Positions 1 to 64,000 of a stretch of DNA of 64,000 nucleotides are shown here, one piece after another. The translations under genes and the position numbers were made by a program. Source of the DNA: Halorarum halophilum. Lineage in GTDB: Archaea; Halobacteriota; Halobacteria; Halobacteriales; Haloferacaceae. Below the pieces are notes generated by a model. That model saw only the letters and a list, made by a program, of their open reading frames with translations, did not search any database and was not told where the DNA came from. Location: positions 62,001-126,000 of the forward strand of contig NZ_CP058530.1 of the NCBI RefSeq assembly GCF_013401515.1, read 5' to 3'. Each line of letters begins with the position of its first letter. Position 1 is the stretch's first letter.

Positions 1-57
1 TCCGCCGAGGAACTCGCGGACGACGAGCGCGTCGCGGCGTCGTACCTGGGCGGCTGA
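1..57 (+). CDS. livF: LivF-type branched-chain amino acid ABC transporter ATPase, C-terminal fragment
   Basis: The first 18 codons of the window read in frame to a TGA and end in DDERVAASYLGG. This is the typical tail of LivF/LivG-type ATPases (ERVRxAYLGG), which energise import of branched-chain amino acids, amides or aromatic acids. Only the C-terminus is present; the rest lies left of the window. The gene converges on livM, so it is probably the second ATPase of the transporter whose permeases and binding protein lie to the right on the minus strand. The choice of LivF over LivG rests on livG being found at 8049. Confidence 0.7.
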   Translation, partial: SAEELADDERVAASYLGG

Positions 58-132
58 AGACGGATACTGTTCTGCGGGAGGTGTTCGGAAACCCGAAGGA
101 AGAAAGTGACCCGAACGCGGCGCGGACGCGGA

Positions 133-1143
133 CTATGCGCCCTCTGCCTCGGGTTCCGCGGTCTCGCTCTCCTCGCCGCCGAGGTACCGGTCCTTGATGA
201 GCCCGTACAGGCCGCTCGGGGCGTAGATCATGAACAGGATGATGAGCAGCCCCTCGATCGTCGTCGCGAACTCGCCGGCCACCGCGCGGAGACCGTTGTC
301 GAGCACGAGGAACAGCGCCGCGCCGACGATGGGGCCGAGCATCGTCCCCATCCCGCCGAGGATGACGACGACGAGCGTGTCGATCATCCAGACGACGTTG
401 AGCGTGGACTCGGGGTTCACGTACAGCGTGAACATGGCGTAGATGGCGCCCGTCAGCCCCGCCATGAACGAGGAGATGACGAACGCGTACATCTTGTACT
501 TCAGCGGGTTCACGCCGAGGCTGCTCGCGGCGCCCTCGCCGCCGTGGATGGCCCGCATGCCCAGCCCGAGCCGGCTGTTGACGATGAGGTACGTGCTCGC
601 GACCATGCCGACGGTCGCCGCCACCGCCACGAGGAACATGAGGTCCTCCCCGATGCCTCCCTGGATGAAGTAACCCGACGAGCCGCCGGAGAACTGGCGC
701 TGGTCGAGCAGCACGAGCTGGATGATGGCCGCCAGCGCGAGCGTACCGATGGCGAAGTAGTGGCCGGTCAGCCGGAACATGATGGGCCCGACGGCCAGCG
801 CGACCAGCGCGGCGACGAGCCCGCCACCGACCAGCGCGAGGAGCACCGGCGTCTGGATGGCCTCCGGGAGGCCGGCGCGGGTCGGCGTCGTCAGCCACGC
901 CGCGACGTAGGCGCCGATGCCGAAGAAGGCCGCGTGGCCGAGCGAGATCTGGCCGGCGTAGCCGGCGAGCAGGTTCCACGAGACGCCGAGCATCACGAAC
1001 ACCAGCCCGGTGAACACGATCTCGGTGACGTACGCGGTGGTGGTGAACGGCACCACCGCGAGTGCGAGCACCCCGAAGACGAGGGCAGCGACCCGTCGGC
1101 GGTCCGCGAACAGGTCGCTCCCGGCGAACGGGTTGCCGATCAT
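133..1143 (-). CDS. livM: Branched-chain amino acid-type ABC transporter permease LivM
   Basis: The 336-aa protein has about nine or ten hydrophobic segments and the LivM signature GHAAFFGIGAY near residues 70-80, with the EAA-like cytoplasmic loop in the C-terminal half. With LivH it forms the membrane channel of a HAAT-family importer. It begins with ATG overlapping the livH stop by 4 nt (ATGA), so the two are translationally coupled. The C-terminus is acidic and Glu-rich. The substrate is not fixed by sequence: this family also takes up benzoate-type acids, urea and amides, and the neighbouring gentisate dioxygenase makes an aromatic acid plausible. Confidence 0.93.
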   Translation of the reverse strand: MIGNPFAGSDLFADRRRVAALVFGVLALAVVPFTTTAYVTEIVFTGLVFVMLGVSWNLLAGYAGQISLGHAAFFGIGAYVAAWLTTPTRAGLPEAIQTPVLLALVGGGLVAALVALAVGPIMFRLTGHYFAIGTLALAAIIQLVLLDQRQFSGGSSGYFIQGGIGEDLMFLVAVAATVGMVASTYLIVNSRLGLGMRAIHGGEGAASSLGVNPLKYKMYAFVISSFMAGLTGAIYAMFTLYVNPESTLNVVWMIDTLVVVILGGMGTMLGPIVGAALFLVLDNGLRAVAGEFATTIEGLLIILFMIYAPSGLYGLIKDRYLGGEESETAEPEAEGA

Positions 1144-2024
1144 TCCTCGTCACCCCCGCCGGTGCCGAACAGCCCCTGCGGCCTGACGATGAGCACCACC
1201 AGGAAGATGGTGAAGCTGATGATGTCGCGGATGCCGCCGCCGAGGTACAGCGTGCCGAGGTTCTCCGAGACGCCAAGCAGCAGGCCGCCGACGAGCGTGC
1301 CGGCGACGCTCCCGACGCCGCCGAGGACGACGACGGCGAACGCCTTCAGTAGGTACGACCAGCCGACGAACGGCGTGATGGGGAACAGCATCGACAGCAG
1401 CGCGCCCGCGGCGCCCGCGAGCGCCGTGCCGATGCCGAGCGTGATGACGTAGACGCGATCCGTGTCGATGCCCATGTACCGGGCGGCGTCCCGGTTCTGC
1501 GAGGTCGCGCGGATGGCCTGGCCCGTCGTGGTGTACTGCAGGAACGCCCAGGTCCCCATGATGAGGACGACCGCGACCACGAACGTCACCGTCCGCGGGA
1601 ACGACAGCAGCACCGGCCCGAGTTCGATACCCTGTCCGGGGATACCGATGTCGGTCGACCGGGCGTCGCTGCCGAGGACGATCCGGCCGAGGCTCTGCAG
1701 GACGAGCGCCAGCCCGAACAGCACGATGATCGGCTGTTCGATGCCCTCGCCGACGACGCGCTCGAGCAGCACCTTCTGCAGCGCCATCCCGAGCAGGAAC
1801 AGCAGCACGATGGCGACGAACATGCCGACGAGCGGCGTGATACCCGCCTCCGCGAACAGCAGGATGGCGACGTACGCCCCGATCATGAGCATGTGCCCGT
1901 GCGCGAGGTTTACGATGTCCATGATCCCGAAGACGAGCGAGAGGCCGAGCGCTGCCACGGCGTAGATGCCCCCGAGCAGGAGGCCGTTGACCAGTATCTG
2001 GAGGATCAGTTCAGTTGGCGGCAT
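1140..2024 (-). CDS. livH: Branched-chain amino acid-type ABC transporter permease LivH
   Basis: This 294-aa integral membrane protein carries the LivH signature FGIMDIVNLAHGHMLMIGAY near residues 31-50 and about eight membrane segments. It is the partner permease of LivM, which follows with a 4-nt overlap. A T-rich box (TTTTTA on the minus strand, near 2051-2056) sits about 28 nt upstream of the ATG. The gene may therefore have its own promoter in addition to read-through from livK, whose stop is 49 nt upstream. Confidence 0.93.
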   Translation of the reverse strand: MPPTELILQILVNGLLLGGIYAVAALGLSLVFGIMDIVNLAHGHMLMIGAYVAILLFAEAGITPLVGMFVAIVLLFLLGMALQKVLLERVVGEGIEQPIIVLFGLALVLQSLGRIVLGSDARSTDIGIPGQGIELGPVLLSFPRTVTFVVAVVLIMGTWAFLQYTTTGQAIRATSQNRDAARYMGIDTDRVYVITLGIGTALAGAAGALLSMLFPITPFVGWSYLLKAFAVVVLGGVGSVAGTLVGGLLLGVSENLGTLYLGGGIRDIISFTIFLVVLIVRPQGLFGTGGGDEE

Positions 2025-2072
2025 TGGTGTGTATGGGTGGTCGCATGTGGTAAAAACGGGCCGGTCTCCGGG

Positions 2073-3323
2073 TTACCGCTCGCTCCAGGGGGCCATCGGG
2101 TACTTGAAGTCCATCGCCTCCTCGCCGTCGACGTCGGGGAAGACGGTGTGCTGACCGCCGTCCCACCACTGGCCCGTCGGCGCGGTGAGTTCGCCCTCTG
2201 TCGGCAGCCCGTTGTTCTCGAAGGTGAAGTTCCCGATGACCGTCGCGAACTCCGTCTCGCGGAGCGCCGACTGGAGGTCCTCGGGCGAGGGGGAACTGGC
2301 CGCCTGAACCGCCTGGAGCGCGACCTGCGCGACGTTGTAGGCGCCGCCGACCGCGGTGGGGATGAGCTGCCCCTGGTCCAGGCCGTGCTCCTCCTCGAAG
2401 GCGGTCTTCATCTCGGAGTTGCCGTTACCGGTCATTCCCGGCACCCAGCCGGGACACATGCAGGCGTATGCGCCCTTCTGTCCCAGCGCGGACCACCACG
2501 CCGTCGGGTCGGCCCCACGAACGTACTTCAGCACCTTCGGCGTGTAGTCGTTCGCCTCCATCTGGTTGATCGACGTGATACCGCCGGGCGGCGTCGGGTT
2601 CGAGAGGAGGATCTCCACGTTCTGGCTCTTCGACTGGGAGATCAGCGAGGAGAAGTCCTCGGTGCCCAGCGAGAACGTCTCGCGGAGGACGACCTCGTAG
2701 CCGGCGTCCGAGAGCGTCGACTCCCAGGCGTCCGCCTGCTCGGCGCCCCACCCGGAGTTCGGCTCCCAGATGCCGACGCGACTCGGCCGCTCGCCCTCGG
2801 GGATGAGTTCGAGCAGCCCCATCGTCGAGCGGGCGACGTCGCGGGACTTCGGGAACGGCGAGTAGGTCCACTCGTACCCCTCGTTCCGGTGGGGTCCCTC
2901 GAAGGCGAAGAACGCCCCGAGGAACGGGATGTCCTGGTTCTCGGCGAACGCGCTGCCGGCCGTCACGAGGAGGCTCGAGAAGCTCCCCCAGAGCATGTCG
3001 ACCTCGTTGTTGCTCGTGATCTGCTGGAGGCTCTGTCGCACCTGATCTGCGGAGCTCTCGTCGTCCTGGAGGACGAGTTCGACGTCCTCCTCGAGCTGTT
3101 CGTTCATCAGGGTCTCGCCGAGCCGGTACCCGCGCTCGACGTCCTCCCCGAGCGAGGAGAACTGGCCCGTTCGCGGGACGGTGGCCCCGATGGTGATCGT
3201 GTCGGACTCGCCGCCGCCGCCGATGAGCGTGCAGCCGGCGAGGCTCGACATTCCGACGGTGCCGGCGGCGCCGACCGTCTTGAGGTACGTCCTACGCGAG
3301 GGGTTGCTGGTATTCTCTCCCAT
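2073..3323 (-). CDS. livK: LivK-type ABC transporter substrate-binding lipoprotein
   Basis: The 416-aa protein is a periplasmic-binding-fold receptor of the LivK family (Peripla_BP_6). It opens with a Tat signal (SRRTYLKTVGAAG) and a lipobox ending LAGC, so it should be exported folded and lipid-anchored outside the membrane. The start was set at the ATG immediately before the Tat motif. A longer reading frame with 25 more codons exists but would bury the signal peptide, and a TATA-like box near 3350-3357 fits the shorter start. It leads livK-livH-livM. The N-terminal lobe contains TIGATVPRTGQFSSLGEDVERG, a stretch typical of the family. Confidence 0.93.
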   Translation of the reverse strand: MGENTSNPSRRTYLKTVGAAGTVGMSSLAGCTLIGGGGESDTITIGATVPRTGQFSSLGEDVERGYRLGETLMNEQLEEDVELVLQDDESSADQVRQSLQQITSNNEVDMLWGSFSSLLVTAGSAFAENQDIPFLGAFFAFEGPHRNEGYEWTYSPFPKSRDVARSTMGLLELIPEGERPSRVGIWEPNSGWGAEQADAWESTLSDAGYEVVLRETFSLGTEDFSSLISQSKSQNVEILLSNPTPPGGITSINQMEANDYTPKVLKYVRGADPTAWWSALGQKGAYACMCPGWVPGMTGNGNSEMKTAFEEEHGLDQGQLIPTAVGGAYNVAQVALQAVQAASSPSPEDLQSALRETEFATVIGNFTFENNGLPTEGELTAPTGQWWDGGQHTVFPDVDGEEAMDFKYPMAPWSER

Positions 3324-3571
3324 GCTATGGCCCCTCATCACGGTCATTTGTGTAAAAACATGCGGTTCTTCTCCCCCGTCCCGTCCCGGAACGAGCACGT
3401 CGAACCGTCTCCCGCGGGGACGGTCGTTCGTGGTCAGGGGTATCTGGTCGGTGGCCCGCGGTCGGGGGTGGGGTCGGCGGTGGAGGGATCAGCGATCCGC
3501 TGGATGCGGCGCTCGACGGTCGAAACGCGCGAGGAGGTGGGTTCGGGACGACGACAGCCCCGGAGGTCAGG

Positions 3572-4657
3572 TTACGACGACGGCTCGGCCTCGGCGTAGA
3601 AGTTGAACGCCTCGAACACCGGGCGGTCGGTCATGCCCAGCAGGATCGCCTCGTCGTCCGGCTCGTGGTGGTGGGTCGCGTCCGGCGGCACCACGAAGAT
3701 GTCCCACTGGCTCCACTCCAGCGCCTCGTCGTCGACGTGGGTCGCGCCCTCGCCCTCGATGACGAAGTACACCTCCGTCGCGTTGTGGAAGTGCGGGTCC
3801 GTCGGGCCCTCGTTCAGCAGCTGCGCCCGGAACGACATCGTCGGGAACAGCGGCTCCTTCCCGGTCGCCGGGTTGACGTAGGCGAGGCTGTACCCGTCGT
3901 GCGGGTCGGGTTCGTCGTTGTCGGACCGCTGGCGGAGCGACTCCAGCATCTCGTCCCAGCCGAAGCGGTACGGCGGCGTCGCCTCGCAGTTGCCCTCGAA
4001 CGGGCCGGGGATGGTGCCGTCCGACTTCTCGTCCGCAGGGCGGCCGCGCCCGTACTGGGAGTCCCAGTACCCCTGGGTCTTCGTGACGGGCTGGCGCTCG
4101 AGTTCGTGGTTCTCGAACACCTGCTTCTTGTTCAGCGAGTCGAGGAACAGCGGCAGGTCGAGCACGTCGAGCCAGGCGGCCGTCTCGTCGGAGTCGTTGA
4201 CATGGTCGTGCCACTCCCACTGGGGCGTCGTGATGAGGTCGTTGTTCTCCATCGGGAACTCCTCACCCGCGACGATCGTCTTCATGTCCTCGGTGCCGTC
4301 GATGGTGAACCGCAGGGCGTTCGCCGAGTGCCGGTGGGAGGGCGCCGTCTCGCCGGGCGAGACGGTCTGGACGCCGACGTAGATGGTGTTCGAGATCGCG
4401 TTCCCGATCGCGGTGTTGATCGGGACCGCGACGCGGCGCTGGAACCCCGGCGGCAGGTCGGCGATGGGGACGTCGCGCTCGATGCCGTCAATGGCGGCCT
4501 GGATGTCGTCCCACTTCCAGATGTCGGCTTCCAGGTCGTCGATGACGTTCCCGAAGTCGTCTTCCACCTCCCACAACGGGCGAAGGCCGTGCTCGTCGAG
4601 GATACTCCGGGTGTCCGAACTCATCTCTAGGAGTTCCTCCGGCTCTTGCTGGGCCAT
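3572..4657 (-). CDS. Gentisate 1,2-dioxygenase (bicupin ring-cleavage enzyme)
   Basis: At 361 aa the length fits gentisate dioxygenases (about 340-370 aa). The N-terminal cupin has the metal-binding pattern HRHSANALRF with a later His in WEWHDH; a second cupin near the C-terminus has DPHFHNATEVYFVIEGEG and ATHHHEPD. The family uses Fe(II) to open gentisate (2,5-dihydroxybenzoate) to maleylpyruvate. The start was set at ATG 4657; a longer frame to 4861 lacks family features. A TATA-like box near 4681-4688 supports this. It is codirectional with the zinc ribbon, thioesterase and acyl-CoA synthetase upstream and livKHM downstream. 1-Hydroxy-2-naphthoate dioxygenase is a related alternative. Confidence 0.88.
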   Translation of the reverse strand: MAQQEPEELLEMSSDTRSILDEHGLRPLWEVEDDFGNVIDDLEADIWKWDDIQAAIDGIERDVPIADLPPGFQRRVAVPINTAIGNAISNTIYVGVQTVSPGETAPSHRHSANALRFTIDGTEDMKTIVAGEEFPMENNDLITTPQWEWHDHVNDSDETAAWLDVLDLPLFLDSLNKKQVFENHELERQPVTKTQGYWDSQYGRGRPADEKSDGTIPGPFEGNCEATPPYRFGWDEMLESLRQRSDNDEPDPHDGYSLAYVNPATGKEPLFPTMSFRAQLLNEGPTDPHFHNATEVYFVIEGEGATHVDDEALEWSQWDIFVVPPDATHHHEPDDEAILLGMTDRPVFEAFNFYAEAEPSS

Positions 4658-4799
4658 AGTCAATGATTGGCACAGATTCATCATAAGTGTGTTGGACCGG
4701 GTACCCGACCGACCCCGGTCCCGAACGCCAGCAGGCGGTGCATCGAGGGCGTCGAACGCGGCGTTCCTCGGGGGTGGCGAACGCGCGGCGTTCCCGGCT

Positions 4800-4976
4800 C
4801 TACGCCTCCGCCTGCGCCTCGAAGATCTCGCTGGATCGGTAGACCGACCGGCAGTCCTCACAGACCATCTGTCCCTGGATGGCGTACTCCCAGAGCTTCC
4901 CCCCGCAGTTCAGGCAGTCGAAGTGCGCTCGGACGAACGGGTCGGACTCGGCGTAGATGTTCTCGAAGTCGGCCAT
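4800..4976 (-). CDS. Small zinc-ribbon protein
   Basis: This 58-aa protein has two CxxC knuckles (CLNCGG and CEDC) separated by 18 residues, a one-zinc ribbon. It was started at ATG 4976, with MTM two codons further upstream as an alternative. The function is unknown. It sits between the thioesterase and gentisate dioxygenase on the same strand, so it probably belongs to the catabolic unit. Small zinc ribbons in such clusters can be OB-fold-type accessory proteins of acyl-CoA enzymes or metal-handling partners, but nothing here decides that. Confidence 0.75.
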   Translation of the reverse strand: MADFENIYAESDPFVRAHFDCLNCGGKLWEYAIQGQMVCEDCRSVYRSSEIFEAQAEA

Positions 4977-5340
4977 GGTCACGTGTTGGGTCAGGAGGCC
5001 AAAAAGGGTGCTGTCCGTGTTAATTCGGCGCTAGTTGGAGGGCGGTGCGATCGGTTCGACGTAGGACGCCGACCTTGAAAGCCCCCGTGACGCTCGACTC
5101 CCGGGCCTCGCTGCGCTCCTCGTCACTCGGCCTTCGGCCTCGTTCCTGCGGTGCTTACGTCGTCCGGGTTCGTCGAGCGCCCGGCCCCTTTCAGTCCCAC
5201 CCGACCGTCGCCGCACAGCACCACCCCCTCCCCAACCGATTCGCTCGCTGCGCTCGCTCATTCCTCGCGCGCGTCTGCTCGCCCTCACGGGCTCGCGTCA
5301 CGCGCGCCGAACGGCCAGATGATGGTCGCCGCCGACTGAC
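4977..5340. repeat. Intergenic haloarchaeal repeat-like DNA (palindrome-rich, GC-rich)
   Basis: These 364 bp hold no credible gene: all open frames are basic and Ser/Arg-rich, unlike haloarchaeal proteins. The DNA is full of short palindromes and recurring words, such as GGCCTTCGGCC at 5129-5139 and CGCTCGCTGCGCTCGCTC near 5244-5261, and it contains CCTTTCAGTCCCACCC near 5187-5202. I recognise this word set from dispersed non-coding repeats common in haloarchaeal genomes. The element interrupts an otherwise codirectional gene block. Confidence 0.5.
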
Positions 5341-5760
5341 TCAGTCGTCGGCGTACGGCTCCATCGCCTCGCGGAGGTCGTCGGGCAGATCCATCGACCC
5401 GTCGCCGCCCTGGTGGGCGCACACACGCTGCTCGTACCCCGAGAACGCCACCTCGCCGTCGCAGCGCGCGACGTACTCGAACCGGACGCTACGGGTACCG
5501 AGGCTCGGCGTCAGTTCGACGGTCACGTCGTCGCCCGCCTCGACCGGGCGCTCGAACTCGAAGTTCATCTCGACCAGCGGCAGCCCGAACCCGCGCTCCT
5601 GGGAGATCTCCCAGAACGGGAAGCCGATCTCCTGCATGAACATGTCCGACGTCTCGTGCAGCGCGTCGACGATGCGCGGGTAGTGCGCGATGCCGAACGG
5701 GTCCGTGTCCGAGAACCGGACCGTCCAGACGCGCTCGTACGGCTCGCCCATCTCACTCAC
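5341..5760 (-). CDS. Hot-dog fold acyl-CoA thioesterase (4-hydroxybenzoyl-CoA thioesterase/YbgC family)
   Basis: The 139-aa protein starts with the family block VWTVRFSDTDPFGIAHYPRI, in which the Asp of DTD is the usual catalytic carboxylate; the C-terminal half is a single hot-dog domain. It should hydrolyse an acyl- or aroyl-CoA. It overlaps the end of the ATP-grasp subunit gene by 8 nt if started at 5760; the alternative ATG at 5751 removes the overlap. Placed between a CoA synthetase and gentisate dioxygenase, it could release gentisate from gentisyl-CoA, but that substrate is inferred from context only. Confidence 0.82.
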   Translation of the reverse strand: MSEMGEPYERVWTVRFSDTDPFGIAHYPRIVDALHETSDMFMQEIGFPFWEISQERGFGLPLVEMNFEFERPVEAGDDVTVELTPSLGTRSVRFEYVARCDGEVAFSGYEQRVCAHQGGDGSMDLPDDLREAMEPYADD

Positions 5761-6472
5761 CCCCCTCCAGCAGCACCAGCGCGTCGAGCGCGACCGCCCC
5801 CTCAGAGTCCGCGAGCACCGGGTTCACGTCCACCTCGACGACCTCCTCGCGCTCGACGAGCAGGTCGCCGACCGCGCACACGACGTCCGCGAGCGCGTCC
5901 ACGTCGGCGGCCGGCGCGCCGCGGTACCCCGCCAGCAGCTTCGCCGCGGTCAGCTCCTCGATGGCCTCCCGCGCCTCCGCGCGGTCGAGGGGGGCGAGCC
6001 GGTGGCTCGTGTCCTCGTACACCTCGGTGAAGATCCCCCCGAGCCCCGTCAGCACGACCGGGCCGAACGAGGGGTCGCGCAGGCCGCCGACGATGACCTC
6101 GGTGCCGGCGTCGACGTCGCGGGCCTCCTCGACCAGCACCGCGGCGTCGATGCCCTCCGCCCCGGCGGCGTCGAAGACGCGCTCGGCGGCCGCCTCGACC
6201 GCCTCGCGGGAGTCGAGCCCGAGCGCCACGCCCGCGCCGCCGGCCCACTCGCTCTTGTGGGTGACCGACGGCGAGGACACCTTCAGGACGACCGGGAAGC
6301 CGATATCGGCCGCCGCGTCGGCGGCGGTCGCCGGGTCGTCGGCGACGGCGAACTCGGTCGTCGCGACGCCCGCGTCCGCGAGCAGCGACTTCGCCTCCGC
6401 CTCGGTGAGCGCCGTCCGCCCGGCCGCGCGGGCGGCCTCGATCGGGTCCGCGGCGACGGGCTCCTCAGACAT
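5753..6472 (-). CDS. ADP-forming acyl-CoA synthetase, ATP-grasp (beta) subunit
   Basis: This 239-aa protein matches the ATP-grasp domain of ADP-forming acetyl/acyl-CoA synthetases. It has the early LTEAEAKSLLADAGV helix, the nucleotide-binding FPVVLKVSSPSVTHKSEWAG segment near residues 56-75, and VDVNPVLA near the C-terminus. The family interconverts acyl-CoA + ADP + Pi with acid + CoA + ATP. Its start overlaps the alpha-subunit gene by 8 nt, so the pair is coupled. Separate alpha and beta genes are known in archaea alongside fused versions. Confidence 0.88.
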   Translation of the reverse strand: MSEEPVAADPIEAARAAGRTALTEAEAKSLLADAGVATTEFAVADDPATAADAAADIGFPVVLKVSSPSVTHKSEWAGGAGVALGLDSREAVEAAAERVFDAAGAEGIDAAVLVEEARDVDAGTEVIVGGLRDPSFGPVVLTGLGGIFTEVYEDTSHRLAPLDRAEAREAIEELTAAKLLAGYRGAPAADVDALADVVCAVGDLLVEREEVVEVDVNPVLADSEGAVALDALVLLEGGE

Positions 6473-7841
6473 CGGCGCTCACCTCCTGGTCCGCCGCGGC
6501 GTCACCGAGTTCCGCGTACCTGGCGAGCAGCGCGGTCGCCTCCGCGGCGCGCTCGGGGGAGGTGAACGTCGGCACGCCCGCCTCGCGGAGCGCGGCGAGT
6601 TCGTCGTCCATCGCACCAGGCGGCCCCTCGGTCGCGAACAGCACCGGCTTGTCCACCGTCTCGGCCAGCCCGTCGAGCGTCTCGACCGGGTAGCCGAGCG
6701 CCTCCTCGAACAGTTCGTACACGAGGACGACGTCCACTGCGTCGTCGGCCGCGACCGCCTCGACGACGTCGCCGAACTCCGGCATCGGCCGGCCGGTGTC
6801 GACGGGGTTCCCCGCGAACGTGATGCCCGGGAGGATCCCCTCGACGCGCTCCTGGGTGTCGGCGCCGAGTTCGGGGAGGGTCGCGCCGCCCCGCTGGAGC
6901 CGGTCGGCGATGATGATTCCCGGGCCGGCCTGGGCGGTCACCACGCCCACGTTCGCCCCCGCGGGGACGGGGGAGTTCGCGAGCGCGACGCCGGCGTCGA
7001 GCAGCGCCGAGGTGGAGTCGACCGTCGGGACGCCGTACTGGGCGAACCCGGCGGTGTAGAGGTCGTGGTCGCCCGTGAGCGCGCCCGTGTGCGACTCGGC
7101 GAACTCGCCGACGTCCGACTGGCCGACCTTGTACGCCGTGACGGGCGTCTCGGCCGCGCGGCACGTCTCCAGGAGCGACCGGCCGTCGTCGGTTCCCTCC
7201 ACGTGGAGGACCACGGCGTCGGTGGCCGCGTCGCCGTCGAAGTACTCGATGGCCTCCTCGAAGCCGACGTTCGCCCGGTTGCCCAGTCCGACCATGGCCG
7301 AGATGCCGTTCCCCTCGCGCAGCGCCTGGAACGCGAGCTGGTGGGCGACCCCGCCGCTCTGGGCGACGATGGCGACGTTCCCGGCCGGGAGCTGTTCGAC
7401 CCCGCCCGCGAAGGAGGCGAGCAGGTTCGTGCGCGGGACGACGAAGCCGCTGGTGTTCGGCCCGAGCAGCGCGACGTCGCCCTCGGCCGCGATGTCGACG
7501 ATGCGCTCCTGGAGCTCCTCGCCCTCCTCGCCGGCCTCGGCGAAGCCGCCGGCGTAGATGACCGCACCGCCGACGCCGGCCTCGCCGCACTCCTCGAGCA
7601 CGTCGGGGACGACGGGGCCGGGGACGCAAAGCAGCGCGAGGTCGACCGGCTCGTCCACCTCGGTCACGGACGCGACGAACTCCTCGCCGAGGACGCTTCC
7701 CTCGGCGGAGGGGTTGACGGGGTAGACGCGGCCGTCGAACTCGACCGCGTTCGCCATCGCCTCGTAGCCGATCTTCCCCTCGGTCTTGGAGGCGCCGACG
7801 ACCGCGACGGTCTCCGGTCCGAACAGGCGTGTCAGGTTCAC
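6465..7841 (-). CDS. ADP-forming acyl-CoA synthetase, CoA-binding (alpha) subunit
   Basis: About 458 aa. Residues 1-130 form the CoA-binding Rossmann domain (FGPETVAVVGASKTEGKIGY). Succinyl-CoA-ligase-like domains follow, and SHTGALTGD carries the conserved phospho-histidine. Together with the ATP-grasp subunit it should activate an organic acid to its CoA ester. No ATG lies near the domain edge: the frame is open to ATG 7928, and GTG codons exist at 7865 and 7841. I chose GTG 7841 because the protein then starts where the family normally does and an AT-rich box (7868-7877) lies 27-36 nt upstream. The start is uncertain. Confidence 0.85.
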   Translation of the reverse strand: MNLTRLFGPETVAVVGASKTEGKIGYEAMANAVEFDGRVYPVNPSAEGSVLGEEFVASVTEVDEPVDLALLCVPGPVVPDVLEECGEAGVGGAVIYAGGFAEAGEEGEELQERIVDIAAEGDVALLGPNTSGFVVPRTNLLASFAGGVEQLPAGNVAIVAQSGGVAHQLAFQALREGNGISAMVGLGNRANVGFEEAIEYFDGDAATDAVVLHVEGTDDGRSLLETCRAAETPVTAYKVGQSDVGEFAESHTGALTGDHDLYTAGFAQYGVPTVDSTSALLDAGVALANSPVPAGANVGVVTAQAGPGIIIADRLQRGGATLPELGADTQERVEGILPGITFAGNPVDTGRPMPEFGDVVEAVAADDAVDVVLVYELFEEALGYPVETLDGLAETVDKPVLFATEGPPGAMDDELAALREAGVPTFTSPERAAEATALLARYAELGDAAADQEVSADV

Positions 7842-8014
7842 GCTTTGGACGTTACCCGATGCCACCAAATCGTTTTCCCTGATTGGCTGTGGGTGGATCC
7901 TGTTTTTTCCGTGGAATCGGTGGGCCATGACGAGATGGACCTGCTGTTGTCGGTGTCCTCCGTCTAACTCAGGGCGGCCGATCGAGCCGATGCCATCGGA
8001 ATCATCGAGGAGTA

Positions 8015-8022
8015 GGTTTATG
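8015..8022 (+). promoter_or_regulatory. TATA box of livG
   Basis: GGTTTATG is centred about 30 nt before the livG ATG. That is the distance expected when archaeal transcription starts at or next to the start codon, giving a leaderless mRNA. Confidence 0.6.
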
Positions 8023-8048
8023 CGAGACGATAGTCAACGACTGCCACA

Positions 8049-8798
8049 ATGGCCTTACTCGAAGGCGAACATCTGACGAAGCGGTTCGGCGGCGTCGTCG
8101 CCGTCGACGACGTCTCCTTCTCCATCGAGCGGGGGGAGACGGTCGGGCTCATCGGGCCGAACGGGGCGGGCAAGTCCACCCTGTTCCGGCTCATCACCGG
8201 CGTCCACGAGCCGACGAAGGGACAGGTCACGCTCGACGGCGAGGTCATCACCGGCCTGAAGCCCCACCAGATCTGCCACCGCGGGCTGGTGAAGACCCAC
8301 CAGATCGTCAAGCCGCTGGAGGGGCTCTCACTGCTGGAGAACGCCGCCGTCGGCGCCCAGTTCGGCGGGCGAAACCCCGAGAACCCGATGGAGCGGGCAC
8401 ACGAGGTGCTGGAGTTCGTCGGGCTCGACCACATGGCCCACGACGACCCCGACGAACTGAGCGTCGGCGCGCTCAAGCGGCTGGAGATCGCCCGCGTGCT
8501 CGCGACCGACCCCGAGGTGCTGCTGCTCGACGAGGTCGCCGGCGGGCTCGACACCGACGAGACCGAGGAGATCATCGACCTCATCCGCGACATCAGCGAC
8601 CAGGGGAAGACCGTGTTCCTCATCGACCACGTGATGCGCGCGCTCATGTCCGTGAGCGAGCGCGTGTTCGTCCTCGACAACGGCGAACTCATCGCGAAGG
8701 GCACCCCGACGGAGATCCAGAACGACGAGCGTGTCATCGAGGCGTACCTCGGCGACAGCGCCGCACGCGACGACATCGGGACGGCCGCCGGGGACTGA
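8049..8798 (+). CDS. livG: Branched-chain amino acid-type ABC transporter ATP-binding protein LivG
   Basis: The 249-aa ATPase has Walker A GPNGAGKS near residue 37, the family variant of the ABC signature (LSVGALKRLEIARVLA), Walker B VLLLDEVAGGL and an H-loop His in LIDHVMRAL. It should power the LivHM channel. It stands alone on the plus strand, divergent from the acyl-CoA synthetase genes and about 5 kb from livK. The normal livKHMGF order is therefore broken: the second ATPase seems to be the fragment at the left edge of the window. Confidence 0.92.
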   Translation: MALLEGEHLTKRFGGVVAVDDVSFSIERGETVGLIGPNGAGKSTLFRLITGVHEPTKGQVTLDGEVITGLKPHQICHRGLVKTHQIVKPLEGLSLLENAAVGAQFGGRNPENPMERAHEVLEFVGLDHMAHDDPDELSVGALKRLEIARVLATDPEVLLLDEVAGGLDTDETEEIIDLIRDISDQGKTVFLIDHVMRALMSVSERVFVLDNGELIAKGTPTEIQNDERVIEAYLGDSAARDDIGTAAGD

Positions 8799-8894
8799 GC
8801 CCCTCGATCCGCCCCCCTTTCTTCCCGCCTTCTCCTTCCCACCTCCTTCCCTCCGCCTCCTCTTCCCCGCCTCGAATCTCCTGTCTCCTCCCTT

Positions 8895-9521
8895 CTACTC
8901 CGGCTTCCCGACGAAGTCGACGAACTTCTCGAGCTTCCCGCTCGCGTCCTCGGTGACCGAGGAGCCGTGGTAGACGAGGCCGACCTCGAACTCGTACCCC
9001 AGCAGCCGGCCGAGGCTCTCGTCGGCCTGCGCGAGGTCGGCCGAGAAGAACGCCGGCGGGAGCACGAAGTACCCCTCGGGTAGCCCCCGCGCGTCGGCGC
9101 CGAAAACAGCGTCGCCCAGCACCGCGACGCCCGCGTCCTCGTCCACGAGGGCGTGGTGTTCGGCGGTGTGGCCCGGCGTGTGGACGGCGGTGAACCGCCC
9201 GACAGAGTCGCCGTCGCCGTACCGGTTCGTCGGCTCGTGGTCGTCGAGTTCGAGCCCCTCGGGGACCCACGTCTCCAGGTCGTACCGGTCCGCGAGGCCG
9301 GCCAGCCCGCCGACGTGGTCGGGGTCGCCGTGGGTGACGACGAGCCGCTCCGGCTCGACGTCGAGTTCCGACAGCCGGTCGGCGACCGTGTCGACCGTGT
9401 CCTCGAACGCCGCGTCGACGAGCGTCGGCGTCCCGCCGTCGAACAGGAACGTCCGGTAGCGCCCGCCGTTCACTTCGCCCACGGTGATGTCGTACACGCC
9501 GTCTGCGATCTCCTCGGTCAT
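8895..9521 (-). CDS. Metallo-beta-lactamase-fold hydrolase
   Basis: The 208-aa protein has the metal-binding motif THGDPDHVGG (HxxxDH type, with Gly-Asp where many members have His-x-His). Further metal-binding candidates are HTPGHTAEHHAL and the Asp of VLGDAVFG. Relatives include glyoxalase II-like thioesterases and lactonases. The start at ATG 9521 gives a normal N-terminus (TEEIADGVYDI); a longer frame adds a basic leader with no homology features. A TATA-like ACAAAG sits near 9549. It is convergent with livG and the substrate is not evident. Confidence 0.8.
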   Translation of the reverse strand: MTEEIADGVYDITVGEVNGGRYRTFLFDGGTPTLVDAAFEDTVDTVADRLSELDVEPERLVVTHGDPDHVGGLAGLADRYDLETWVPEGLELDDHEPTNRYGDGDSVGRFTAVHTPGHTAEHHALVDEDAGVAVLGDAVFGADARGLPEGYFVLPPAFFSADLAQADESLGRLLGYEFEVGLVYHGSSVTEDASGKLEKFVDFVGKPE

Positions 9522-9655
9522 GGTCGGGGGTACGTGGTCCGGGAAGCGACAAAGTGTTTTCCGCCATTTCGGTTTCGAACCGCGTCGCCGTCGGCTGCCC
9601 GTTTCGGAACACACATGACAACCGATACCGTCGCACGAACCGACACGTCCCCACC

Positions 9656-11071
9656 ATGACGAACCTCCCCGCGCTCCCCGGTCGTCCCCTCTCGGAGCTC
9701 GACCCGTCGTGGCTCTCGGTGCCCGTCGGCCTCCTCGCGGCCGGCGCGGTCCTGCGGTACGCCCCGCTGGCGTCCGACGCGGCGACGATGCTGGCGATCA
9801 CCGTCTTCTGCATCAGCCTCTGGGTCGGCGCGCCCGTCGAGCCGTGGTTCACCGGGCTGATCGCGCTCGGGCTCATCGGCGTCGCGTTCTCCACCGATCT
9901 CGCGCTCGTGGGCTTCCACTCGGCGGCGACGTGGCTCGTCGTGCTCGGCATCCTGCTCGGCGAGGCGACCCGCCGCAGCGGGCTGGCGAACCTCGTCGAG
10001 CGCTACTCGCTCCGGGCGCTCGCGGCCCGGGGGACCGAGGACGCGACGGCCGTGTACCGGTTCCTGCTGGCCGCGCTCTCGGCGGCCGCGCTGGGGCTCG
10101 TCGTGCTGGTCCCCTCCTCGCTCGTCCGCGTGCTCATCCTCGGGCCGATCCTCGTCTCGGTCGGCGGCGTGTTCACCGAGCGCCGGCCGAGAATCGGCCT
10201 GTTCCTCGGGCCGCTGTTCGTCACCTACTACGGCGGTACCGGCATCCTCACCGGCTCGCTCGCGAACATCATCATCACCGGCATCGTCGACTCGAACGCC
10301 GGGCTCACCATCGGCTGGGTCGAGTGGGCGATGTGGCTCGGCCCTGTGATGAGCGTGGGCCGGGCGGTCGCCATCGCGCTCGTCGCGTACGCCCTCTACC
10401 GCCCGCGCGACCCCGATGCCATCTCCACGCCGTCGACCGACGGGGGCGACGAGGTCGAGGTGTCGGGCGAGCAGTGGCGGATGCTCGCCTTCCTGCTCGT
10501 CGGCGTCGCGGTGTGGGCGACTGACTCGCTCCACGGGCTCCACCCGCTGTACGGCGCGCTCGTCGTGACGCTGCTCGCGTTCGCCCCGCGGGTCGGCGTC
10601 GTCGGCGCCGACGCGCTCGCCGACGCGGACTTCTCCATCGCGTTCTTCCTCGGCGCCATCTTCGCCATCGCCGAGGGGCTCCAGCGGACCGCCTTCACCG
10701 ACCTCGCGGCCGGGGCCGTCCTCTCGCGGCTCCCCGAGGGCGCGCCGCTGGCGCTCGTGCTCGTCTTCGTCGTCGCCGCCTCCATCGCGCTGACGTTCGT
10801 GATGGAGGGGCTGGCGGTCGCGAGCGTGCTCACGCCGGTGCTCGTCTCGTTCGCCGAGGGGGCCGGGATCCCGCTGCTGCCGGTCGCGCTGACCGAGGCG
10901 GTCGCGCTGAACACCTACTTCTTCCCGTACCAGTCGGCGGTGCTCGTCGCCATCCTCGGGCTGGACGTGGTCGACTCGATGGAACTGATCCGGATGGCGA
11001 CGCTCTGCTCGCTCGTGACGCTGCTCGTCCTGCTCCCGATCCAGATCGCCGTCTTCGTCGTCGCGCTCTGA
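9656..11071 (+). CDS. SLC13/DASS-family anion permease
   Basis: This 471-aa membrane protein has about 12 hydrophobic segments. The arrangement resembles divalent anion:Na+ symporters: an N-terminal half with GTGILTGSLANIIITGI, echoing the family's SNT/substrate loop, and a C-terminal half with ALTEAVALNTYFFPYQSAVL. Members import dicarboxylates, sulfate or similar anions, usually with sodium. The start at 9656 follows from the domain edge; a longer frame adds a basic N-terminus. The gene is divergent from the beta-lactamase-fold gene. In this catabolic setting an organic-acid substrate is likely but unproven. Confidence 0.78.
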   Translation: MTNLPALPGRPLSELDPSWLSVPVGLLAAGAVLRYAPLASDAATMLAITVFCISLWVGAPVEPWFTGLIALGLIGVAFSTDLALVGFHSAATWLVVLGILLGEATRRSGLANLVERYSLRALAARGTEDATAVYRFLLAALSAAALGLVVLVPSSLVRVLILGPILVSVGGVFTERRPRIGLFLGPLFVTYYGGTGILTGSLANIIITGIVDSNAGLTIGWVEWAMWLGPVMSVGRAVAIALVAYALYRPRDPDAISTPSTDGGDEVEVSGEQWRMLAFLLVGVAVWATDSLHGLHPLYGALVVTLLAFAPRVGVVGADALADADFSIAFFLGAIFAIAEGLQRTAFTDLAAGAVLSRLPEGAPLALVLVFVVAASIALTFVMEGLAVASVLTPVLVSFAEGAGIPLLPVALTEAVALNTYFFPYQSAVLVAILGLDVVDSMELIRMATLCSLVTLLVLLPIQIAVFVVAL

Positions 11072-11136
11072 ACGACGTCGGCCACTGCCGGCCGGGAAAA
11101 CGAGACCGCCGACCGTCCTCGGTCGAGGGACCGTCC

Positions 11137-12678
11137 TCAGCCGAAGTGCTCCGCGACGACCTGCTCGCGCATGATCGTCCCCGTGTCGGTCCGCGGCAGC
11201 GGCTCGGTCCGGATCGCGTACGCCCGCGGTCGCTTGAAGTTCGCCAGGTGGTCGCTCTCACAGCAGAACTCGTCGAGGTCGTCGTCGGTGACGGAGCCGT
11301 CGGTCACGACGACCGCGGTGACGCGCTGTCCCCAGTGGTCGTCCTCGATGCCGAACACGAGCGCCTCGCTCACCGCCTCGTGGCGCTCGAGCGCGTGCTC
11401 GACCTCCGCGGGGTAGATGTTCTCCCCGCCGCAGGTGAACATGTTGTCCACCCGGTCGACGATGTAGAGGTAGCCGTCCTCGTCGACGGTGGCCACGTCG
11501 CGCGTCCGGAGCCACTCGTCGAAGAAGCTCTTCTCCTGCGCGCTCGGGTTGTCGATGTAGCCGTCGGACTTGCCCGGCCCGCGGGCGATGATCTCGCCCT
11601 GTTCGCCGGGGTCGACGGTCGCCTCCGGGTCAGGGTGGTCGGTCACCGGCGCCGGCTCGACGACCCGGATCTCCCACGAGAACGCCTCCTTGCCGATGGT
11701 CCCCGGGTGGTCCTCCTGGGCCGAGGGGTGCGCGAACGTGAGGTCCGGGCCGGCCTCGGTCATGCCGTAGGTGTTGTAGAACCCCTCGCACAGCAGCGAC
11801 GTCGTGCGCTCGACGAGCTCCGGCGAGACGATGGCGCCGCCGGTCCGGATGTACTCCAGCGACCCCGTGTCGTACCCCTCCACCTCCTGCGCCCCGTTGA
11901 GGGCGTCGAGCTGGGTCGGCACCGCGAGCAGGCCGCTGGCCCCGTGCTCCTCGATCAGTTCGAGCGCCTCCACCGGGTCGAAGCTCGCGTGGAGGACGAC
12001 GGTCGCCCCGGCGAGGAAGTGCGGGTAGAGCCAGGCGTCGGAGGTGACCATGTGGTACCAGGGCGTCGTCACGATCGCCGTGTCCGTCTCGTCGACGCCG
12101 TGCTCCATCACGACCTGGACCGCGCCGAGCCACATCTGCTCGCCGTCGAACGGGACGGCCTTCGGCTGGCTCGTCGTCCCGCTGGTGTAGAAGACGCTGC
12201 ACTCCCCGCCCGCCGGGAGGTCGTCGTGGAGGTCGTCGTCCGCGTCCGCGAGCACCGCCTCGTAGGACTCGACGCCCTCGGCGTCGACGTCGGCCTCGCC
12301 GGCGTGGATGGCGGTCTCGAACTCGCCGCGCTCGAGCATCTCGAGTGCCGTCTCGGCGTTCGCGTCGTCGAAGATCAGCCCCTCCGCGTCGGCGTTCTCC
12401 GCCATCCGGACGAGCTCGCCGGACTTCCCCCGGAACGAGAGCTGCACCGTCGCGGAGCCCCGCTTGTGGCCCGCGATCATCGACTCGACCGCCGCCGGCC
12501 CGTTCAGCGCGAGCACCGCACACCGGCCGGCCCCGATCCGCTCCCGGAGGGCGTTCGACAGTCGGGTGCTCCGTCGGTCGAACTCGCGGTAGGTGAACGA
12601 GCGACCGTCGTCCGTGACGATGGCCGTGTCCTCCCCGTAACATCGGACAGTGCGCTCGAATGCCTCTAGATACTCCAT
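11137..12678 (-). CDS. AMP-dependent acyl-CoA synthetase/ligase family protein
   Basis: The 513-aa protein has the ANL-superfamily core: P-loop VFYTSGTTSQPKAVPF near residue 160, YGMTEAGP, and the hinge segment IVDRVDNMFTCGGENIYPAE. Such enzymes adenylate a carboxylic acid and transfer it to CoA. The C-terminal motif that normally reads PRTxxGK is PRTDTGTI here, so the catalytic lysine of the adenylation step is replaced by Thr (codon ACG). The start at ATG 12678 removes ten unlikely N-terminal residues. The substrate could be a fatty or aromatic acid. Confidence 0.85.
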   Translation of the reverse strand: MEYLEAFERTVRCYGEDTAIVTDDGRSFTYREFDRRSTRLSNALRERIGAGRCAVLALNGPAAVESMIAGHKRGSATVQLSFRGKSGELVRMAENADAEGLIFDDANAETALEMLERGEFETAIHAGEADVDAEGVESYEAVLADADDDLHDDLPAGGECSVFYTSGTTSQPKAVPFDGEQMWLGAVQVVMEHGVDETDTAIVTTPWYHMVTSDAWLYPHFLAGATVVLHASFDPVEALELIEEHGASGLLAVPTQLDALNGAQEVEGYDTGSLEYIRTGGAIVSPELVERTTSLLCEGFYNTYGMTEAGPDLTFAHPSAQEDHPGTIGKEAFSWEIRVVEPAPVTDHPDPEATVDPGEQGEIIARGPGKSDGYIDNPSAQEKSFFDEWLRTRDVATVDEDGYLYIVDRVDNMFTCGGENIYPAEVEHALERHEAVSEALVFGIEDDHWGQRVTAVVVTDGSVTDDDLDEFCCESDHLANFKRPRAYAIRTEPLPRTDTGTIMREQVVAEHFG

Positions 12679-12802
12679 GGGTGTCTGAACTGTGCTAGGA
12701 CACCTCATGTGCGGGTAAAACAGTTGCGGTCCCCCTCGACGCAGTCACGCGAATCCCGGCCGATTCGGGTGGGTTTTTCCATCGGTTCGTCGAACCGCGA
12801 CC

Positions 12803-13708
12803 ATGCCGAACCGACGCGGGGTGGAGGTCGTCCGGGCGCTCGCCTCGCAGGTGAAGCCCACGTTCATGCTCCCGGCGATCGGGATGGCGGCGTTCGGCGG
12901 CCTGCTGGCGCCGGTCGTCTCCCCGACGACGTTCGCGCTCCACGTCGGGGGCGTCGGCCTCGCGCTCTACGTCGCCCACCTCGTCGACGAGTACGTCGAC
13001 ACCTACGTCAGGGGGGAGGAGGAACCGGCCGCCTCCCGGCGGGTCCTCGCGCTCGGGGTCGTCCTCGCCAGCGTGGGTTTCCTCGCCCTCCTGCTCGCGC
13101 TCGCGTCGACTGCCGGACCTCTCGCGGGGCTGAGCCTGCTCCCGTTGTGGATCCTCGCCCTGCTCCACGCGCCCGTCCTCGACAGAAACACGGTCGCGGT
13201 AACCGCCGACTACCCGACCGGGATCGCGGTCGCGCTGTGCGGCGGCTTCCTGACGCAGACCGGGCGGCTTCCGCCCCTCGTCGTTGCCCTCGCGGCCGTC
13301 TTCCTCGTCCTCCTCTCGGGCGTGAAGGTCGCCGTCGACCGACTCGACGTCGCCTTCGACCGGACCGTCGACAAGCGGACGGTCCCGGTCGTCCTCGGCG
13401 ACCGGCGGGCCGCGAGGGCCGCCACGGGCATCCTCGCGGGCGCCGGGGCGCTGGTCCTCGGGTTCGTAGCCGTCGGCGTCCTCCCCGGGTTCGCGGCGAC
13501 GGCGGCCGCGTTCTCCCTGGGGATGGCTGTCGGCTGTGTCGCCGCCGGGAAGCGACGGGCCGTCCGCGTCGCCATCCTGCTCACCTACCCGTTCGCGGCG
13601 GCACTGTTCCTCGCCGCCTGCCCCGAGACCGGCTGTGGTCCGATTCGGGTCGCCGCTGAACACGCGTTCGGCCTCACCGAACGTACGTTCCCGCCGGGTT
13701 ACCTGTAG
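12803..13708 (+). CDS. UbiA-family prenyltransferase-like membrane protein
   Basis: The 301-aa protein has about eight membrane segments and two Asp-rich loops: HLVDEYVDTYVRG near residue 60, and VDRLDVAFDRTVDKRTVPVVLGD near 185-205. These correspond to the metal-diphosphate-binding motifs of UbiA intramembrane prenyltransferases. The first motif is weaker than the usual NDxxDxxxD, so the acceptor and even activity are open. A T-run at 12774-12778 lies about 27 nt upstream of the ATG. Its last 10 nt overlap the convergent IclR gene. Confidence 0.7.
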   Translation: MPNRRGVEVVRALASQVKPTFMLPAIGMAAFGGLLAPVVSPTTFALHVGGVGLALYVAHLVDEYVDTYVRGEEEPAASRRVLALGVVLASVGFLALLLALASTAGPLAGLSLLPLWILALLHAPVLDRNTVAVTADYPTGIAVALCGGFLTQTGRLPPLVVALAAVFLVLLSGVKVAVDRLDVAFDRTVDKRTVPVVLGDRRAARAATGILAGAGALVLGFVAVGVLPGFAATAAAFSLGMAVGCVAAGKRRAVRVAILLTYPFAAALFLAACPETGCGPIRVAAEHAFGLTERTFPPGYL

Positions 13709-14466
13709 GCCAGGTTGAGTTCGACGTCGTTCGTCGAGGCCCGCAGTCGTTCGGCCAGTTCACCCTCGCAGCGCTCCCGGTTCACGCGGTGGGCCGGCCC
13801 GGCGACCGCGAGCGCGCCGTGGACCTCCTCCCCGAACAGGAGTGGGACGGCGACGGCGTGGATCCCCTCGAGGTCCTCCCCGAGGTTCAGCGCGTACCCC
13901 TGCTCGCGGACCTGTGCGAGCTCCTCGAACAGCGCGTCGGGCTCGGTGATGGTGTTGGCGGTGCGCGCCGGCAGGCCGTGGCGGTCGATCACGTCCCGGA
14001 CGTCCGACTCGGGGAGGTGCGCGAGGATGGCCTTCCCGCCGGAGTTGCAGTGCATGTACGCCCACGAGCCGATGAGCGTGTTCGCGTTGATGTTGGTCCT
14101 GCCCGCCCGGCCGTAGAGGTACATGAGGCGGCCGTTCTCGTGGGTGAGCAGCCACCCCATCTCGCCGGTCGTCTCCACGAGGTCATCGACGATGGGTTTG
14201 GCCGCCTCGTACACGTCGTACCGGTTCCGGACGTACTGCCCGTAGCTGAAGAACTGGAGGCCGAGGTGGTAGGCGTCCCCGCGCTTGACCACGAAGTCGT
14301 GTGCGCGCATCGACGCGAGGTGGTCGTGGACCGTGCTCTTGGCGAGCCCCGTCCGGTCGGCCAGTTCGGTGACGCCGGCCCCGTCCGCCTCGCGGAGCTG
14401 TTCGATGATGGCGAATAGGGTGTCGTCCGACTTCACCCCCCTGCTGCCCGCGTGTTCGTTCGGCAT
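13699..14466 (-). CDS. IclR-family transcriptional regulator
   Basis: The 255-aa protein has an N-terminal winged helix (residues about 14-65, with AGVTELADRTGLAKSTVHDHL) followed by an IclR effector domain with WAYMHCNSGGKAILAHLPES and ITEPDALFEELAQVREQGYAL. IclR proteins bind small aromatic or organic acids and control catabolic operons. A TATA-like CTAAACT lies near 14491-14497. It is the nearest regulator to the acyl-CoA ligase/UbiA genes and may also control the gentisate block; which promoter it acts on is not visible. Confidence 0.9.
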   Translation of the reverse strand: MPNEHAGSRGVKSDDTLFAIIEQLREADGAGVTELADRTGLAKSTVHDHLASMRAHDFVVKRGDAYHLGLQFFSYGQYVRNRYDVYEAAKPIVDDLVETTGEMGWLLTHENGRLMYLYGRAGRTNINANTLIGSWAYMHCNSGGKAILAHLPESDVRDVIDRHGLPARTANTITEPDALFEELAQVREQGYALNLGEDLEGIHAVAVPLLFGEEVHGALAVAGPAHRVNRERCEGELAERLRASTNDVELNLAYR

Positions 14467-14851
14467 ACTCGAACTCTACGACCCCGGCTACTAAACTCTT
14501 CAGCCATCCGACCGCGCCGCGACCGTCGCGTACGGCCCGTACCGTGACTATCCGGGGCGTCGACGCGTTCGGGTCGAGGCCTCCACGGGTGGTTCGCCCT
14601 CACCGAACGAATCGTGACGTTCCGTCACACCGTAACGATTTTTCGAGTGATTGCCGACTCCCCCGGACGATTCCGAACGAACGTCCGTGAAATCCCCGGT
14701 CGGGTTCGCTGTCACCGAACGTCGGATGATCGGGGCGCGTGTTACACCGGTACGGCTGTAAGGCTGTTCGGACGAGAGCCGGAGGGACTACCAGTTCGCG
14801 GTCGGCGGCGACGGTGGAAAGGAGTACTCGGTTGCCGTCCGCTCGGCTGGG
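14467..14851. other. Gene-free spacer with a perfect palindrome and a repeated decamer
   Basis: These 385 bp between the IclR promoter and the end of the SMC-related gene hold no convincing gene. They include GTGACG-TTC-CGTCAC at 14614-14628 and two copies of TCACCGAACG (14600-14609 and 14712-14721); the palindrome is followed by an AT-rich run at 14632-14643. The palindrome lies about 150 bp upstream of the IclR start, so it could be an operator or part of a terminator for the gene to the right. Confidence 0.45.
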
Positions 14852-16804
14852 TTACGCCGTGAGTTCCTCGACGTAGTTCCGGTCCTCCGAGAGCGCCTCG
14901 GCGTCCTCGGGGAGCAGCGCGACGACGAAGTACTCCGCGTGGTCCTCCAGGTAGTCGACGATCCGGGCGATGCGGTCCGAGTCGATCGCCTCCAGCGAGT
15001 CGAGCACGATGAACGGGAGCTCCTCGTACACGTCGTGGACGAGGTAGCCCGCGAGCGCGAACACCAGCCCCGTCACCTCGCGCTCGCTCTCGGAGAGGTG
15101 GTCGACCGTGTCCCGGTAGGACTCGCCGCTGGCGGTCGACCGGATGATGTGCAGGTCGAACTCGGGCCGGGTCACCTTCCGTCGCCCCTCGCGCACCTCG
15201 CGCTCGCGGCGCTCGATCCAGATGCGCTCGATGTTGTCGTACTGGAGGATGTCGAGCACTGCGTCCATGTGGTCGTTGAACGACTCGACCGCGTCCTCCT
15301 CGATGCGATCAACGCGGGTGCGGAGCTCGGTGAGCTGGTCGGAGATGTTCTCCCGCTTCTCCTTGAGACGGTCGCGGTCCGCGGTGGCGTCCTCGCGCTC
15401 CTCGATGCGCCCGTCGACGTCGGCGAGGTCCGACTCGAGTCGCTCGATGCGGAGCTCCAGCTCGTTGGCCCGCCGGTGCTTCTCGAGCACCTCGTCGTAG
15501 TCGCCCTCGCCGACGTTCTTCGTCTCCTCCTCCAACTCCTCGACGGTCTCGGCCTGGTCGTCGCGGGCGTCCTCGAGTTCGTCGATGCGCTCGCGCGTCG
15601 TCTCGATCCGGGCCTCGACCTCCTCGAGCCGGGACTCGGCCCGCTCGAGTTCGCGCCGGGACTCCCGGATCTCGGAGCGCTCGCTCGACAGCTCGTCGAT
15701 GCGGTTCCGGATCTCGTTCCGCTCGTCGAGCTTCTCCTTGCGGATCCGTCCGAGCATCTCGACCGTCTGGGCGACGCGGTCGCGCTCGACCTCGGAGCCG
15801 CACGTCCAGCAGACGATCTCGTCGCCCTCCTCGACGAGCTGGTCGGTGACGGCGCCGCCGTCGCTGGAGGCGTTCGCCTCCAGGTCGAGGTCGAGGCCGT
15901 TCCCCTCCAGCATCTCCTCGTTGAAGCTGATGACGCTCTGGAGCTCGCTGAGGGTGTCGTCGAGCGCGCGCTTGCGGCGCCGGGCGTCGGCGATGCGCTC
16001 GTCGATGGCGTCCGGGTCCTTCTCGCGCCGCTCGGTCGTCTCCAGGGTGTATTCGAGCTCCTCGCGCTCGTTCTCGAGCTCGTCGAGGCTCGTCTGTTCG
16101 GCCTCGATGTCGAACTCGACGTCCTCCAGCTCGGAACGGGCCTCGCGGAGGCGCTGGAACGCCGCCTCGATGTCCTCCTTGCGCGACCGGCTCTCCTCGA
16201 GGTCGGTGTCGAGGTCGTCGATCTCCGCCTGGACCTCGGCGAGTTCCTCGCGGGCGGACTCCAGGTCCTCGCTGATCTCCCGTCGCTCTGCCTCGAGGTC
16301 GGGAAGCTCGCTCTCCAGGCGCTCGAACTCCCGGATCTGGTCGTCGATCTCGTTCTTCTCCCGCTCGAGCTCCCTGATCTCGGACTCGATGCGGTCGGTG
16401 TCGATCGGCCGCATGATGATCTCCCGGAGGTCGTCGCCGCGCTCCACCGCGCGCCGCACCTCGTTGTTCTCCAGGAGGAACGCGAACATGTCCGCGAGCT
16501 GCGGGTCGTCCAGGTAGGGGTCGCCGTCGAAGACGACGGTCTCGCCGCGGCGCGTGAGCGTCCGCGTGCAGGTCCGATCGCCGATCTGGAGTTCCACGCG
16601 CCCCTCGTCGGCGTCGCCCTTGAGCGACGGCTTCTCGCTGCCGAGCCCGGCCATGATCGCCTGCAGGAACGACGTCCGATTCGTGGCGTTTCGCCCGCTG
16701 AGGACGGTGACACCCGGGGGGAGCGTCACGTCGGCCTCGTCGATGCCGCCGATGTTCCGCGCCCTGACGTGGACGTCCTGTTCACTGAGTTCCGGTGATT
16801 CCAT
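14852..16804 (-). CDS. sph3: Archaea-specific SMC-related (Rad50-like) protein, Sph3-like
   Basis: The 650-aa protein has an ABC-type ATPase head split by a long coiled coil (about residues 120-530) with one CWTCGSE zinc-hook-like CxxC in the middle. The nucleotide-binding loop is SGRNATNRTSF: the canonical Walker A Gly-Lys is Asn-Arg, which I recall as typical of this haloarchaeal subfamily. The C-terminal head has LSESEREVTGLVFALAGYLV (signature-like) and PFIVLDSLEAIDSDR (Walker B). In Haloferax volcanii a gene of this type lies beside rdfA in a locus affecting cell shape; here rdfA is next upstream on the same strand. The symbol is by this analogy. Confidence 0.82.
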   Translation of the reverse strand: MESPELSEQDVHVRARNIGGIDEADVTLPPGVTVLSGRNATNRTSFLQAIMAGLGSEKPSLKGDADEGRVELQIGDRTCTRTLTRRGETVVFDGDPYLDDPQLADMFAFLLENNEVRRAVERGDDLREIIMRPIDTDRIESEIRELEREKNEIDDQIREFERLESELPDLEAERREISEDLESAREELAEVQAEIDDLDTDLEESRSRKEDIEAAFQRLREARSELEDVEFDIEAEQTSLDELENEREELEYTLETTERREKDPDAIDERIADARRRKRALDDTLSELQSVISFNEEMLEGNGLDLDLEANASSDGGAVTDQLVEEGDEIVCWTCGSEVERDRVAQTVEMLGRIRKEKLDERNEIRNRIDELSSERSEIRESRRELERAESRLEEVEARIETTRERIDELEDARDDQAETVEELEEETKNVGEGDYDEVLEKHRRANELELRIERLESDLADVDGRIEEREDATADRDRLKEKRENISDQLTELRTRVDRIEEDAVESFNDHMDAVLDILQYDNIERIWIERREREVREGRRKVTRPEFDLHIIRSTASGESYRDTVDHLSESEREVTGLVFALAGYLVHDVYEELPFIVLDSLEAIDSDRIARIVDYLEDHAEYFVVALLPEDAEALSEDRNYVEELTA

Positions 16805-16805
16805 C

Positions 16806-16829
16806 GTTCAGGTTTCATAACCTCTGAAC
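16806..16829. promoter_or_regulatory. Inverted repeat between TATA box and start codon of the SMC-related gene
   Basis: GTTCAG (16806-16811) and CTGAAC (16824-16829) flank a core containing GGTT-TCAT-AACC. It lies directly upstream of the ATG (16804), and a TATA-like CAGTTAAGG on the minus strand (about 16830-16838) lies just behind it. A site between TATA and start is where an archaeal repressor would block transcription. Confidence 0.5.
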
Positions 16830-16953
16830 CTTAACTGTTGTCGTCCGCGCCGAACACGACGCGCGATGGCGGGGCCGTCGCCCCCCGGTAATCGGCGGAC
16901 TGCGTCGACCTCGGTACGGGGACAGTCCTGTCAGGGGGCGGGGGACGACGGGC

Positions 16954-17556
16954 TCAGCAGGAGCAGCCGCCCTGGCGGATGAGTTCGCCGATGGCGTACC
17001 CAGTGCCGCACTCGCTGCAGACGACCTGGATGTCGACGAACACCTCGTACTCCCGGTCGGTGATGTCGTCGGAGTTGGCGAGCCCCTCGATCGTCGACTC
17101 CGCGACGACCGACGTCCGCCCCTGGAGCCGCTCCAGCGTCTCGACCTTGCGCTGGACCCGGTCGGCCGAGCGGTCGGGCAGTTCCGCCTCGCGGTACTTC
17201 GTGAGGTAGGTGTGGATCGCCTGGTGGGTGACGAAGTCGTTCCGGACCCGGGGGACGTCGAGGCCGTCCTGTTCGAGTTCGCGGCGCTTGCGCATCCGGT
17301 CCGCCTCCGACACGTCGTCGTCGGTGAGCAGCCGGTAGGTCGTCTCCACGTCGCTCGAGACGGCCGTCCCCCCCGAGTCCTGGATGGCGGCCTCGAGCAC
17401 GCTCCGGTTGAACTCGTCCGCGAGGTCGCGGAGGCTCGTCCGCTCCCCGCCGTCGCCCGTCCAGCTCGCCTCGAGGCGCTCCCCCATGCCGTCGAGGTCG
17501 TACTCGTCGATGACGCGTGCGACCTTGCTGTTCGGTTGGGGGTCGTTCGTGGTCAT
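16954..17556 (-). CDS. rdfA: Rod-determining factor RdfA homologue
   Basis: The 200-aa protein matches the haloarchaeal RdfA pattern: the N-terminal KVARVIDEYDLDGMGERLE block, RTSLRDLADEFNRSVLEAA, THQAIHTYLTKYREAE, and a C-terminal zinc-binding part with CSECGTGY and the ending QGGCSC. In Haloferax volcanii RdfA is needed for rod formation. The start at ATG 17556 follows the conserved N-terminus, and a minus-strand TATA (TTTGTA, 17581-17587) lies about 28 nt upstream. It sits 150 bp ahead of the SMC-related gene on the same strand, matching the known shape locus. Confidence 0.85.
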   Translation of the reverse strand: MTTNDPQPNSKVARVIDEYDLDGMGERLEASWTGDGGERTSLRDLADEFNRSVLEAAIQDSGGTAVSSDVETTYRLLTDDDVSEADRMRKRRELEQDGLDVPRVRNDFVTHQAIHTYLTKYREAELPDRSADRVQRKVETLERLQGRTSVVAESTIEGLANSDDITDREYEVFVDIQVVCSECGTGYAIGELIRQGGCSC

Positions 17557-17939
17557 ACCTCCCCTTCGTCGCTCCCCCGTTACAAAGGAATCGATGTGTC
17601 CGTTAGCGGAGTTGTTCACGGTCCCTGACGGCGCGGCGACGGGATCCCCGGACGTCGATGGGTGGTCAGCGCCCGCGTTGACGCCCGGACGTTCCTCCGA
17701 CTTCGGCGGCCGCGGGGAGTCCTTCTTCGGCGACCTGCACGCGCAGGGGGAGGATATGATTCACGTCCACGTCCGTATGCACGTCCACGTCGAGCGCCGG
17801 CCGGCCGCCCTGGCCGCGCCGGTGGTTCGGGAAGCGCACCCACGCGACCCGATCCCCATTACAGGGGTACCGGTGTAAACATCAAATAAATTATATTAGG
17901 ACGAGTTCCGCTGTCGGAAACGGGACCCGTCCGCGTCGG
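17557..17939. other. Gene-free spacer upstream of rdfA
   Basis: These 383 bp contain the rdfA promoter (TACAAAG at 17581-17587, read on the minus strand as a TATA box) and, at the other end, an AT-rich patch (17877-17900) after the upstream IclR stop. A short tract at 17761-17794 repeats CACGTCCACGTC. No open frame has a haloarchaeal composition. Confidence 0.45.
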
Positions 17940-18755
17940 CTAGCTGAACGTCGGGAACTCGTCCTCCGTCTCCTCCATGTTGACGTTGACCTCGATGACG
18001 TTCGCGGTGTTGACGACGTGCTCGACGAGTTCCTCGTGGTAGTCGGGCTGTTTCATCCGCTTGACGGGTCCGGAGACGCTGATGGAGCCGAGGACGCGGC
18101 CGTGCCGGTTGCGGACCGGCGCGCCGACGGCCTGCAGGCCCTTGATCTCCTCCTCGTCGTTGAGCGCGTACCCCCGCTCGCGCACCGCCTCCAGCTCCTC
18201 GAACAGCGCGTCGGGCTCGGTGATGGTCTCCTCCGTCTTCGCCGGCAGGCCGTAGCGGTCGACGATCCACTCCACGCGCTCGCGGGGGAGGTACGCGAGG
18301 ATGGCCTTCCCCGTCGCCGAGAAGTGGAGGTAGTCGGCCCGCTGGAGCTTGTTCACCTGGTAGCTGCTGCCGACCGCCTTCTCGCCGCTCACCTTGTAGA
18401 GGTTGACGCTGAGGCCGTGCTGTTCGGCCGCGAGGTGGGCGAACTCGCCGGTGTTCTCCGCGAGCGTCTCCAGTTCCGTCTTGCCGATCTGGTACAGCGT
18501 GTTCTGGTTGCGAACGTACTCGCCGACGAGCAGGAACTGGAGGGAGAGCCGGTAGGTGTCGCCCTCCTTGACGACGAACTTCTCCTGCCGGAGCGTGCTC
18601 AGGTAGTTGTACACCACGCTCTTCGAGAGGTCGAGGTGGTTCGCGAGTTCGGTCACCCCCGCGCCGTCGAGCGCCTCCAGCGCCCTGACGACGTCGAACG
18701 CACGGGACACCGTCTCCAGCGTCCGCGGCGAACCTGCCGTGGGTTCCGTTGTCAT
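17940..18755 (-). CDS. IclR-family transcriptional regulator
   Basis: The 271-aa regulator has a winged helix at residues about 15-70 (AGVTELANHLDLSKSVVYNYL) and an IclR ligand domain ending near residue 255 (SATGKAILAYLPRERVEWIV, ITEPDALFEELEAVRERGYAL). It resembles the regulator at 13699 across the whole length but is clearly a different paralogue. It lies upstream of and codirectional with rdfA, and downstream of an M20 hydrolase. Its likely targets are itself, the hydrolase or the peptide-type transporter nearby. A TATA box (TACAAAG, 18777-18783) and an inverted repeat lie just upstream. Confidence 0.9.
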   Translation of the reverse strand: MTTEPTAGSPRTLETVSRAFDVVRALEALDGAGVTELANHLDLSKSVVYNYLSTLRQEKFVVKEGDTYRLSLQFLLVGEYVRNQNTLYQIGKTELETLAENTGEFAHLAAEQHGLSVNLYKVSGEKAVGSSYQVNKLQRADYLHFSATGKAILAYLPRERVEWIVDRYGLPAKTEETITEPDALFEELEAVRERGYALNDEEEIKGLQAVGAPVRNRHGRVLGSISVSGPVKRMKQPDYHEELVEHVVNTANVIEVNVNMEETEDEFPTFS

Positions 18756-19076
18756 GGGGGTGTCTCGCGTGGGCCCTACAAAGGTGTTTGTATTTCGAAC
18801 ACCCGACGTTCCGCCGAATCGGGTCAGAACGCGGACTCCGTACGAACCCGACCGAATCCCGGACCGGGGGCGGGACGCTCATCCGGAGTATTACGGGGGC
18901 TCAGCTCCCGTGATCCCGACCCGTCGATTTCGACCGACGGCGTTCACGTATCGAGAACCCCCGGAATCCGGTCGCACGCCACGCGTCGCCACCGCCTCGG
19001 CAGTCGTCGTCGGGAGCGCCGCGGCCATTCGGGGCTCACGCTACGTGAACGCTGGACGGTGGGGGGAGGAGTCGTG
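18756..19076. other. Gene-free spacer upstream of the second IclR gene
   Basis: These 321 bp hold the IclR promoter with its inverted repeat and no credible gene. Confidence 0.45.
18783..18803. promoter_or_regulatory. Candidate operator next to the IclR TATA box
   Basis: GGTGTT (18783-18788) and AACACC (18798-18803) form a perfect inverted repeat with a 9-nt centre. It abuts the upstream side of the TATA element (18777-18783), where it would overlap the BRE, so binding there could repress or recruit. Autoregulation by the IclR protein is the simplest reading. Confidence 0.45.
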
Positions 19077-20324
19077 CTACTCGGCGGCGACGTCGGCGAT
19101 GGTGCCGGCGAGCACGCGCGTCACGGCGGCGCAGTCCGCCCAGTCGGTCCACTCGCGGGGGTTGTGCGAGACGCCGTCCACGGACGGGGCGAACAGCAGC
19201 GCGGCGTCGGTGACGCCGGCGACGTGCATCGTGTCGTGGCCGGCGCCCGAGTGGAGTTCGAGCGTCTCGATCACGGCCGCGTCGCCGGCGGCGTGGAGCG
19301 CGTCCCGGAGCCTCGCGCTCATGTCGACGGGTCGGCGGTCCCAGGCGTGGTCGAACGTCGTCGTCACCGGGCGCTCTGCCTCCAGCCGCACGAGGCTCTC
19401 CCGGGCGGCCTCGATGACGGACTCGATCGAACCGTACGCCACGTCGCGCACGTCGACGGTCAGGTCGACCGATCCCGGGATGACGTTCGGGGCGTTGGGC
19501 GACACCGACAGTTTGCCGACCGTGGCGACGGCCGTGTCGGGGACGTCGGGCCGCTCGTCGGTCGCGCGCTCCACGTCGAGCACGAACTCGCTGGCGGCCG
19601 CCAGCGCGTCCGCCCGGTCGGCCATCGAGGTGGAGCCGGCGTGGTTCGCCTCGCCCTCGATCCCGACGGCGCACCGCGAGAGGCCGACGATGCTCGAGAC
19701 GACGCCGGCGGGGACGCCCGCGTCGACGAGGCGCTCGGACTGCTCGACGTGGATCTCCAGCCACGCGTCCCACTCGCTGGCGTCGACTGCGCCCTCGCCC
19801 CGGTAGCCGATGTCGGCGAGCGCGTCGCCCAGCGGGATGCCGTCGTCGTCCTCGATGGCGAGCGCCTCCGCGACGGACATGTCGCCGACGGCGACGCCGG
19901 AGCCGACGAGGCCGCCGCCGAACCGCTGCCCCTCCTCCTCGGTGAACGAGACGACCTCGACCGGGCGGGCCGGTTCGACGTCGGCGTCCTGGAGGGTCCG
20001 GACGGCCTCCAGCGCGGCGTAGACGCCGAGCGGGCCGTCGAAGATGCCGCCCTCGGGGACGGAGTCGAGGTGGCTCCCGCTCGCCACCGGCGCGGCGTCG
20101 GGGTCGGCGCTCGCGGGACACCACCGCCCGACGACGTTGCCCACCTCGTCGACGCGGACGGTCAGGCCGGCGTCGCGCAACCGTTCACAGAGGAACTCCC
20201 GCGCCCGCCGGTCCGCCTCGGTTCCCGTCAGTACCGTCCGCCCGCGACCCGTCTCCGCCGGAACGGCCCCGAACTCGGCGTTCGCCTCGAGGTCGCTCCT
20301 GAGTCGCTGCTGGTTGACGTCCAT
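19077..20324 (-). CDS. M20-family Zn-dependent amidohydrolase (carbamoylase/allantoate amidohydrolase type)
   Basis: The 415-aa enzyme has the binuclear zinc pattern of the hydantoinase/carbamoylase group: GSHLDSVPEGG, Asp in GIFDGPLG, the Glu pair FTEEEGQRFG, and His in ANHAGSTSMADR and HSGAGHDTMH. Family members hydrolyse N-carbamoyl amino acids, allantoate or ureidoglycine. The start at ATG 20324 matches the family N-terminus. It is divergent from the peptide-type transporter at 20501, so the transporter may bring in its substrate. The exact substrate cannot be read from sequence. Confidence 0.87.
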   Translation of the reverse strand: MDVNQQRLRSDLEANAEFGAVPAETGRGRTVLTGTEADRRAREFLCERLRDAGLTVRVDEVGNVVGRWCPASADPDAAPVASGSHLDSVPEGGIFDGPLGVYAALEAVRTLQDADVEPARPVEVVSFTEEEGQRFGGGLVGSGVAVGDMSVAEALAIEDDDGIPLGDALADIGYRGEGAVDASEWDAWLEIHVEQSERLVDAGVPAGVVSSIVGLSRCAVGIEGEANHAGSTSMADRADALAAASEFVLDVERATDERPDVPDTAVATVGKLSVSPNAPNVIPGSVDLTVDVRDVAYGSIESVIEAARESLVRLEAERPVTTTFDHAWDRRPVDMSARLRDALHAAGDAAVIETLELHSGAGHDTMHVAGVTDAALLFAPSVDGVSHNPREWTDWADCAAVTRVLAGTIADVAAE

Positions 20325-20468
20325 GGTCGATAGTGGCCGAGTCGTGGCTCTCCCTATTTCACTGTTTACCAACGTGCGGGATTCCTGGCGTGTTCGTCCC
20401 CGTCGGTGACGACCACGAGCGTTCCGGGCGCGCCGACCGACCGTGTACGGACCCCAATGAACACAACA

Positions 20469-20473
20469 TTTAT
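20469..20473 (+). promoter_or_regulatory. TATA box of the peptide-type transporter operon
   Basis: TTTAT (within ACATTTATGAC) is centred 30 nt before the ATG at 20501, consistent with a leaderless transcript. Confidence 0.55.
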
Positions 20474-20500
20474 GACTGATTGGCGGAACTGGAGCCGTGT

Positions 20501-22171
20501 ATGCAAGACCCTAGCAAGGGGGACGACTCCCCGAACAGCGACGCAGTTCCGCTCGGCCGCAGGGCGGGTCGCCGCGCCTTCCTCAGCGCGGTCGGCGTGA
20601 CCGGCGCGACGGCGCTCGCCGGCTGTTCCGGCGGGAACGGCGGTAATGGCGGAAACGGTGGAGATGGTGGGAACGGCGGCAACGGCGGGTCGGGGGACAC
20701 CGACACCCCGGCGATGGGCAACGCCCAGGTCGGCGGGACCCTCCAGTGGGGCGGCGCGGTCCCGGTCCAGGGGCTCGACCCGCACGTCGACACCTCGGCC
20801 GCGTCCAAGCGCGTCCTCGAGAACATCTACGAGGAGCTGGTGATGCTCCAGGACGACTACTCGATCGAGCCGCACCTCGCGAAGACGCTCGAACAGTCCG
20901 AGGACAACACGCTCCTGTCGATGGAGCTCCGCGAGGACGTCACGTTCCACGACGGCTCCGAGATGACCTCCGAGGACGTGCTCGCCACCTACGAGCGCGT
21001 GCAGAACGGCGACTTCCTCGCCACGGGTTTCTTCGAGTACGTCGAGGAGCTCCGGGCGCCGGACGACTACACGTTCGAGATCCAGCTCACCCAGCCGTTC
21101 GCGCCGTTCATCGCCAAGATGGCGACGGCGGAACTCGCCATCATGCCGGCCGAGAACACGTCGAAGGACATGGTGGAGGAACCGATCGGCACGGGCCCCT
21201 ACCAGTTCGAGAGCCGCGAGATCGAGACGTCGTTCACGATGACGCGCTACGAGGACTACTGGGGCGCCAGCGACGAGGACGGCCCGTTCATCGACACGAT
21301 CGTCAAGAGCGAGGTCCCCGACCCGAGCGTCCGCCTCCAGTCGTTCACGGCGGGCGAGTACGACTTCATCAACGGCATCGCCCCGAAGGACGCCTCGCGG
21401 GTGCAGCAGGACTCCAGCGTCCGGTTCGAGACGCAGTTCCCCAAGTCGCTCGTCTACATGGGGCTGAACTGCGACCAGGCTCCGTTCGACAACAAGGATG
21501 CACGACTGGCGCTCGATTTCGCGATCGACAAGGAGCAGGTGGCGGAGGCGGCGCTGTACGGCACCGGCCGGACGACCGCGTCGCCGGCCGCGCCCGATAG
21601 CCCGTACGTCCACCCGGACATCGGACCCCGACCGCGCGACCTCGACAAGGCCCAGGAGCACCTCGACGCCGCCGGCCTGTCGGACGGCTACTCGGCGACG
21701 TTCAAGATCCCGCAGTCGTACCCGACGCAGGTGCAGGGCGCCGAGGTCATCGCCGACCACGCCTCGGAGGTCGGCATCGAGCTCGACATCCAGCAGATCA
21801 CCTGGAGCTCGTGGCTCTCGGACGTGTACACGAACCGCGACTTCCAGGCGACGACGAGTTCGTACCTCGCGCTCTGGTACCCCGACGTGTCGTTCTACAA
21901 GTTCCTCCACCCGGACGGGGCGTTCTTCTTCACCGGCTGGACGAACGACGAGTACAACTCGCTGGTCGAGGAGGCCCGCTCCATCTACGACGAGAACGAG
22001 CGGGCGGACCGCTACCACCGGGCGACCGAGATCCTCCACGAGGAGCGGGCGGGCCACCTGCTGCTCTGGTGGCAGCCGAGCCTCTACGCGGCCCAGTCCG
22101 CGTACAAGGGGGAGATGGGCGCCCCCGACGGCTCCACGCTACAGTTCCGTGACAACTGGCTCGACCGCTAA
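20501..22171 (+). CDS. Peptide/nickel-type ABC transporter substrate-binding lipoprotein (SBP family 5)
   Basis: The 556-aa receptor has a Tat motif (GRRAGRRAFLSAVG), a lipobox ending LAGC near residue 43, and a Gly/Asn-rich linker before the binding domain (VQGLDPHVDTSA, LREDVTFHDGSEMTSEDVLATYER). Family 5 proteins bind oligopeptides, nickel, glutathione or other compounds. The start at 20501 is supported by the TATA box and lies seven codons inside a longer frame. It leads a tight operon with two permeases and a fused ATPase; the divergent M20 amidohydrolase hints at an amide or carbamoyl substrate. Confidence 0.92.
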   Translation: MQDPSKGDDSPNSDAVPLGRRAGRRAFLSAVGVTGATALAGCSGGNGGNGGNGGDGGNGGNGGSGDTDTPAMGNAQVGGTLQWGGAVPVQGLDPHVDTSAASKRVLENIYEELVMLQDDYSIEPHLAKTLEQSEDNTLLSMELREDVTFHDGSEMTSEDVLATYERVQNGDFLATGFFEYVEELRAPDDYTFEIQLTQPFAPFIAKMATAELAIMPAENTSKDMVEEPIGTGPYQFESREIETSFTMTRYEDYWGASDEDGPFIDTIVKSEVPDPSVRLQSFTAGEYDFINGIAPKDASRVQQDSSVRFETQFPKSLVYMGLNCDQAPFDNKDARLALDFAIDKEQVAEAALYGTGRTTASPAAPDSPYVHPDIGPRPRDLDKAQEHLDAAGLSDGYSATFKIPQSYPTQVQGAEVIADHASEVGIELDIQQITWSSWLSDVYTNRDFQATTSSYLALWYPDVSFYKFLHPDGAFFFTGWTNDEYNSLVEEARSIYDENERADRYHRATEILHEERAGHLLLWWQPSLYAAQSAYKGEMGAPDGSTLQFRDNWLDR

Positions 22172-22183
22172 CTCCCCCGAGTA

Positions 22184-23143
22184 ATGTCGATGTACAACTA
22201 CGTGTTCCGCCGCGCGGGGTTCATGGCCGTGACGCTGCTGTTCGTCACGCTCATCGCCTTCGCCGTCACCGCCGTCCTGCCGGGCGACGTCGCGCTGCTC
22301 ATCCTCGGCCCCAACGCGAACGAGTCGTCGCTCGAGGCGCTCCGCGCCCAGCTGGGGCTGAACCAGCCGCTGCACGTCCAGTACATCAGCTGGGTCGCCG
22401 GGCTGCTCCAGGGGGACATGGGCACCTCGCTGCGCTTCGGCGAGCCGGTCGCCGCGCTCATCGCCGAGCGCCTGCCACGCTCGCTGCTGCTCGCGGTCTC
22501 CGCGACGCTCGTCGCGGTCGCGCTCTCGATCCCCCTCGGCGTGTACGCCGCGATCAACCGGGACGACGCGCCCGACGTGGCGGCGTCGATGTTCGCGTTC
22601 GTCGGCATCTCGATGCCCATCTTCCTGTGGGGGCTCGTGTTCATCCTCGTGTTCGCGGTCTGGTTCGACGTCCTCCCGACCGGCGGCTACGTCGCGCCGA
22701 GCGAGGACCCGATCGGGACGCTGACCCACCTCGTGCTCCCGGCGGGCGCGATGGGGTTCGCGCTCACCGCCTACATCATGCGGATGACCCGGTCGTCGAT
22801 GCTCGAGGTGCTGAGCGAGGAGTACATCAACCTCGCCCGCGCCAAGGGGATGAGCCAGCGGGTCGTCGTGCTCCGGCACGCGCTCAAGAACGCCGTCATC
22901 CCGGTCATCACGGTCATCGCGTTCCAGTTCAGCTACGCCTTCGGCGGGGTCGTCGTCCTCGAGGAGGTGTTCTTCTGGCCCGGCATCGGCCGGCTGACGC
23001 TCACGGCCATCCAGAGCCGGGACATCCCCCTCATCCAGGGGTGCATCATCGTCGTCGCACTGATATACATGTTCTCGAACTTCGCAGCCGACCTGTTGTA
23101 CGCCTACTTCGACCCGCGCATCCGCTACGGGGGTGAGGAGTGA
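22184..23143 (+). CDS. Peptide-type ABC transporter permease (DppB-like)
   Basis: The 319-aa permease has six membrane segments. The N-terminal half shows FAVTAVLPGDVA and LRAQLGLNQPLHVQYISW, and the EAA loop reads YINLARAKGMSQRVVVLRHALKNA near residue 205, all typical of DppB/OppB. It starts 12 nt after the receptor gene and overlaps the next permease by 4 nt (stop within GTGATGG), so it belongs to one mRNA. Confidence 0.93.
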   Translation: MSMYNYVFRRAGFMAVTLLFVTLIAFAVTAVLPGDVALLILGPNANESSLEALRAQLGLNQPLHVQYISWVAGLLQGDMGTSLRFGEPVAALIAERLPRSLLLAVSATLVAVALSIPLGVYAAINRDDAPDVAASMFAFVGISMPIFLWGLVFILVFAVWFDVLPTGGYVAPSEDPIGTLTHLVLPAGAMGFALTAYIMRMTRSSMLEVLSEEYINLARAKGMSQRVVVLRHALKNAVIPVITVIAFQFSYAFGGVVVLEEVFFWPGIGRLTLTAIQSRDIPLIQGCIIVVALIYMFSNFAADLLYAYFDPRIRYGGEE

Positions 23144-24081
23144 TGGCGGCCGAACGGGAGGACGCGACCCGCGAAGGGGTCGGGATCAGCGGGGCGCAGC
23201 GCGAGCGCCTCGCCCGGTTCGCCCGTCGGTTCCGGCGGAACACGAAGGCGATGCTCGGGCTGACGATCGTCGTCTCGCTCGTGTTCGTCGCCATCTTCGC
23301 GCGGCCGATCGTCGTCGAGGGCTTCACGGTGCAGCCGTTCTCGCTGGCGCCGCACCCGGTCGCGGAGACGAACATCCCGGACCGCACGCAGGCGCCGTCG
23401 CTCGCCCACCCGTTCGGCACCGACGACCTCGGCCGCGACGTGTTCAGCCGGGTCGTCGTGGGGAGCCGCATCTCGCTGAAGGTCGGCTTCGGCGCCATCT
23501 CGGTGGCGCTCGCCGTCGGGGCGACCATCGGCGTCGTCGCGGGCTACGTCGGCGGGCTGACCGACGAGCTCCTGATGCGATTGATGGATGCCGCGATGGC
23601 GTTCCCGCCGGTGCTGCTCGCGCTCACCCTGCTGGTCGTGCTGGGACCGGAGCTCAACAACGTGATCATCGCGCTGGCGTTCGTCTACACGCCGTTCATC
23701 GCCCGCGTCTCCCGGAGCGCGGCGCTCGCCGAGCGCAACGAGGCCTACGTCGAGGCGGCCGTCGCCCGGGGGGAGTCCGGCCCCCGCATCGTGTTCGGCG
23801 AGGTGTTCCCGAACTGCACCGCGCCGATGCTCGTCCAGGGGTCGCTCAACGTGTCGTTCGCCATCCTGGCGGAGGCGAGCCTCTCGTTCCTGGGGCTCGG
23901 CGCCCAGCCCCCGCGCCCGTCGTGGGGACTGATGATCAACACCGGTCGCGGGTTCATGGAGACCGCGCCGTGGATGCTGCTGTTCCCGGCGCTCGCCATC
24001 GGCATCGCCGTCATCGGCTTCAACATGCTCGGGGACGGGCTCCGCGACGTGCTCGACCCCAAGGTGGAGGCGATCGAATGA
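23140..24081 (+). CDS. Peptide-type ABC transporter permease (DppC-like)
   Basis: The 313-aa protein has an N-terminal cytoplasmic stretch, six membrane segments, the DppC hallmark HPFGTDDLGRDVFSRVV near residue 88, and an EAA loop (NEAYVEAAVARGESGPRIVFGEV). It pairs with the preceding permease. The last bases overlap the ATPase gene start by 4 nt (ATGA). Confidence 0.93.
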   Translation: MMAAEREDATREGVGISGAQRERLARFARRFRRNTKAMLGLTIVVSLVFVAIFARPIVVEGFTVQPFSLAPHPVAETNIPDRTQAPSLAHPFGTDDLGRDVFSRVVVGSRISLKVGFGAISVALAVGATIGVVAGYVGGLTDELLMRLMDAAMAFPPVLLALTLLVVLGPELNNVIIALAFVYTPFIARVSRSAALAERNEAYVEAAVARGESGPRIVFGEVFPNCTAPMLVQGSLNVSFAILAEASLSFLGLGAQPPRPSWGLMINTGRGFMETAPWMLLFPALAIGIAVIGFNMLGDGLRDVLDPKVEAIE

Positions 24082-26297
24082 ACGGAACCGACCCCGTCGG
24101 CCCCGCCGGCCGCGACGGTCGACGGACCGACGTCGCGGGGACCGACGCCGCGGGGACCGACGCCGCGGTGAACGGGGACGACGCGGCCGACGGGCCGCTG
24201 CTCGACGTGCGCGACCTCCGCACGGAGTTCCGCACCGAGTCCGGCTCGGTCGTCGCCACGAACGACGTGTCGTTCATCCTCGACCGCGGGGAGACGATGG
24301 GCCTGGTCGGCGAGTCCGGCGCCGGCAAGTCCGTCACCGCCCGGTCGATCATGCGGCTCATCGACGCGCCGGGCGAGATCACCGGCGGCGAGGTCGTCTT
24401 CGACGGCGAGGACCTCCTCGCGAAGTCCGAACGCGGGATGCGCGACGTCCGAGGGAACCGGATCGCGATGATCCCCCAGGACCCCATGTCGTCGCTCAAC
24501 CCGGTGATGACCGTCGGCGAGCAGATCGCCGAGACCGTCCGCCGGCACCAGGGCGTCTCGAAGCGGACGGCCCGCGAGCAGGCCGTCGAGGCGATGGACC
24601 GGGTGGGCATCCCGGACGCCGCCGAGCGCGTCGACGACTACCCGCACGAGTTCTCCGGCGGGATGCGCCAGCGCGTCCTCGTCGCCATCGGCTTCTCCTG
24701 CGAACCCGACCTGATCATCGCGGACGAGCCGACGACCGCGCTCGACGTGACGACGCAGGCGACGATCCTCGACCTGCTCAACGACCTGCAGGAGCGCGAG
24801 GGGACGGCGGTGCTGATGATCACGCACAACCTCGGCGTCGTCGCGGAGACGTGCGACCACGTCGGCGTGATGTACGCCGGCAACCTCGTCGAGACGGCGC
24901 CGCTCGTGGAGCTGTTCGACCGGCCGCGGCACCCGTACACCCGGGGGCTCATCGACTCCATCCCTGAGGTCGAGGCCGCCTACGACGAGCTCCCGACGCT
25001 CGACGGCTCGATGCCCGACCTCGCCGATCTGCCGTCGGGCTGCAACTTCGCCCCACGGTGTCCCCACGCCACGGAGGACTGCCGCGAGGGCGGCGACCCG
25101 CCGCTGGACCGGATCGGCGACTCGCCGTCGCGGGCCGCCTGCATCCACGCCGAGGAGCTCGACCTCTCCGAGAGCGCGACCCCCGAATCGGGCGGCGGCC
25201 GGGCCGCCGTCGACCGGAGCGGGGAGCCGCTGTTCGAGGTGCGGAACCTGAAGAAGCACTTCCCGGCCGGCGACGGCGCGTTCGGCAACCTCCACTTCGC
25301 CCGGGGGGACGGCGTGCTGCCGAGGGTCGAGCGTCGGTACGTGAAGGCCGTCGACGGCATCAGCTTCGACGTGTACCCCGGCGAGACGGTCGGGCTCGTC
25401 GGCGAGTCGGGCTGCGGGAAGTCGACCGTCGCGCGGACCGCCCTGCGGCTCCTCGAACCGACGGACGGCGAGGTGTACTTCGAGGGACAGCCGCTCCACG
25501 AGCTCGATTCCTCGGAGGTCCGGAGCCTCCGCCGCGAGATGCAGATGATCTTCCAGGACCCGGGGAGCTCGCTGAACCCGCGCAAGACCGTCGGCCGCAT
25601 CGTCGGCCGCGCGATGGAGAAACACGGCATCGCGACGGGCGGGGAGAAGCGCCGCCGCGTCGGGGAACTGCTCGAACGCGTCGGGCTCTCGGCCGAGGCC
25701 GCGTCGAAGTACCCCCACGAGTTCTCGGGCGGCCAGCAGCAGCGGGTCGCCATCGCCCACGCGCTGGCGGTCGAGCCGAAGCTCATCGTCTGCGACGAGC
25801 CGGTGTCCGCGCTGGACGTCTCGGTGCAGGCGCAGATCCTCAACCTCCTGAACGACATCCAGGCGGAGCGGGGGCTGGCGTACCTGTTCATCTCGCACAA
25901 CATCGGCGTCGTCCGGCACGCCTGCGACCGCGTCGCCGTGATGTACCTGGGGAGGATCGCCGAGTTCGGCACGGTCGACCAGGTGTTCTCGGCGCCGTTC
26001 CACCCGTACACCGAGAGCCTGCTGTCGGCGGTGCCGACCGCCGACCCGCACCGGCGGGCCGACCGCATCCTGCTCGAGGGGACCGTCCCCTCGCCTATCG
26101 ACCCGCCGTCGGGCTGTCCGTTCCGGACGCGCTGCCCGAAGAAGATCGGCGAGGTCTGCGAGACGGACGTCCCCGCGCTGGAGGACGTGGGCGACGGCCA
26201 CCACATCTCCTGTCACCTCTCGGTCGAGGAGATGAGCGGGCGCGAGTCCTTCGTCCGGACGGAACCGACGGACGCGGGCGTGGCGGATTCGGACTGA
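24078..26297 (+). CDS. Fused peptide-type ABC transporter ATPase (DppD-DppF fusion)
   Basis: At about 739 aa the protein holds two complete ABC ATPase domains. The first has Walker A GESGAGKS and signature FSGGMRQRV; the second has GESGCGKS and FSGGQQQRV. Each is followed by the Cys-rich oligopeptide-transporter tail (CNFAPRCPH...C and CPFRTRCPKK...C). Bacterial systems usually encode the two halves as separate genes. An open frame extends upstream inside the permease gene, but the ATG at 24078 sits exactly at the operon junction and is preferred. A 35-residue Asp/Ala/Gly-rich leader precedes domain one. Confidence 0.93.
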   Translation: MNGTDPVGPAGRDGRRTDVAGTDAAGTDAAVNGDDAADGPLLDVRDLRTEFRTESGSVVATNDVSFILDRGETMGLVGESGAGKSVTARSIMRLIDAPGEITGGEVVFDGEDLLAKSERGMRDVRGNRIAMIPQDPMSSLNPVMTVGEQIAETVRRHQGVSKRTAREQAVEAMDRVGIPDAAERVDDYPHEFSGGMRQRVLVAIGFSCEPDLIIADEPTTALDVTTQATILDLLNDLQEREGTAVLMITHNLGVVAETCDHVGVMYAGNLVETAPLVELFDRPRHPYTRGLIDSIPEVEAAYDELPTLDGSMPDLADLPSGCNFAPRCPHATEDCREGGDPPLDRIGDSPSRAACIHAEELDLSESATPESGGGRAAVDRSGEPLFEVRNLKKHFPAGDGAFGNLHFARGDGVLPRVERRYVKAVDGISFDVYPGETVGLVGESGCGKSTVARTALRLLEPTDGEVYFEGQPLHELDSSEVRSLRREMQMIFQDPGSSLNPRKTVGRIVGRAMEKHGIATGGEKRRRVGELLERVGLSAEAASKYPHEFSGGQQQRVAIAHALAVEPKLIVCDEPVSALDVSVQAQILNLLNDIQAERGLAYLFISHNIGVVRHACDRVAVMYLGRIAEFGTVDQVFSAPFHPYTESLLSAVPTADPHRRADRILLEGTVPSPIDPPSGCPFRTRCPKKIGEVCETDVPALEDVGDGHHISCHLSVEEMSGRESFVRTEPTDAGVADSD

Positions 26298-26342
26298 GGA
26301 CCGCCTCGGAACCGATTTTTCGCCCAGTCGGATCGAGTCGTC

Positions 26343-27035
26343 TCAGTACTTCACGCCGAAGTCGAGGAGCTCCGGCGGGTACTCGCCGTCGAACGCATCG
26401 TCGGTCTCCGCGCGGATGCGTTCCCGCGCGGTCCGCGCCTCCTCCAGCACCGCCCGCAGGTCGGCCACGGGCGTCTCCGAGCAGTCGACGCGGAGGTTGT
26501 GATACAGCGTCGGCTCCGGGGCCCAGACGAGCAGCGCGGCGCTCAGTTCGCCCCGGTCGTCGCCACCGGCCGCCTCGCCGGCCTCCAGCGCGGCCACGAG
26601 GCGCTCGGCCACGTCGCCCCCGCCGGCCTCGTACGCGGCGGCGGTCTCCTCCAGCACCTCGGGGCCGGCGAGCATGTTCCCGGCCACGGTGTAGTCGTCG
26701 CCGACGCGGCTCCCGCACCAGTCGACGCACTCGTCGCCGGTGAACGTGAACTCGCTCCCCGTCCCGACGCCGTGGACCTGGCGGTAGGCGGCGTGCTCGT
26801 CGGCCGCCAGCAGGTCGGACAGCGCGTCGTCGACGCGCTCGCCGGCGTCGGCGCGGGCGACCGCGTCGCGGCCGTGTTCGGTCCGCGTATACGACTGGGT
26901 GAGCACGGCCGCGTTCCGGCTCACGTACGGGCACGTCGCCCCCACGGCGACCGTGCCGGTGGTAACCGCCGCGCCGAATGCGTCGGCTTCGCGGTCCCGC
27001 ACTGCGATCGAGAACGTCCCGGGTCTGTGTCGCAT
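26343..27035 (-). CDS. DUF1028 family protein (Ntn-hydrolase-like)
   Basis: The 230-aa protein matches DUF1028: TFSIAVRDREADAFGAAVTTG at the N-terminus, SYTRTEHGRDA, QVHGVGTGSEFTFTGDEC, and the YTVAGNMLAG segment near residue 117. The family has an Ntn-hydrolase fold and is often found beside amino-acid or peptide transport and hydrolase genes; its reaction is not established. Here it converges on the peptide-type ABC operon, with the M20 amidohydrolase at the far end, which fits a shared nitrogen-compound pathway. Confidence 0.85.
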   Translation of the reverse strand: MRHRPGTFSIAVRDREADAFGAAVTTGTVAVGATCPYVSRNAAVLTQSYTRTEHGRDAVARADAGERVDDALSDLLAADEHAAYRQVHGVGTGSEFTFTGDECVDWCGSRVGDDYTVAGNMLAGPEVLEETAAAYEAGGGDVAERLVAALEAGEAAGGDDRGELSAALLVWAPEPTLYHNLRVDCSETPVADLRAVLEEARTARERIRAETDDAFDGEYPPELLDFGVKY

Positions 27036-27483
27036 GCGAATCGGTAGTCGGTCGTCGGCGGCGGGGCGTAAATACTCACGCGTTCCGTCGGCGACGACGC
27101 TCCCGAGAGAGCGTCCTTCGGGGTGGCCGTGGAGGACGCCGAGCCGATCCTCGATAGATCATACGGATAAACGATACGATAGGAGAAATATACTTGAAGT
27201 AGTAGCTTCGGGGCCAGCGAGTCGTATTTTGGCTCCGAACGCCGGATATGGCCTATTGAGGTTTAGAGCGCGTTTATGGCGTTGATCGAGTTTCTCAGTT
27301 GTTCCCGCTCCCTTCATCGGAGCAACTGACGAGGAATCCTCAAGAGTTGTCGTAAAGGGCGTTTTAGAATCGATATTCGATTCCCCCACGCTCAGATGGC
27401 TTCGTGATGGAACTAGAGTAATATAGAATATATATCTATTACTCTATTCTGTTAATTCCCCGCCCCGTTACTGCCAGCCTGGA
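27036..27483. other. AT-rich gene-free stretch
   Basis: These 448 bp drop well below the surrounding GC from about 27160. The longest frame (76 codons, minus strand, 27159-27389) has no acidic bias and no recognisable motif. The region may be foreign or decayed DNA; no inverted-repeat ends or transposase remnant could be identified. Confidence 0.45.
27414..27446 (-). terminator. Perfect 10-bp inverted repeat downstream of the membrane-protein genes
   Basis: TAGAGTAATA (27414-27423) and TATTACTCTA (27437-27446) pair perfectly across a 13-nt AT-rich loop. It starts 38 nt past the stop codon of the leftward gene at 27484, so it may end that transcript. It could equally be a protein-binding site in the AT-rich spacer. 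Confidence 0.4.
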
Positions 27484-28056
27484 TCAGTTTCCGTCGAAGG
27501 AGATCAGCGCCGCGCTCGCCCGGTAGAGCGCGACGTCCACGACCCCGAACAGGAGGCCGACGACCAGGCCGACGACGCTCCCCGCTGCCGCGCCGAGCAG
27601 GAGCAGGAAGACGAACACCGGGACGTCGACCATGCCGTCGAGCACGTTCGCGGCCGCGATCGCGACCGCGATGCCCACGACGAAGCCCATGCCGACCAGC
27701 GCGCCGCCGACCATCCCGCGGACGAGGAGCCGCCCGGTCTCGCCCCTCCGACACCGCTCGAGTCCGCCTTCGGCGAACACCCACCGGGTCGACAGCCAGA
27801 GGAGCAGCCAGAGGTAGCCGAACAGGAGGAGGCCGTAGGTCGTCCCGAGTTCGGGGAGCGTGTCGGTCAGCGCGCCGCTCGCGTGACCCAGGATGACGAG
27901 CGGGAGGGAGAAGGCGACGAGGTTGAACGTCGCGACCAGCCAGACCTCAGCGTCGTCGGCCATCGTCGCCGCGTGGGCGGCTTCCGGGTCAGTGGTGACG
28001 GAATCGGTCGCCTCGACGGCGGCCGCGTCGGCCACGTCGTCCCCGGCGTCAGCCAT
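27484..28056 (-). CDS. Multi-pass membrane protein of unknown function
   Basis: The 190-aa protein has a hydrophilic Ala/Asp-rich N-terminus (about 35 residues) and four or five membrane helices, the last two rich in Gly/Val/Leu. I do not recognise a family. Its ATG overlaps the end of the CopD-like gene (8 nt shared), so the two are co-translated and may form one membrane complex. Confidence 0.75.
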   Translation of the reverse strand: MADAGDDVADAAAVEATDSVTTDPEAAHAATMADDAEVWLVATFNLVAFSLPLVILGHASGALTDTLPELGTTYGLLLFGYLWLLLWLSTRWVFAEGGLERCRRGETGRLLVRGMVGGALVGMGFVVGIAVAIAAANVLDGMVDVPVFVFLLLLGAAAGSVVGLVVGLLFGVVDVALYRASAALISFDGN

Positions 28057-28513
28057 GCGCGAGCACCTCCGCGAGCACGACGACGACGAGTAGCGACCAG
28101 GTAGTTACCAGATAGAGACGTTCGAGGACAGGTTCGTAACCGACTGGAGTCGCGCCATCGTCGGATGAGGCGTCGCCGCGAGCGTACCCCCTGCCGTCGG
28201 GGAGCCGCAGAACCGCGCTCGTCCGGACGAACGACCCCAGTACGACGACGAGCACGACGAGCAGTTTCACCGTCAGGAAGCCACCCCAGCGCGTCCCCGG
28301 GCCGGGCGCGCCGAGGGCGCCGATGTTCCCGACGCCGGTCGCCAGCAGCAGGCCGAGGACGGCCCAGAAGGCGCACTCGACCCGGCGCAACCCCGCGACG
28401 CCGGGGCGACTGTTCGTTCGGAGGGCGTACCACGCGCCCGCGCTGACGCCGACGAGCGCGACCATCGAGAGCAGGTGGACCGTCCTGACGGCGAGGTGGA
28501 GGGAGGATGCCAT
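28049..28513 (-). CDS. CopD-like/four-helix membrane protein
   Basis: The 154-aa protein has four membrane helices: HLAVRTVHLLSMVALVGVSA, a second near residue 45, one around RWGGFLTVKLLVVLVVVLGS, and a C-terminal LYLVTTWSLLVVVVLAEVLAH. The arrangement resembles CopD/DUF2214-like small membrane proteins with His in the first helix. The start was set at ATG 28513, since the longer frame upstream is the shadow of the dioxygenase gene. It is coupled to the next gene by an 8-nt overlap. Confidence 0.7.
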   Translation of the reverse strand: MASSLHLAVRTVHLLSMVALVGVSAGAWYALRTNSRPGVAGLRRVECAFWAVLGLLLATGVGNIGALGAPGPGTRWGGFLTVKLLVVLVVVLGSFVRTSAVLRLPDGRGYARGDASSDDGATPVGYEPVLERLYLVTTWSLLVVVVLAEVLAHG

Positions 28514-28631
28514 CGACGTCTGTTCTCGGCGCGATGACAAATAACGGGGTGGTCCGCTGGAGCCCGGCGGCGGCTGTCCGACGGGACGTGGACGGCGTGA
28601 TTCCGCCGCCGAACTGTCGTCGGGGCGCCGG

Positions 28632-29585
28632 CTACTCGGCGTCGACGTACGGCAGGCCGACCCACTCGGGACCCCGGCCGATCCACTGGTGGTCGGTCGC
28701 GCCGCCGATCTCGTCGGCGGTCCACTCGATCGGCTCCCAGTCCGGCTCGAAGTTGAGGTAGCCCGGGCCGGCGAACAGCTCCACCCGGATCCCGCTCGCC
28801 GGGTCGGACACGTACAGGAAGTCGGCCTGGGTGATGGCGTGCCGGCCGGGGCCGCCGTCCGGCGCGATGCCGTGCTCGGCGAGGACGTCGGCCGCGTCCC
28901 AGAGGTCGTCGAAGTCGTCGACGTGGTAGGAGACGTGGTGGAACAACGGGTCGGTCCCGGCCGTCTCACGGTGGATGGCGATGTCGTGCGGCAGCGCGGT
29001 CACCGCCATCCACCAGCCCCAGAGTTCGCCGTCGTCGCCGCGGTAGCGTTCCCGGGTCTCGAACCCGAGGACGTCCCCCAGCCACGCGGCGTGGTCGGGC
29101 GACACCGCGTCCTGCAGGTGGACGTGGTCGATGCGCCGGGGGGCGATGCGGTTGGCGCCCGCCTCGCTGTACAGCCGGTTGTGGAGCTTCGACCGCTGGT
29201 CGGCCGGCGCGTCGGGCTTCTCGACGTCGTAGTAGAACTCGTACGGGTGGCCGAACTTCTCGACCCGGATCGCCTCGCCCTGGCCGCGCTCCTCGCCGGC
29301 CGCGACGCGGGTCACCTCGGTCCCCTCGGCCTCGAACGTGCCCGCCAGTTCCTCCAGCGCCGCCGCGTCGCGCGTCCGGAACGCGACGTGGTCGACGCCG
29401 GCCCGGTCGGCCTCCGCCAGGCTGAGGGTGTGGTGCTCCCAGTCGCGCATCCCGCGGAGGTACGCCACCCCGTCGACGCGCTCGGTCACGTTGAACCCGA
29501 GCACGTCCCGGAAGAACCAGAGCGACTCCTCCAGGTCGGGCGTGGACGCCGCGACGTGTCCGAGTTTGGCGATGGGGGAGCTCAC
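28632..29585 (-). CDS. Extradiol ring-cleavage dioxygenase (catechol 2,3-dioxygenase type, VOC superfamily)
   Basis: The 317-aa protein is a tandem of two VOC modules (about residues 1-140 and 155-285), the size of class I extradiol dioxygenases. The Fe(II)/Mn(II) facial triad is visible in the second module: His in RIDHVHL, His in LFHHVSYHV and Glu in RVELFAG. Such enzymes open catechols next to the diol. No ATG is well placed; GTG 29585 gives the normal start SSPIAKLGHVAAS, while the ATG at 29672 adds 29 low-complexity residues. It ends a leftward cluster with an amidohydrolase and an SDR. Confidence 0.87.
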   Translation of the reverse strand: MSSPIAKLGHVAASTPDLEESLWFFRDVLGFNVTERVDGVAYLRGMRDWEHHTLSLAEADRAGVDHVAFRTRDAAALEELAGTFEAEGTEVTRVAAGEERGQGEAIRVEKFGHPYEFYYDVEKPDAPADQRSKLHNRLYSEAGANRIAPRRIDHVHLQDAVSPDHAAWLGDVLGFETRERYRGDDGELWGWWMAVTALPHDIAIHRETAGTDPLFHHVSYHVDDFDDLWDAADVLAEHGIAPDGGPGRHAITQADFLYVSDPASGIRVELFAGPGYLNFEPDWEPIEWTADEIGGATDHQWIGRGPEWVGLPYVDAE

Positions 29586-29830
29586 CGTCCGCCACCCCGA
29601 CCGCTCGTCCGCGTCGACTGCTGCCCGAGCACCTGCCGTCCAACTACCCGCCGTCCGACTCCCTGCCGCCACAGTCGGGGACCGTCCGCGCCGGCCGTCT
29701 CGCTCTCTCGGCTCATGTGGTCTCTCGTCGTCGTGGTGGTCGTCGGTCCTTGTTAATTGGTATCATCTTTCCGCCGGGAGCCGATTCCGGTCCCGTCGGG
29801 TTGGGAGGTGGAACGCGCGACCGACGGGGG

Positions 29831-30799
29831 TCAGTCGACGAGGTCCGCGAGGTTGCCGCCGAGTACCTGCTCGCGCGCCCCGTCGTCCAAGTCCATTTCG
29901 TCGACGGCCAGCAGCCCCGACTCGGTCCACTCGCGCCCCCGCCCCGGCCCGAACGGGTAGTCGGTGCCGAACACCAGCCTGTCGTCGCCGAAGAAGCCGT
30001 GGGCGCAGTCGTGGGCGACCGTGGAGCCGCTGACGGCCGTGTCGGCGTAGAACTCCCGGAAGTGGTCGCTCACCGGCTCCGAGAGGTCCGGCAGGTCCGT
30101 GTCCGCGTAGTTCTCGGGGTACTCCCGCCTCGTGCGGACGAACGAGTCGATGCGCCCGCCGTAGAACGGCACCATCCCGCCGCCGTGGTGGGCGAGCAGG
30201 TCGAAGTCGTACTGCTCGGTGACGCCGCCGAACACGAGCCGCGAGAGCGCGAGCGTCGTGTCGAACGGCCAGCCGAACAGCCGGTGCTCCATGTACTCGC
30301 TCGCCCAGTCGTACCACTCGTGGAGCTGCGGGTGCATCCACAGCGGCGCGTCGTGGCGCTCGGCGCGCTCGAACAGCGGGTGGAACTTCGGCCGGTCGAT
30401 GGGCTCGCCGTCGACGTTGGAGAACATCTGGATGCCGGCCATGTCGAGGTCATCGATGCACCGGTCGAACTCCCGCATGAACTCGTCGTTCACCATCGGC
30501 ACCGTGCCGACGGGGATGAACCGGTCGGGGTGGTCGTCGACGATCCGGCGGACCTCGTCGTTCGCCAGCCTCGTCAGCTCCAGCGCCGTCTGGTCGTCCA
30601 TCCCGCGCCAGAGCGGCGGGAGCGCGAGCGTGAGCACCTGCCTGTCGACGCCGTACTCGTCCATGTCGGCGAGCCGGCGGTCCAGGTCCCAGAGGAACGA
30701 CGGGTCGCCGGTCAACCCCTGGAAGTCGTACTCCTCGACGAGCGTGTCGTAGAACTCCTCGGTCAGGACGTGCGTGTACGCGTCGATGGTTTCCGGCAT
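29831..30799 (-). CDS. ACMSD-type amidohydrolase/decarboxylase family protein
   Basis: The 322-aa TIM-barrel protein belongs to the amidohydrolase-2 family, which includes aminocarboxymuconate-semialdehyde decarboxylase and resorcylate decarboxylases. Metal-site residues seen are THV near residue 10 (the first His of the usual HxH is Tyr, DAYTH), His in LLAHHGGGMV, and Asp in FGTDYPFG. A decarboxylase or hydrolase acting on an aromatic acid or ring-fission product is likely. It lies between the SDR and the extradiol dioxygenase on the same strand. Confidence 0.85.
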   Translation of the reverse strand: MPETIDAYTHVLTEEFYDTLVEEYDFQGLTGDPSFLWDLDRRLADMDEYGVDRQVLTLALPPLWRGMDDQTALELTRLANDEVRRIVDDHPDRFIPVGTVPMVNDEFMREFDRCIDDLDMAGIQMFSNVDGEPIDRPKFHPLFERAERHDAPLWMHPQLHEWYDWASEYMEHRLFGWPFDTTLALSRLVFGGVTEQYDFDLLAHHGGGMVPFYGGRIDSFVRTRREYPENYADTDLPDLSEPVSDHFREFYADTAVSGSTVAHDCAHGFFGDDRLVFGTDYPFGPGRGREWTESGLLAVDEMDLDDGAREQVLGGNLADLVD

Positions 30800-30906
30800 G
30801 TGTGGTGGTGTGGGTGTCGAGTGCGGGATTCGTGGCGTGCGTGGTTTGCGGGGGGAAGGTAGTCGGCCTGACGACGAAATCGGCGGTGGACCGTCCTCCG
30901 CGTCGG

Positions 30907-31698
30907 CTACAGGTTCGACCGGGCGTCGCCGCCGTCGACCATCACCGCCTCGCCGTTGATGAACGACGAGCGCTCCGAGGAGAGGAACGCGACGATGTCG
31001 CCGAACTCGTCGGTCGGGCCGAGCCGGCCCTGCGGGATCCCCTCGGTCCAGGCGTCGTACCCCTCGTCGTAGTCCTCGTGCTGGCCCTGGTCGACGGACG
31101 TCTGGATGAGGTACTCCATCCGGTCGGTCTCGTGGGCGCCCGGCATCACGGCGTTACAGCGGATCTCCGGCGCCAGCTCCCGCGAGAGCGTCTTCTCCAG
31201 CCCGATGACGCTCATCCGGACGGAGTTCGAGAGCACGAGGCCATCGATGGCCTCCTTCACGCTGTGGGAGGTGGAGCAGACGACGGTCCCGCCGCCGTCG
31301 GCCCGGAGGTGGTCGACCGACTCGCGCACGAGCCTGACGACGCTCATCACGAGCAGGTCGTACGCGTCGTACCACTCCTCGTCGGTCGTCTCGAGGAACG
31401 GCTTGCTCGGCGGTCCGCCGGCGTTCGTGACGAGGTGGTCGAGCCCGCCGAACTCGTCGACGGCCCGCTCGACCAGCGCCTCGACGTCGTCGGCCTCGGT
31501 GAGGTCGCCCGGCTGGCCGACGACCTCGCCCGAGGCGTCCTCGCGGACGTCCGCGACCGCCGCGTCCAGTCGCTCCTCGTCGCGGCCGTTCATCACGACG
31601 TTCGCGCCCTCCTCGGCGAGCGCCGTCGCTGCCGCCTTCCCGAGCCCGCTGCTGGAGGCCGCGACGATCGCCGAGTTCCCCGAGATTCCCAGGTCCAT
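30907..31698 (-). CDS. Atypical SDR-family oxidoreductase
   Basis: The 263-aa Rossmann protein has the nucleotide loop AASSSGLGKAAA near residue 12, the NAGG motif near residue 90 and a C-terminal VMVDGGDARSNL. The active-site Tyr-x-x-x-Lys is not found: the aligned stretch reads SNSVRMSVIGLEKTL, with Ser and Arg in the catalytic positions. It may bind NAD(P) but use a different mechanism, or be a divergent dehydrogenase. A TATA-like GTTTACC on the minus strand near 31726-31732 supports the ATG. It is the first gene of the run to the amidohydrolase and dioxygenase. Confidence 0.85.
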   Translation of the reverse strand: MDLGISGNSAIVAASSSGLGKAAATALAEEGANVVMNGRDEERLDAAVADVREDASGEVVGQPGDLTEADDVEALVERAVDEFGGLDHLVTNAGGPPSKPFLETTDEEWYDAYDLLVMSVVRLVRESVDHLRADGGGTVVCSTSHSVKEAIDGLVLSNSVRMSVIGLEKTLSRELAPEIRCNAVMPGAHETDRMEYLIQTSVDQGQHEDYDEGYDAWTEGIPQGRLGPTDEFGDIVAFLSSERSSFINGEAVMVDGGDARSNL

Positions 31699-31822
31699 AC
31701 GGTGAGTGTCACGAGTTCGCTGGTAAACGGCTCACGTGACGGCAAAACTTTCCCCGGACCGGCGCACGGCGGCGGTGCGCCTCGTCCCGGTTCGACCGGG
31801 GGACGGCGGTCGAATCGGCGCC

Positions 31823-32227
31823 TCAGGCGGGGCTCGGCGCCTCGGTCTGGGAGACGTACGCGGCGATGTCGGTCGTGGTGACGATGCCGATGACGCCGTC
31901 CTCGTCGGAGACGATGGGGATGTGGTGGACGCCGTGGTCGAGCATCGCGTCGGCGACGTCGGTGACGACGTCCTGGGCCGTCGCGGTGACGACGTCCGTG
32001 GTCATGTACTCGGAGACGGGCGTCTCGTCCTTCGGGCGTCGCTCTGCGACGATGCGTACGAAGTCCGTCGAGGTGAGGATCCCCGCGAGGCCGCCGTCGT
32101 CATCGACGACGATGACCGATCCGATCCCGTGTTCGAGCATCGTCCCGGCCGCCTCCTCGACGAGCGTGTCGGGGGTGACCGTCCGGAGATCCGAGGACAT
32201 GAGTCGCGCGACGAAAATATCGTCCAT
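31823..32227 (-). CDS. Two-CBS-domain protein
   Basis: The 134-aa protein is little more than a pair of CBS motifs (about residues 8-62 and 72-126), each ending in the PIVSDEDG/VIVVDDDGGLAGILT pattern. Such Bateman modules bind adenine nucleotides or S-adenosyl compounds and regulate partner proteins. A minus-strand TATA (CTTATC, 32249-32254) lies about 25 nt upstream of the ATG. No partner is evident from the order. Confidence 0.88.
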   Translation of the reverse strand: MDDIFVARLMSSDLRTVTPDTLVEEAAGTMLEHGIGSVIVVDDDGGLAGILTSTDFVRIVAERRPKDETPVSEYMTTDVVTATAQDVVTDVADAMLDHGVHHIPIVSDEDGVIGIVTTTDIAAYVSQTEAPSPA

Positions 32228-32533
32228 ACCTCACTCTTCGTCGGTCCGATGATAAGGGTTGTCGTGAGCGCCGCGATAGCACGCGGAATACCAACGGTTG
32301 TCGAAAGGCACGACTCGTCATCGGGAGATAACTGACCGTCCGTTGTTGAGCTATCATTTTATACCATTATACGTCCCCCTGAAACGCATATTCGGTCCAA
32401 CTCTTCCAGCAATTTGCCCACGATTAGGACGATTCAGGAATAGCTTTTTACCCAAAATTCTGCACGAAACGGACCGAAACGGCTGTCGTTTGGGCACGAT
32501 CTCGCCCAGAAATCACCCGTTCACCCACGGACC
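32228..32533. other. AT-richer gene-free spacer
   Basis: These 306 bp hold the CBS-gene promoter at the left. On the plus strand there are TATA-like runs (ATTTTATACC, 32353-32362; GCTTTTTACC, 32442-32451) with no obvious gene at the right distance. A small RNA or a long leader for the small gene at 32534 is possible. Confidence 0.35.
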
Positions 32534-32650
32534 ATGGTACACGAGAAAGAGCAGTGGAAGGAGGAGTCGTACGGCGACGAGTTCCGGGAGCGGCTCGAGT
32601 CGTTCGCGGGGGGGATGGGAGTCGAGTCCGTCGGCCATCGAGGCGAGTAG
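32534..32650 (+). CDS. Possible small charged protein (38 aa)
   Basis: ATG to TAG gives MVHEKEQWKEESYGDEFRER followed by a short tail. The charged, Glu-rich composition is what a haloarchaeal coding frame looks like, and it fits neatly between two genes. There is no recognised domain, and the nearest TATA-like run is about 85 nt upstream. It could also be the leftover end of a lost gene. Confidence 0.35.
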   Translation: MVHEKEQWKEESYGDEFRERLESFAGGMGVESVGHRGE

Positions 32651-32664
32651 GACCGCCCGGGCGG

Positions 32665-33108
32665 TCAGAACGATAGGTGGGAGGTCGAACTGGGCCCGCC
32701 GTCATCGTCACCGCCTCCGCCGTCCCCGTCCGGAGCGTCGTCGACGCCGCCCTCGTGGGCGAAGGTGTAGTCGTCGTCGACGAGGTACACCGTCCCGTCC
32801 TCCACGTCGACGTCGACGTCGACCAGCGTCGTGTCGGCCGCCTCGCCGTTGTCGCAGTACCCCGTACACGAGTCGAACATCGAGCCGTGCTTCGGGCAGA
32901 TGACCTGTCCGCCGCGCATCGCGACGCCCCGCCCGCGGTCGAACCGCTGGGCCTCGTGCGTACAGCGGTTCACCCACGCCTCGACGCCGTCCCCGCAGGG
33001 GACGAGGATCACCTCCTCGTCGTCGCCGTACGCGTCCGTCGCCGTGAACAGCCAGGACCGCTCCTCGTGGACCTCCGCGACCGTCGCGAGTTCCCGTCGG
33101 CCAGCCAT
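32665..33108 (-). CDS. Rieske [2Fe-2S] ferredoxin-type protein
   Basis: The 147-aa protein carries the two Rieske cluster motifs CTHEAQRF and CPKHGSMFDSCTG near residues 45-75, with an acidic Asp/Gly-rich tail. It lacks a signal peptide or membrane anchor, so it is a soluble electron carrier rather than a respiratory subunit. It was started at ATG 33108 (longer frame to 33132 possible). It lies upstream of the extradiol-dioxygenase cluster on the same strand and could feed electrons to a ring hydroxylase, though no hydroxylase gene is in the window. Confidence 0.88.
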   Translation of the reverse strand: MAGRRELATVAEVHEERSWLFTATDAYGDDEEVILVPCGDGVEAWVNRCTHEAQRFDRGRGVAMRGGQVICPKHGSMFDSCTGYCDNGEAADTTLVDVDVDVEDGTVYLVDDDYTFAHEGGVDDAPDGDGGGGDDDGGPSSTSHLSF

Positions 33109-33270
33109 GCCGGTCGCTGACGCCCGTTCCACATATCAGTTTCCGGTTCCGACCGCCCGGGGTAACTGGTTTCTCGCCCCGCGAACCGACACCCACCGAC
33201 CGTCACCGTGGTGCCGAGGCGTCTGCCGCGCCGGCGTACCGTTTACCAGTTACATCGACCACCGAAGACG

Positions 33271-33278
33271 TTATTATG
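33271..33278 (+). promoter_or_regulatory. TATA box of tupABC
   Basis: TTATTATG lies about 26 nt upstream of the tupA ATG at 33300, consistent with a leaderless operon transcript. Confidence 0.5.
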
Positions 33279-33299
33279 TAACGGTCGGTCGATGTTCCC

Positions 33300-34232
33300 A
33301 TGACGAAACATCGTCGCGAATTCCTCGCGGCGCTGGGCGCCACGGCCACCGTCGGCCTCGCCGGCTGTACGGGCGGCTCCGCCCTCGGCGACTCGAACGA
33401 GATGCCCGGGGTCGCCGGGGAGACGCTCACCCTGACCACGACCACCAGCACGTACGACACGGGGCTGCTCGACGAACTGAACGCGCCGTTCGAGGAGATG
33501 TACGGCGTCACCGTCGACTCGGTGGCGCAGGGGACCGGCGCGGCGCTGGAGACGGCACGAAACGGCGACTCGGACGTCGTGATGGTCCACGCGCGCTCGC
33601 TCGAGGACGAGTTCATGCGGGAGGGGTACGGCGTGAACCGCCGGGACATCATGTTCAACGACTTCGTCGTCGTCGGCCCCGAGGACGACCCGGTGGGGAT
33701 CGGCGGCGTCGGCTCCGCGACCGAGGCGTTCTCGACAATCGCCGACCAGGGGGCGACGTTCGTCTCCCGGGGCGACAACTCGGGCACGCACACGAAGGAG
33801 CTGGCCATCTGGGGGGCGGCCGGTGTCGAGCCCAGCGGCGACTGGTACCGCGAAACGGGACAGGGCATGGGCGAGGTGCTCAACGTCGCCAACGAGTCCG
33901 GCGGCTACACGCTCTCCGACCGCGGGACGTACCTCTCCCAGCGCTCGGAGATCAGTCTCGTCATCCACGTCCAGGGGCCGATCGAGGGCGGGCCGGAGCT
34001 GCTCGCGAATCCCTACGGCATCCTCGCGGTGAACCCCGCCGCCCACGACAACGTCAACTACGACCTCGCGATGGCGTACATCGGCTACATCACGAGCCCC
34101 GAGGGTCAGCGGCGCATCGAGGAGTACACCGCGAACGGTGAGCAGCTGTTCTACCCGGAGGCGCTCTCGGAAGACCCCGACTTCCAGCAGTACGTACCGG
34201 AAGGCTGGAGTGGGAACTCCACGGACGGCTGA
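33300..34232 (+). CDS. tupA: Tungstate-binding lipoprotein TupA
   Basis: The 310-aa receptor opens with a Tat-like signal ([21 protein letters not shown]) ending in a lipobox Cys near residue 25. The ligand-binding domain has [12 protein letters not shown], the TupA signature, plus [18 protein letters not shown] and [14 protein letters not shown]. TupA binds tungstate far more tightly than molybdate or sulfate in studied cases. It starts the operon tupA-tupB-tupC. Tungstate would serve tungsto-pterin enzymes such as aldehyde ferredoxin oxidoreductases; none is encoded nearby. Confidence 0.92.
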
Positions 34233-34234
34233 CC

Positions 34235-34948
34235 GTGACCCCCGCGGCACTCGAATCGCTCCCGCTGCTGGTCGCGTTTCCGTTCGAGTCGGTGTACGTC
34301 AGGAGCATCATCGCCGTCTCGCTGTACGTGAGCCTGCTCGCGGTCCTGGCAAGCACGGTCGTCAGCGTCCCGGTCGCGCTGGTCGTCGGCTTCACCGACT
34401 TCCCGGGGAGGCGCTTCGCCACCTCGGTCATCAACACGGGGATGGGGTTCCCGAGCGTCGTCGTCGGGCTCGCGGTCCTCTTCCTCGTCTCCAACCAGGG
34501 CCCGCTCGGCGGGCTCGGGCTCGTGTTCACGAAGGAGGCGATGATCGCGTCCCAGTTCGTGCTGGCGACGCCCGCCATCACCGGCATCAGCCTCGCGGCG
34601 GTGACGAGCGTCGACCGGAGCGTCCGCGACGCCGCGTACTCCCTCGGCGGCACCCGGCTCGACGTGGCGCTCGTCACGGTGAAGGAGGCCCGGTACGGCA
34701 TCGCGACCGCCGTGCTCGCCGGGTTCGGCCGGGCGATCAGCGAGGTCGGCTCGGTGCTGATCGTCGGCGGCAACATCGCCGGCGCGGACGGCGTCTCGAA
34801 GACCCGGACGCTGACGACCGCCATCCAGCTCGAGGCCCGACAGGGCCGCTACGAGACCGCGATGGTGCTCGGGGCCGTCCTGATCGTCATCGTGCTGCTC
34901 GTCAACGCGGTCGTCGTCCGCCTCGGCGACGGGGGGCGGTTCCGGTGA
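34235..34948 (+). CDS. tupB: Tungstate ABC transporter permease TupB
   Basis: The 237-aa permease starts with GTG 2 nt after tupA and ends in a GTGA overlap with tupC. It has five or six membrane segments and the inner-membrane signature [21 protein letters not shown] near residue 138. [17 protein letters not shown] near residue 168 is typical of TupB/ModB-like proteins. Confidence 0.92.
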
Positions 34949-35712
34949 CGCTCCGCGCCGACGGGGTCGGCCACGCCTTCGGGGACGAGCCGGTGTTCTC
35001 GAACGTCTCGCTCGCGGTCGACCCCGGCGAGGTGCTGGCGATCATCGGCCCGTCGGGCGCCGGGAAGACGACGCTCCTCCGGTTCCTCGGGCTGTTCGAG
35101 CGACCCGACGAGGGGAGCGTGGTGTTCGACGGCGCCGACGTCTGGGCGGTCCCCGAGGCGGACCGGCTCTCGCTCCGCCGGCGCGTCGGGATGGTGTTCC
35201 AGGACGCCGGCCTGTTCGAGGCCGACGTGGCCCGGAACGTGGAGTACGGCCTGCGCGTGCGCCGCCCCTGGGGCGAGCGCCTCCGGGACGAACTCGCCGG
35301 GCTCGTGGGGCGGAACGGGACGGCGGAGGCGGTCCGCGAGTCGCTCGAACTCGTCGGGCTCGCGGACAAGGCCGACCAGGACGCCGCGTCGCTCTCGGGC
35401 GGCGAGGCCCAGCGGGTCTCGTTCGCCAGGGCGCTCGCCTACGACCCCGACGTCCTGCTGCTCGACGAACCGACCTCGGACCTCGACCCGCGCAACACCG
35501 CGGTCATCGAGGAGGCGGTCCGCGCGGCCCGCGACCGTGGCATCGGCGTCGTCGTCGCGACCCACGACATGAACCAGGCGCGCCGGGTGGCCGACCGGGT
35601 CGCCGTCCTCCTCGACGGCGGCGTCGTCGAGGTCGGCCCCGTCGAGCGCGTGTTCGAGACCCCGGACGACGAGCGCACGCGGAAGTTCGTCGCCGGCGAA
35701 CTGGTGTACTGA
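34945..35712 (+). CDS. tupC: Tungstate ABC transporter ATPase TupC
   Basis: The 255-aa ATPase begins with GTG overlapping the tupB stop by 4 nt. A longer frame upstream runs through tupB and lacks ABC features. Walker A is GPSGAGKT, the signature [15 protein letters not shown], Walker [13 protein letters not shown] and the H-loop [10 protein letters not shown] 20-residue insertion ([20 protein letters not shown]) sits between the Q-loop and signature. Confidence 0.92.
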
Positions 35713-36243
35713 GCCGATCCGCGACGAAATATCACTTAGAGACTATGCTTTCTCAAATGCTATTTGAGCATCTTCAATCCTCCTCGATCTGACTCAATAG
35801 ATGCGATAAAACTCTTCTAACGCTTACTCGGGACACTTTAGCATCTCCAGTCCGGCAGCTGCACTCGAATACTCGTAGCACTACTGGTCGGAGGATAGAA
35901 GGTCTACGGGTGCAAAGTTCGATAGTCCAGCGGATTCGGCTGCTCGTCCACTCGATATCAATCGATCTGTGACTCTATTGACTATATATCAGATAATCTC
36001 TATAGCTGGCTGGCCGGCTGACGGCCGTGTTGTTACCGGGCGTCGTCCGGCGGCAAACGCACGGCCCGGCCGACGGACGATCCCCGAGGTACGGGAGCAG
36101 CGGTCCGAGGACGTCCCCGGGAACGCCATCGACGGGGACCCCTCTACCCGGCCCGATCGACGGCCACCCAGCGACCCCGTCGACCGGCCAGTGCCCTGTC
36201 CGTCACGTCACCGTGCTCGCTCGGAGCGTTCTCGAATCCCTCG
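35713..36243. other. AT-rich gene-free stretch after tupABC
   Basis: These 531 bp hold no recognisable gene. Roughly 35730-36010 is markedly less GC-rich than the rest of the window and all frames are interrupted; the remainder is ordinary GC-rich spacer. I looked for transposase remnants and found none. Confidence 0.45.
35752..35768 (+). terminator. Hairpin downstream of tupC
   Basis: CTCAAAT-GCT-ATTTGAG is a perfect 7-bp stem with a 3-nt loop, 40 nt after the tupC stop. No long T-run follows directly, so its role as terminator or 3'-end stabiliser is a guess. Confidence 0.35.
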
Positions 36244-38367
36244 TTACTCCTCGGTCGTCGTCGTCGTCTCGTTCCCGTTCGGGGTGGTCTTGCCCGCGGG
36301 ACCCTCCGTCTGGGGTCCGCCGGTTTCGGTTTCCGTGCCCGCCGGCGTGCCCGTCTCGGGCGGCGTCTCGCCCTCCTCGGGCGGGACGATGCGGAGCACG
36401 CGTCCCGTGTCGCCCTCGGGGACGCCTACCTGGCTCACGAGCACGTACAGTTCGCCGTCGGTGTCGCGGCCGAACATGCGGACGAAGAACGGGAACCCGT
36501 CGGCGAAGACGAGCTCCCGCATCTCCCAGAGCCGGTCGCGCGGCACGTCGCCCTGGCCGCCGCCTGCGTCCGTCCCCGTCGCCGTTCCGGTGGGGGTTCC
36601 CATCCCCGTCTCGGTGCCTGTGGGCGTCGACGTGGCCGTGCCGCCCTCGTCGAACCCCTCCGGCGGCGTCGCGGTGAGCACCCGTCCGTCGGGCGCCTCG
36701 CGCGACGGGTCGGACGTCCAGATACCGTAGACGTAGTCCCCGGTCAGCCCGGAGATGGTGTCCGCCTCGTAGCGGTGCCCGCCGACGATGGTGATGCCGA
36801 CGCTCTGCCCCTGGTACTGGTGCGGGAACTCCACGATGGGGTCCTGGAGCTGCGAGCCGTCGTACGGCGCCTCGTCGGGTTCCGAGTCGGGACAGTCGGT
36901 GATGGCGCCGACCTGACTCGGGTTCTCCGTGCTGAAGCAGTGGGTGCCCTCCTTCACGTTCCACCCGTAGTTGCCGCCGCGCTCGACGATGTCGGCCTCC
37001 TCCCAGAGGTCCTGGCCCGCGTCGGCGACGAAGAAGTTGCCCTGGCTGTCGAAGGAGACGCCGTACGGGTTGCGGAAGCCGTACGCGTAGATCTCGTCGA
37101 TGCCGGGGTTGTCCTCGCCCGCGAACGGGTTGTCCTCGGGGATGCCGTAGTTCCCCTGGGGGCCGGCGCCCGAGCCCTCCACGTCGATGCGGAGCACGTC
37201 GCCCAGCATGTTTTGGGTGACGTCCTGACCGTTGCCGCCCGCGTTCCGACCGTACCAGTCGTCGACGTGGCCGTACATGTCGTCGTTCGCGCCGCCCCCG
37301 TCGCCCATCGGGACGTAGAGGTAGTCGTCCGGCCCGAACGCGATGGCCCCGGCGTCGTGGTTGTACTGCGGCGAGGGGATGGCGAGGAGTACCGCCTCGC
37401 TGTTCGGGTCGGCGCCGCTCAGGTCGTCGGACGCCTGGAACTCGGAGACCATCTCGATGTGGTCCCAGCCCCGGTCCTGGAGCTCCTGGGTCGGCGGCGC
37501 GCTGTAGTGGAGGTAGAAGCGACCGTTCTCCTGGAACTCCGGGTGGAACTCGACGCCCAGCAGGCCCCGCTCGTCGTACGACTGGCCCTGGGTCGCGTAC
37601 GACCCGTAGAACGTCCCGAGTTCGACCATGCGGTCGCTCACGTCGACGAACGGCTCGTCCTGACGGCCGCCATCGGGCGTGACGACCCAGAGCTCGCCGG
37701 TCTGGTCGGCGACGAAGTAGCGATCCTGGTCCTCGTCGGCCACCGCGAAGTCAGTCGGCGCCGTCATCCCCTCGGCGACGGTCTGGAACCCGACCTCGGT
37801 GCCCTGCGCGAAGAAGCCGTCCTCCTGCATGCCCGCCATCGTACCGGTCCCTCCGCCCCCCACCTGGATGTCCCCGACCATGGTGTTCGGGTGGACGGTG
37901 CAGATGTACTGGGCCATCTCCTCGGACGCCGTGAACGTCACCGTCTGGGTGGCGCCCTGCTCGCTCAGGAGCTCCGAGTCGACGATGGTGTTGCCGTCGG
38001 CGTCCTGGATGTCGAAGTCGTGCGGCTGGCCGTCACCGTTCGTCCAGGTGACCTCGTACTCCTGGCCGGGCTGGAACTGGAACGTCGGGTTCGTGATGGT
38101 TCCCTCGGTGGGGGTGGTATCCCCCGCGATATAGGGCGCGTTGGGGTCGCCCTCGTACTGCCAGCCGGGGGTCACGCCCACCAGCTGGATGGTCGTGGCC
38201 TGCTCCTGGGCGAAGCCCGCCCCCGCGAACCCGGCCCCGATGCCGGTCGCGGCCGCGGCGCCGAGCACGCTCCGGCGCGAGGTCCGCCACCGCGACGTCG
38301 ACTCGTCCCGCTCGGCGTCCGGGTCGTCCGGTACTGGCTGCTCGTCGGGTGTACTGTCGTTGGTCAT
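36244..38367 (-). CDS. Cupredoxin-PQQ-type sugar dehydrogenase fusion, Tat-exported
   Basis: The 707-aa protein has a Tat signal (TSRRSVLGAAAATG, about residues 28-52). A cupredoxin domain follows (about 75-165; copper ligands His in PHDF, then CTVHPNTM). A beta-propeller of the soluble glucose/sorbosone dehydrogenase family occupies about 180-590 (LLGVEFHPEFQENGRFYLHYS, NHDAGAIAFGPDDYLYVPMGDG, YGFRNPYGVSFD). Thr/Gly/Pro-rich linkers (TSTPTGTETGMGTPTGTAT) lie in and after it. It probably oxidises a sugar outside the cell and passes electrons to its own copper centre. An inverted repeat sits just upstream of its promoter. Confidence 0.88.
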   Translation of the reverse strand: MTNDSTPDEQPVPDDPDAERDESTSRWRTSRRSVLGAAAATGIGAGFAGAGFAQEQATTIQLVGVTPGWQYEGDPNAPYIAGDTTPTEGTITNPTFQFQPGQEYEVTWTNGDGQPHDFDIQDADGNTIVDSELLSEQGATQTVTFTASEEMAQYICTVHPNTMVGDIQVGGGGTGTMAGMQEDGFFAQGTEVGFQTVAEGMTAPTDFAVADEDQDRYFVADQTGELWVVTPDGGRQDEPFVDVSDRMVELGTFYGSYATQGQSYDERGLLGVEFHPEFQENGRFYLHYSAPPTQELQDRGWDHIEMVSEFQASDDLSGADPNSEAVLLAIPSPQYNHDAGAIAFGPDDYLYVPMGDGGGANDDMYGHVDDWYGRNAGGNGQDVTQNMLGDVLRIDVEGSGAGPQGNYGIPEDNPFAGEDNPGIDEIYAYGFRNPYGVSFDSQGNFFVADAGQDLWEEADIVERGGNYGWNVKEGTHCFSTENPSQVGAITDCPDSEPDEAPYDGSQLQDPIVEFPHQYQGQSVGITIVGGHRYEADTISGLTGDYVYGIWTSDPSREAPDGRVLTATPPEGFDEGGTATSTPTGTETGMGTPTGTATGTDAGGGQGDVPRDRLWEMRELVFADGFPFFVRMFGRDTDGELYVLVSQVGVPEGDTGRVLRIVPPEEGETPPETGTPAGTETETGGPQTEGPAGKTTPNGNETTTTTEE

Positions 38368-38396
38368 CGGCAGGCCGTTCGGACCACGTCGGCGTC

Positions 38397-38402
38397 AAAA
38401 AA
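38397..38402 (-). promoter_or_regulatory. TATA-like T-run of the sugar dehydrogenase gene
   Basis: TTTTTT on the minus strand lies 30-35 nt upstream of the ATG at 38367, the normal archaeal spacing. Confidence 0.5.
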
Positions 38403-38403
38403 G

Positions 38404-38445
38404 GCCGGCGTTAGTTCGGACGCCCCCGACCTGACTAACGCCGGC
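38404..38445. promoter_or_regulatory. 12-bp perfect inverted repeat at the dehydrogenase promoter
   Basis: GCCGGCGTTAGT (38404-38415) and ACTAACGCCGGC (38434-38445) pair perfectly with an 18-nt centre. The near arm begins one base past the T-run TATA, so it overlaps the BRE position. The half-sites are about 30 bp centre to centre, or three helical turns, which suits a dimeric regulator. Confidence 0.55.
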
Positions 38446-38862
38446 TTTCGGACGCGTCGTGGCGTGAAACGCGCCCCTACGTTCCGACGGGGTGGCGTCG
38501 AACTCCCGTAACCGGGGGCCCCGCCGTCGAATCCGGTTCGCCGCACCTACCGCCGATAGCTCGAGAGTAGCTCCTGGCCACGCCCGCTCACTCCGACGAA
38601 GGGCCGGTTTCGTCCGATTAGCGCCCGAGACGCGTCTCACGCGCGTATCGCTATCGGGGCGTGCCGAGCCGCGATGCGCGTGCGCGAGAACGTCGGCGAA
38701 CGCCCGTGAGTGCCCCCGTTCGGGGCGGCGGACGAACACGAAACGCGCGAGGGAGGGGACGTCGGCCCCTCGGCAATCCGCCAGAAAACGGGGAGTAGAT
38801 GGGGCGATTACCGGCAAATACAACCCGGACTCACTTGCACGGATGGTCGAAAGAACCGGTGC

Positions 38863-39462
38863 ATGGACCGTCGCGCGTTCCTTCGAGCCGCCAGTATCGC
38901 CGGAGCCGGCCTCGCGGGCCTCGCCGGCTGTTCCTCCCCCCAGGAGGGTGTCGAGGGGGGAGCGGACGGGGGCCAGCCGGGAATCGGCACCGCCACGGAC
39001 ACCGAGACCAGCACCGAGACGGAGGCAGGGGCCGAAACCGGGACGGCACAGACCGGCACCGACGGCGGCGGTGGCGGAACTGGGACCGGCGACGGCGGTG
39101 GTGGCGGTGGTGGTAATGGTGGCGGTGGGGGAGGAAACGGCGGCGGAGCGTCCGCCTACGAGTTCCTCGGCCGCGTCGAGGCCTGGATCGGTCAGTCGCC
39201 GGCCGCGATCGAGGGCCAGGAGAACCCGACGCTCCAGCTCCAGGCGGGCCAGGAGTACGAGGTCACCTGGATCAACGACGACGGCGTCCCGCACGACTTC
39301 ACCATCCAGGACGCCGACGGCAACAACCTCCAGCAGACCGAACTGCTCTCCGAGGAGGGGGCGTCCGCGACGCTCACCTTCACCGCGTCGGAGGAGATGG
39401 CCCAGTACATCTGCACCGTCCACCCGAACACCATGGTCGGTACCCTCGAAGTCAGCGCCTGA
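38863..39462 (+). CDS. Halocyanin-like blue copper lipoprotein
   Basis: The 199-aa protein has a Tat signal (DRRAFLRAASIAG) with lipobox LAGC near residue 25 and a long Gly/Thr-rich linker (about residues 30-95). A cupredoxin domain with His in PHDFTI and the CTVHPNTM loop completes it. It should sit outside the membrane and shuttle electrons. The start at ATG 38863 is set by the Tat motif; the longer frame upstream is unlikely. Its copper domain closely matches the one fused to the divergent sugar dehydrogenase. Confidence 0.88.
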   Translation: MDRRAFLRAASIAGAGLAGLAGCSSPQEGVEGGADGGQPGIGTATDTETSTETEAGAETGTAQTGTDGGGGGTGTGDGGGGGGGNGGGGGGNGGGASAYEFLGRVEAWIGQSPAAIEGQENPTLQLQAGQEYEVTWINDDGVPHDFTIQDADGNNLQQTELLSEEGASATLTFTASEEMAQYICTVHPNTMVGTLEVSA

Positions 39463-39642
39463 ACGTGGACCCCGGGTGACCGGTTCGGGGCGTCGTTCCG
39501 TCGAAGCGGGACGCGCCAGGAGGGGTGTCCGGGGTTCTACGAGTCCGAGGTGTTCCCGTCGCTCACGTACTCGGGGTCGACGGTCGGGAAAAACGGAACG
39601 CCGAACCGACGGCGCGTCGAGTCGATACCGGCTCGCGGCCGA

Positions 39643-39900
39643 CTACAGGTCCGTGCGGAGGCGGACCTCGTCGTCCGTGACCCGTTCCACCGTTTCCTCC
39701 TGAAGCGGGTAGGCGTCCTCCTCGTCGGAGGCGTCGGCCCACCCGAGCTTCGCCGCGACGGTCTCGACGATCCCCGGGTCGGGGTCGACGTACGCCGTGC
39801 CGTGGCGGATCTCGACGATCCGACCCACGGTGTCGTCGTTGTATACGACTTCCTTACCGACGTCGTCCTCGGTGACCGTATCGATCTCGTTGTTTACCAT
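39643..39900 (-). CDS. Small PRC-barrel-like protein
   Basis: The 85-aa acidic protein begins MVNNEIDTVTEDDVGKEVVY and continues with a short beta-rich core (DTVGRIVEIRHGTAYVDP), the pattern of haloarchaeal PRC-barrel-like proteins. Its function is unknown. It lies 72 nt upstream of the convergently read spacer and is codirectional with the small winged-HTH gene to its right. Confidence 0.7.
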   Translation of the reverse strand: MVNNEIDTVTEDDVGKEVVYNDDTVGRIVEIRHGTAYVDPDPGIVETVAAKLGWADASDEEDAYPLQEETVERVTDDEVRLRTDL

Positions 39901-39972
39901 CGCGTTACCTCGTAGGGCCGATCCGGGGATAACCTCCGGGGCAGTATTTGCAAGCTACCGGGCCCGTTCACC

Positions 39973-40356
39973 CTACGTGGTGTGTTCCGCGACCACGGCT
40001 CGAAGTCGGTTCATGAGAACCAACTTCTCCGGGTCGTCGACCGCCACCGTCCCGGCACCGTACTCGCAGTCGACGACGTCGGCCTCCTCCAGCTTGGGGA
40101 GGTGACTGTGGAACAGTTTGAGCTTGACCTCGTCGGCACGGCCGGCGTCGGGGGCGGGGCCGCGGGCGCCCCGCTCCCCCTCGACGATCGCGTCGACGAG
40201 GTCGGCGATCGGGACGGGGGCGTCCGTCCCGAGCGCGTCGAGCAGGTATCGCCGCTGTGGGTGCCCCAGCAGGTCGAACACGTCGTCGACTTCCCCTGAC
40301 TCCAGCTCGCGCAGTTGCTCCGGTGCACTGCCCGGCGTCGTTTCGGTGTGCGTCAT
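39973..40356 (-). CDS. Winged-HTH protein of the haloarchaeal DUF7344 type
   Basis: The 127-aa protein has the pattern DDVFDLLGHPQRRYLLDALG near residue 22, then LKLFHSHLPKLEEADVVDCEYGAGTV, a winged helix widespread in haloarchaea and often in many copies per genome. It probably binds DNA, but no target is known. The start at ATG 40356 is supported by AT-rich sequence upstream. Confidence 0.8.
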   Translation of the reverse strand: MTHTETTPGSAPEQLRELESGEVDDVFDLLGHPQRRYLLDALGTDAPVPIADLVDAIVEGERGARGPAPDAGRADEVKLKLFHSHLPKLEEADVVDCEYGAGTVAVDDPEKLVLMNRLRAVVAEHTT

Positions 40357-40534
40357 ACAGTAGGAGGTACGTTCGACCGAGTATATGCATGTAGCCTCAA
40401 CACTTAGGTTCGAGTAACGCGCCCGGTCGCCGGGAAGGGATGTGAGAGCGTCTCAACCGACGAGGGGGACGCTCCGGCCCTCTGGGTCGTCGAGAATACC
40501 GATAGGGTACCGAATACGGTCGCAAACGAACCGG

Positions 40535-42556
40535 CTACTCGGATAGTGCCACCTCGCACAGGAGCTTCTCGAACACGGTCGCCTCGGCCTTCCGGAGGTG
40601 CTGGTGGAACGTCGGTGCGGTGACGCCGAGCGACTCCGCGACCTCCTCGCCCGTCGCCTCGCGCGGCCACTCGAAGAAGCCGGCGTAGTAGGCGGACTCG
40701 ACGACCGAACGCTGGCGCTGGGTGAGTTCCGCGAGGACGGACTGCCTGAACCGCTTGGGCGTGGAGGACGGCTCGGGGACCTGCCGCTGCGAGACGAACT
40801 CGACGTCCGGGTGCACCTCGTGGACCGTCTCGACCACCCCGCGGACGTCGGTCCCGGGCGAGAGCTGGACGACGATCCGGTAGTCCCTGCTGTCGATGAC
40901 GGACTCCTCGATCCGGTTCCCCTCGGCGGCCATGAGACAGTGCAACGGCGGCTCCGAGAGGCGCCGCTCGAACCGCACCAGCTCGTCCCCGGCGTCGTCG
41001 ACGGCAACCTCGTCGACGTACTCGAGCCCGTCGGGCATCGCCCGGAGCGTCTCGACCATCCCCGGGGACGCCGTCCCGTACTCGAGGAACTTCCCGTCGC
41101 CGAGCGGAACCGCCCGTTCGAACCGGATGATCCCCTCGCCACCCGGCAGGCCGAGCGTGAGGAACGGGTCGCGGAGTCTGAACTCCACCTCGACGACCTC
41201 GTCGTTCGTCAGCGCGCGCTTCCGCTCGATGGCGGCGAAGGCGTGTCCGAGCAGGTCGCCGAGGTGGCCGACGATCTCCCGCTCCTCGTCGCCGAAGGCG
41301 CGGTCGCGCGCCGTGGCGACGTTCACCACGCCGTAGACGGTCCCCTCGTGACGGATCGGGACGGCCGCCGTGGCGCGAGAGCGATCCTCGTCAACCCCCT
41401 CCCGCCGGGCCGCGTCGCCCCGGTCGGCGTCGTCGCCCCGGACGACCTGCACCTCGCCGGTGCGGACCGCCCGCCCCGTCGGCTCGCTATCCGCCTCGCC
41501 GCCCGCACCCAGTTCGACGTCGTCGAGGGGCCCCTCGACGCCCGCCTCGGCGTGCACCTCCACGCGTTCGCGTCGGACGTCCACCGCGCCGATCCAGGCG
41601 GACTCGTAGGCGTCAGAGGCGGCCAGTCGCTCGGGGACGAGTCGCTCGATCTCCTCGCGGGTCGACAGCCCGATCGCGGACGCGGTGATGTCGCGGACGA
41701 TCGCATTGAGGCTGTTGAGCGCGGCGAGATGGTCGCGCTCGGCCGCGAGCGCCCGGTCGGACCTGGATCGGTCGGCGACGTCGACGACGAGGCCGTCGAT
41801 GGCGACCGGGTCGCCCGACGGTCCCCGGACCGTCCGCCCCAGTTCCCTGACCCGGGTCGTGCGCCCGTCCGCCGTCAGTATGCGGTACTCCACGTCGAAC
41901 TCGTCCTCGAGGGACAACCCCGTGTGGACCGCCTCCCGGACGCGGTCCCGATCCGCCGGGTGGACGACGTCCTCCCGCCACTTGACCGCGCCGGACTCCA
42001 GCATCCCGGGGTCGTAGCCGGTGACGTCGACGCAGCCGTCGCCGACGAACGTGGGCGCGCCCTCTGGATCGCGGCACCGGTAGGCCAGCGCCGGCAGTTC
42101 CGAGAGGAGCGCCGACAGGTCGGGGGTCGCTGCGGCCTCGTCGTCGTCGTCGGCCGGTTCGCGGACGACCGCGACGGTCTTCCCGGGGGCAGACGGCCGG
42201 GCGGCGTCGAGGCGGAGTTCGCGCTGGAACCGCGTCCCGTCCTCGGCCTCGAACCGGACCTGGACGGCGTCGAATCGGACGCCGTCGGGGGCGTCGGGGG
42301 AGTCGTACCAGCCGAGCACGGCCGAGAGCCGCGAGTGGTCCTCCCTGGCGACGACCGTCGAGAGGGACTCGCCGAGCAGTTCCTCGCGCTCGTATCCGAT
42401 GGGGGAGCGAAAGGCGTCGTTGAAGTCGACGAGCGCCCCCGTGGCGTCGAGCCGACAGACCCCCTCGTCGAGCAGCTCCAGGAGTGAATCGCGGTCGCCG
42501 GCCGGTCGCCCCCCCTCGTCCGAGCTGAGTGTCTGGCGCGCGTCTCGGTCGGACAT
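40535..42556 (-). CDS. PAS-PAS-GAF sensor with Bat-type HTH (bacterio-opsin activator family)
   Basis: The 673-aa protein contains two PAS domains (about residues 25-130 and 150-270), a GAF domain (about 275-440) and a BAT domain (about 450-600). A C-terminal HTH_10 (LTQRQRSVVESAYYAGFFEWPRE then GVTAPTFHQHLRKAE) completes it. It is a one-component regulator sensing redox, light or a small molecule; targets cannot be read. A TATA-like AGTTTATTG on the minus strand (about 42584-42592) lies some 30 nt upstream, indicating its own promoter. Confidence 0.88.
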   Translation of the reverse strand: MSDRDARQTLSSDEGGRPAGDRDSLLELLDEGVCRLDATGALVDFNDAFRSPIGYEREELLGESLSTVVAREDHSRLSAVLGWYDSPDAPDGVRFDAVQVRFEAEDGTRFQRELRLDAARPSAPGKTVAVVREPADDDDEAAATPDLSALLSELPALAYRCRDPEGAPTFVGDGCVDVTGYDPGMLESGAVKWREDVVHPADRDRVREAVHTGLSLEDEFDVEYRILTADGRTTRVRELGRTVRGPSGDPVAIDGLVVDVADRSRSDRALAAERDHLAALNSLNAIVRDITASAIGLSTREEIERLVPERLAASDAYESAWIGAVDVRRERVEVHAEAGVEGPLDDVELGAGGEADSEPTGRAVRTGEVQVVRGDDADRGDAARREGVDEDRSRATAAVPIRHEGTVYGVVNVATARDRAFGDEEREIVGHLGDLLGHAFAAIERKRALTNDEVVEVEFRLRDPFLTLGLPGGEGIIRFERAVPLGDGKFLEYGTASPGMVETLRAMPDGLEYVDEVAVDDAGDELVRFERRLSEPPLHCLMAAEGNRIEESVIDSRDYRIVVQLSPGTDVRGVVETVHEVHPDVEFVSQRQVPEPSSTPKRFRQSVLAELTQRQRSVVESAYYAGFFEWPREATGEEVAESLGVTAPTFHQHLRKAEATVFEKLLCEVALSE

Positions 42557-42685
42557 TGTGGTTCCTCAAGACACGACACCGTACAATAAACTACTGGGTC
42601 GAACAGCAGGTAGAGCGACTGAAACGGCCGTACTTCCCAATTACGCCCCACTCCACCCCAACTTTAGTTCCGATCCGTACCACTT

Positions 42686-42720
42686 GGTTACAGGTACGGT
42701 GACCGTACCGACTGTGAACC
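42686..42720. terminator. Extended palindrome downstream of otsB
   Basis: The core GGTACGGT-G-ACCGTACC (42693-42709) is perfect and is extended by GGTTACA/TGTGAACC with one unpaired base. It starts 27 nt past the otsB stop and lies about 130 bp upstream of the regulator's start, so it may end the otsAB message or bind a regulator. Confidence 0.45.
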
Positions 42721-42746
42721 CATTCACGGGGAGTGGTACGCGTCCC

Positions 42747-43574
42747 CTATGACCCATCAACGCCGTCGCTCGCGTCGACGCGGACGTCGGCCAGCCACCG
42801 GAGGAACTCAATCGCGCCGTCGGGGTCGCCGACGCGCAGCGAGGCGGCCGTCCGGTCGCGGTCGCCGACGAGGACGGCGATCCCCCTCCCCGGGAGTGCC
42901 CGGAACGCGTCCTCGTCGGTCACGTCGTCGCCGACGAACACCGGGAGGAAATCCGGGTAGTCCTCGCGGAGCCGACGGACCGCGCGGTCCTTGCCGCCGG
43001 GGACGTCGGGGCGGAGTTCGATCACCGACTTGCCGTACGTGAGCCGGAGGTCGTCGGCGGGTTCGCCGACGACCTCGACGGCCGTGCGGACCTCGTCGAC
43101 GCGCTCGGGCGGCGTCCGGCGATAGTGGACGGTCGCGGTGACCCCCTTGTCCTCGACCAGGGTGCCCGGAACGTCCGCCAGCCGCTCCCGGAGGTCCGCG
43201 ACGGCGCGTTCGATCGCCGGACGGAGCGACGCCGCCTTCGGGTCGACGGTCGACCCGTCGTCGTCGCCGAGTTCGAGGCCGTGGTTTCCGGCGTAGAGGA
43301 CGTCGTCGATATCGGCACGCTCGCGGAGGTCGGCGAGCGAGCGGCCGCTCACCACCGCGACCTCGACGGTCGGGTCGTCGACGAGGCGCCGGAGCACCGG
43401 GCGGGCGCCGGGGTGGAGGGTCGCGTCCTCCGGGTCGTCGACGATGGGCGCGAGCGTCCCGTCGAAGTCGAGACAGAGCAGGATCCCCGGCGCGTCCGAG
43501 ATCCGGTCGCGGAGTCGCGGCCACGGGTTGCGGAACCGCAGCGCCGGGGGGCCGTGTTCGATGTTCCTCGGCAC
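42747..43574 (-). CDS. otsB: Trehalose-6-phosphate phosphatase
   Basis: The 275-aa HAD-family phosphatase has motif I CLDFDGTLAPIVDDP, motif II VVSGRS, and the C-terminal FVGDDVTDEDAF, all diagnostic of OtsB. It removes phosphate from trehalose-6-phosphate to give trehalose, a compatible solute. The start is GTG 43574, one base past the otsA stop. A longer frame with ATG 43775 runs inside otsA and is rejected. Confidence 0.93.
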   Translation of the reverse strand: MPRNIEHGPPALRFRNPWPRLRDRISDAPGILLCLDFDGTLAPIVDDPEDATLHPGARPVLRRLVDDPTVEVAVVSGRSLADLRERADIDDVLYAGNHGLELGDDDGSTVDPKAASLRPAIERAVADLRERLADVPGTLVEDKGVTATVHYRRTPPERVDEVRTAVEVVGEPADDLRLTYGKSVIELRPDVPGGKDRAVRRLREDYPDFLPVFVGDDVTDEDAFRALPGRGIAVLVGDRDRTAASLRVGDPDGAIEFLRWLADVRVDASDGVDGS

Positions 43575-43575
43575 G

Positions 43576-45102
43576 TCAGTGCCCCTCCAGACGCGTGGCG
43601 CGCACCTGTCCGGCCGTCTCCAGGACGTCGTCGAGCCAGGTCGGCAGGTCGGCCTCGTGGACCCGACGGCGCATCGTGCGCATCCGCGAGTGGCGTTCGC
43701 GTTCGTCCATCTCCAGCGCGCGCTCGATCGCGTCCGCGCCCGCGGCCGTGTCGTACGGGTCGAACTCGAGGGCACCGTCGGACAGTTCCTCGTAGGCGCC
43801 GGCGAGCGGGCTGAGCAGGAGGACGCCGTCGTCGTCCACCTGCGAGGCGACGTACTCCTTGGCGACGAGGTTCATCCCGTCGCGCAGCGGGCTGACGAGC
43901 GCCAGGTCGCTGAACCGGTAGATCCCGCACAGCGCGTCGTGGTCGTACATCTTCGTCGTGTAGACGATCGGCTGCCAGTCGTCGGTCCCGAAGCGCTCGT
44001 TCAGCCGATCGATCTCGTCCTCGATGCGGTCGCGGAGCCGCTGGTACGCGGGGACGCGCTCGCGGGTTCCACAGCCCTTCTGGACGTACGTGAGCTCGCC
44101 CCGGAGGGACGGGCGGGTCTCGAACAGGTGTTCCAGGATCTCCAGTCGCTGGGGGATCCCCTTCGTGTAGTCGAGGCGGTCGACGCCGAGCGCGAGCGTG
44201 ACGTCCTCGCCGATGCCGTGCTCGTGGCGGAATCGGGCCTCGAACATCCCGTCCGCGTCCTCGCTCTTCTGCCGGATGTCGTCCGCGTCGACGCCGAGGG
44301 GGAACGAGCGGACGGTCGTGACGTGGTCCTCGTAGTGGACCTCGCCGGCCCCCCAGTCCACGGTCGCCTCCGGGAGGAACTCCTCGACGCACTCCATGAA
44401 CAGCGTGCCGTAGCGCGGGAGGTGGAACCCGAGCAGGTCGTTGCCGAGAAGCCCGTCGAGCAGTTCCGTCCGCTGAGGGCAGATGCGGAACACGTCGGGG
44501 GCCGGCCACGGGATGTGGTAGAAGTGCATCAGGAACGCGTCGGGCTCGGCGGTCTTCACCATCCGGGGCGCGAGCGCGAAGTGGTAGTCCTGGAACCAGA
44601 CGGTCCCCCCGCCCTGGGCGTGTTCGAGCACGCCGTCCGCGAACCGCTGGTTCACCTCCCGGTAGTGACGCCAGTGGTCCCCCTCGAATCGGACCCGGCA
44701 TGTGTCGGTGTGGCACAGCGGCCACAGCGCCTGGTTCGCGTAGCCGTCGTAGTAGCCGCGAACCTCGTCCTCCGAGAGCCGGACCCGCTGGAGCGTGTAC
44801 TCGGGGTTCTCGGGCGGCACGGCCACCTGGTCGTCCTCGTCGGCGACCGCGAAGTCCGCCTCACCGTCCCCCCACGCGACCCAGGTGCCGTCGAGCCGTT
44901 GCATCACCGGGTCAAGCCCGGCCGTCAGCCCCCCGACCGGGTTGTCGACGGCGATGCTCCGACCCCCGTCCCCGTCGCTCCCGTCGCCCTCGTAGTGGTG
45001 CCTGTAGGGCTGCCTGTTGGAGACGAGGACGAGGTTCTCGCCGACCCCGTGGGTCTCCTGCCGCTGTTCGGTGCCCGATGCGGATTCCGAGTTCGAGTTC
45101 AT
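43576..45102 (-). CDS. otsA: Trehalose-6-phosphate synthase
   Basis: The 508-aa GT20 glycosyltransferase has the family blocks [14 protein letters not shown] at the N-terminus, [27 protein letters not shown] and [14 protein letters not shown]. It joins a nucleotide-activated glucose to glucose-6-phosphate. With otsB, 1 nt downstream, it makes trehalose, which would add an organic osmolyte to a salt-in lifestyle. The N-terminus has a Ser/Glu-rich extension of about 20 residues before the GT-B core. Confidence 0.95.
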
Positions 45103-45834
45103 TGATCCTGTTCGTCTAGTACGGCCTCACGACCCTATGTCCATTGCTGGCATATTCACCCTCGCCACCCCCGCCGTCCCCCGACGCCGACTGGGAGTTA
45201 CGGAGGCCCTCCACCGATCCCTTCGACTCGTGAGACGCCCTCGAACGGCGTCGTCCCGTCGTGGGCGGTGTCCCCGGGATCGATCGCACGGGGTCGTCGA
45301 CGCCGGGACGCCCGCGGTAACAGTCCACGTTGGAAGGACGAGGATGAGGGCGGTCGCGAGCGGACCGTCCACCGCGGGACCGCCGCGACGCCGAGCGTCG
45401 TCCGGTGGATCGGTCGTCCCGACCGTCCGTCCACGCTGTGAGGGGTGATGAAGCCGGCGTCGATGGGGTCTGGTCGGATTCGCCGGTATCCCGAGTGGCC
45501 TCCCCGGTCGGCGTCCGTGGGACGCGTTCGTCGAGAACCCCCTTCGGGACTGGAGTGACGACCGGCCCGTGTTACCACCACGAACCCTGAAGAGGCCGAA
45601 CCAGACCCGCTGTGTCCGGACCGACCGTTGCTACTCGTGCGTGCGACCGATCCTCGGTGTGGCGGCCCGTGCCAGCGCGTTGGCTTGCGAATGCAAGCCG
45701 AACTTGAGTGTGAGTTTATTTTCGCGCCCGTACGGTTAGTATATTTGTGTGGTCGACGACACGGCGTCCACACGTTCGTTCCCGCCCCCCGCGCCGCGAA
45801 CGGTTTTATGGGCAGGGGCCGAGAACGGCCTCCC
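45103..45834. other. Gene-free stretch of 732 bp
   Basis: No frame has an acidic haloarchaeal composition; the longest (minus strand, 45198-45836) is Arg/Ser-rich. Two things stand out near the right end: a hairpin GGCTTGC-GAAT-GCAAGCC (45682-45699), and T-rich runs at 45712-45722 and 45741-45751. These could mark a short non-coding transcript or a regulated promoter. Confidence 0.4.
45804..45809 (+). promoter_or_regulatory. TATA box of the GNAT gene
   Basis: TTTTAT lies about 28 nt before the ATG at 45835, supporting the start and a leaderless mRNA. Confidence 0.6.
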
Positions 45835-46689
45835 ATGGAGTTCGTCCAACTCGACGTCGAACGCGACGGCGCGTCGGTCGCAAACGTCGTCTCGCGGTCG
45901 ATTCAGGCCTCGTACGCGCTGAGCCCCGAGCAGATCGACGCCGTGGTCGAGGAGGAGTTCGGCGAGGACGCGCTGGCCGAGAAGGCCGACCGCGAGGAGG
46001 CCGTCCTGCTCGTCGCACGCGAGGAGGGCGCGGCCGGCGGCGGACCGGCGCAGGAGGAGGACGAGACCGGGGACGGGACGGAGATCGCGGAGGCGGGCGA
46101 GGGCGTCACCGTCCAGGGGTTCGCGGAGGGAACCGTCGACGAGGACGGCGCGACGATCAACTGGCTCCAGGTCGACCCCGAGGCCCGCGGTCAGGGGATC
46201 GGGACGGGGCTGTTCGAGGAACTCGTCGAGAAGTTCGAGGAGCGCGGGACCCAGAAGATCAGCTCGAACGTGCTCGCGGAGGACATGGAGGGCGGGACGT
46301 TCTGCGAGCAGTTCGGCTTCGTCCGCGTCGACGGCGTCGAGGTGGAGTTCGGCGACCAGACACTGGTCGCGGAGGTGTACGCCAACCCGAACGCCGTCGA
46401 CACGGAGTCGAACGAGGCGTTCGACCCGCTCGAGGAGGGCGAGGACCCGCCGGAGCGGGCCGAGGCGCCCGACGGGACGGAGGTGTTCGTGAACCCGGAC
46501 GACCCGATCTCCGGCACGATCGGCCCGTTCTTCGAGGTGTCCGAGTCGGCCGACCACGACGAGGTGTACGGCTACTTCTGCGGCGCCTGCCGGACGGTCA
46601 CGACCGACGTCGACCAGCAGGATCGGGTCGTCTGCCCCGAGTGCGGCAATCGACACCGTCCCTCCGACTGGGACGACTCGTACCTCTGA
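45835..46689 (+). CDS. GNAT-family N-acetyltransferase with C-terminal zinc ribbon
   Basis: The 284-aa protein has a GNAT domain at about residues 5-175, with the acetyl-CoA loop QVDPEARGQGIGTGL near residue 105. The domain is interrupted by an acidic insert (about residues 62-88). A zinc-ribbon tail has CGACRTVTTD and CPECGNRHRP (DUF5816-like, near residue 245-275). The start at 45835 is fixed by the TATA box; the longer frame upstream is not coding. The substrate is unknown. Confidence 0.85.
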   Translation: MEFVQLDVERDGASVANVVSRSIQASYALSPEQIDAVVEEEFGEDALAEKADREEAVLLVAREEGAAGGGPAQEEDETGDGTEIAEAGEGVTVQGFAEGTVDEDGATINWLQVDPEARGQGIGTGLFEELVEKFEERGTQKISSNVLAEDMEGGTFCEQFGFVRVDGVEVEFGDQTLVAEVYANPNAVDTESNEAFDPLEEGEDPPERAEAPDGTEVFVNPDDPISGTIGPFFEVSESADHDEVYGYFCGACRTVTTDVDQQDRVVCPECGNRHRPSDWDDSYL

Positions 46690-46758
46690 AGCCAGCAGCC
46701 TGCCACTGCAGCCCGACGTTCTATCAGTGAGGAGGAAGTTGCATCGAGCGAGACACTC

Positions 46759-47172
46759 ATGGCTCACGAGACCTCGCGGAGCAGGCGATCGTCCGCACTG
46801 TTCTCGAACCTCCAGCGGCTGACGGCCCTCGTCGGCGGCGCGGTCCTGACCCTCGTCGGCGTCGCGGGGTTCCTCGCGTCCGGCGATCAGCTCCTGGTGT
46901 TCGGCGTGAACCCGCTCCACAACGGCTTCCACCTGCTCACGGGCGTGTTCGGGCTCGGCGTCGGCCTTGTCGGCACCGCGTACGCCGACGAGTACAACCA
47001 GACCATGGCCGTGCTCTACAGCGCGCTCCTGCTGGGCTGGTTCGCCGCCCCGGACAGGATGGTGGAGCTGTTGAACTCGGGCGCCGCCGACGCGGGACTC
47101 CACGCGGCGCTCGCGATCGTGTTCGGCCTCGTCGGCTTCTTCGGGGCGATCGCCGGCTACGGGCGCACCTGA
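46759..47172 (+). CDS. DUF4383 membrane protein
   Basis: The 137-aa protein has four membrane helices; the segment GVNPLHNGFHLLTGVFGLGVG is characteristic of DUF4383, a bacterial and haloarchaeal family of unknown function. It converges on the YihY-family gene 14 bp away. Confidence 0.82.
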   Translation: MAHETSRSRRSSALFSNLQRLTALVGGAVLTLVGVAGFLASGDQLLVFGVNPLHNGFHLLTGVFGLGVGLVGTAYADEYNQTMAVLYSALLLGWFAAPDRMVELLNSGAADAGLHAALAIVFGLVGFFGAIAGYGRT

Positions 47173-47185
47173 GCCGACGCGGGCG

Positions 47186-48019
47186 CTACTCGTCGAACCC
47201 CCCGCCCCCGGCCACGTCGACGCGGCCGCTGGTCACGACGTTCACCGCCACGCCGGTCAGCAGCATGAGGCCGGCCCCGTAGAGCCAGAGCAGGACGACG
47301 AGGACGGCGCCGATGGCGCCGTACACCTCGTACTGGTCGGCGAACCCGGTGTACAGCCGGAACCCGCCGGCGAGCGTCGCACAGCCGACCGCCGCGACGA
47401 CGGCGCCGGGAACCACCTCGCGAACGGTGACGTCCGTATCCGGGAAGACGTAGTACATCGGGAGGAACGCGACGGCGAGGCCGACGATCAGCACGACGGG
47501 CGCGATCACGGTACCGAGGGGTCCGGTCGGGAACAGCGCGATGAGCGTGGCGACGCCGGCCGAGACGGCGAGCGCGACCACCAGGGCGACGAGCACGACG
47601 AGGCCGTCGCGGGCGCTGTCGACGATCCCCAGATCCTCCGTCGAGCCGTACAGCAGCGAGAACGCGGTGTCGAGCCCGCGGAACACCCGCAGCGCGCTCC
47701 AGAGGAGGATCAGCACGCTGATCAGCGAGGCGCCGGCCCGGCCCTCTGAACTGGAGAGCGCGTCGAGGAACAGCGACTGGGCGGTGGGTGTGAGGTAGAC
47801 GTCCGCCCGCTCGAGCGCCTCGGCCACGATACCGGTGGCCCCGAGGATGCCGGCCAGCGCGACCGCCAGCGCGAGCAGCGGGGGAATCGACAGGAAGGCG
47901 GCGAACGCGATGCTCCCGGCGATGAACGACGCGTAGTTGTCCTGGAGCACCGAGACGACGGCCCGCCCCGTCGTCAGCGCCCGCGAGAACTCGGCGCTCG
48001 TCGGCACCCGCGAGAACAT
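47186..48019 (-). CDS. YihY/virulence factor BrkB-family membrane protein
   Basis: The 277-aa protein has six membrane helices and the family features YASFIAGSIAFAAFLSIPPL near residue 29, LLYGSTEDLG, and a LPMYYVFPDTDVTVREVVPGA loop near residue 185. YihY proteins are inner-membrane proteins of unclear function, once misannotated as ribonuclease BN. Confidence 0.88.
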   Translation of the reverse strand: MFSRVPTSAEFSRALTTGRAVVSVLQDNYASFIAGSIAFAAFLSIPPLLALAVALAGILGATGIVAEALERADVYLTPTAQSLFLDALSSSEGRAGASLISVLILLWSALRVFRGLDTAFSLLYGSTEDLGIVDSARDGLVVLVALVVALAVSAGVATLIALFPTGPLGTVIAPVVLIVGLAVAFLPMYYVFPDTDVTVREVVPGAVVAAVGCATLAGGFRLYTGFADQYEVYGAIGAVLVVLLWLYGAGLMLLTGVAVNVVTSGRVDVAGGGGFDE

Positions 48020-48105
48020 GCTCGGACGGACGGAGGCGACCGGGAAAAATCCCCGTCCCGGGCCGACCTCCGTCGGCTATCGGCGCGTCGGGTGGCCGGA
48101 GGGAG

Positions 48106-48456
48106 TCACTCCCCGGTGACGTCCTGTCGGTACTCGGCGATGTGTGTCGCCGCCGCCTCGACGTGCTCGTCGACCGTCCCGCCCTCGTCCGTCTCGGACT
48201 CCAGCCCGGCGAGCTTCTCGCGCAGTTCGTCGAGTCGGTCGGCGTGCGGACGGGAGTCCCGCGTCTTGTCCCCCTCGACGAGTTCGTCCCCCCCGACGAT
48301 CTCGTCGAGTCCCTCCCGGACGGAGTGCAGTTGCTCCATCACGTGGCCCCCCGCGTGATCGGCGGCCAGGTCCAGCTCCCGCCGGGCGCGGTCCAGCCGC
48401 TCCCCCGTCCCCGTCTCCGACTCGGCCCCCGCGACCTCCGATCGGTCGTCAGCCAT
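48106..48456 (-). CDS. Small acidic helical protein of unknown function
   Basis: The 116-aa protein is acidic, has no membrane segment, and looks largely helical (LDRARRELDLAADHAGGHVMEQL, LDELREKLAGLESE). It was started at ATG 48456; the longer frame upstream is Arg-rich and shadows the next gene. The family resembles haloarchaeal small helical proteins (DUF7553-like), but I am not certain of that. Confidence 0.7.
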   Translation of the reverse strand: MADDRSEVAGAESETGTGERLDRARRELDLAADHAGGHVMEQLHSVREGLDEIVGGDELVEGDKTRDSRPHADRLDELREKLAGLESETDEGGTVDEHVEAAATHIAEYRQDVTGE

Positions 48457-48524
48457 GGCCGGCCATTGGTGAAGCGACGCCAAAAGCGCACGGGCGGCGC
48501 GTTCCGGTCTCCGATTCCGGCCGC

Positions 48525-49031
48525 TCAGTTGTTCGAGCCGAACCACGTCCCCAGCGTCAGCCCGTAGACGAGGTGGCTGACGTGGAAGACGAACCGCTCG
48601 TCGGGGTCGAGGTCGAGGCCGAGGACACGCTCGAGGAGCACCGACACGCCGAACAGCGAGAGGACCACCCCGTAGACGGCCCCCAGAAGGGTCGCCCGGC
48701 GCTCGCGCGTCGCCTCGTCGCCCGAGAGGTGGGGGCCGATCAGCGCGCCGAAGACGCCGCCGGCGGCCGTCCCGTACAGGAGGTGGAGGAGGAGCCCGCG
48801 ACCGACGTACTCCTCCGGTTCGCCGTCGCCGAGGAACCGAGCCCAGAACCACGCGGTCGGCGGCGGCGACCGCGAGATGGGGATCCGGAACGCGGACATG
48901 ACGACCGTCGCGACGACCCCGCCGATCAGCCCGACGACGAGCGCGCGGGTCCGCGGCTCGTCGGCGTCGGTCGTCGGCCCGTCCTCGTCGTCGATGACCG
49001 ACTCGGCGGTCGGTCGTCTCTCCGGGAACAT
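48525..49031 (-). CDS. DUF6789-like membrane protein
   Basis: The 168-aa protein has an acidic N-terminus and four membrane helices, with GLIGGVVATVVMSAFRIP, LLHLLYGTAAGGVFGAL and a C-terminal HLVYGLTLGTWFG. This resembles the haloarchaeal DUF6789 family. Its function is unknown. It lies 68 bp upstream of the small helical gene on the same strand. Confidence 0.75.
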   Translation of the reverse strand: MFPERRPTAESVIDDEDGPTTDADEPRTRALVVGLIGGVVATVVMSAFRIPISRSPPPTAWFWARFLGDGEPEEYVGRGLLLHLLYGTAAGGVFGALIGPHLSGDEATRERRATLLGAVYGVVLSLFGVSVLLERVLGLDLDPDERFVFHVSHLVYGLTLGTWFGSNN

Positions 49032-49360
49032 GTGTTCGTTGACCTCGACGGGGGTTCGTGGGACGCGAGGAAAAGCCTTGGCCGCTCCTGCCGGATCGAG
49101 TCAGGGGGCGCGTAGTGGCGGTGCGACGCCGAAGGTGTCGGCCCGACGGACGATCCCGGGTAGTTGCGGGATAGTGCGGCCGAGGGCGAGCGGGGGCACC
49201 CGGAACCGACGACGAGTAGGCACTCGCTTCCGCGTCGACGGCGGACGAGGGTCCGTATCGACGGCGGAAGGGGGGATCCCTTCCGGATCGGTAGGCTGTT
49301 TCGACCGCCGTCCCGTCGTGCGCCTGGCGCAGGTTTATAGCGGACTATGTAGAACAACGG
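49032..49360. other. Divergent spacer upstream of the glycerophosphotransferase gene
   Basis: These 329 bp carry the plus-strand TATA near the right end and no credible gene. Confidence 0.4.
49334..49339 (+). promoter_or_regulatory. TATA box of the CDP-glycerol transferase-type operon
   Basis: TTTATA lies 22-27 nt before the ATG at 49361, which argues that translation starts there rather than at the internal ATG 49433. Confidence 0.55.
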
Positions 49361-50419
49361 ATGTCATCCAAGCCGGAGCTATCGGGCCGGGACCGCGGCC
49401 GTCCGCTCCGAGGAGGGTCGGGACGTGATATCATGGTAGCCATACTCTACACCTTCGATCGGGCGTTCATGCGAAAGACGTTCGAGGCGATCGACCGACA
49501 CGTCGACGCCGAGTCGGCGTACCTCGCGCTCGGGCCCGACGCCGTGGGCGCCTCGACCGCGATACCGGAGGTCGTCCGTCAGCCGGACGAGTCCGTCGAC
49601 GACCTGGTCGACAGGCTCGACCCGGACGTCGTCGTCCGCAACCACCGCCTCCGACCGGGGGAGTACGGGTTCGACCACGAGCGGACCGTGGTCCACGTCC
49701 GCCACGGGGCCTCGGTCGGCCGGGGCGAGGTGGAGACGACGCTCTCGCACCTCGGCGACGTCGTCGACGTGGCGCTCGCCCCGGGCGAGCGGTGGGCCGA
49801 ACGGTACCGTGAGGGGTTCCCCGACGACGTCGACATCGCGGTCGTCGGCGTCCCCGAGGCCGACCGGCTGGTCGAGAGCGACCGGCCCGGCGAGCGACGG
49901 GTGCTGTACGCGCCGACGAACCACAACTACGGCGGCGGGAGCTACCTGAACACCGCCGAGGACGTCCTCGATACCTTCGCGGACACGGAGTACGAACTGC
50001 TGTTCCGCCCGCACCCGATGGACCGCCAGGAGGAGCCCGGGAAGTCGGTGACTGAACGCTGCCGCGAGCGCATCGAGGACCTGGGGAACGTCACCTACGA
50101 CGGGAACGAGACGCCCGGCGAGAGCATGCGCGCGGCCGACGTCCTCGTCTCCGACTACTCGGGCATCGTCACCGAGTGGCTCCACACGGACCGACCGCTG
50201 ATCCAGTTGACGGCGCTCGACGCCGATGAACGGGCGGTGCCGCCGGCCGGGTATCACACCGACAGGCTGGACCTCGAGACGGTCGACGACCTGTACGCGC
50301 ACGGCCCGCCCGGGGACGTGCGGGAGCGGCGGTCCGAGTTCCGGGCGGAACTGGGCATCCCGATGGACGGCCGTGCCGGCGAGCGGGCGGCCGCGGAGGT
50401 GATGGCGTGCACGGAGTGA
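49361..50419 (+). CDS. CDP-glycerol glycerophosphotransferase-family protein (TagB/TagF-like)
   Basis: The 352-aa protein has the hallmark blocks of CDP-glycerol:poly(glycerophosphate) transferases: LYAPTNHNYGGGSY, LLFRPHPMDRQEEPG (catalytic His) and ADVLVSDYSGIVTEWL. In bacteria these build wall teichoic acid. The first 24 residues are a basic extension that may not be translated; ATG 49433 is the alternative start (MVAILYTFDRAF). Its end overlaps the nucleotidyltransferase gene by 13 nt. It could transfer a glycerol- or polyol-phosphate to a surface glycan or lipid. Confidence 0.82.
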   Translation: MSSKPELSGRDRGRPLRGGSGRDIMVAILYTFDRAFMRKTFEAIDRHVDAESAYLALGPDAVGASTAIPEVVRQPDESVDDLVDRLDPDVVVRNHRLRPGEYGFDHERTVVHVRHGASVGRGEVETTLSHLGDVVDVALAPGERWAERYREGFPDDVDIAVVGVPEADRLVESDRPGERRVLYAPTNHNYGGGSYLNTAEDVLDTFADTEYELLFRPHPMDRQEEPGKSVTERCRERIEDLGNVTYDGNETPGESMRAADVLVSDYSGIVTEWLHTDRPLIQLTALDADERAVPPAGYHTDRLDLETVDDLYAHGPPGDVRERRSEFRAELGIPMDGRAGERAAAEVMACTE

Positions 50420-51066
50420 TCCTCGCGGCCGGTGAGGGGAGCCGGATGGGCGAGCACACGGAGGACGTCCCCAAGGCGTTCATGGAGATCGGGGGGCGGA
50501 CGCTGTACGAGTACCAGCGCGAGGCGATCGACCCCCACGTCGACGCGCTGACGGTCGTGCTCGGCTACCGCCACGAGAACGTCCTCGGCCGCCTGCGGAC
50601 CGCCGAGGCCGTCGTCGTCGAGGCGTGGGACGAGTACGACAACGCCGAGTCGCTCTACCGGGCGCTCGAGGGGATCGACGACGACGTGCTCGTGCTCAAC
50701 GGCGACGTGGTCGTCACCCCCGACGCCGTCACCCGCGTCCGTCGTCGCCACCGCGCCCTCGACGGCGAGAGCGTCGTCGTCCACCTCCCAGGGACCCAGA
50801 GCGAACACACCGCCATCCGACTGGACGAGCGGGACCGGGTGACGGAGTACGGGGAGATCTCCGGCTATCGCCACGCCGGGATGGGCGTGCTCGACCGCGA
50901 CCACATCGACGAGGCGGCGACCCACCTCCGGCGGAACCGGACCGAGTGGTACCCGTCGATGTACCCCACGGTCCCGACCCGCGGCGTCGAGATCCCCGAG
51001 TCCGACCACATCGAGATCAACAGACCGCGGGACAGGCGCGCCGCGATGGGTCGACTGCCGCTCTAG
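50407..51066 (+). CDS. Sugar/polyol-phosphate nucleotidyltransferase
   Basis: The 219-aa protein (GTG start) has the nucleotidyltransferase signature VILAAGEGSRMGEHTEDVPKAF at the N-terminus and the metal-binding Asp in LVLNGDVVVT near residue 100. The size and layout resemble cytidylyltransferases that make CDP-activated choline, ethanolamine or polyols. Its 13-nt overlap with the CDP-glycerol transferase-type gene suggests that it makes that enzyme's donor. Confidence 0.85.
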   Translation: MHGVILAAGEGSRMGEHTEDVPKAFMEIGGRTLYEYQREAIDPHVDALTVVLGYRHENVLGRLRTAEAVVVEAWDEYDNAESLYRALEGIDDDVLVLNGDVVVTPDAVTRVRRRHRALDGESVVVHLPGTQSEHTAIRLDERDRVTEYGEISGYRHAGMGVLDRDHIDEAATHLRRNRTEWYPSMYPTVPTRGVEIPESDHIEINRPRDRRAAMGRLPL

Positions 51067-51131
51067 CCCGCGGCGACTGCTGCCCCAACGTTGAATGGGC
51101 GGGGTCCCCTACGGCGGACCACTGGTCGAGA

Positions 51132-52364
51132 ATGGATATACGCGACGCCTGTAGCCACGAGTTCGAGTCGGTGAGCCCCGAGACGACCCTCTCGAAGGTG
51201 CGCGGCGCGTTCACCACCAACGAGCGGGCCCGGGTCGTCGTCGTCCTCGACGACGGCGACTTCGTGGGCGTTGTCACACGAAAACAGCTCCTCGCGTCCA
51301 AGCACTCGCCCGACGAGAAGGTCCGGTCGGTGATGGGGACCCCCCCGCGCGTGAGCCGGACGGAGGACGTCAGGGAGACGGCGCGGCTGTTCGTCGAGAG
51401 CGGCGTCGACCTGCTCCCGGTGTTCGAGGGGGACGAGTTCTTCGGCGTCGTCACCGTGCGGGACCTGCTCGAGCACGTCCAGGAGTTCCTCGACGCGCTC
51501 TCGGTCGAGGACGTCGCCACGCGCGAACTCGTCACCGCCGAGCCCGACACGACGCTGGGCGAGGTGATCAACGACATCCGCGAGTTCGGCATCTCCCGGC
51601 TCCCAGTCATCGACGAGGACGGCGACCCCGTCGGGATGGTGAGCGTCTACGACCTCGTCGGGTTCACGGTCCGCGAGATGCAGCGCCAGCAGGGCGGCTC
51701 CACGGAGGGGTTCGACGAGCACGGTGGTCGGGGGTCGCGTGACGACTACAACGCGACCGGCGGCTTCGGCGAGCGCGCCGGTTTCGCCGCGCGGATGCTC
51801 GACCTCCCGGCGCGGAACCTGATGAACACCCCCGCACACACCATCGAACCGGACCGCCTGCTCGACGATGCAGTCGAGCGGATGCTCGAGAACGACATCT
51901 CCTCGCTCGTCGTCGTCGACGGCGACGGCCGGCCGGCCGGCATCGTGACGACGACGGACGTGCTCCGCTCGCTGACGTGGACCGAGGAGGAGCACATGCC
52001 CGTCCGGGTGTTCGGCGTCGACCTCATGGACCTCCTCACGCGCGAGGAGATCGCCGACCGCGTCGAGGCGATCGAGGCGAAGTACGACGAGATGTCGGTG
52101 ATCGAAGCGCAGGTCACCTTCCAGAAACACCGCGAGAGCAACCGGGGGATGCCGCTCATCCGGGCGACCGTCCGACTGTTCACCGACCGCGGGACGCACG
52201 CCGGGACCGGTGAGGAGTACGGCGCGGAGGCGGCGTTCGACGGAGCCTGCGACCTGCTGGAGCGGAACGTCCTCGACGAGAAGGGTCGTAACAGCATCAA
52301 GCGGAAGCCCGAGGACGCTCGGGAACGGAACGAACGGCTGCTCGAGTGGTGGCTCGAGCCCTGA
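51132..52364 (+). CDS. Four-CBS-domain protein fused to an HPF-like domain
   Basis: The 410-aa protein has four CBS motifs (about residues 8-62, 70-122, 130-185 and 222-280), the third and fourth split by a Gly/Arg/Asp-rich linker. The C-terminal domain (about 300-395) reads AQVTFQKHRESNRGMPLIRA and later DGACDLLERNVLDEK, which resembles ribosome hibernation/modulation factors of the HPF/RaiA kind. The start at ATG 51132 follows domain edges. Nucleotide-sensing CBS domains tied to an HPF-like domain suggest control of translation by energy state; the ribosome link is inferred. Confidence 0.8.
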   Translation: MDIRDACSHEFESVSPETTLSKVRGAFTTNERARVVVVLDDGDFVGVVTRKQLLASKHSPDEKVRSVMGTPPRVSRTEDVRETARLFVESGVDLLPVFEGDEFFGVVTVRDLLEHVQEFLDALSVEDVATRELVTAEPDTTLGEVINDIREFGISRLPVIDEDGDPVGMVSVYDLVGFTVREMQRQQGGSTEGFDEHGGRGSRDDYNATGGFGERAGFAARMLDLPARNLMNTPAHTIEPDRLLDDAVERMLENDISSLVVVDGDGRPAGIVTTTDVLRSLTWTEEEHMPVRVFGVDLMDLLTREEIADRVEAIEAKYDEMSVIEAQVTFQKHRESNRGMPLIRATVRLFTDRGTHAGTGEEYGAEAAFDGACDLLERNVLDEKGRNSIKRKPEDARERNERLLEWWLEP

Positions 52365-53255
52365 GCACCGAGTCGACGGTCGAACCGAGGTAGCCTCGGC
52401 GTCGTCGTGGTCGGGAGGTGAGCGCTCGACGCGCTCCCCGGTCGGGCCGACGGTGCGGCCCGCCGTCGCTGTCACGACGAGTAGCGGTCTCGGGGGCCCT
52501 CGATTCCCCACCGGTGAGGGCGCTGCACTCTCCGACCTTCTGCCTGACAGTGCGGGGGTTGGGGACTGCACCCAGCCCATCGGCAGCGAACGCCGGCGCG
52601 GCCCGAAACGGGCTTAACCCGACCTGCGGCCCGCCGTACGCCGTCTCCCGGCACGGAGTCCGGACCCCGGAGCCGTGACGGAATAGGGGATGGCTGTCTG
52701 CAACTGCAAGGTGGCGCGCGCGAGCGAAATGGGGATTACAATGGTAGCTTTGTAAGCCCTTCAGAGTCGACCTCCGTTCGATCACGGCCCGCCTCCCCGG
52801 TAAGCCGACCTTGGTGCCAGGTAACGCACGGAAATCACCGATGGTGGCGACGACGGCGCGACCGGCGTCGCGGAAGTAACGCGTGGTTGTTCGGCGGACA
52901 CACCCCGTATAACCTCGACCGACGACCAGTCGCGGACCGTCGTTCCCGGCCGGCGGACGAGTAACCCGCCGTGGGGACCGGATCCCGCTCACGTCTATCG
53001 GTTCTCGCGGCGGCGGTCCGGCGTCGCCACAATGGCTTTACGGGAATCGATGGAACGTTCGCACTGACCACCGAACGTGGTCCCGACCCCACCGCCGGCG
53101 TCCGGACGGTTCGGCTCGGTGTCGACCGACGTTCGAACGCCCGGACGGAGCGCGTGGGACGGTCGGACGGCGAGCCACCACCGAGAGAGACCAGCCACAT
53201 CAGCAGCGGCATCAGCGGGAACCGACCGACGAGCGCAACCGACGAAACGCGACCC
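52365..53255. other. Gene-free stretch of about 890 bp
   Basis: This is the longest gap in the window. All frames are basic or Ser/Arg-rich and none matches a family. A 21-codon frame at 52690-52755 (MAVCNCKVARASEMGITMVA and one more residue) is the only notable small ORF, with no promoter support. A TATA-like GGCTTTACGG (53034-53043) could start a transcript with a roughly 190-nt leader for the Gln-rich gene at 53256. Confidence 0.4.
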
Positions 53256-53747
53256 ATGAGCCAGCACAATCCTGACACGGATCGAGGCCGGGAACAGCAG
53301 TGGAACCAGAGCGACCACCGGCAGCGCGGGCAGCCACGGGAACACGGTCAGCGAGGCGAGGAGCGACGGCAACGGTCCCAGCAGATGGAACAGCAGGGCG
53401 ACCAGCGACACCAGCAGCAGTGGAGAGGCCAGCAACAGGGGCAACAGTACGGTCAACAACAGGGCCAGCACGGAGGACAGGGAGGTCAGCGGTACGGCCA
53501 ACAGCAGCAGGGCCGGCACGGGCGACAGAGCGGCGGCGAGCGCCAGTCCGGGTTCGGACACCAGGGCCACGAACAGCAGCAACAGGGACACCAGCAGCAC
53601 GGACAGCAGCGACACCAGCAGGGCGGTCAGCGACGCGAGCGAGGGGAGGGACGACAGCCCGGCCAGGGTAACCGCCGGTACAACCAGCGCCGGCGAGGCG
53701 GGAACGAGCGGTCACCCCCGTCCGGGGACGACGGGAACCGACGATAA
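53256..53747 (+). CDS. Low-complexity Gln/Gly/Arg/His-rich protein
   Basis: The 163-aa protein has no folded domain that I can see. By my count about 48 residues are Gln, with Gly, Arg and His making up most of the rest (QQQGQQYGQQQGQHGGQGGQ; C-terminal RRRGG). It is basic, the opposite of normal haloarchaeal proteins, and resembles RGG/prion-like disordered proteins. The start at ATG 53256 begins MSQHNPDTDRGREQQW; the longer frame upstream differs in composition. Its function is unknown, but nucleic-acid binding or condensation is plausible. Confidence 0.7.
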   Translation: MSQHNPDTDRGREQQWNQSDHRQRGQPREHGQRGEERRQRSQQMEQQGDQRHQQQWRGQQQGQQYGQQQGQHGGQGGQRYGQQQQGRHGRQSGGERQSGFGHQGHEQQQQGHQQHGQQRHQQGGQRRERGEGRQPGQGNRRYNQRRRGGNERSPPSGDDGNRR

Positions 53748-53929
53748 GCGGGAATCCGTCCCGAGTAGGCTCCCTCAACGAACCCCCACGCGGCCGCCGC
53801 CGCCTTTTTCGGGTGCTCTACCGCAGGCAGACGGTCGGACGACGATTCCGCCACGTCGCGGCGTACGGTCACCCTGTTCGGGCTGGACACTTGGCTAACA
53901 AAGTGAATGGCGACCCGAGTGGCGAAGGC

Positions 53930-54214
53930 ATGGATTCGACCAGACAGAAGCAGGAAGGCGCGAAGGCGGCCAGACAGACGGGGATGGACCCGGCGATACT
54001 CGCATCGGCGGGCTCCGTGATGCTCTCCTGGTACTACTTCTTCGTCCAGGGTGACCGGCTGCGCGGGCTCTTCGTCGGGCTCTGGGCGCCGACCATCCTC
54101 GCGTTCGCGAGCTACTTCAAGCAAACGCGGATGAGCGACAGGATGCAGCGCGCGATGGGGAAGAGCGGCCTCTCGAACCGCGTCCAGCGGATCGTCGAGG
54201 AAGTCGGCCAGTAG
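53930..54214 (+). CDS. Small membrane protein (94 aa)
   Basis: The protein has a charged N-terminus (DSTRQKQEGAKAARQ), two membrane helices (ILASAGSVMLSWYYFFVQGD and LFVGLWAPTILAFASYF) and a basic C-terminal tail. The start at ATG 53930 is chosen because the frame upstream changes character. Its family is unknown. It converges on the Gln-rich CBS gene. Confidence 0.7.
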   Translation: MDSTRQKQEGAKAARQTGMDPAILASAGSVMLSWYYFFVQGDRLRGLFVGLWAPTILAFASYFKQTRMSDRMQRAMGKSGLSNRVQRIVEEVGQ

Positions 54215-54281
54215 AGTCGGACGGATCTGAAAAGAGAGCGGCGGTTCGACGATCGAAACTGACCGGGTCGCGACGGCCCGG

Positions 54282-55190
54282 TCAGTACCGCGTCGATTGC
54301 GACCTGATTATCCCGGTGGCTTTGTTGAGTTGCGACCCGAGCAGCACGAGGACGTCGTCGAGCGTGACGATCCCCTCGAGACCCCCCTCGTCGTCGACGA
54401 TGGGGAGCCGGCGCACGCTCGCCTCCTCCAGGGTGTTGATCGCGTCGAAGACGGTCGTCTCGGTCGTCGCGGTGACGAGGTCGGTGTCCATCACCTCCTG
54501 GACGGATCGCTCGGCGAGGTCCGCCGTCTCCTCGAGCGCGAGCGCGATGGCCCTGTCGGTGACGATGCCGACCGGCTCGTCGTCCTCGACGACGACGACG
54601 GAGCCGACCTCCTCCTCGGCCATCGTCCCGACGACCTCAGAGATCGGCTCGTCCGGCTGGACGGTGACGACGTCCGTCTGGACGACCTGCTCGAGCGTGA
54701 CCGGCTGGAGCTGTGACCGCTGCCCCCGTGCCTGCTGGCCCGTCGTCCCCGGGGGCTGCATCTGGGCGGGCTGCTGGGACTGCTGCTGGGGCTGGGCGCC
54801 CGACTGCTGGTACTGGTACGCCGCCCCTCCCTGCTGCTGACCGTAGCCTCCCTGACCCTGCTGACGCTGCTGGTCGTATCCCTGCTGACCGATTCCCTGC
54901 TGCTGGGGCGGTTGTCCGTAGCCCTGCTGGCTCGACCCCTGCTGTCCCTGCGGAGTCGTTCCCGCCTGTTGCTGCTGGGTCACTCCTCCCCATCGCTGCC
55001 GACCCCCTCCCTGCTGTCCCTGGTTGGGCTGCTGTTGGGGCTGACCCTGTGGAGGCTGCCCTCCCCGCTGTTCGTACCCCTGCTGGGTGCCCCGCTGTTG
55101 ACTCCCCTGCTGCCCCTGCTGGGGGGGCTGGGGTCGATAATACGATTCTCCCGGCCGGGCGTATGGATCGTCCTCTGGGTTTCCGTACAT
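54282..55190 (-). CDS. Two-CBS protein with a long prion-like Gln/Gly/Tyr-rich N-terminus
   Basis: In this 302-aa protein residues 1-160 are low complexity (SYYRPQPPQQGQQGSQQRG, QQGYGQPPQQQG, GGYGQQQGGAAYQYQQ), followed by two CBS motifs (about 165-222 and 230-290). The CBS half is ordinary and acidic; the N-terminus is almost free of charge. Only the Met at 55190 starts the frame, and the tract is continuous with the CBS part, so the fusion is real. It may be a nucleotide-responsive protein with a self-associating tail. Confidence 0.85.
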   Translation of the reverse strand: MYGNPEDDPYARPGESYYRPQPPQQGQQGSQQRGTQQGYEQRGGQPPQGQPQQQPNQGQQGGGRQRWGGVTQQQQAGTTPQGQQGSSQQGYGQPPQQQGIGQQGYDQQRQQGQGGYGQQQGGAAYQYQQSGAQPQQQSQQPAQMQPPGTTGQQARGQRSQLQPVTLEQVVQTDVVTVQPDEPISEVVGTMAEEEVGSVVVVEDDEPVGIVTDRAIALALEETADLAERSVQEVMDTDLVTATTETTVFDAINTLEEASVRRLPIVDDEGGLEGIVTLDDVLVLLGSQLNKATGIIRSQSTRY

Positions 55191-55388
55191 GGTGGTACCT
55201 GCTGGCCGACGCTGGTCGCGCTGGCGTGGAAGGAGTACGCGTGACGGTCAGATAAAACGGTGGGACGGGGTCCGACACACCGCCGGACGACGGCTCGAGC
55301 GGGGCCGAATCCGGCGGGAAGCAGCTCGTCGAACCGTGTTCGCTCGTAATCCATTTATAACAAAGGCCGCAGTTCCCGGTGGAAGGGT

Positions 55389-55748
55389 ATGGCCCTCATC
55401 GACTCGGTACTCGTGTTCGTGGTGAGCCTCTTCATCGGGGCGCTCGGGATCTACGTCGGCGCGCGCGTTTTCACCCACACCGACGACTACACGTACGCGA
55501 TCGTGACGGCGCTCATCGGCGCCATCGTGTGGGCCGCGATCGCGTTCCTGCTCGGGTGGATCCCGTTCCTCGGGCCGCTGCTCGCGCTCGTCGCGTACCT
55601 GGCCGTCATCAACTGGCGGTACCCCGGCGGCTGGGGGAGGGCCATCGGCATCGCGCTCGTCGCGTGGGTGTCCGTGCTCGTCATCCTGTACGTGCTGGCA
55701 CTGTTCGGTCTCGCCACCTTCGATGCGGTGGGAGTGCCCGGAGCCTGA
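55389..55748 (+). CDS. Small four-helix membrane protein
   Basis: The 119-aa protein has four closely spaced membrane helices (LIDSVLVFVVSLFIGALGIYV at the start, then three more). No family is recognised beyond a general resemblance to haloarchaeal small membrane proteins. It lies divergent from the Gln-rich CBS gene and converges on the HalOD1 gene 48 bp away. Confidence 0.72.
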   Translation: MALIDSVLVFVVSLFIGALGIYVGARVFTHTDDYTYAIVTALIGAIVWAAIAFLLGWIPFLGPLLALVAYLAVINWRYPGGWGRAIGIALVAWVSVLVILYVLALFGLATFDAVGVPGA

Positions 55749-55796
55749 CGGCTCGCGGGGCGAACGGAGCGGCCAGGAGAAGGGAGAGAGGGGACG

Positions 55797-56126
55797 CTAC
55801 GGCGGCGTGATGGCGATTTCGCCGCTGCTGTACACCGTCACCCGGTAGTCCTGCACGCTGAACGCCACGTGGCCCGGCGGCCGGGGTGTCCCGTCCGTCT
55901 TCGGGGCGAACAGCCGGTCCAGGGCGTCGGGGTCGACGCTGTCGTACAGCGGGAACTCCGTTCCCGTGACGTCCTCCCCCATCACGTCGGCGAGCGCGTG
56001 GACGATGGTCGTCGTCAGGTCGGCGGATCCGGTCGGGTCGTGGTGTACGTAGTACGTGTTCGGTTGCCGGGTTCGGGGTCGTTCGCAGGTCCGGGGAGGG
56101 TCGTTCGGTGGTTCGTCGATCATCAC
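55797..56126 (-). CDS. HalOD1 output-domain protein
   Basis: The 109-aa protein contains a stand-alone HalOD1 domain (about residues 35-105): LTTTIVHALADVMG, PLYDSVDPDALDRLF and the C-terminal GHVAFSVQDYRVTVYSSGE. The family is a haloarchaeal output module attached to response regulators or free-standing; its biochemical role is not settled. MM at the start leaves a 3-nt ambiguity. Confidence 0.85.
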   Translation of the reverse strand: MMIDEPPNDPPRTCERPRTRQPNTYYVHHDPTGSADLTTTIVHALADVMGEDVTGTEFPLYDSVDPDALDRLFAPKTDGTPRPPGHVAFSVQDYRVTVYSSGEIAITPP

Positions 56127-56284
56127 GGTTCAGTCACCGCTGTTTGGAGCCACTCCACACATCCGTCTTTCGAATGAGGTAGGAGTTCGTCGGGTTATCG
56201 CCGTTAGCGGGCGTCAGACTGCAAAACCTCGATGTCGGGCCGTCGTCGAGAGCCGACACCGACCCACCGCCCGCGCCGCCGCGT

Positions 56285-57163
56285 TCACCGGCTGCGCTCG
56301 CGGTCGTCCGCGGACCCGGACTGCCCGGAGGAGGTTCGCTGCCGGTACCGCCACACGTCCCCGTCGGCCCGGCTCACGCCGGGCAGCTCCGCGAACGCAT
56401 CGCGGACGCACTCGTCCCACCACGTGTCGGGCGTCGGGTAGTCCGCGGGGTGATCGTGGTACGCCGCCGCGGCGATGTCGGCCTCGGACGCCTCGCCCTC
56501 CCGCCGGAGGAACCCGAACGCGGCGCGCACGGCCTCGCGCTCGGACGGTTCGAGCTCGAGCGACTCGATGGCGTGCTTGACGCTCCCGTAGGGCTGGTGA
56601 CCGGGTCGCGCGAGCCGACGCGTCCCGTCCGCCCCCGGCGTGTTCACTTCGGCGGGACCGGCGTAGCGCCAGGGCTCGTCCGGATCGACGGGCGCGACCA
56701 CGCCCGGGAGGGCGGCCAGCGGGTCGCGGACGAGGTCGGACCACCACGCGTCGCCCGTCCCGTAGTCCGCCGGGTCCTCGCTGTAGATGGCGTCGACGAG
56801 TTCGTCGACGGTCGCCTCCCCCCAGTACCGGAGGAACGCGAACGCCCCCCTGACCGCCTCCGCCCCGTCGGGCCCGAGACCGAACATCCCCAGCACGGCC
56901 TCGATCTCGGGCGAGGTGTCGATCCGGTTGTCCCTCTCGCCGGCGGACGTGGCCACGACGCGCCGCCCGCTGTCGGTCCGCTGTACCCGTCCGTCGCCCG
57001 GGTCGGTGACGAGCCCGTTGTCCGCGAGGTCGGCCAGTCGTGCGTCGAGGTCGGCCCGTCCGACGTCGAGCTCCGCCGCGAGCTCCTCCGCGAGCTCCTC
57101 CGGGGAGCGGGCCTCGGTGCCGAGGGCGTTCAGTATCGTCCGGTCCGCTGCGTCGAGTTTCAT
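56285..57163 (-). CDS. Winged-HTH protein with a duplicated C-terminal domain
   Basis: The 292-aa protein has an N-terminal winged helix (about residues 5-70, ELAEELAAELDVGRADLDAR). Two related units follow, at about 90-165 and 205-280. Both share a helix (AVRGAFAFLRYWGEATVDEL / AVRAAFGFLRREGEASEADI), a DPADY/HPADY-TxDxWW motif and an ending WRY. I do not recognise the repeat as a named domain. The start at ATG 57163 was chosen over 57196 because it begins at the HTH. It looks like a haloarchaeal transcription factor with an internal duplication. Confidence 0.72.
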   Translation of the reverse strand: MKLDAADRTILNALGTEARSPEELAEELAAELDVGRADLDARLADLADNGLVTDPGDGRVQRTDSGRRVVATSAGERDNRIDTSPEIEAVLGMFGLGPDGAEAVRGAFAFLRYWGEATVDELVDAIYSEDPADYGTGDAWWSDLVRDPLAALPGVVAPVDPDEPWRYAGPAEVNTPGADGTRRLARPGHQPYGSVKHAIESLELEPSEREAVRAAFGFLRREGEASEADIAAAAYHDHPADYPTPDTWWDECVRDAFAELPGVSRADGDVWRYRQRTSSGQSGSADDRERSR

Positions 57164-57301
57164 CTCACACGGGGTGAGGCGGGGCTCCCCCTTCAACGTG
57201 GGCGTCCGAAGAAAGCGACCGGTCGGGCGTCGACCCGTCCGGCGGTCGGTCCGGATGGACCGTCGGCCGAGGGTCGACGAGCCGTCGGTCGGTGTCGGTC
57301 G

Positions 57302-58063
57302 TCAGTCGTCGTCGTCGGTCGGCTCGCCGCCGTCCGCCTGCGGGGCGCCGCCGGGCGCGGGAGTCCCCGAGGACGCGCGGTGCATCCAGCGGTCGATGTT
57401 GTTCGAGACGTAGGTGTGTCCGCCCCAGCCGAACGCGATGCCGGCGCCGAGCGCGAGGGCGGCTGCCAGGCCCCACGCGACCGCCTCCGCGAACGTGTAG
57501 AGGATGGTGACGTCGATCCCCATCGTGTCCAGCCCGATGACGATGGCGATGAAGTAGAGGAACATCCGGGTGCCGGTCGCGAACCAGGACGTGTACGCCG
57601 TCTGGGTCGCCGCGCGGGTCCGCGTGATCACGTCCCCGATGAAGTCGGCGACGACGAACCCGATGAGGATGACCAGCAGGCCGGCGATGAACGCCGGGAG
57701 GTACGAGACGGCCGTCCCGATCCACTGCGAGAGCAGCGGGATGGCGAGGACGTTCGCGGCCGCCAGCACCGAGAGGGCGACCACGAACCACTTCGTGATC
57801 GACCCGAACGTCTGGGAGACGGCCGACTCCGTCCCCCCGAACGTTCGACCGAGCGGCGTATCGAGGACCATCCGGTCGAACTCGACGCTGTCGGCGAGTC
57901 GTTGAACGACCTTCCCCGCGGCGACGCCGAGGATCCACCCCACGGCGAGGATGACCAGGGCGCCGACCAGTCGCGGCAGGAAGGCGACGATCTGGGCGAT
58001 GGTCTCCTGGAGGAACTCGGGAATCTGTACCTGTATCACGGCTGACGCTGCTGTTGGCTGCAT
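57302..58063 (-). CDS. Mechanosensitive-channel-type membrane protein (conserved TM-helix family)
   Basis: The 253-aa protein has four or five membrane helices (PRLVGALVILAVGWILGVAAG, FIAGLLVILIGFVVADFIGD and AAALALGAGIAFGWG). Each of two repeats resembles the conserved TM helix found in some small-conductance MscS-type proteins (TM_helix family). It lacks the cytoplasmic MscS beta domain. The start at ATG 58063 begins just before the first amphipathic helix. It is divergent from the Dps-type gene with a palindrome between them. Confidence 0.78.
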   Translation of the reverse strand: MQPTAASAVIQVQIPEFLQETIAQIVAFLPRLVGALVILAVGWILGVAAGKVVQRLADSVEFDRMVLDTPLGRTFGGTESAVSQTFGSITKWFVVALSVLAAANVLAIPLLSQWIGTAVSYLPAFIAGLLVILIGFVVADFIGDVITRTRAATQTAYTSWFATGTRMFLYFIAIVIGLDTMGIDVTILYTFAEAVAWGLAAALALGAGIAFGWGGHTYVSNNIDRWMHRASSGTPAPGGAPQADGGEPTDDDD

Positions 58064-58131
58064 CTGTATACCTCGCCCCGTTTTCAGTTGTCGTAGCACT
58101 AAGGAGCGACCTTGCAGACTCCGGAAGCTTA

Positions 58132-58156
58132 AGTACCGAAACGAGGTTTCGTTACT
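58132..58156. promoter_or_regulatory. Near-perfect palindrome between the channel-like and Dps-type genes
   Basis: AGTAC-CGAAAC-GAG-GTTTCG-TTACT: the inner 6-bp arms (58137-58142, 58146-58151) are perfect and four of the next five outer pairs match. It lies 69-93 bp upstream of the minus-strand gene and about 120-145 bp upstream of the Dps-type ATG. Confidence 0.5.
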
Positions 58157-58274
58157 AATTCGCCGCTGTCAGCGCCTGTGTGAGACGTTCAGCCGTTCCC
58201 GGGAAAGTTCACGTGGGGCACACAACATACAAGCAAATCTGCGTGGTTGGTGGTCACGCGGGAGGACGACGACC

Positions 58275-59375
58275 ATGAGCCAGCAACAGCATCCACCACG
58301 ACCGACGGAGAACCGGCAGCAACAGCAACAGCCGATCGAAGGGGGGCAGTCGACGCAACAGCAGCCGATGGAGGGGCAACAGTCCATGCAGGGGCAGGGG
58401 ATGGAGCCGCAACAGCAATCGACCCAGCAACGGCCGATGGAACCACAACAGCAGCAGTTCGGCATGCAGCAGCAGCCCGGCCAGCAACAGATGGGTCAGC
58501 AGCCGGGTCAGGGGCAACAGCTGTCCGGACACGAGTTCCCGACGAAGACGCATCTCCCCCCGGAGACGCGGCGCGGGTCGATCGAACTCCTCAACCAGGC
58601 GCTCGTCGACACGACGGACCTGCTGACTCAGGTCAAGTTCGCCCACTGGAACGTCCGAGGCGAGAACTTCTTCCAGCTCCACGAGCTGTTCGAGGAGCTC
58701 GCGGAGGAACTGGAGGAGCACGCCGACGAGATCGCCGAGCGGGCGACCTCCCTCGGCGGGCAGGCGATGGCCACGACCCGCATCGCGGCGGCGACCTCGC
58801 GTCTCCCCGAGATGCGGACCGACGCGATCCGGGGAACCGAGTACGTGGAACTCGTCGCCGAGCGGGTGGCGATCCACGACGCCAACCTGTCGGCGGCACT
58901 CCAGGCGGCGACAGCGAACGAGGACCTCGACACGGCCGACCTGCTCAACGAGATCTCCCGGGAGGTCGGCAGGTACCGGTGGTTCCTGGAGGCTCACTTC
59001 ATCACCCAGCCGACCGGAAGCGAGGGCTCCGTGGGCCAACAGCCGGGCATCGGAGACCAGCAGCCCGAGATGAGCGGTCAGCAACCCCGAACGAGCAGTC
59101 AACAGCCCGAGATGGGAGGACAGCAGTTCGGCATGAGCGAACAGCAACCGGGTATGGGAGGTTCCCAGCCCGGTATGGGAGCATCGCAGTCAGGCATGGG
59201 AGAACCGCAGCCCGGCATAGGAGAATCGCAATCCGGTATGGGCGGTCAGCAGTCGACCCAGCAACAGCCGCCGACGGGCGTTCAGCAGATGCAACCGCCG
59301 TCGATGGACGCGCAGGTCGGCGGCGAACAGCAGCAGCCCCGGCAGCAGTCGGATCACCAGCGGTCCTCCTACTGA
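58275..59375 (+). CDS. Dps-type ferroxidase with long Gln-rich disordered tails
   Basis: In this 366-aa protein the ferritin-like Dps domain occupies about residues 92-245. It contains KFAHWNVRG, FFQLHELFEE and HADEIAER, giving the expected ferroxidase residues His124, His136, Asp151 and Glu155. It should oxidise and store iron and protect DNA against peroxide. Unusual are a Gln-rich N-terminal tail (1-90) and a C-terminal tail (250-366) with ten heptads of the type xQQPGMG. Normal Dps proteins are about 150-190 aa. The start is ATG 58275 (MSQQQHPPRP); the longer frame is not credible. Confidence 0.9.
   Translation: MSQQQHPPRPTENRQQQQQPIEGGQSTQQQPMEGQQSMQGQGMEPQQQSTQQRPMEPQQQQFGMQQQPGQQQMGQQPGQGQQLSGHEFPTKTHLPPETRRGSIELLNQALVDTTDLLTQVKFAHWNVRGENFFQLHELFEELAEELEEHADEIAERATSLGGQAMATTRIAAATSRLPEMRTDAIRGTEYVELVAERVAIHDANLSAALQAATANEDLDTADLLNEISREVGRYRWFLEAHFITQPTGSEGSVGQQPGIGDQQPEMSGQQPRTSSQQPEMGGQQFGMSEQQPGMGGSQPGMGASQSGMGEPQPGIGESQSGMGGQQSTQQQPPTGVQQMQPPSMDAQVGGEQQQPRQQSDHQRSSY
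59034..59243 (+). repeat. Ten 21-bp tandem repeats inside the Dps-type gene
   Basis: The DNA encodes residues 254-323 as ten in-frame heptads (GQQPGIG, DQQPEMS, GQQPRTS, SQQPEMG, GQQFGMS, EQQPGMG, GSQPGMG, ASQSGMG, EPQPGIG, ESQSGMG). The units differ in sequence and codons, so the array is old or diverging rather than freshly expanded. Confidence 0.8.
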
Positions 59376-59491
59376 TAGGGGGACGATTCGCGCCCGGCGG
59401 GCGGTGACGCGACGGTGACCGACACCCCTTGATCACGGCGCGTCCCCGTTAGTCGGGACGCGTCGCCGGACGCTTCGCGTGTCGGCCGACC

Positions 59492-59920
59492 TCAGCGCTC
59501 CAGCCCCGACTCGTCCTCGCGTTCGGGGGCGTCGGGGTCCGCGTCCCGCCGTCCCGTCGCTCGCCCCTCGTCCCACGTCGGCTCCTCGGCGGCGAGTTCC
59601 TCGTCGCGACCCTCCAGCCGGCCCTCCTCGAACTCCGAGACCAGCGCCTCGTACGCCTCGTCGGGGTCCTCGAAGCTCCTGTCGAGGCGCCCGAAGGCGC
59701 TCCCGAGCGACTCCGTCTCGTTTGGCAGGTCGATGGGATCGTCCGCGTAGTAGGCGCTGAGGTCCTCGCTCGACACCGGGTACTGGTGCGTGCCGAGGTC
59801 CTCCTCGACCGCCTCCATCGTCCGCTCGACCGAGTCGGCGCGTTCGCTCTGCCGTCGCTCGGCGGCGTCCTGGACGCTATCGCGCGTGTTCTCGGGCCCT
59901 TCGGAGTCGTCAGGTGCCAT
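59492..59920 (-). CDS. DUF5789-like haloarchaeal protein
   Basis: The 142-aa acidic protein has the pattern LGTHQYPVSSEDLSAYYAD followed by LPNETESLGSAFGRL, which matches the haloarchaeal DUF5789 family. The C-terminus is charged and probably disordered. The function is unknown. It is divergent from the rubredoxin-like gene at 60067. Confidence 0.78.
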   Translation of the reverse strand: MAPDDSEGPENTRDSVQDAAERRQSERADSVERTMEAVEEDLGTHQYPVSSEDLSAYYADDPIDLPNETESLGSAFGRLDRSFEDPDEAYEALVSEFEEGRLEGRDEELAAEEPTWDEGRATGRRDADPDAPEREDESGLER

Positions 59921-60066
59921 GGGGGGTGTCGGGCGCGGCGCCCCAAAATATCCACGGCCGTCGGCGGCCGGTGCCTAGATGGATAGTGTGAATTTCGGGG
60001 GACGTGACCGCCCTGGAGGTCGAATCGACGGATAGACCTTTGAGGTCGGCGTCCGAACGGTTTCCT

Positions 60067-60402
60067 ATGAGTGGACGTGGTGAGACACCCGAGGAGGAGG
60101 GCGAGGACGTCGAACCGTCGGCCCCGAAGATCTCGTTCGGACAGACGCTGTACACCGAGGACGGCGAGCCGGTCGGGAAGGTCCGGGGCGTCGAGGAGGG
60201 CGGGGTGTTCGTGAGCATCCGCGAGGGCGCCGAGTCGTTCAGCATCGAACACGCCCGGTCGGGGCAGGCGTTCGGCGAGGCGGAGCTGATGTGGCGCTGT
60301 ACCGAGTGCGGCGAGATGGGAAGGATCGACGACGATCTCCCGGATAACTGCCCCAACTGCAACGCCGAGCGCGAGGCGCTCATGTACTGGACCGAGGACT
60401 GA
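60067..60402 (+). CDS. Rubredoxin-like zinc-ribbon protein (DUF7130 type)
   Basis: The 111-aa protein has a small beta-rich part (SFGQTLYTEDGEPVGKVRGV) and a C-terminal CTECGEMG...CPNCNAE pair binding one metal. It resembles the haloarchaeal DUF7130 proteins. The start at ATG 60067 is preceded by a TATA-like ACCTTTGAGG near 60036-60045. It may bind zinc or iron; no partner is evident. Confidence 0.78.
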   Translation: MSGRGETPEEEGEDVEPSAPKISFGQTLYTEDGEPVGKVRGVEEGGVFVSIREGAESFSIEHARSGQAFGEAELMWRCTECGEMGRIDDDLPDNCPNCNAEREALMYWTED

Positions 60403-60466
60403 GCCCGCGACACGACTTGCAAACAACGGCGACACGCTTTCCCGAACTCGCATGGGAGTGAGACGC

Positions 60467-60547
60467 ATGGTATTCGGGCTCGGCCCCACCCGCTCGAGCG
60501 GGATGGGCGCCGGCCCGGTAGGAAGGAGGTACAACAATGAGCACTGA
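60467..60547 (+). CDS. Possible leader ORF overlapping the NuoCD start
   Basis: The frame ATG...TGA encodes 26 residues (MVFGLGPTRSSGMGAGPVGR then six more) and ends 11 nt inside the next gene. It covers that gene's Shine-Dalgarno site, so ribosomes reading it could influence nuoCD translation. No start signal of its own is seen; it may be chance. Confidence 0.25.
   Translation: MVFGLGPTRSSGMGAGPVGRRYNNEH
60524..60530 (+). promoter_or_regulatory. Strong Shine-Dalgarno site of the NuoCD gene
   Basis: AGGAGGT with a 6-nt spacer before ATG 60537 matches the archaeal 16S rRNA tail exactly. Nearly all other genes here lack such a site and look leaderless, so this message probably has a real 5' leader. 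Confidence 0.7.
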
Positions 60548-62246
60548 CGAGAGTACGTCCGAACAGTCCGAACGGGCGGAAGGGACGCGACAGGAACGGG
60601 TCGGGGCCGGGGGCGTCGACTACGACGAACTGGAGGAGCTCCTCGGCGAACACGCCATCGGTCGCGAGAGCCACGTGAACGCCGAGGCGTTCGTCGTGCG
60701 CCCCGACGAGGTGCAGGACGCGCTGTCCCTGCTGCGCGACGAGGCTGGCTTCGACCACCTCTCCTGTCTCACCGCCCAGGAGTACGGCGACCGCTACGAG
60801 TCCATCTACCACCTGACGTCGTACGACGACCGCACGCGCGAGGTCGGCGTCGTCGTCCCGGCCGCGAAGGACGACCCGGTGAGCGAGAGCGCAGTCCCGG
60901 TGTACGAGACGGCGAACTGGCACGAGCGGGAGGCGTACGACCTCGTCGGTATCGAGTACGAGGGGCACCCCGACCTCCGGCGCATCCTGCTCCCAGAGAC
61001 GTGGCAGGGCCACCCACTCGCGCTGGACTACGACCAGGACCGACCGCAGGTCGTCTCCCTCCGCGAGCACAAGAACCCCCTCGCCGGGGACACCCGCGGG
61101 CAGGGAGAGGGGGAAGAGGGGTCCGACACGATGTTCCTGAATATCGGGCCGCACCACCCGGCGACCCACGGCGTGCTCCACCTGAAGACGACGCTGGACG
61201 GCGAACAGGTCGCCGACGTGGAGCCGGACATCGGCTACCTCCACCGCTGCGAGGAGCAGATGGCACAGAACGGCACGTACCGCCACCAGATCATCCCCTA
61301 CGCGGACCGGTGGGACTACACCTCGAACCTGCCGAACGAGTGGGCGGTCGCGCGGGCAATCGAGGACCTCGCCGACATCGACGTGCCGGAGTACGCCGAG
61401 GTGCTCCGGACGATGTCGGTCGAACTCGGTCGGATGCTCGGCCACTTCCTCGCGGTGGGGACGTTCGCGCTGGACGTGTACGGCGACTTCACGGCCATCT
61501 TCATGTACGCCATCCAGGACCGCGAGCGGATCCAGAACATCCTGGAGGACCTGACGGGCCAGCGGATGATGTTCTACTACTTCCGGGTCGGCGGCGTCGC
61601 GTGGGACGTCCCCGAGCCGCGCGAGGAGTTCTTCGAGAAGGTCCGCGACTTCCTCGAGGAGCTCCCCGAGGCGATCCAGGAGTACTACGACCTGACGACG
61701 AACAACGAGATCCTCCAGATGCGGACGGTCGACACGGGCCGCATCTCGGCCGAGACGGCCAAGGACTACGGCTGTACCGGCCCGGTGGCTCGCGCGTCGG
61801 GCGTCGACTACGACCTGCGCCGGGACGACCCGTACGGCTACTACGAGAACCTCGACTGGAACGTCGTCACCGAGGAGGCCGGCGACAACTACGCCCGACT
61901 CGCCGTCCGCCTGCGGGAGATCGAGGAGTCGGCCCGCATCGTCGAGCAGTGTCTCGACCTGCTGGAGGACTGGCCCGAGGACGACCGGACGCTCCAGGCG
62001 AACGTTCCCCGGACGCTGAAACCGGAGTCCGACACGGAGATCTATCGCGCGGTCGAGATCGCCAAGGGCGAACTCGGCGTCTACATCCGCTCGGACGGCA
62101 CCGACAGCCCCGCGCGGTTCAAGATCCGGAGCCCGTGTTTCCACAACCTCTCGGCGCTGCCCGAGATGTCGGTCGGCGAGTACGTGCCCGACCTCGTCGC
62201 GGCGCTGGGTAGCCTCGACATCGTCCTCGGGAGCGTCGATCGGTGA
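60537..62246 (+). CDS. NADH dehydrogenase-like complex subunit NuoCD (fused)
   Basis: In this 569-aa protein residues about 30-185 match NuoC (HLSCLTAQEYGDRYESIYHL, NWHEREAYDLVGIEYEGHPD) and about 195-569 match NuoD (NIGPHHPATHGVLHLKTTL). The His of ATHGVL and the Tyr of DRWDYTS fit the quinone-site pair known from the bacterial 49-kDa subunit. Haloarchaea normally have a fused nuoCD inside a nuo operon; here it stands alone, so it may be a second copy or a part of a different complex. The start is supported by an AGGAGGT Shine-Dalgarno. Confidence 0.9.
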   Translation: MSTDESTSEQSERAEGTRQERVGAGGVDYDELEELLGEHAIGRESHVNAEAFVVRPDEVQDALSLLRDEAGFDHLSCLTAQEYGDRYESIYHLTSYDDRTREVGVVVPAAKDDPVSESAVPVYETANWHEREAYDLVGIEYEGHPDLRRILLPETWQGHPLALDYDQDRPQVVSLREHKNPLAGDTRGQGEGEEGSDTMFLNIGPHHPATHGVLHLKTTLDGEQVADVEPDIGYLHRCEEQMAQNGTYRHQIIPYADRWDYTSNLPNEWAVARAIEDLADIDVPEYAEVLRTMSVELGRMLGHFLAVGTFALDVYGDFTAIFMYAIQDRERIQNILEDLTGQRMMFYYFRVGGVAWDVPEPREEFFEKVRDFLEELPEAIQEYYDLTTNNEILQMRTVDTGRISAETAKDYGCTGPVARASGVDYDLRRDDPYGYYENLDWNVVTEEAGDNYARLAVRLREIEESARIVEQCLDLLEDWPEDDRTLQANVPRTLKPESDTEIYRAVEIAKGELGVYIRSDGTDSPARFKIRSPCFHNLSALPEMSVGEYVPDLVAALGSLDIVLGSVDR

Positions 62247-62418
62247 GCGTGCCGGCGGGAGTGCTCGTCGCCACGACGCTCGCGTTCCTGCTCGCAAGGG
62301 GGCCCTCGCCGGCGGCATCGTCCTCAACGTCATCGAGGAGGAACTGCCCGCCGAGCGCAAGAGCCGGTTCGGGACGTTCGCGCTCGGCGCCGGAGAAACG
62401 CCGTCCTACTATCACTAG
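62243..62418 (+). pseudogene. Frameshifted remnant of a membrane protein C-terminus
   Basis: The first part (from GTG 62243, overlapping the nuoCD end) reads VPAGVLVATTLAFLLA. A different frame from about 62297 then reads KGALAGGIVLNVIEEELPAE and ERKSRFGTFALGAG to a TAG at 62418. Joined, they resemble the last helix and tail of a haloarchaeal integral membrane protein (LxGGxILNVxKEELPEE pattern). The break near 62297 and the missing N-terminal part indicate a decayed gene end. The parent family is recalled from pattern only. Confidence 0.55.
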
Positions 62419-62510
62419 TGTGAATTACCCATCGTTGCGGACTGTTGCAGACCAGATGCAAACGAATGCAAGGGCGGAAGGGCTAACACTCCAGCCGGGG
62501 ATGGGGAACC

Positions 62511-62693
62511 ATGGCGCGATACCCGCGGCCAGTGAGGGACGCCCGCATCAAGTGCATCGAGTGCAACGCGCCCGTCGTGGAGACCGTCGACGAGGGGTAC
62601 CACTGCGTCGACTGCGGCGGCTCCCCGATAACGTCGCACTCGGATGCGTCCTCGGGCTCCGAGGCGTCGTCGCTCAACGAAGCGGATGACTGA
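62511..62693 (+). CDS. Small zinc-ribbon (CPxCG-type) protein
   Basis: The 60-aa protein has IKCIECNAPVVETVDEGYHC and a second CVDCGG, giving one zinc-binding ribbon, then a Ser/acidic tail. Such small zinc-finger proteins are abundant in haloarchaea and mostly uncharacterised. It is codirectional with the DNA glycosylase gene 45 bp downstream. Confidence 0.78.
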   Translation: MARYPRPVRDARIKCIECNAPVVETVDEGYHCVDCGGSPITSHSDASSGSEASSLNEADD

Positions 62694-62738
62694 GTCGGCG
62701 GCGGCGGTATCCTTCCCGGGACTGGGTGGCCGGCTCGC

Positions 62739-63287
62739 GTGAGTGACTTCGAGGACCGCTTCGGGGACGCGCTCGAGGCCGTCCCCGAGGAGCACGTCGA
62801 CCGGTCGCGCTTCGTGCCGGGCGTCGGCCCGCTCGACGCGGACGTCGTGCTGGTCGGCGAGGCGCCCGGAGAGAACGAGGTCGCGGAGGGCGAGCCGTTC
62901 GTCGGCCAGGCCGGCAGGGAGCTCGACCGCGTGCTCGCGGACCTCGGCGTCGACCGCTCGTCGGTGTACGTCACGAACCTGGTGAAGGTCCGGCCGCCGG
63001 AGAACCGGACCCCCTACGTCGCCGAGATCGACGCCTGGCGTCCGGTGCTCGACGCCGAACTCGAGCGCATCTCGCCGACCGTCGTCGTCCCGCTCGGCAC
63101 CACCGCGACGCGGGCCGTGCTCGACACGGACGAGGGCGTCACCGACCTGCACGGCCGGCAGTTCGAACGGGACGGGTGGACGGTCGTCCCCGCGTTCCAC
63201 CCCGCGGCGACCTTCTACGACGAGACCAAGCGCGACGAGTTCGAGGCCGACATCCTGGCCGCCTTCGAGGCCGCCGGGCTGGTGTGA
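62739..63287 (+). CDS. Uracil-DNA glycosylase family protein lacking Fe-S cysteines
   Basis: The 182-aa protein (GTG start) has motif A VLVGEAPGENEVAEGEPFVG, the TNLVKVRPPENR segment and motif B FHPAATFY of family 4-type uracil-DNA glycosylases, which remove uracil from DNA. Family 4 enzymes usually hold a [4Fe-4S] cluster with four Cys; this protein has no cysteine at all. It may be a different subfamily or an inactive relative. A missed N-terminus seems unlikely because no such frame is visible upstream. Confidence 0.82.
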   Translation: MSDFEDRFGDALEAVPEEHVDRSRFVPGVGPLDADVVLVGEAPGENEVAEGEPFVGQAGRELDRVLADLGVDRSSVYVTNLVKVRPPENRTPYVAEIDAWRPVLDAELERISPTVVVPLGTTATRAVLDTDEGVTDLHGRQFERDGWTVVPAFHPAATFYDETKRDEFEADILAAFEAAGLV

Positions 63288-63567
63288 GGGACGCCGGAAG
63301 CGGCCGCCTTCCACTGTTCGTTCGTGTCCGAGTCGAGTACTACGGGCAGCCGACACGCTACCGGTCGGCGGCGTGCCGGACTGGAACCCGGCGACGGGGC
63401 GGACGTCCCGGCGTTCCTCACTCCCGTACGCGCGGTACTCCCGGAGGAAACCCGCTTGCGGTGCTTCCCCGGAAACCACGGAGTAGTCACCTTATTTACA
63501 TTCCAGCACACCCTCAACAATTAGGGGAACCTCTCTTATCCGATAGTTGTGTAGCAACCGTCACACC

Positions 63568-64000
63568 ATGACGACCATTGTGCGAGCCACCCTGCCGGCG
63601 GAACAGTTCGCGCTCGACGAGACGTTCAATCGCGTTCCGTCGGCCGAGTTCGAGATCGTTCGGGTGGTCGCCGACAGCACCGACCGCGTGCTGCCGCTGC
63701 TGTGGGCGACTGCCGACGAAGGGGAGCCGTTCGACTCGCTACCGGAGGTGATCTCCGAGGACCCGACGACCCAGGAGATGTCCGTCGTCACCGAGTTCGA
63801 CACCGAGTACCTCCTGAAGATGGACTGGGAGATGCACGTGCGCGTGCTGTTCTACATCCTGAAGGAGGAGGACGCGACCATCCTCGACGCGCGCACGAAG
63901 GACGGCGAGTGGCACTTCCGGGTGCTGTTCCCCGAACACGACTCGGTCGGGACCATGTACCAGTCGTGCAAGGACTACGACATCACCCTCGACATCAAGC
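63568..64000 (+). CDS. Bat-like regulator, N-terminal part (cut by window edge)
   Basis: The open frame runs from ATG 63568 past the right edge (144 codons visible). It begins MTTIVRATLPAEQFALDETF with EFEIVRVVADSTDRVLPLLW, the N-terminal domain found ahead of HTH_10 in Bat-related proteins. A TATA-like TCTTATCC (about 63535-63542) lies some 29 nt upstream. The C-terminal HTH, if present, lies outside. Confidence 0.75.
   Translation, partial: MTTIVRATLPAEQFALDETFNRVPSAEFEIVRVVADSTDRVLPLLWATADEGEPFDSLPEVISEDPTTQEMSVVTEFDTEYLLKMDWEMHVRVLFYILKEEDATILDARTKDGEWHFRVLFPEHDSVGTMYQSCKDYDITLDIK

Follow-up and report, generated by a model that had tools for sequence, protein, structure and literature searches.

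The FUS family and the RGG proteins carry long Gln/Gly-rich low-complexity tracts on folded proteins, and hydrophilins and LEA-like proteins are Gly-rich, hydrophilic and disordered by composition. Other systems of relevance consist of folded proteins that form homo-oligomers: Dps proteins are 12-mers, CBS proteins are dimers, Csp copper-storage proteins, which have a Cys-rich four-helix fold, are tetramers, and the PhaP phasins of the carbonosome are also oligomeric. HibA has an architecture of four CBS domains and an HPF/RaiA-like part (PMC13324472), and a gene of this architecture neighbours the locus described here. On a 264-kb Halobaculum plasmid, three genes for Gln-rich proteins (Qrg, a CBS protein and a Dps) are found within 6.1 kb.

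Three Gln-rich genes and their neighbours

The features of the window, i.e. the whole 64,000-nucleotide stretch of DNA that was analysed, are as follows:

43576..45126, minus strand: trehalose-6-phosphate synthase (GT20, OtsA; PF00982, E=9e-119), in the outer part of the stress neighbourhood
51132..52364, plus strand: HibA-type ribosome-hibernation factor with four CBS and an S30AE/HPF-like C-terminus, adjoining Qrg (PDB, Pfam, PMC13324472)
53256..53747, plus strand: Qrg, a tail-only Gln/Gly/Arg protein and putative scaffold, 163 aa, pI 11.6 (composition, H. salinum homologue)
53930..54214, plus strand: small putative membrane protein between Qrg and CBS (no Pfam family; sequence reading)
54282..55190, minus strand: Gln-tailed CBS protein, 302 aa (Pfam, class-wide clade)
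54717..55190, minus strand: its Gln/Gly/Pro/Tyr-rich N-terminal region, residues 1-158 (composition)
55389..55748, plus strand: 119-aa membrane protein adjoining CBS, kept in six islands (island comparison)
55797..56126, minus strand: HalOD1 output-domain protein, conserved neighbour (PF18545)
57302..58063, minus strand: mechanosensitive-channel-like membrane protein, conserved neighbour (PF05552)
58275..59375, plus strand: Gln-tailed Dps, 366 aa (PF00210, NF006975 above cut-off, PDB Dps matches)
58275..58526, plus strand: Dps N-terminal Gln-rich tail, 43% Q (composition; no predicted structure, pLDDT 40-49)
59013..59375, plus strand: Dps C-terminal Gln/Gly/Ser/Pro/Met tail, 26% Q (composition, repeats, structure model)
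59492..59920, minus strand: DUF5789 protein, conserved neighbour (Pfam, island comparison)
60004..60402, plus strand: DUF7130/rubredoxin-like protein, conserved neighbour (family match, island comparison)

The Dps core matches PF00210 (Pfam, E=5e-22), PDB Dps structures (E=4e-26) and the NCBIfam Dps model NF006975 (154.5 bits, cut-off 114); its score with the haloarchaeal DpsA model is low (61, cut-off 170). In the Dps alignment the ferroxidase ligand places are occupied within AHWN, LHELFE and HADEIAER. The ligands are His/His/Glu/Asp/Glu, with an Asp-to-Glu swap in island members. An AlphaFold model made without an alignment, which is weak evidence, predicts a four-helix bundle for the core and unstructured tails. 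The C-terminal tail has degenerate 21-bp (7-residue) repeats. Relatives of this Dps were missed when the query included the tails and were found with the core alone.

Residues 1-158 of the CBS protein are 36% Q, 21% G, 11% P and 6% Y, and the protein has two CBS domains (Pfam PF00571, two stretches, 93 bits). When genome contigs were scanned with the whole protein, the matches were all distant or of low complexity, and its single-sequence AlphaFold model was uninformative. In the ligand motif of the first CBS domain, the Asp three residues after Thr has given way to another residue in each of the 14 scored Gln-tailed CBS proteins (0/14), vs. its presence in 14/21 other CBS proteins (P=6e-5); the corresponding Asp of the second domain is kept. 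The CBS pair had been proposed to be a nucleotide sensor, and the loss of the first Asp makes this doubtful in its plain form.

Qrg is 29% Q, 20% G and 17% R. A reading of the neighbourhood places a homologue at the same position in H. salinum, and the two proteins have in common a 21-residue C-terminal block, where 9/9 nucleotide differences fall on third codon positions; the block is under purifying selection. With Qrg alone as query, tblastn gave no matches, as expected for a low-complexity sequence under the BLAST filter. Two of the three tracts share a reading frame with a folded domain (CBS and ferritin), and the differences in the Qrg block are synonymous. Accordingly, coding is real, and an artefact of antisense or wrong-frame reading is ruled out. 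The protein encoded next to Qrg matches PDB 9l96_a over its full length (E=9e-96) and 9sr9_H (E=4e-35); it has four Pfam CBS stretches and a weak match to PF02482 (E=1.5e-4, just under cut-off).

The earlier note on this DNA described a Gln-rich cluster within 6 kb and considered such sequences rare. Both statements hold, as all three genes are present with their tracts, and the host has few other Gln-rich open reading frames. In the whole 263,745-bp plasmid, real Gln-rich windows are confined to the Qrg, CBS and Dps reading frames, and a density of 15 Q per 60 aa is found in none of 3206 six-frame open reading frames from the remainder of the plasmid and a 400-kb sample of the chromosome. Across the genome, four consecutive Gln codons pick out few additional plausible genes, encoding a prefoldin-like C-terminus, a secreted protein and a protein with the run at its extreme C-terminus. 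The one exception to rarity is a Gln-tailed Csp-type protein on the host's own chromosome (C1:811.4-812.2 kb), whose gene has an in-frame TAG inside the tract. The probability that three random plasmid places all lie within 6.1 kb is ~0.0016. This value, the rarity on the plasmid and the co-occurrence across genomes led to rejection of chance clustering.

Linkage and tail composition across Halobacteria

Gln-tailed CBS proteins form a near-single clade, which 13 of the 292 Halobacteria genomes contain. In Haloarcula, Halorientalis and others, the plasmid-borne gene is near those of a Gln-tailed Dps, a Gln-tailed PhaP-like phasin, a Gln-tailed Csp-type copper-storage protein (Cys-rich, four-helix; TIGR04401, E=1.5e-8, below cut-off) and tail-only Gln proteins. 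A lack of linkage, which the earlier note would have counted against its proposal, is therefore not what is seen. Haloarcula rara and genomes G201, G235 and G333 combine the CBS protein with Dps and tail-only proteins. On co-conservation of the three genes the picture is mixed: CBS, Dps and tail-only genes are linked in other families, but they are not a fixed set, as the sister species H. salinum has Qrg and CBS without Dps, and XH14 has CBS without Qrg and Dps.

Gln-tailed CBS is found in 7/7 genomes with a Gln-tailed phasin (P=5e-11), 7/9 with a Gln-tailed Csp (P=2e-9) and 4/9 with a Gln-tailed Dps (P=3e-4). By genus, in a hand count where Gln-CBS occurs in 7/77 genera, the values are 5/5 for phasin (P ~1e-6), 4/5 for Csp (P ~1e-4) and 3/5 for Dps (P ~4e-3). 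A tail-only Gln gene adjoins the Gln-tailed Csp gene in six genomes. Low-tail paralogues exist elsewhere, i.e. a chromosomal PhaP beside phaC, a short Csp and a short CBS. Some chromosomes carry a Gln-tailed Dps or Csp by itself, and one genus has Gln-tailed CBS by itself, so the tails are useful even without the full set. Stress genes are present in the Gln-tail islands as well, those of the window including the HibA-type factor and trehalose synthase.

Across genomes the tails are near-neutral (net charge mostly -0.06 to +0.08 per residue), with VILFWC mostly at or below 8% and Q at 15-51%, the upper value being that of tail-only proteins; the CBS and Dps cores of the window are acidic, unlike the tails. 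By composition the tracts are prion-like, in the sense of Gln/Asn-rich, low-charge and low-hydrophobic, with Asn low. Tail sequence diverges fast and composition stays constant. The conserved feature of the tails is a neutral Q/G/P composition. Pairing of Arg-rich with Tyr/Gln-rich partners, as in FUS-type proteins, had been suggested, but it does not extend to a general rule: Tyr reaches 5-6% solely in the CBS tails of Halobaculum, against 0-2% elsewhere, and Arg in the putative scaffolds ranges from 1 to 17%.

Co-assembly and other explanations

The tails and what they are made of, the gene linkage in several families and the surrounding stress genes are observed, and co-assembly is inferred, as are the forces behind it and the way it would be regulated. 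The tails may serve as a common, charge-neutral module for self-association, through which stress and storage proteins are co-assembled, a reading preferred tentatively, with doubt slightly outweighing belief. That gene sets of this kind recur on plasmids of distant relatives suggests, short of proof, that the tails bring the proteins together in a single body when cells are stressed or dormant. Since each carrier family is homo-oligomeric, each particle would show many tails, and these would bind one another and tail-only Gln proteins (Qrg or equivalents). The contacts would involve uncharged Gln and the backbone, and would hold at molar KCl concentrations that screen charge-driven attraction. 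Such assembly would yield a body for dormancy or stress that provides iron/DNA protection via Dps and is tuned by the CBS pair; in other genomes it might also take in Csp, for copper storage, and phasin, which coats PHA granules. The basic Qrg may recruit nucleic acid and, as a HibA-type gene is its neighbour, possibly hibernating ribosomes.

In favour of co-assembly, tails of one kind are found on several unrelated domains encoded close together. The co-occurrence counts, neutral tails, low-tail paralogues, tail-only gene beside Csp, modelled Dps bundle with unstructured tails and stress neighbours (HibA, OtsA, mechanosensitive-type and HalOD1 genes) are further points. Points against it are the lack of tail matching within genomes, the solo tailed genes, and the sister species without Dps and, in one case, Qrg. 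On the first of these, likeness of tails on different proteins within a genome is not significantly above that between genomes (P=0.08-0.18), so nothing points to tails being matched one by one.

Chief among the competing explanations is protection of the hydrophilin kind, in which the proteins do not co-assemble. Here the tails would be water-binding entropic bristles that keep oligomers soluble and shield them in desiccation or low-salt shock, and the genes would be clustered merely as stress genes on one mobile island. The Gly/Gln-rich, hydrophilic, neutral composition fits this, as do the nearby genes for trehalose synthesis, a mechanosensitive-type channel and a hibernation factor, the solo Gln-tailed Dps and Csp, and the lack of tail matching. 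Left unexplained are the tail-only Gln proteins kept beside Gln-tailed Csp, and the restriction of tails to a few oligomeric families instead of stress proteins at large. This explanation is possible, if rather doubtful.

Could the tails fasten Dps, Csp and CBS onto PHA granules by way of the Gln-tailed phasin, as a combined carbon, iron and copper store? The island phasin-like family, which has no match to the Pfam phasin model, matches a chromosomal protein (E ~1e-7) whose gene precedes phaE- and phaC-like genes, and every Gln-phasin genome has Gln-CBS. However, a phasin of the island family is absent from the window's own genome and from several Gln-CBS genomes, and such a granule coat is improbable. 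Neutral expansion by CAG/CAA slippage on plasmids, giving longer, functionless linkers, would agree with the 21-bp repeats of the Dps C-tail and the rapid turnover of tail sequence. Yet the tracts are not pure repeats, and CAA interruptions of CAG are commoner in them than in the genes around them (29/172 vs. 1/48, P=0.007); composition is kept across four families, tracts are restricted to few families and the conserved Qrg block is under purifying selection, and this explanation is decidedly improbable. A nitrogen reserve for revival, suggested by the Gln content of tail-only proteins (up to 51%), is scarcely credible, as free amino acids are cheaper, tails on Dps or CBS are left unexplained and no dedicated protease was seen.

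To return to co-assembly, its boldest form is a dedicated archaeal 'dormancy body'. This would be a horizontally spread plasmid set in which a shared, uncharged Gln-tail code recruits modules for iron (Dps), copper (Csp), carbon (phasin) and regulation (CBS), and perhaps hibernating ribosomes, into a salt-resistant condensate on tail-only Gln scaffolds. As a whole this is speculative and unlikely. If co-assembly in general is right, an archaeon whose cytoplasm is nearly saturated with salt would have a natural condensate system of several components, under conditions in which the electrostatic rules invoked for condensates should fail. It would then be genetically simple to ask whether uncharged Gln tails can work as a recruiting code. 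Haloarchaea are known for long survival, and ribosome hibernation, iron/copper storage and carbon granules would be linked in their dormant cells. Even if the tails are merely protective, the recurring fusion of Gln tails to unrelated oligomers is an undescribed adaptation.

Comparison with known systems

No earlier description of Gln-tailed stress proteins was found in the literature, chiefly non-subscription papers being covered. HibA has no Gln tail, and in the Gln-tailed CBS protein there is just one CBS pair and no HPF domain. The Gln-tailed Dps shares with Dps the ferritin-like core and the ferroxidase ligands (Glu where E. coli has Asp; closest PDB match 3ge4), but differs in its 84- and 120-residue Gln-rich tails and has no Lys-rich N-tail. 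The Csp-type protein differs from Csp in its Gln-rich tails and tail-only Gln partner gene. The island phasin is homologous to the protein encoded beside haloarchaeal phaE-phaC-like genes, but has a long Gln/Pro-rich C-tail and is on a plasmid. Unlike hydrophilins, the haloarchaeal tails are fused to oligomeric folded domains, the likeness being one of composition. In Halobaculum, a Tyr-containing tract and an Arg/Gly/Gln partner recall FUS and RGG proteins. The haloarchaeal tails differ from these in having almost no Asn, little Tyr outside Halobaculum and no RNA-recognition domain; they lie in a high-salt cytoplasm and are carried in parallel by several oligomeric enzymes and storage proteins.

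The Gln-rich genes of the window

The window belongs to contig C2, a plasmid contig of 263,745 bp in a haloarchaeal genome of 4.28 Mb. The three Gln-rich genes described in the earlier note are all present; Pfam confirms the domains of the CBS and Dps proteins, and NCBIfam and PDB searches the identity of Dps. The relevant features are:

51132-52364, + strand: HibA-type ribosome-hibernation factor, upstream of Qrg (PDB and Pfam evidence)
53256-53747, + strand: Qrg, a basic Gln/Gly/Arg protein that is tail only
54282-55190, - strand: CBS protein with a Gln-rich N-terminus and two CBS domains (Pfam)
58275-59375, + strand: Dps, with Gln-rich tails at both ends; ferritin domain (Pfam), above the NCBIfam Dps cut-off, PDB searches concurring

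The rarity attributed to such tracts also holds in this genome, with one real exception. Genuinely Gln-rich windows (26-28 Gln per 60 residues) occur in these three ORFs only when the whole contig is scanned, and 0/3206 six-frame ORFs from the rest of C2 and 400 kb of chromosome reach 15 Gln per 60 residues. Runs of four Gln codons flag very few further plausible genes genome-wide. The exception is a copper-storage (Csp-type) protein with Gln-rich tails on the organism's own chromosome (G000:C1:811,357-812,162; loci L209/L210). Its gene has an in-frame TAG within the Gln tract, and the copy in the sister genome G001 is open.

At the DNA level the tracts are no pure repeat; CAA breaks up CAG more often than in adjacent genes (29/172 vs 1/48). 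Qrg and its Halobaculum salinum counterpart have a 21-residue C-terminal block in common, in which 9/9 nucleotide differences fall at codon position 3. The Dps C-terminal tail contains a degenerate 21-bp repeat (59058-59254), whose 7-residue product follows the pattern GMGxxQP. Modelled by AlphaFold from its single sequence, Dps is predicted to have a four-helix core (pLDDT mostly 70-82), with no structure in its tails (pLDDT 38-49); the model of the CBS protein is uninformative.

Distribution and linkage of Gln-tailed proteins

The closest named relatives of the contig are plasmids of H. salinum (239 kb) and Halobaculum sp. XH14 (196 kb). Conserved synteny, proposed earlier as a check, is found in part. 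In H. salinum the Qrg and CBS genes keep their order and likewise converge, and Gln-tailed CBS genes lie near other Gln-tailed genes in further genomes, but XH14 keeps only the CBS gene, tail included. Searches of plasmids by tblastn lead to Haloarcula rara, Halorientalis sp. IM1011 and Haloarcula marina, whose regions encode further Gln-tailed proteins (one small, the others phasin-like and Csp-type) as well as Gln proteins that are tail only.

Among 292 Halobacteria genomes, searched for CBS, phasin-like and Dps proteins, all top 13 CBS matches have an extended N-terminus, which is rich in Gln in 11 to 12 cases; those of genomes G165 and G227 have less Gln and more Arg/Gly. Lower-ranked matches are mostly of ~150 residues and lack this region. 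Gln-rich tails are found in 7/11 phasin-like and 9/11 Dps matches. Several Gln-tailed genes lie within tens of kilobases of one another in G201, G235, G333, G321 and others, on contigs of 112-370 kb (the G235 region read over joined contig ends, assuming circularity). Stand-alone Gln-tailed Dps genes, with no other Gln-rich gene within ~10 kb, occur in G328, G258, G155, G150 and G250 (L154, L156-L159), the last on just 6.8 kb of inspectable contig. In one genus (G165, G183, G227; L144-L149) the Gln-tailed CBS gene lies near RNA polymerase large subunit-like genes, and no other Gln-tailed genes are nearby.

A Gln-tailed CBS protein is also encoded in 7/7 genomes with a Gln-tailed phasin (P=5e-11), 7/9 with a Gln-tailed Csp (P=2e-9; a lower-bound list, as best loci only were read) and 4/9 with a Gln-tailed Dps (P=3e-4). 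With genera collapsed by hand, and Gln-tailed CBS in 7/77 of them, the corresponding values are 5/5, 4/5 and 3/5 genera (P about 1e-6, 1e-4 and 4e-3). A tail-only Gln gene adjoins the Gln-tailed Csp gene on the same strand in Haloarcula rara, IM1011, G201, G333, G321 and G277.

In a tree of 40 CBS pairs the Gln-tail label costs 2 changes, vs 12.3 in shuffles, and the Gln-tailed CBS proteins may have one origin. Within the organism's own family the Gln-tailed CBS is found in Halobaculum only (3/170 genomes), while other families have it sporadically, a pattern suggestive of horizontal spread. The CBS1 motif Asp, three residues past Thr, is present in 0/14 scored Gln-tailed members vs 14/21 others (P=6e-5); the CBS2 motif Asp is retained. 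From CBS ligand chemistry, a single adenylate site is expected, if adenylates bind at all.

The stress-gene neighbourhood

When ORFs from 15 regions are clustered, stress-type genes recur: HalOD1, mechanosensitive-channel-like, DUF5789, rubredoxin-like, YihY/BrkB, trehalose-6-phosphate synthase and a 119-residue membrane protein. The HibA-type gene of the window matches PDB 9l96_a over its full length and also 9sr9_H, whose 392 residues equal the stated HibA length; it contains four CBS domains and matches S30AE/HPF weakly. The family was described in 2026 (PMC13324472). The islands of H. salinum, G235 and G333 also carry HibA-like genes, and the organism itself has a second one, on its chromosome (C1:3,567,958-3,569,031). 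In G235 C4 and G333 C15 (L086-L089) a His/Gln-rich protein of 384-388 residues is encoded directly beside the HibA-like gene.

A fused NuoC-NuoD-like gene (60537-62246, + strand) lies beside the stress genes; Halomarina, Haladaptatus and Halomicrococcus plasmids carry similar ones. RdfA and an SMC-related protein specific to archaea are encoded close to four islands (L036, L034, G235, G333).

A possible role for the tails

Across 38 proteins (tail regions, or whole sequences if tail only), the tails contain 15-51% Gln, variable Gly and Pro and mostly <=8% strongly hydrophobic residues, with a net charge per residue mostly of -0.06 to +0.08. The CBS and Dps cores of the window are acidic, unlike the tails.

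The families concerned are known to form oligomers. In the best reading, which we hold tentatively and at somewhat less than an even chance, the neutral Gln-rich tail is a shared associative module that brings unrelated stress and storage proteins together. It is favoured because one kind of tail recurs on proteins of several unrelated oligomeric families and has tail-only partners. The main rival, hydrophilin-like protection without co-assembly, appears somewhat less likely. A code of matched tails is disfavoured, since tails are not significantly more alike within than between genomes (P=0.08-0.18). If the tails are associative, they would join the proteins and a body could then form; the CBS protein might control it, and contact with ribosomes or nucleic acid is conceivable.

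The cluster of the earlier note is confirmed and recurs with further Gln-tailed partners in a stress-gene setting; the reading built on it there is supported in part. Its pairing of Arg-rich with Tyr/Gln-rich partners is not general: Tyr reaches 5-6% in Halobaculum CBS tails only. An earlier description of a Gln-tailed system was not found in the open-access literature searched. The condensate is putative, and the system-level pattern of Gln-tailed stress proteins is new to us and testable.
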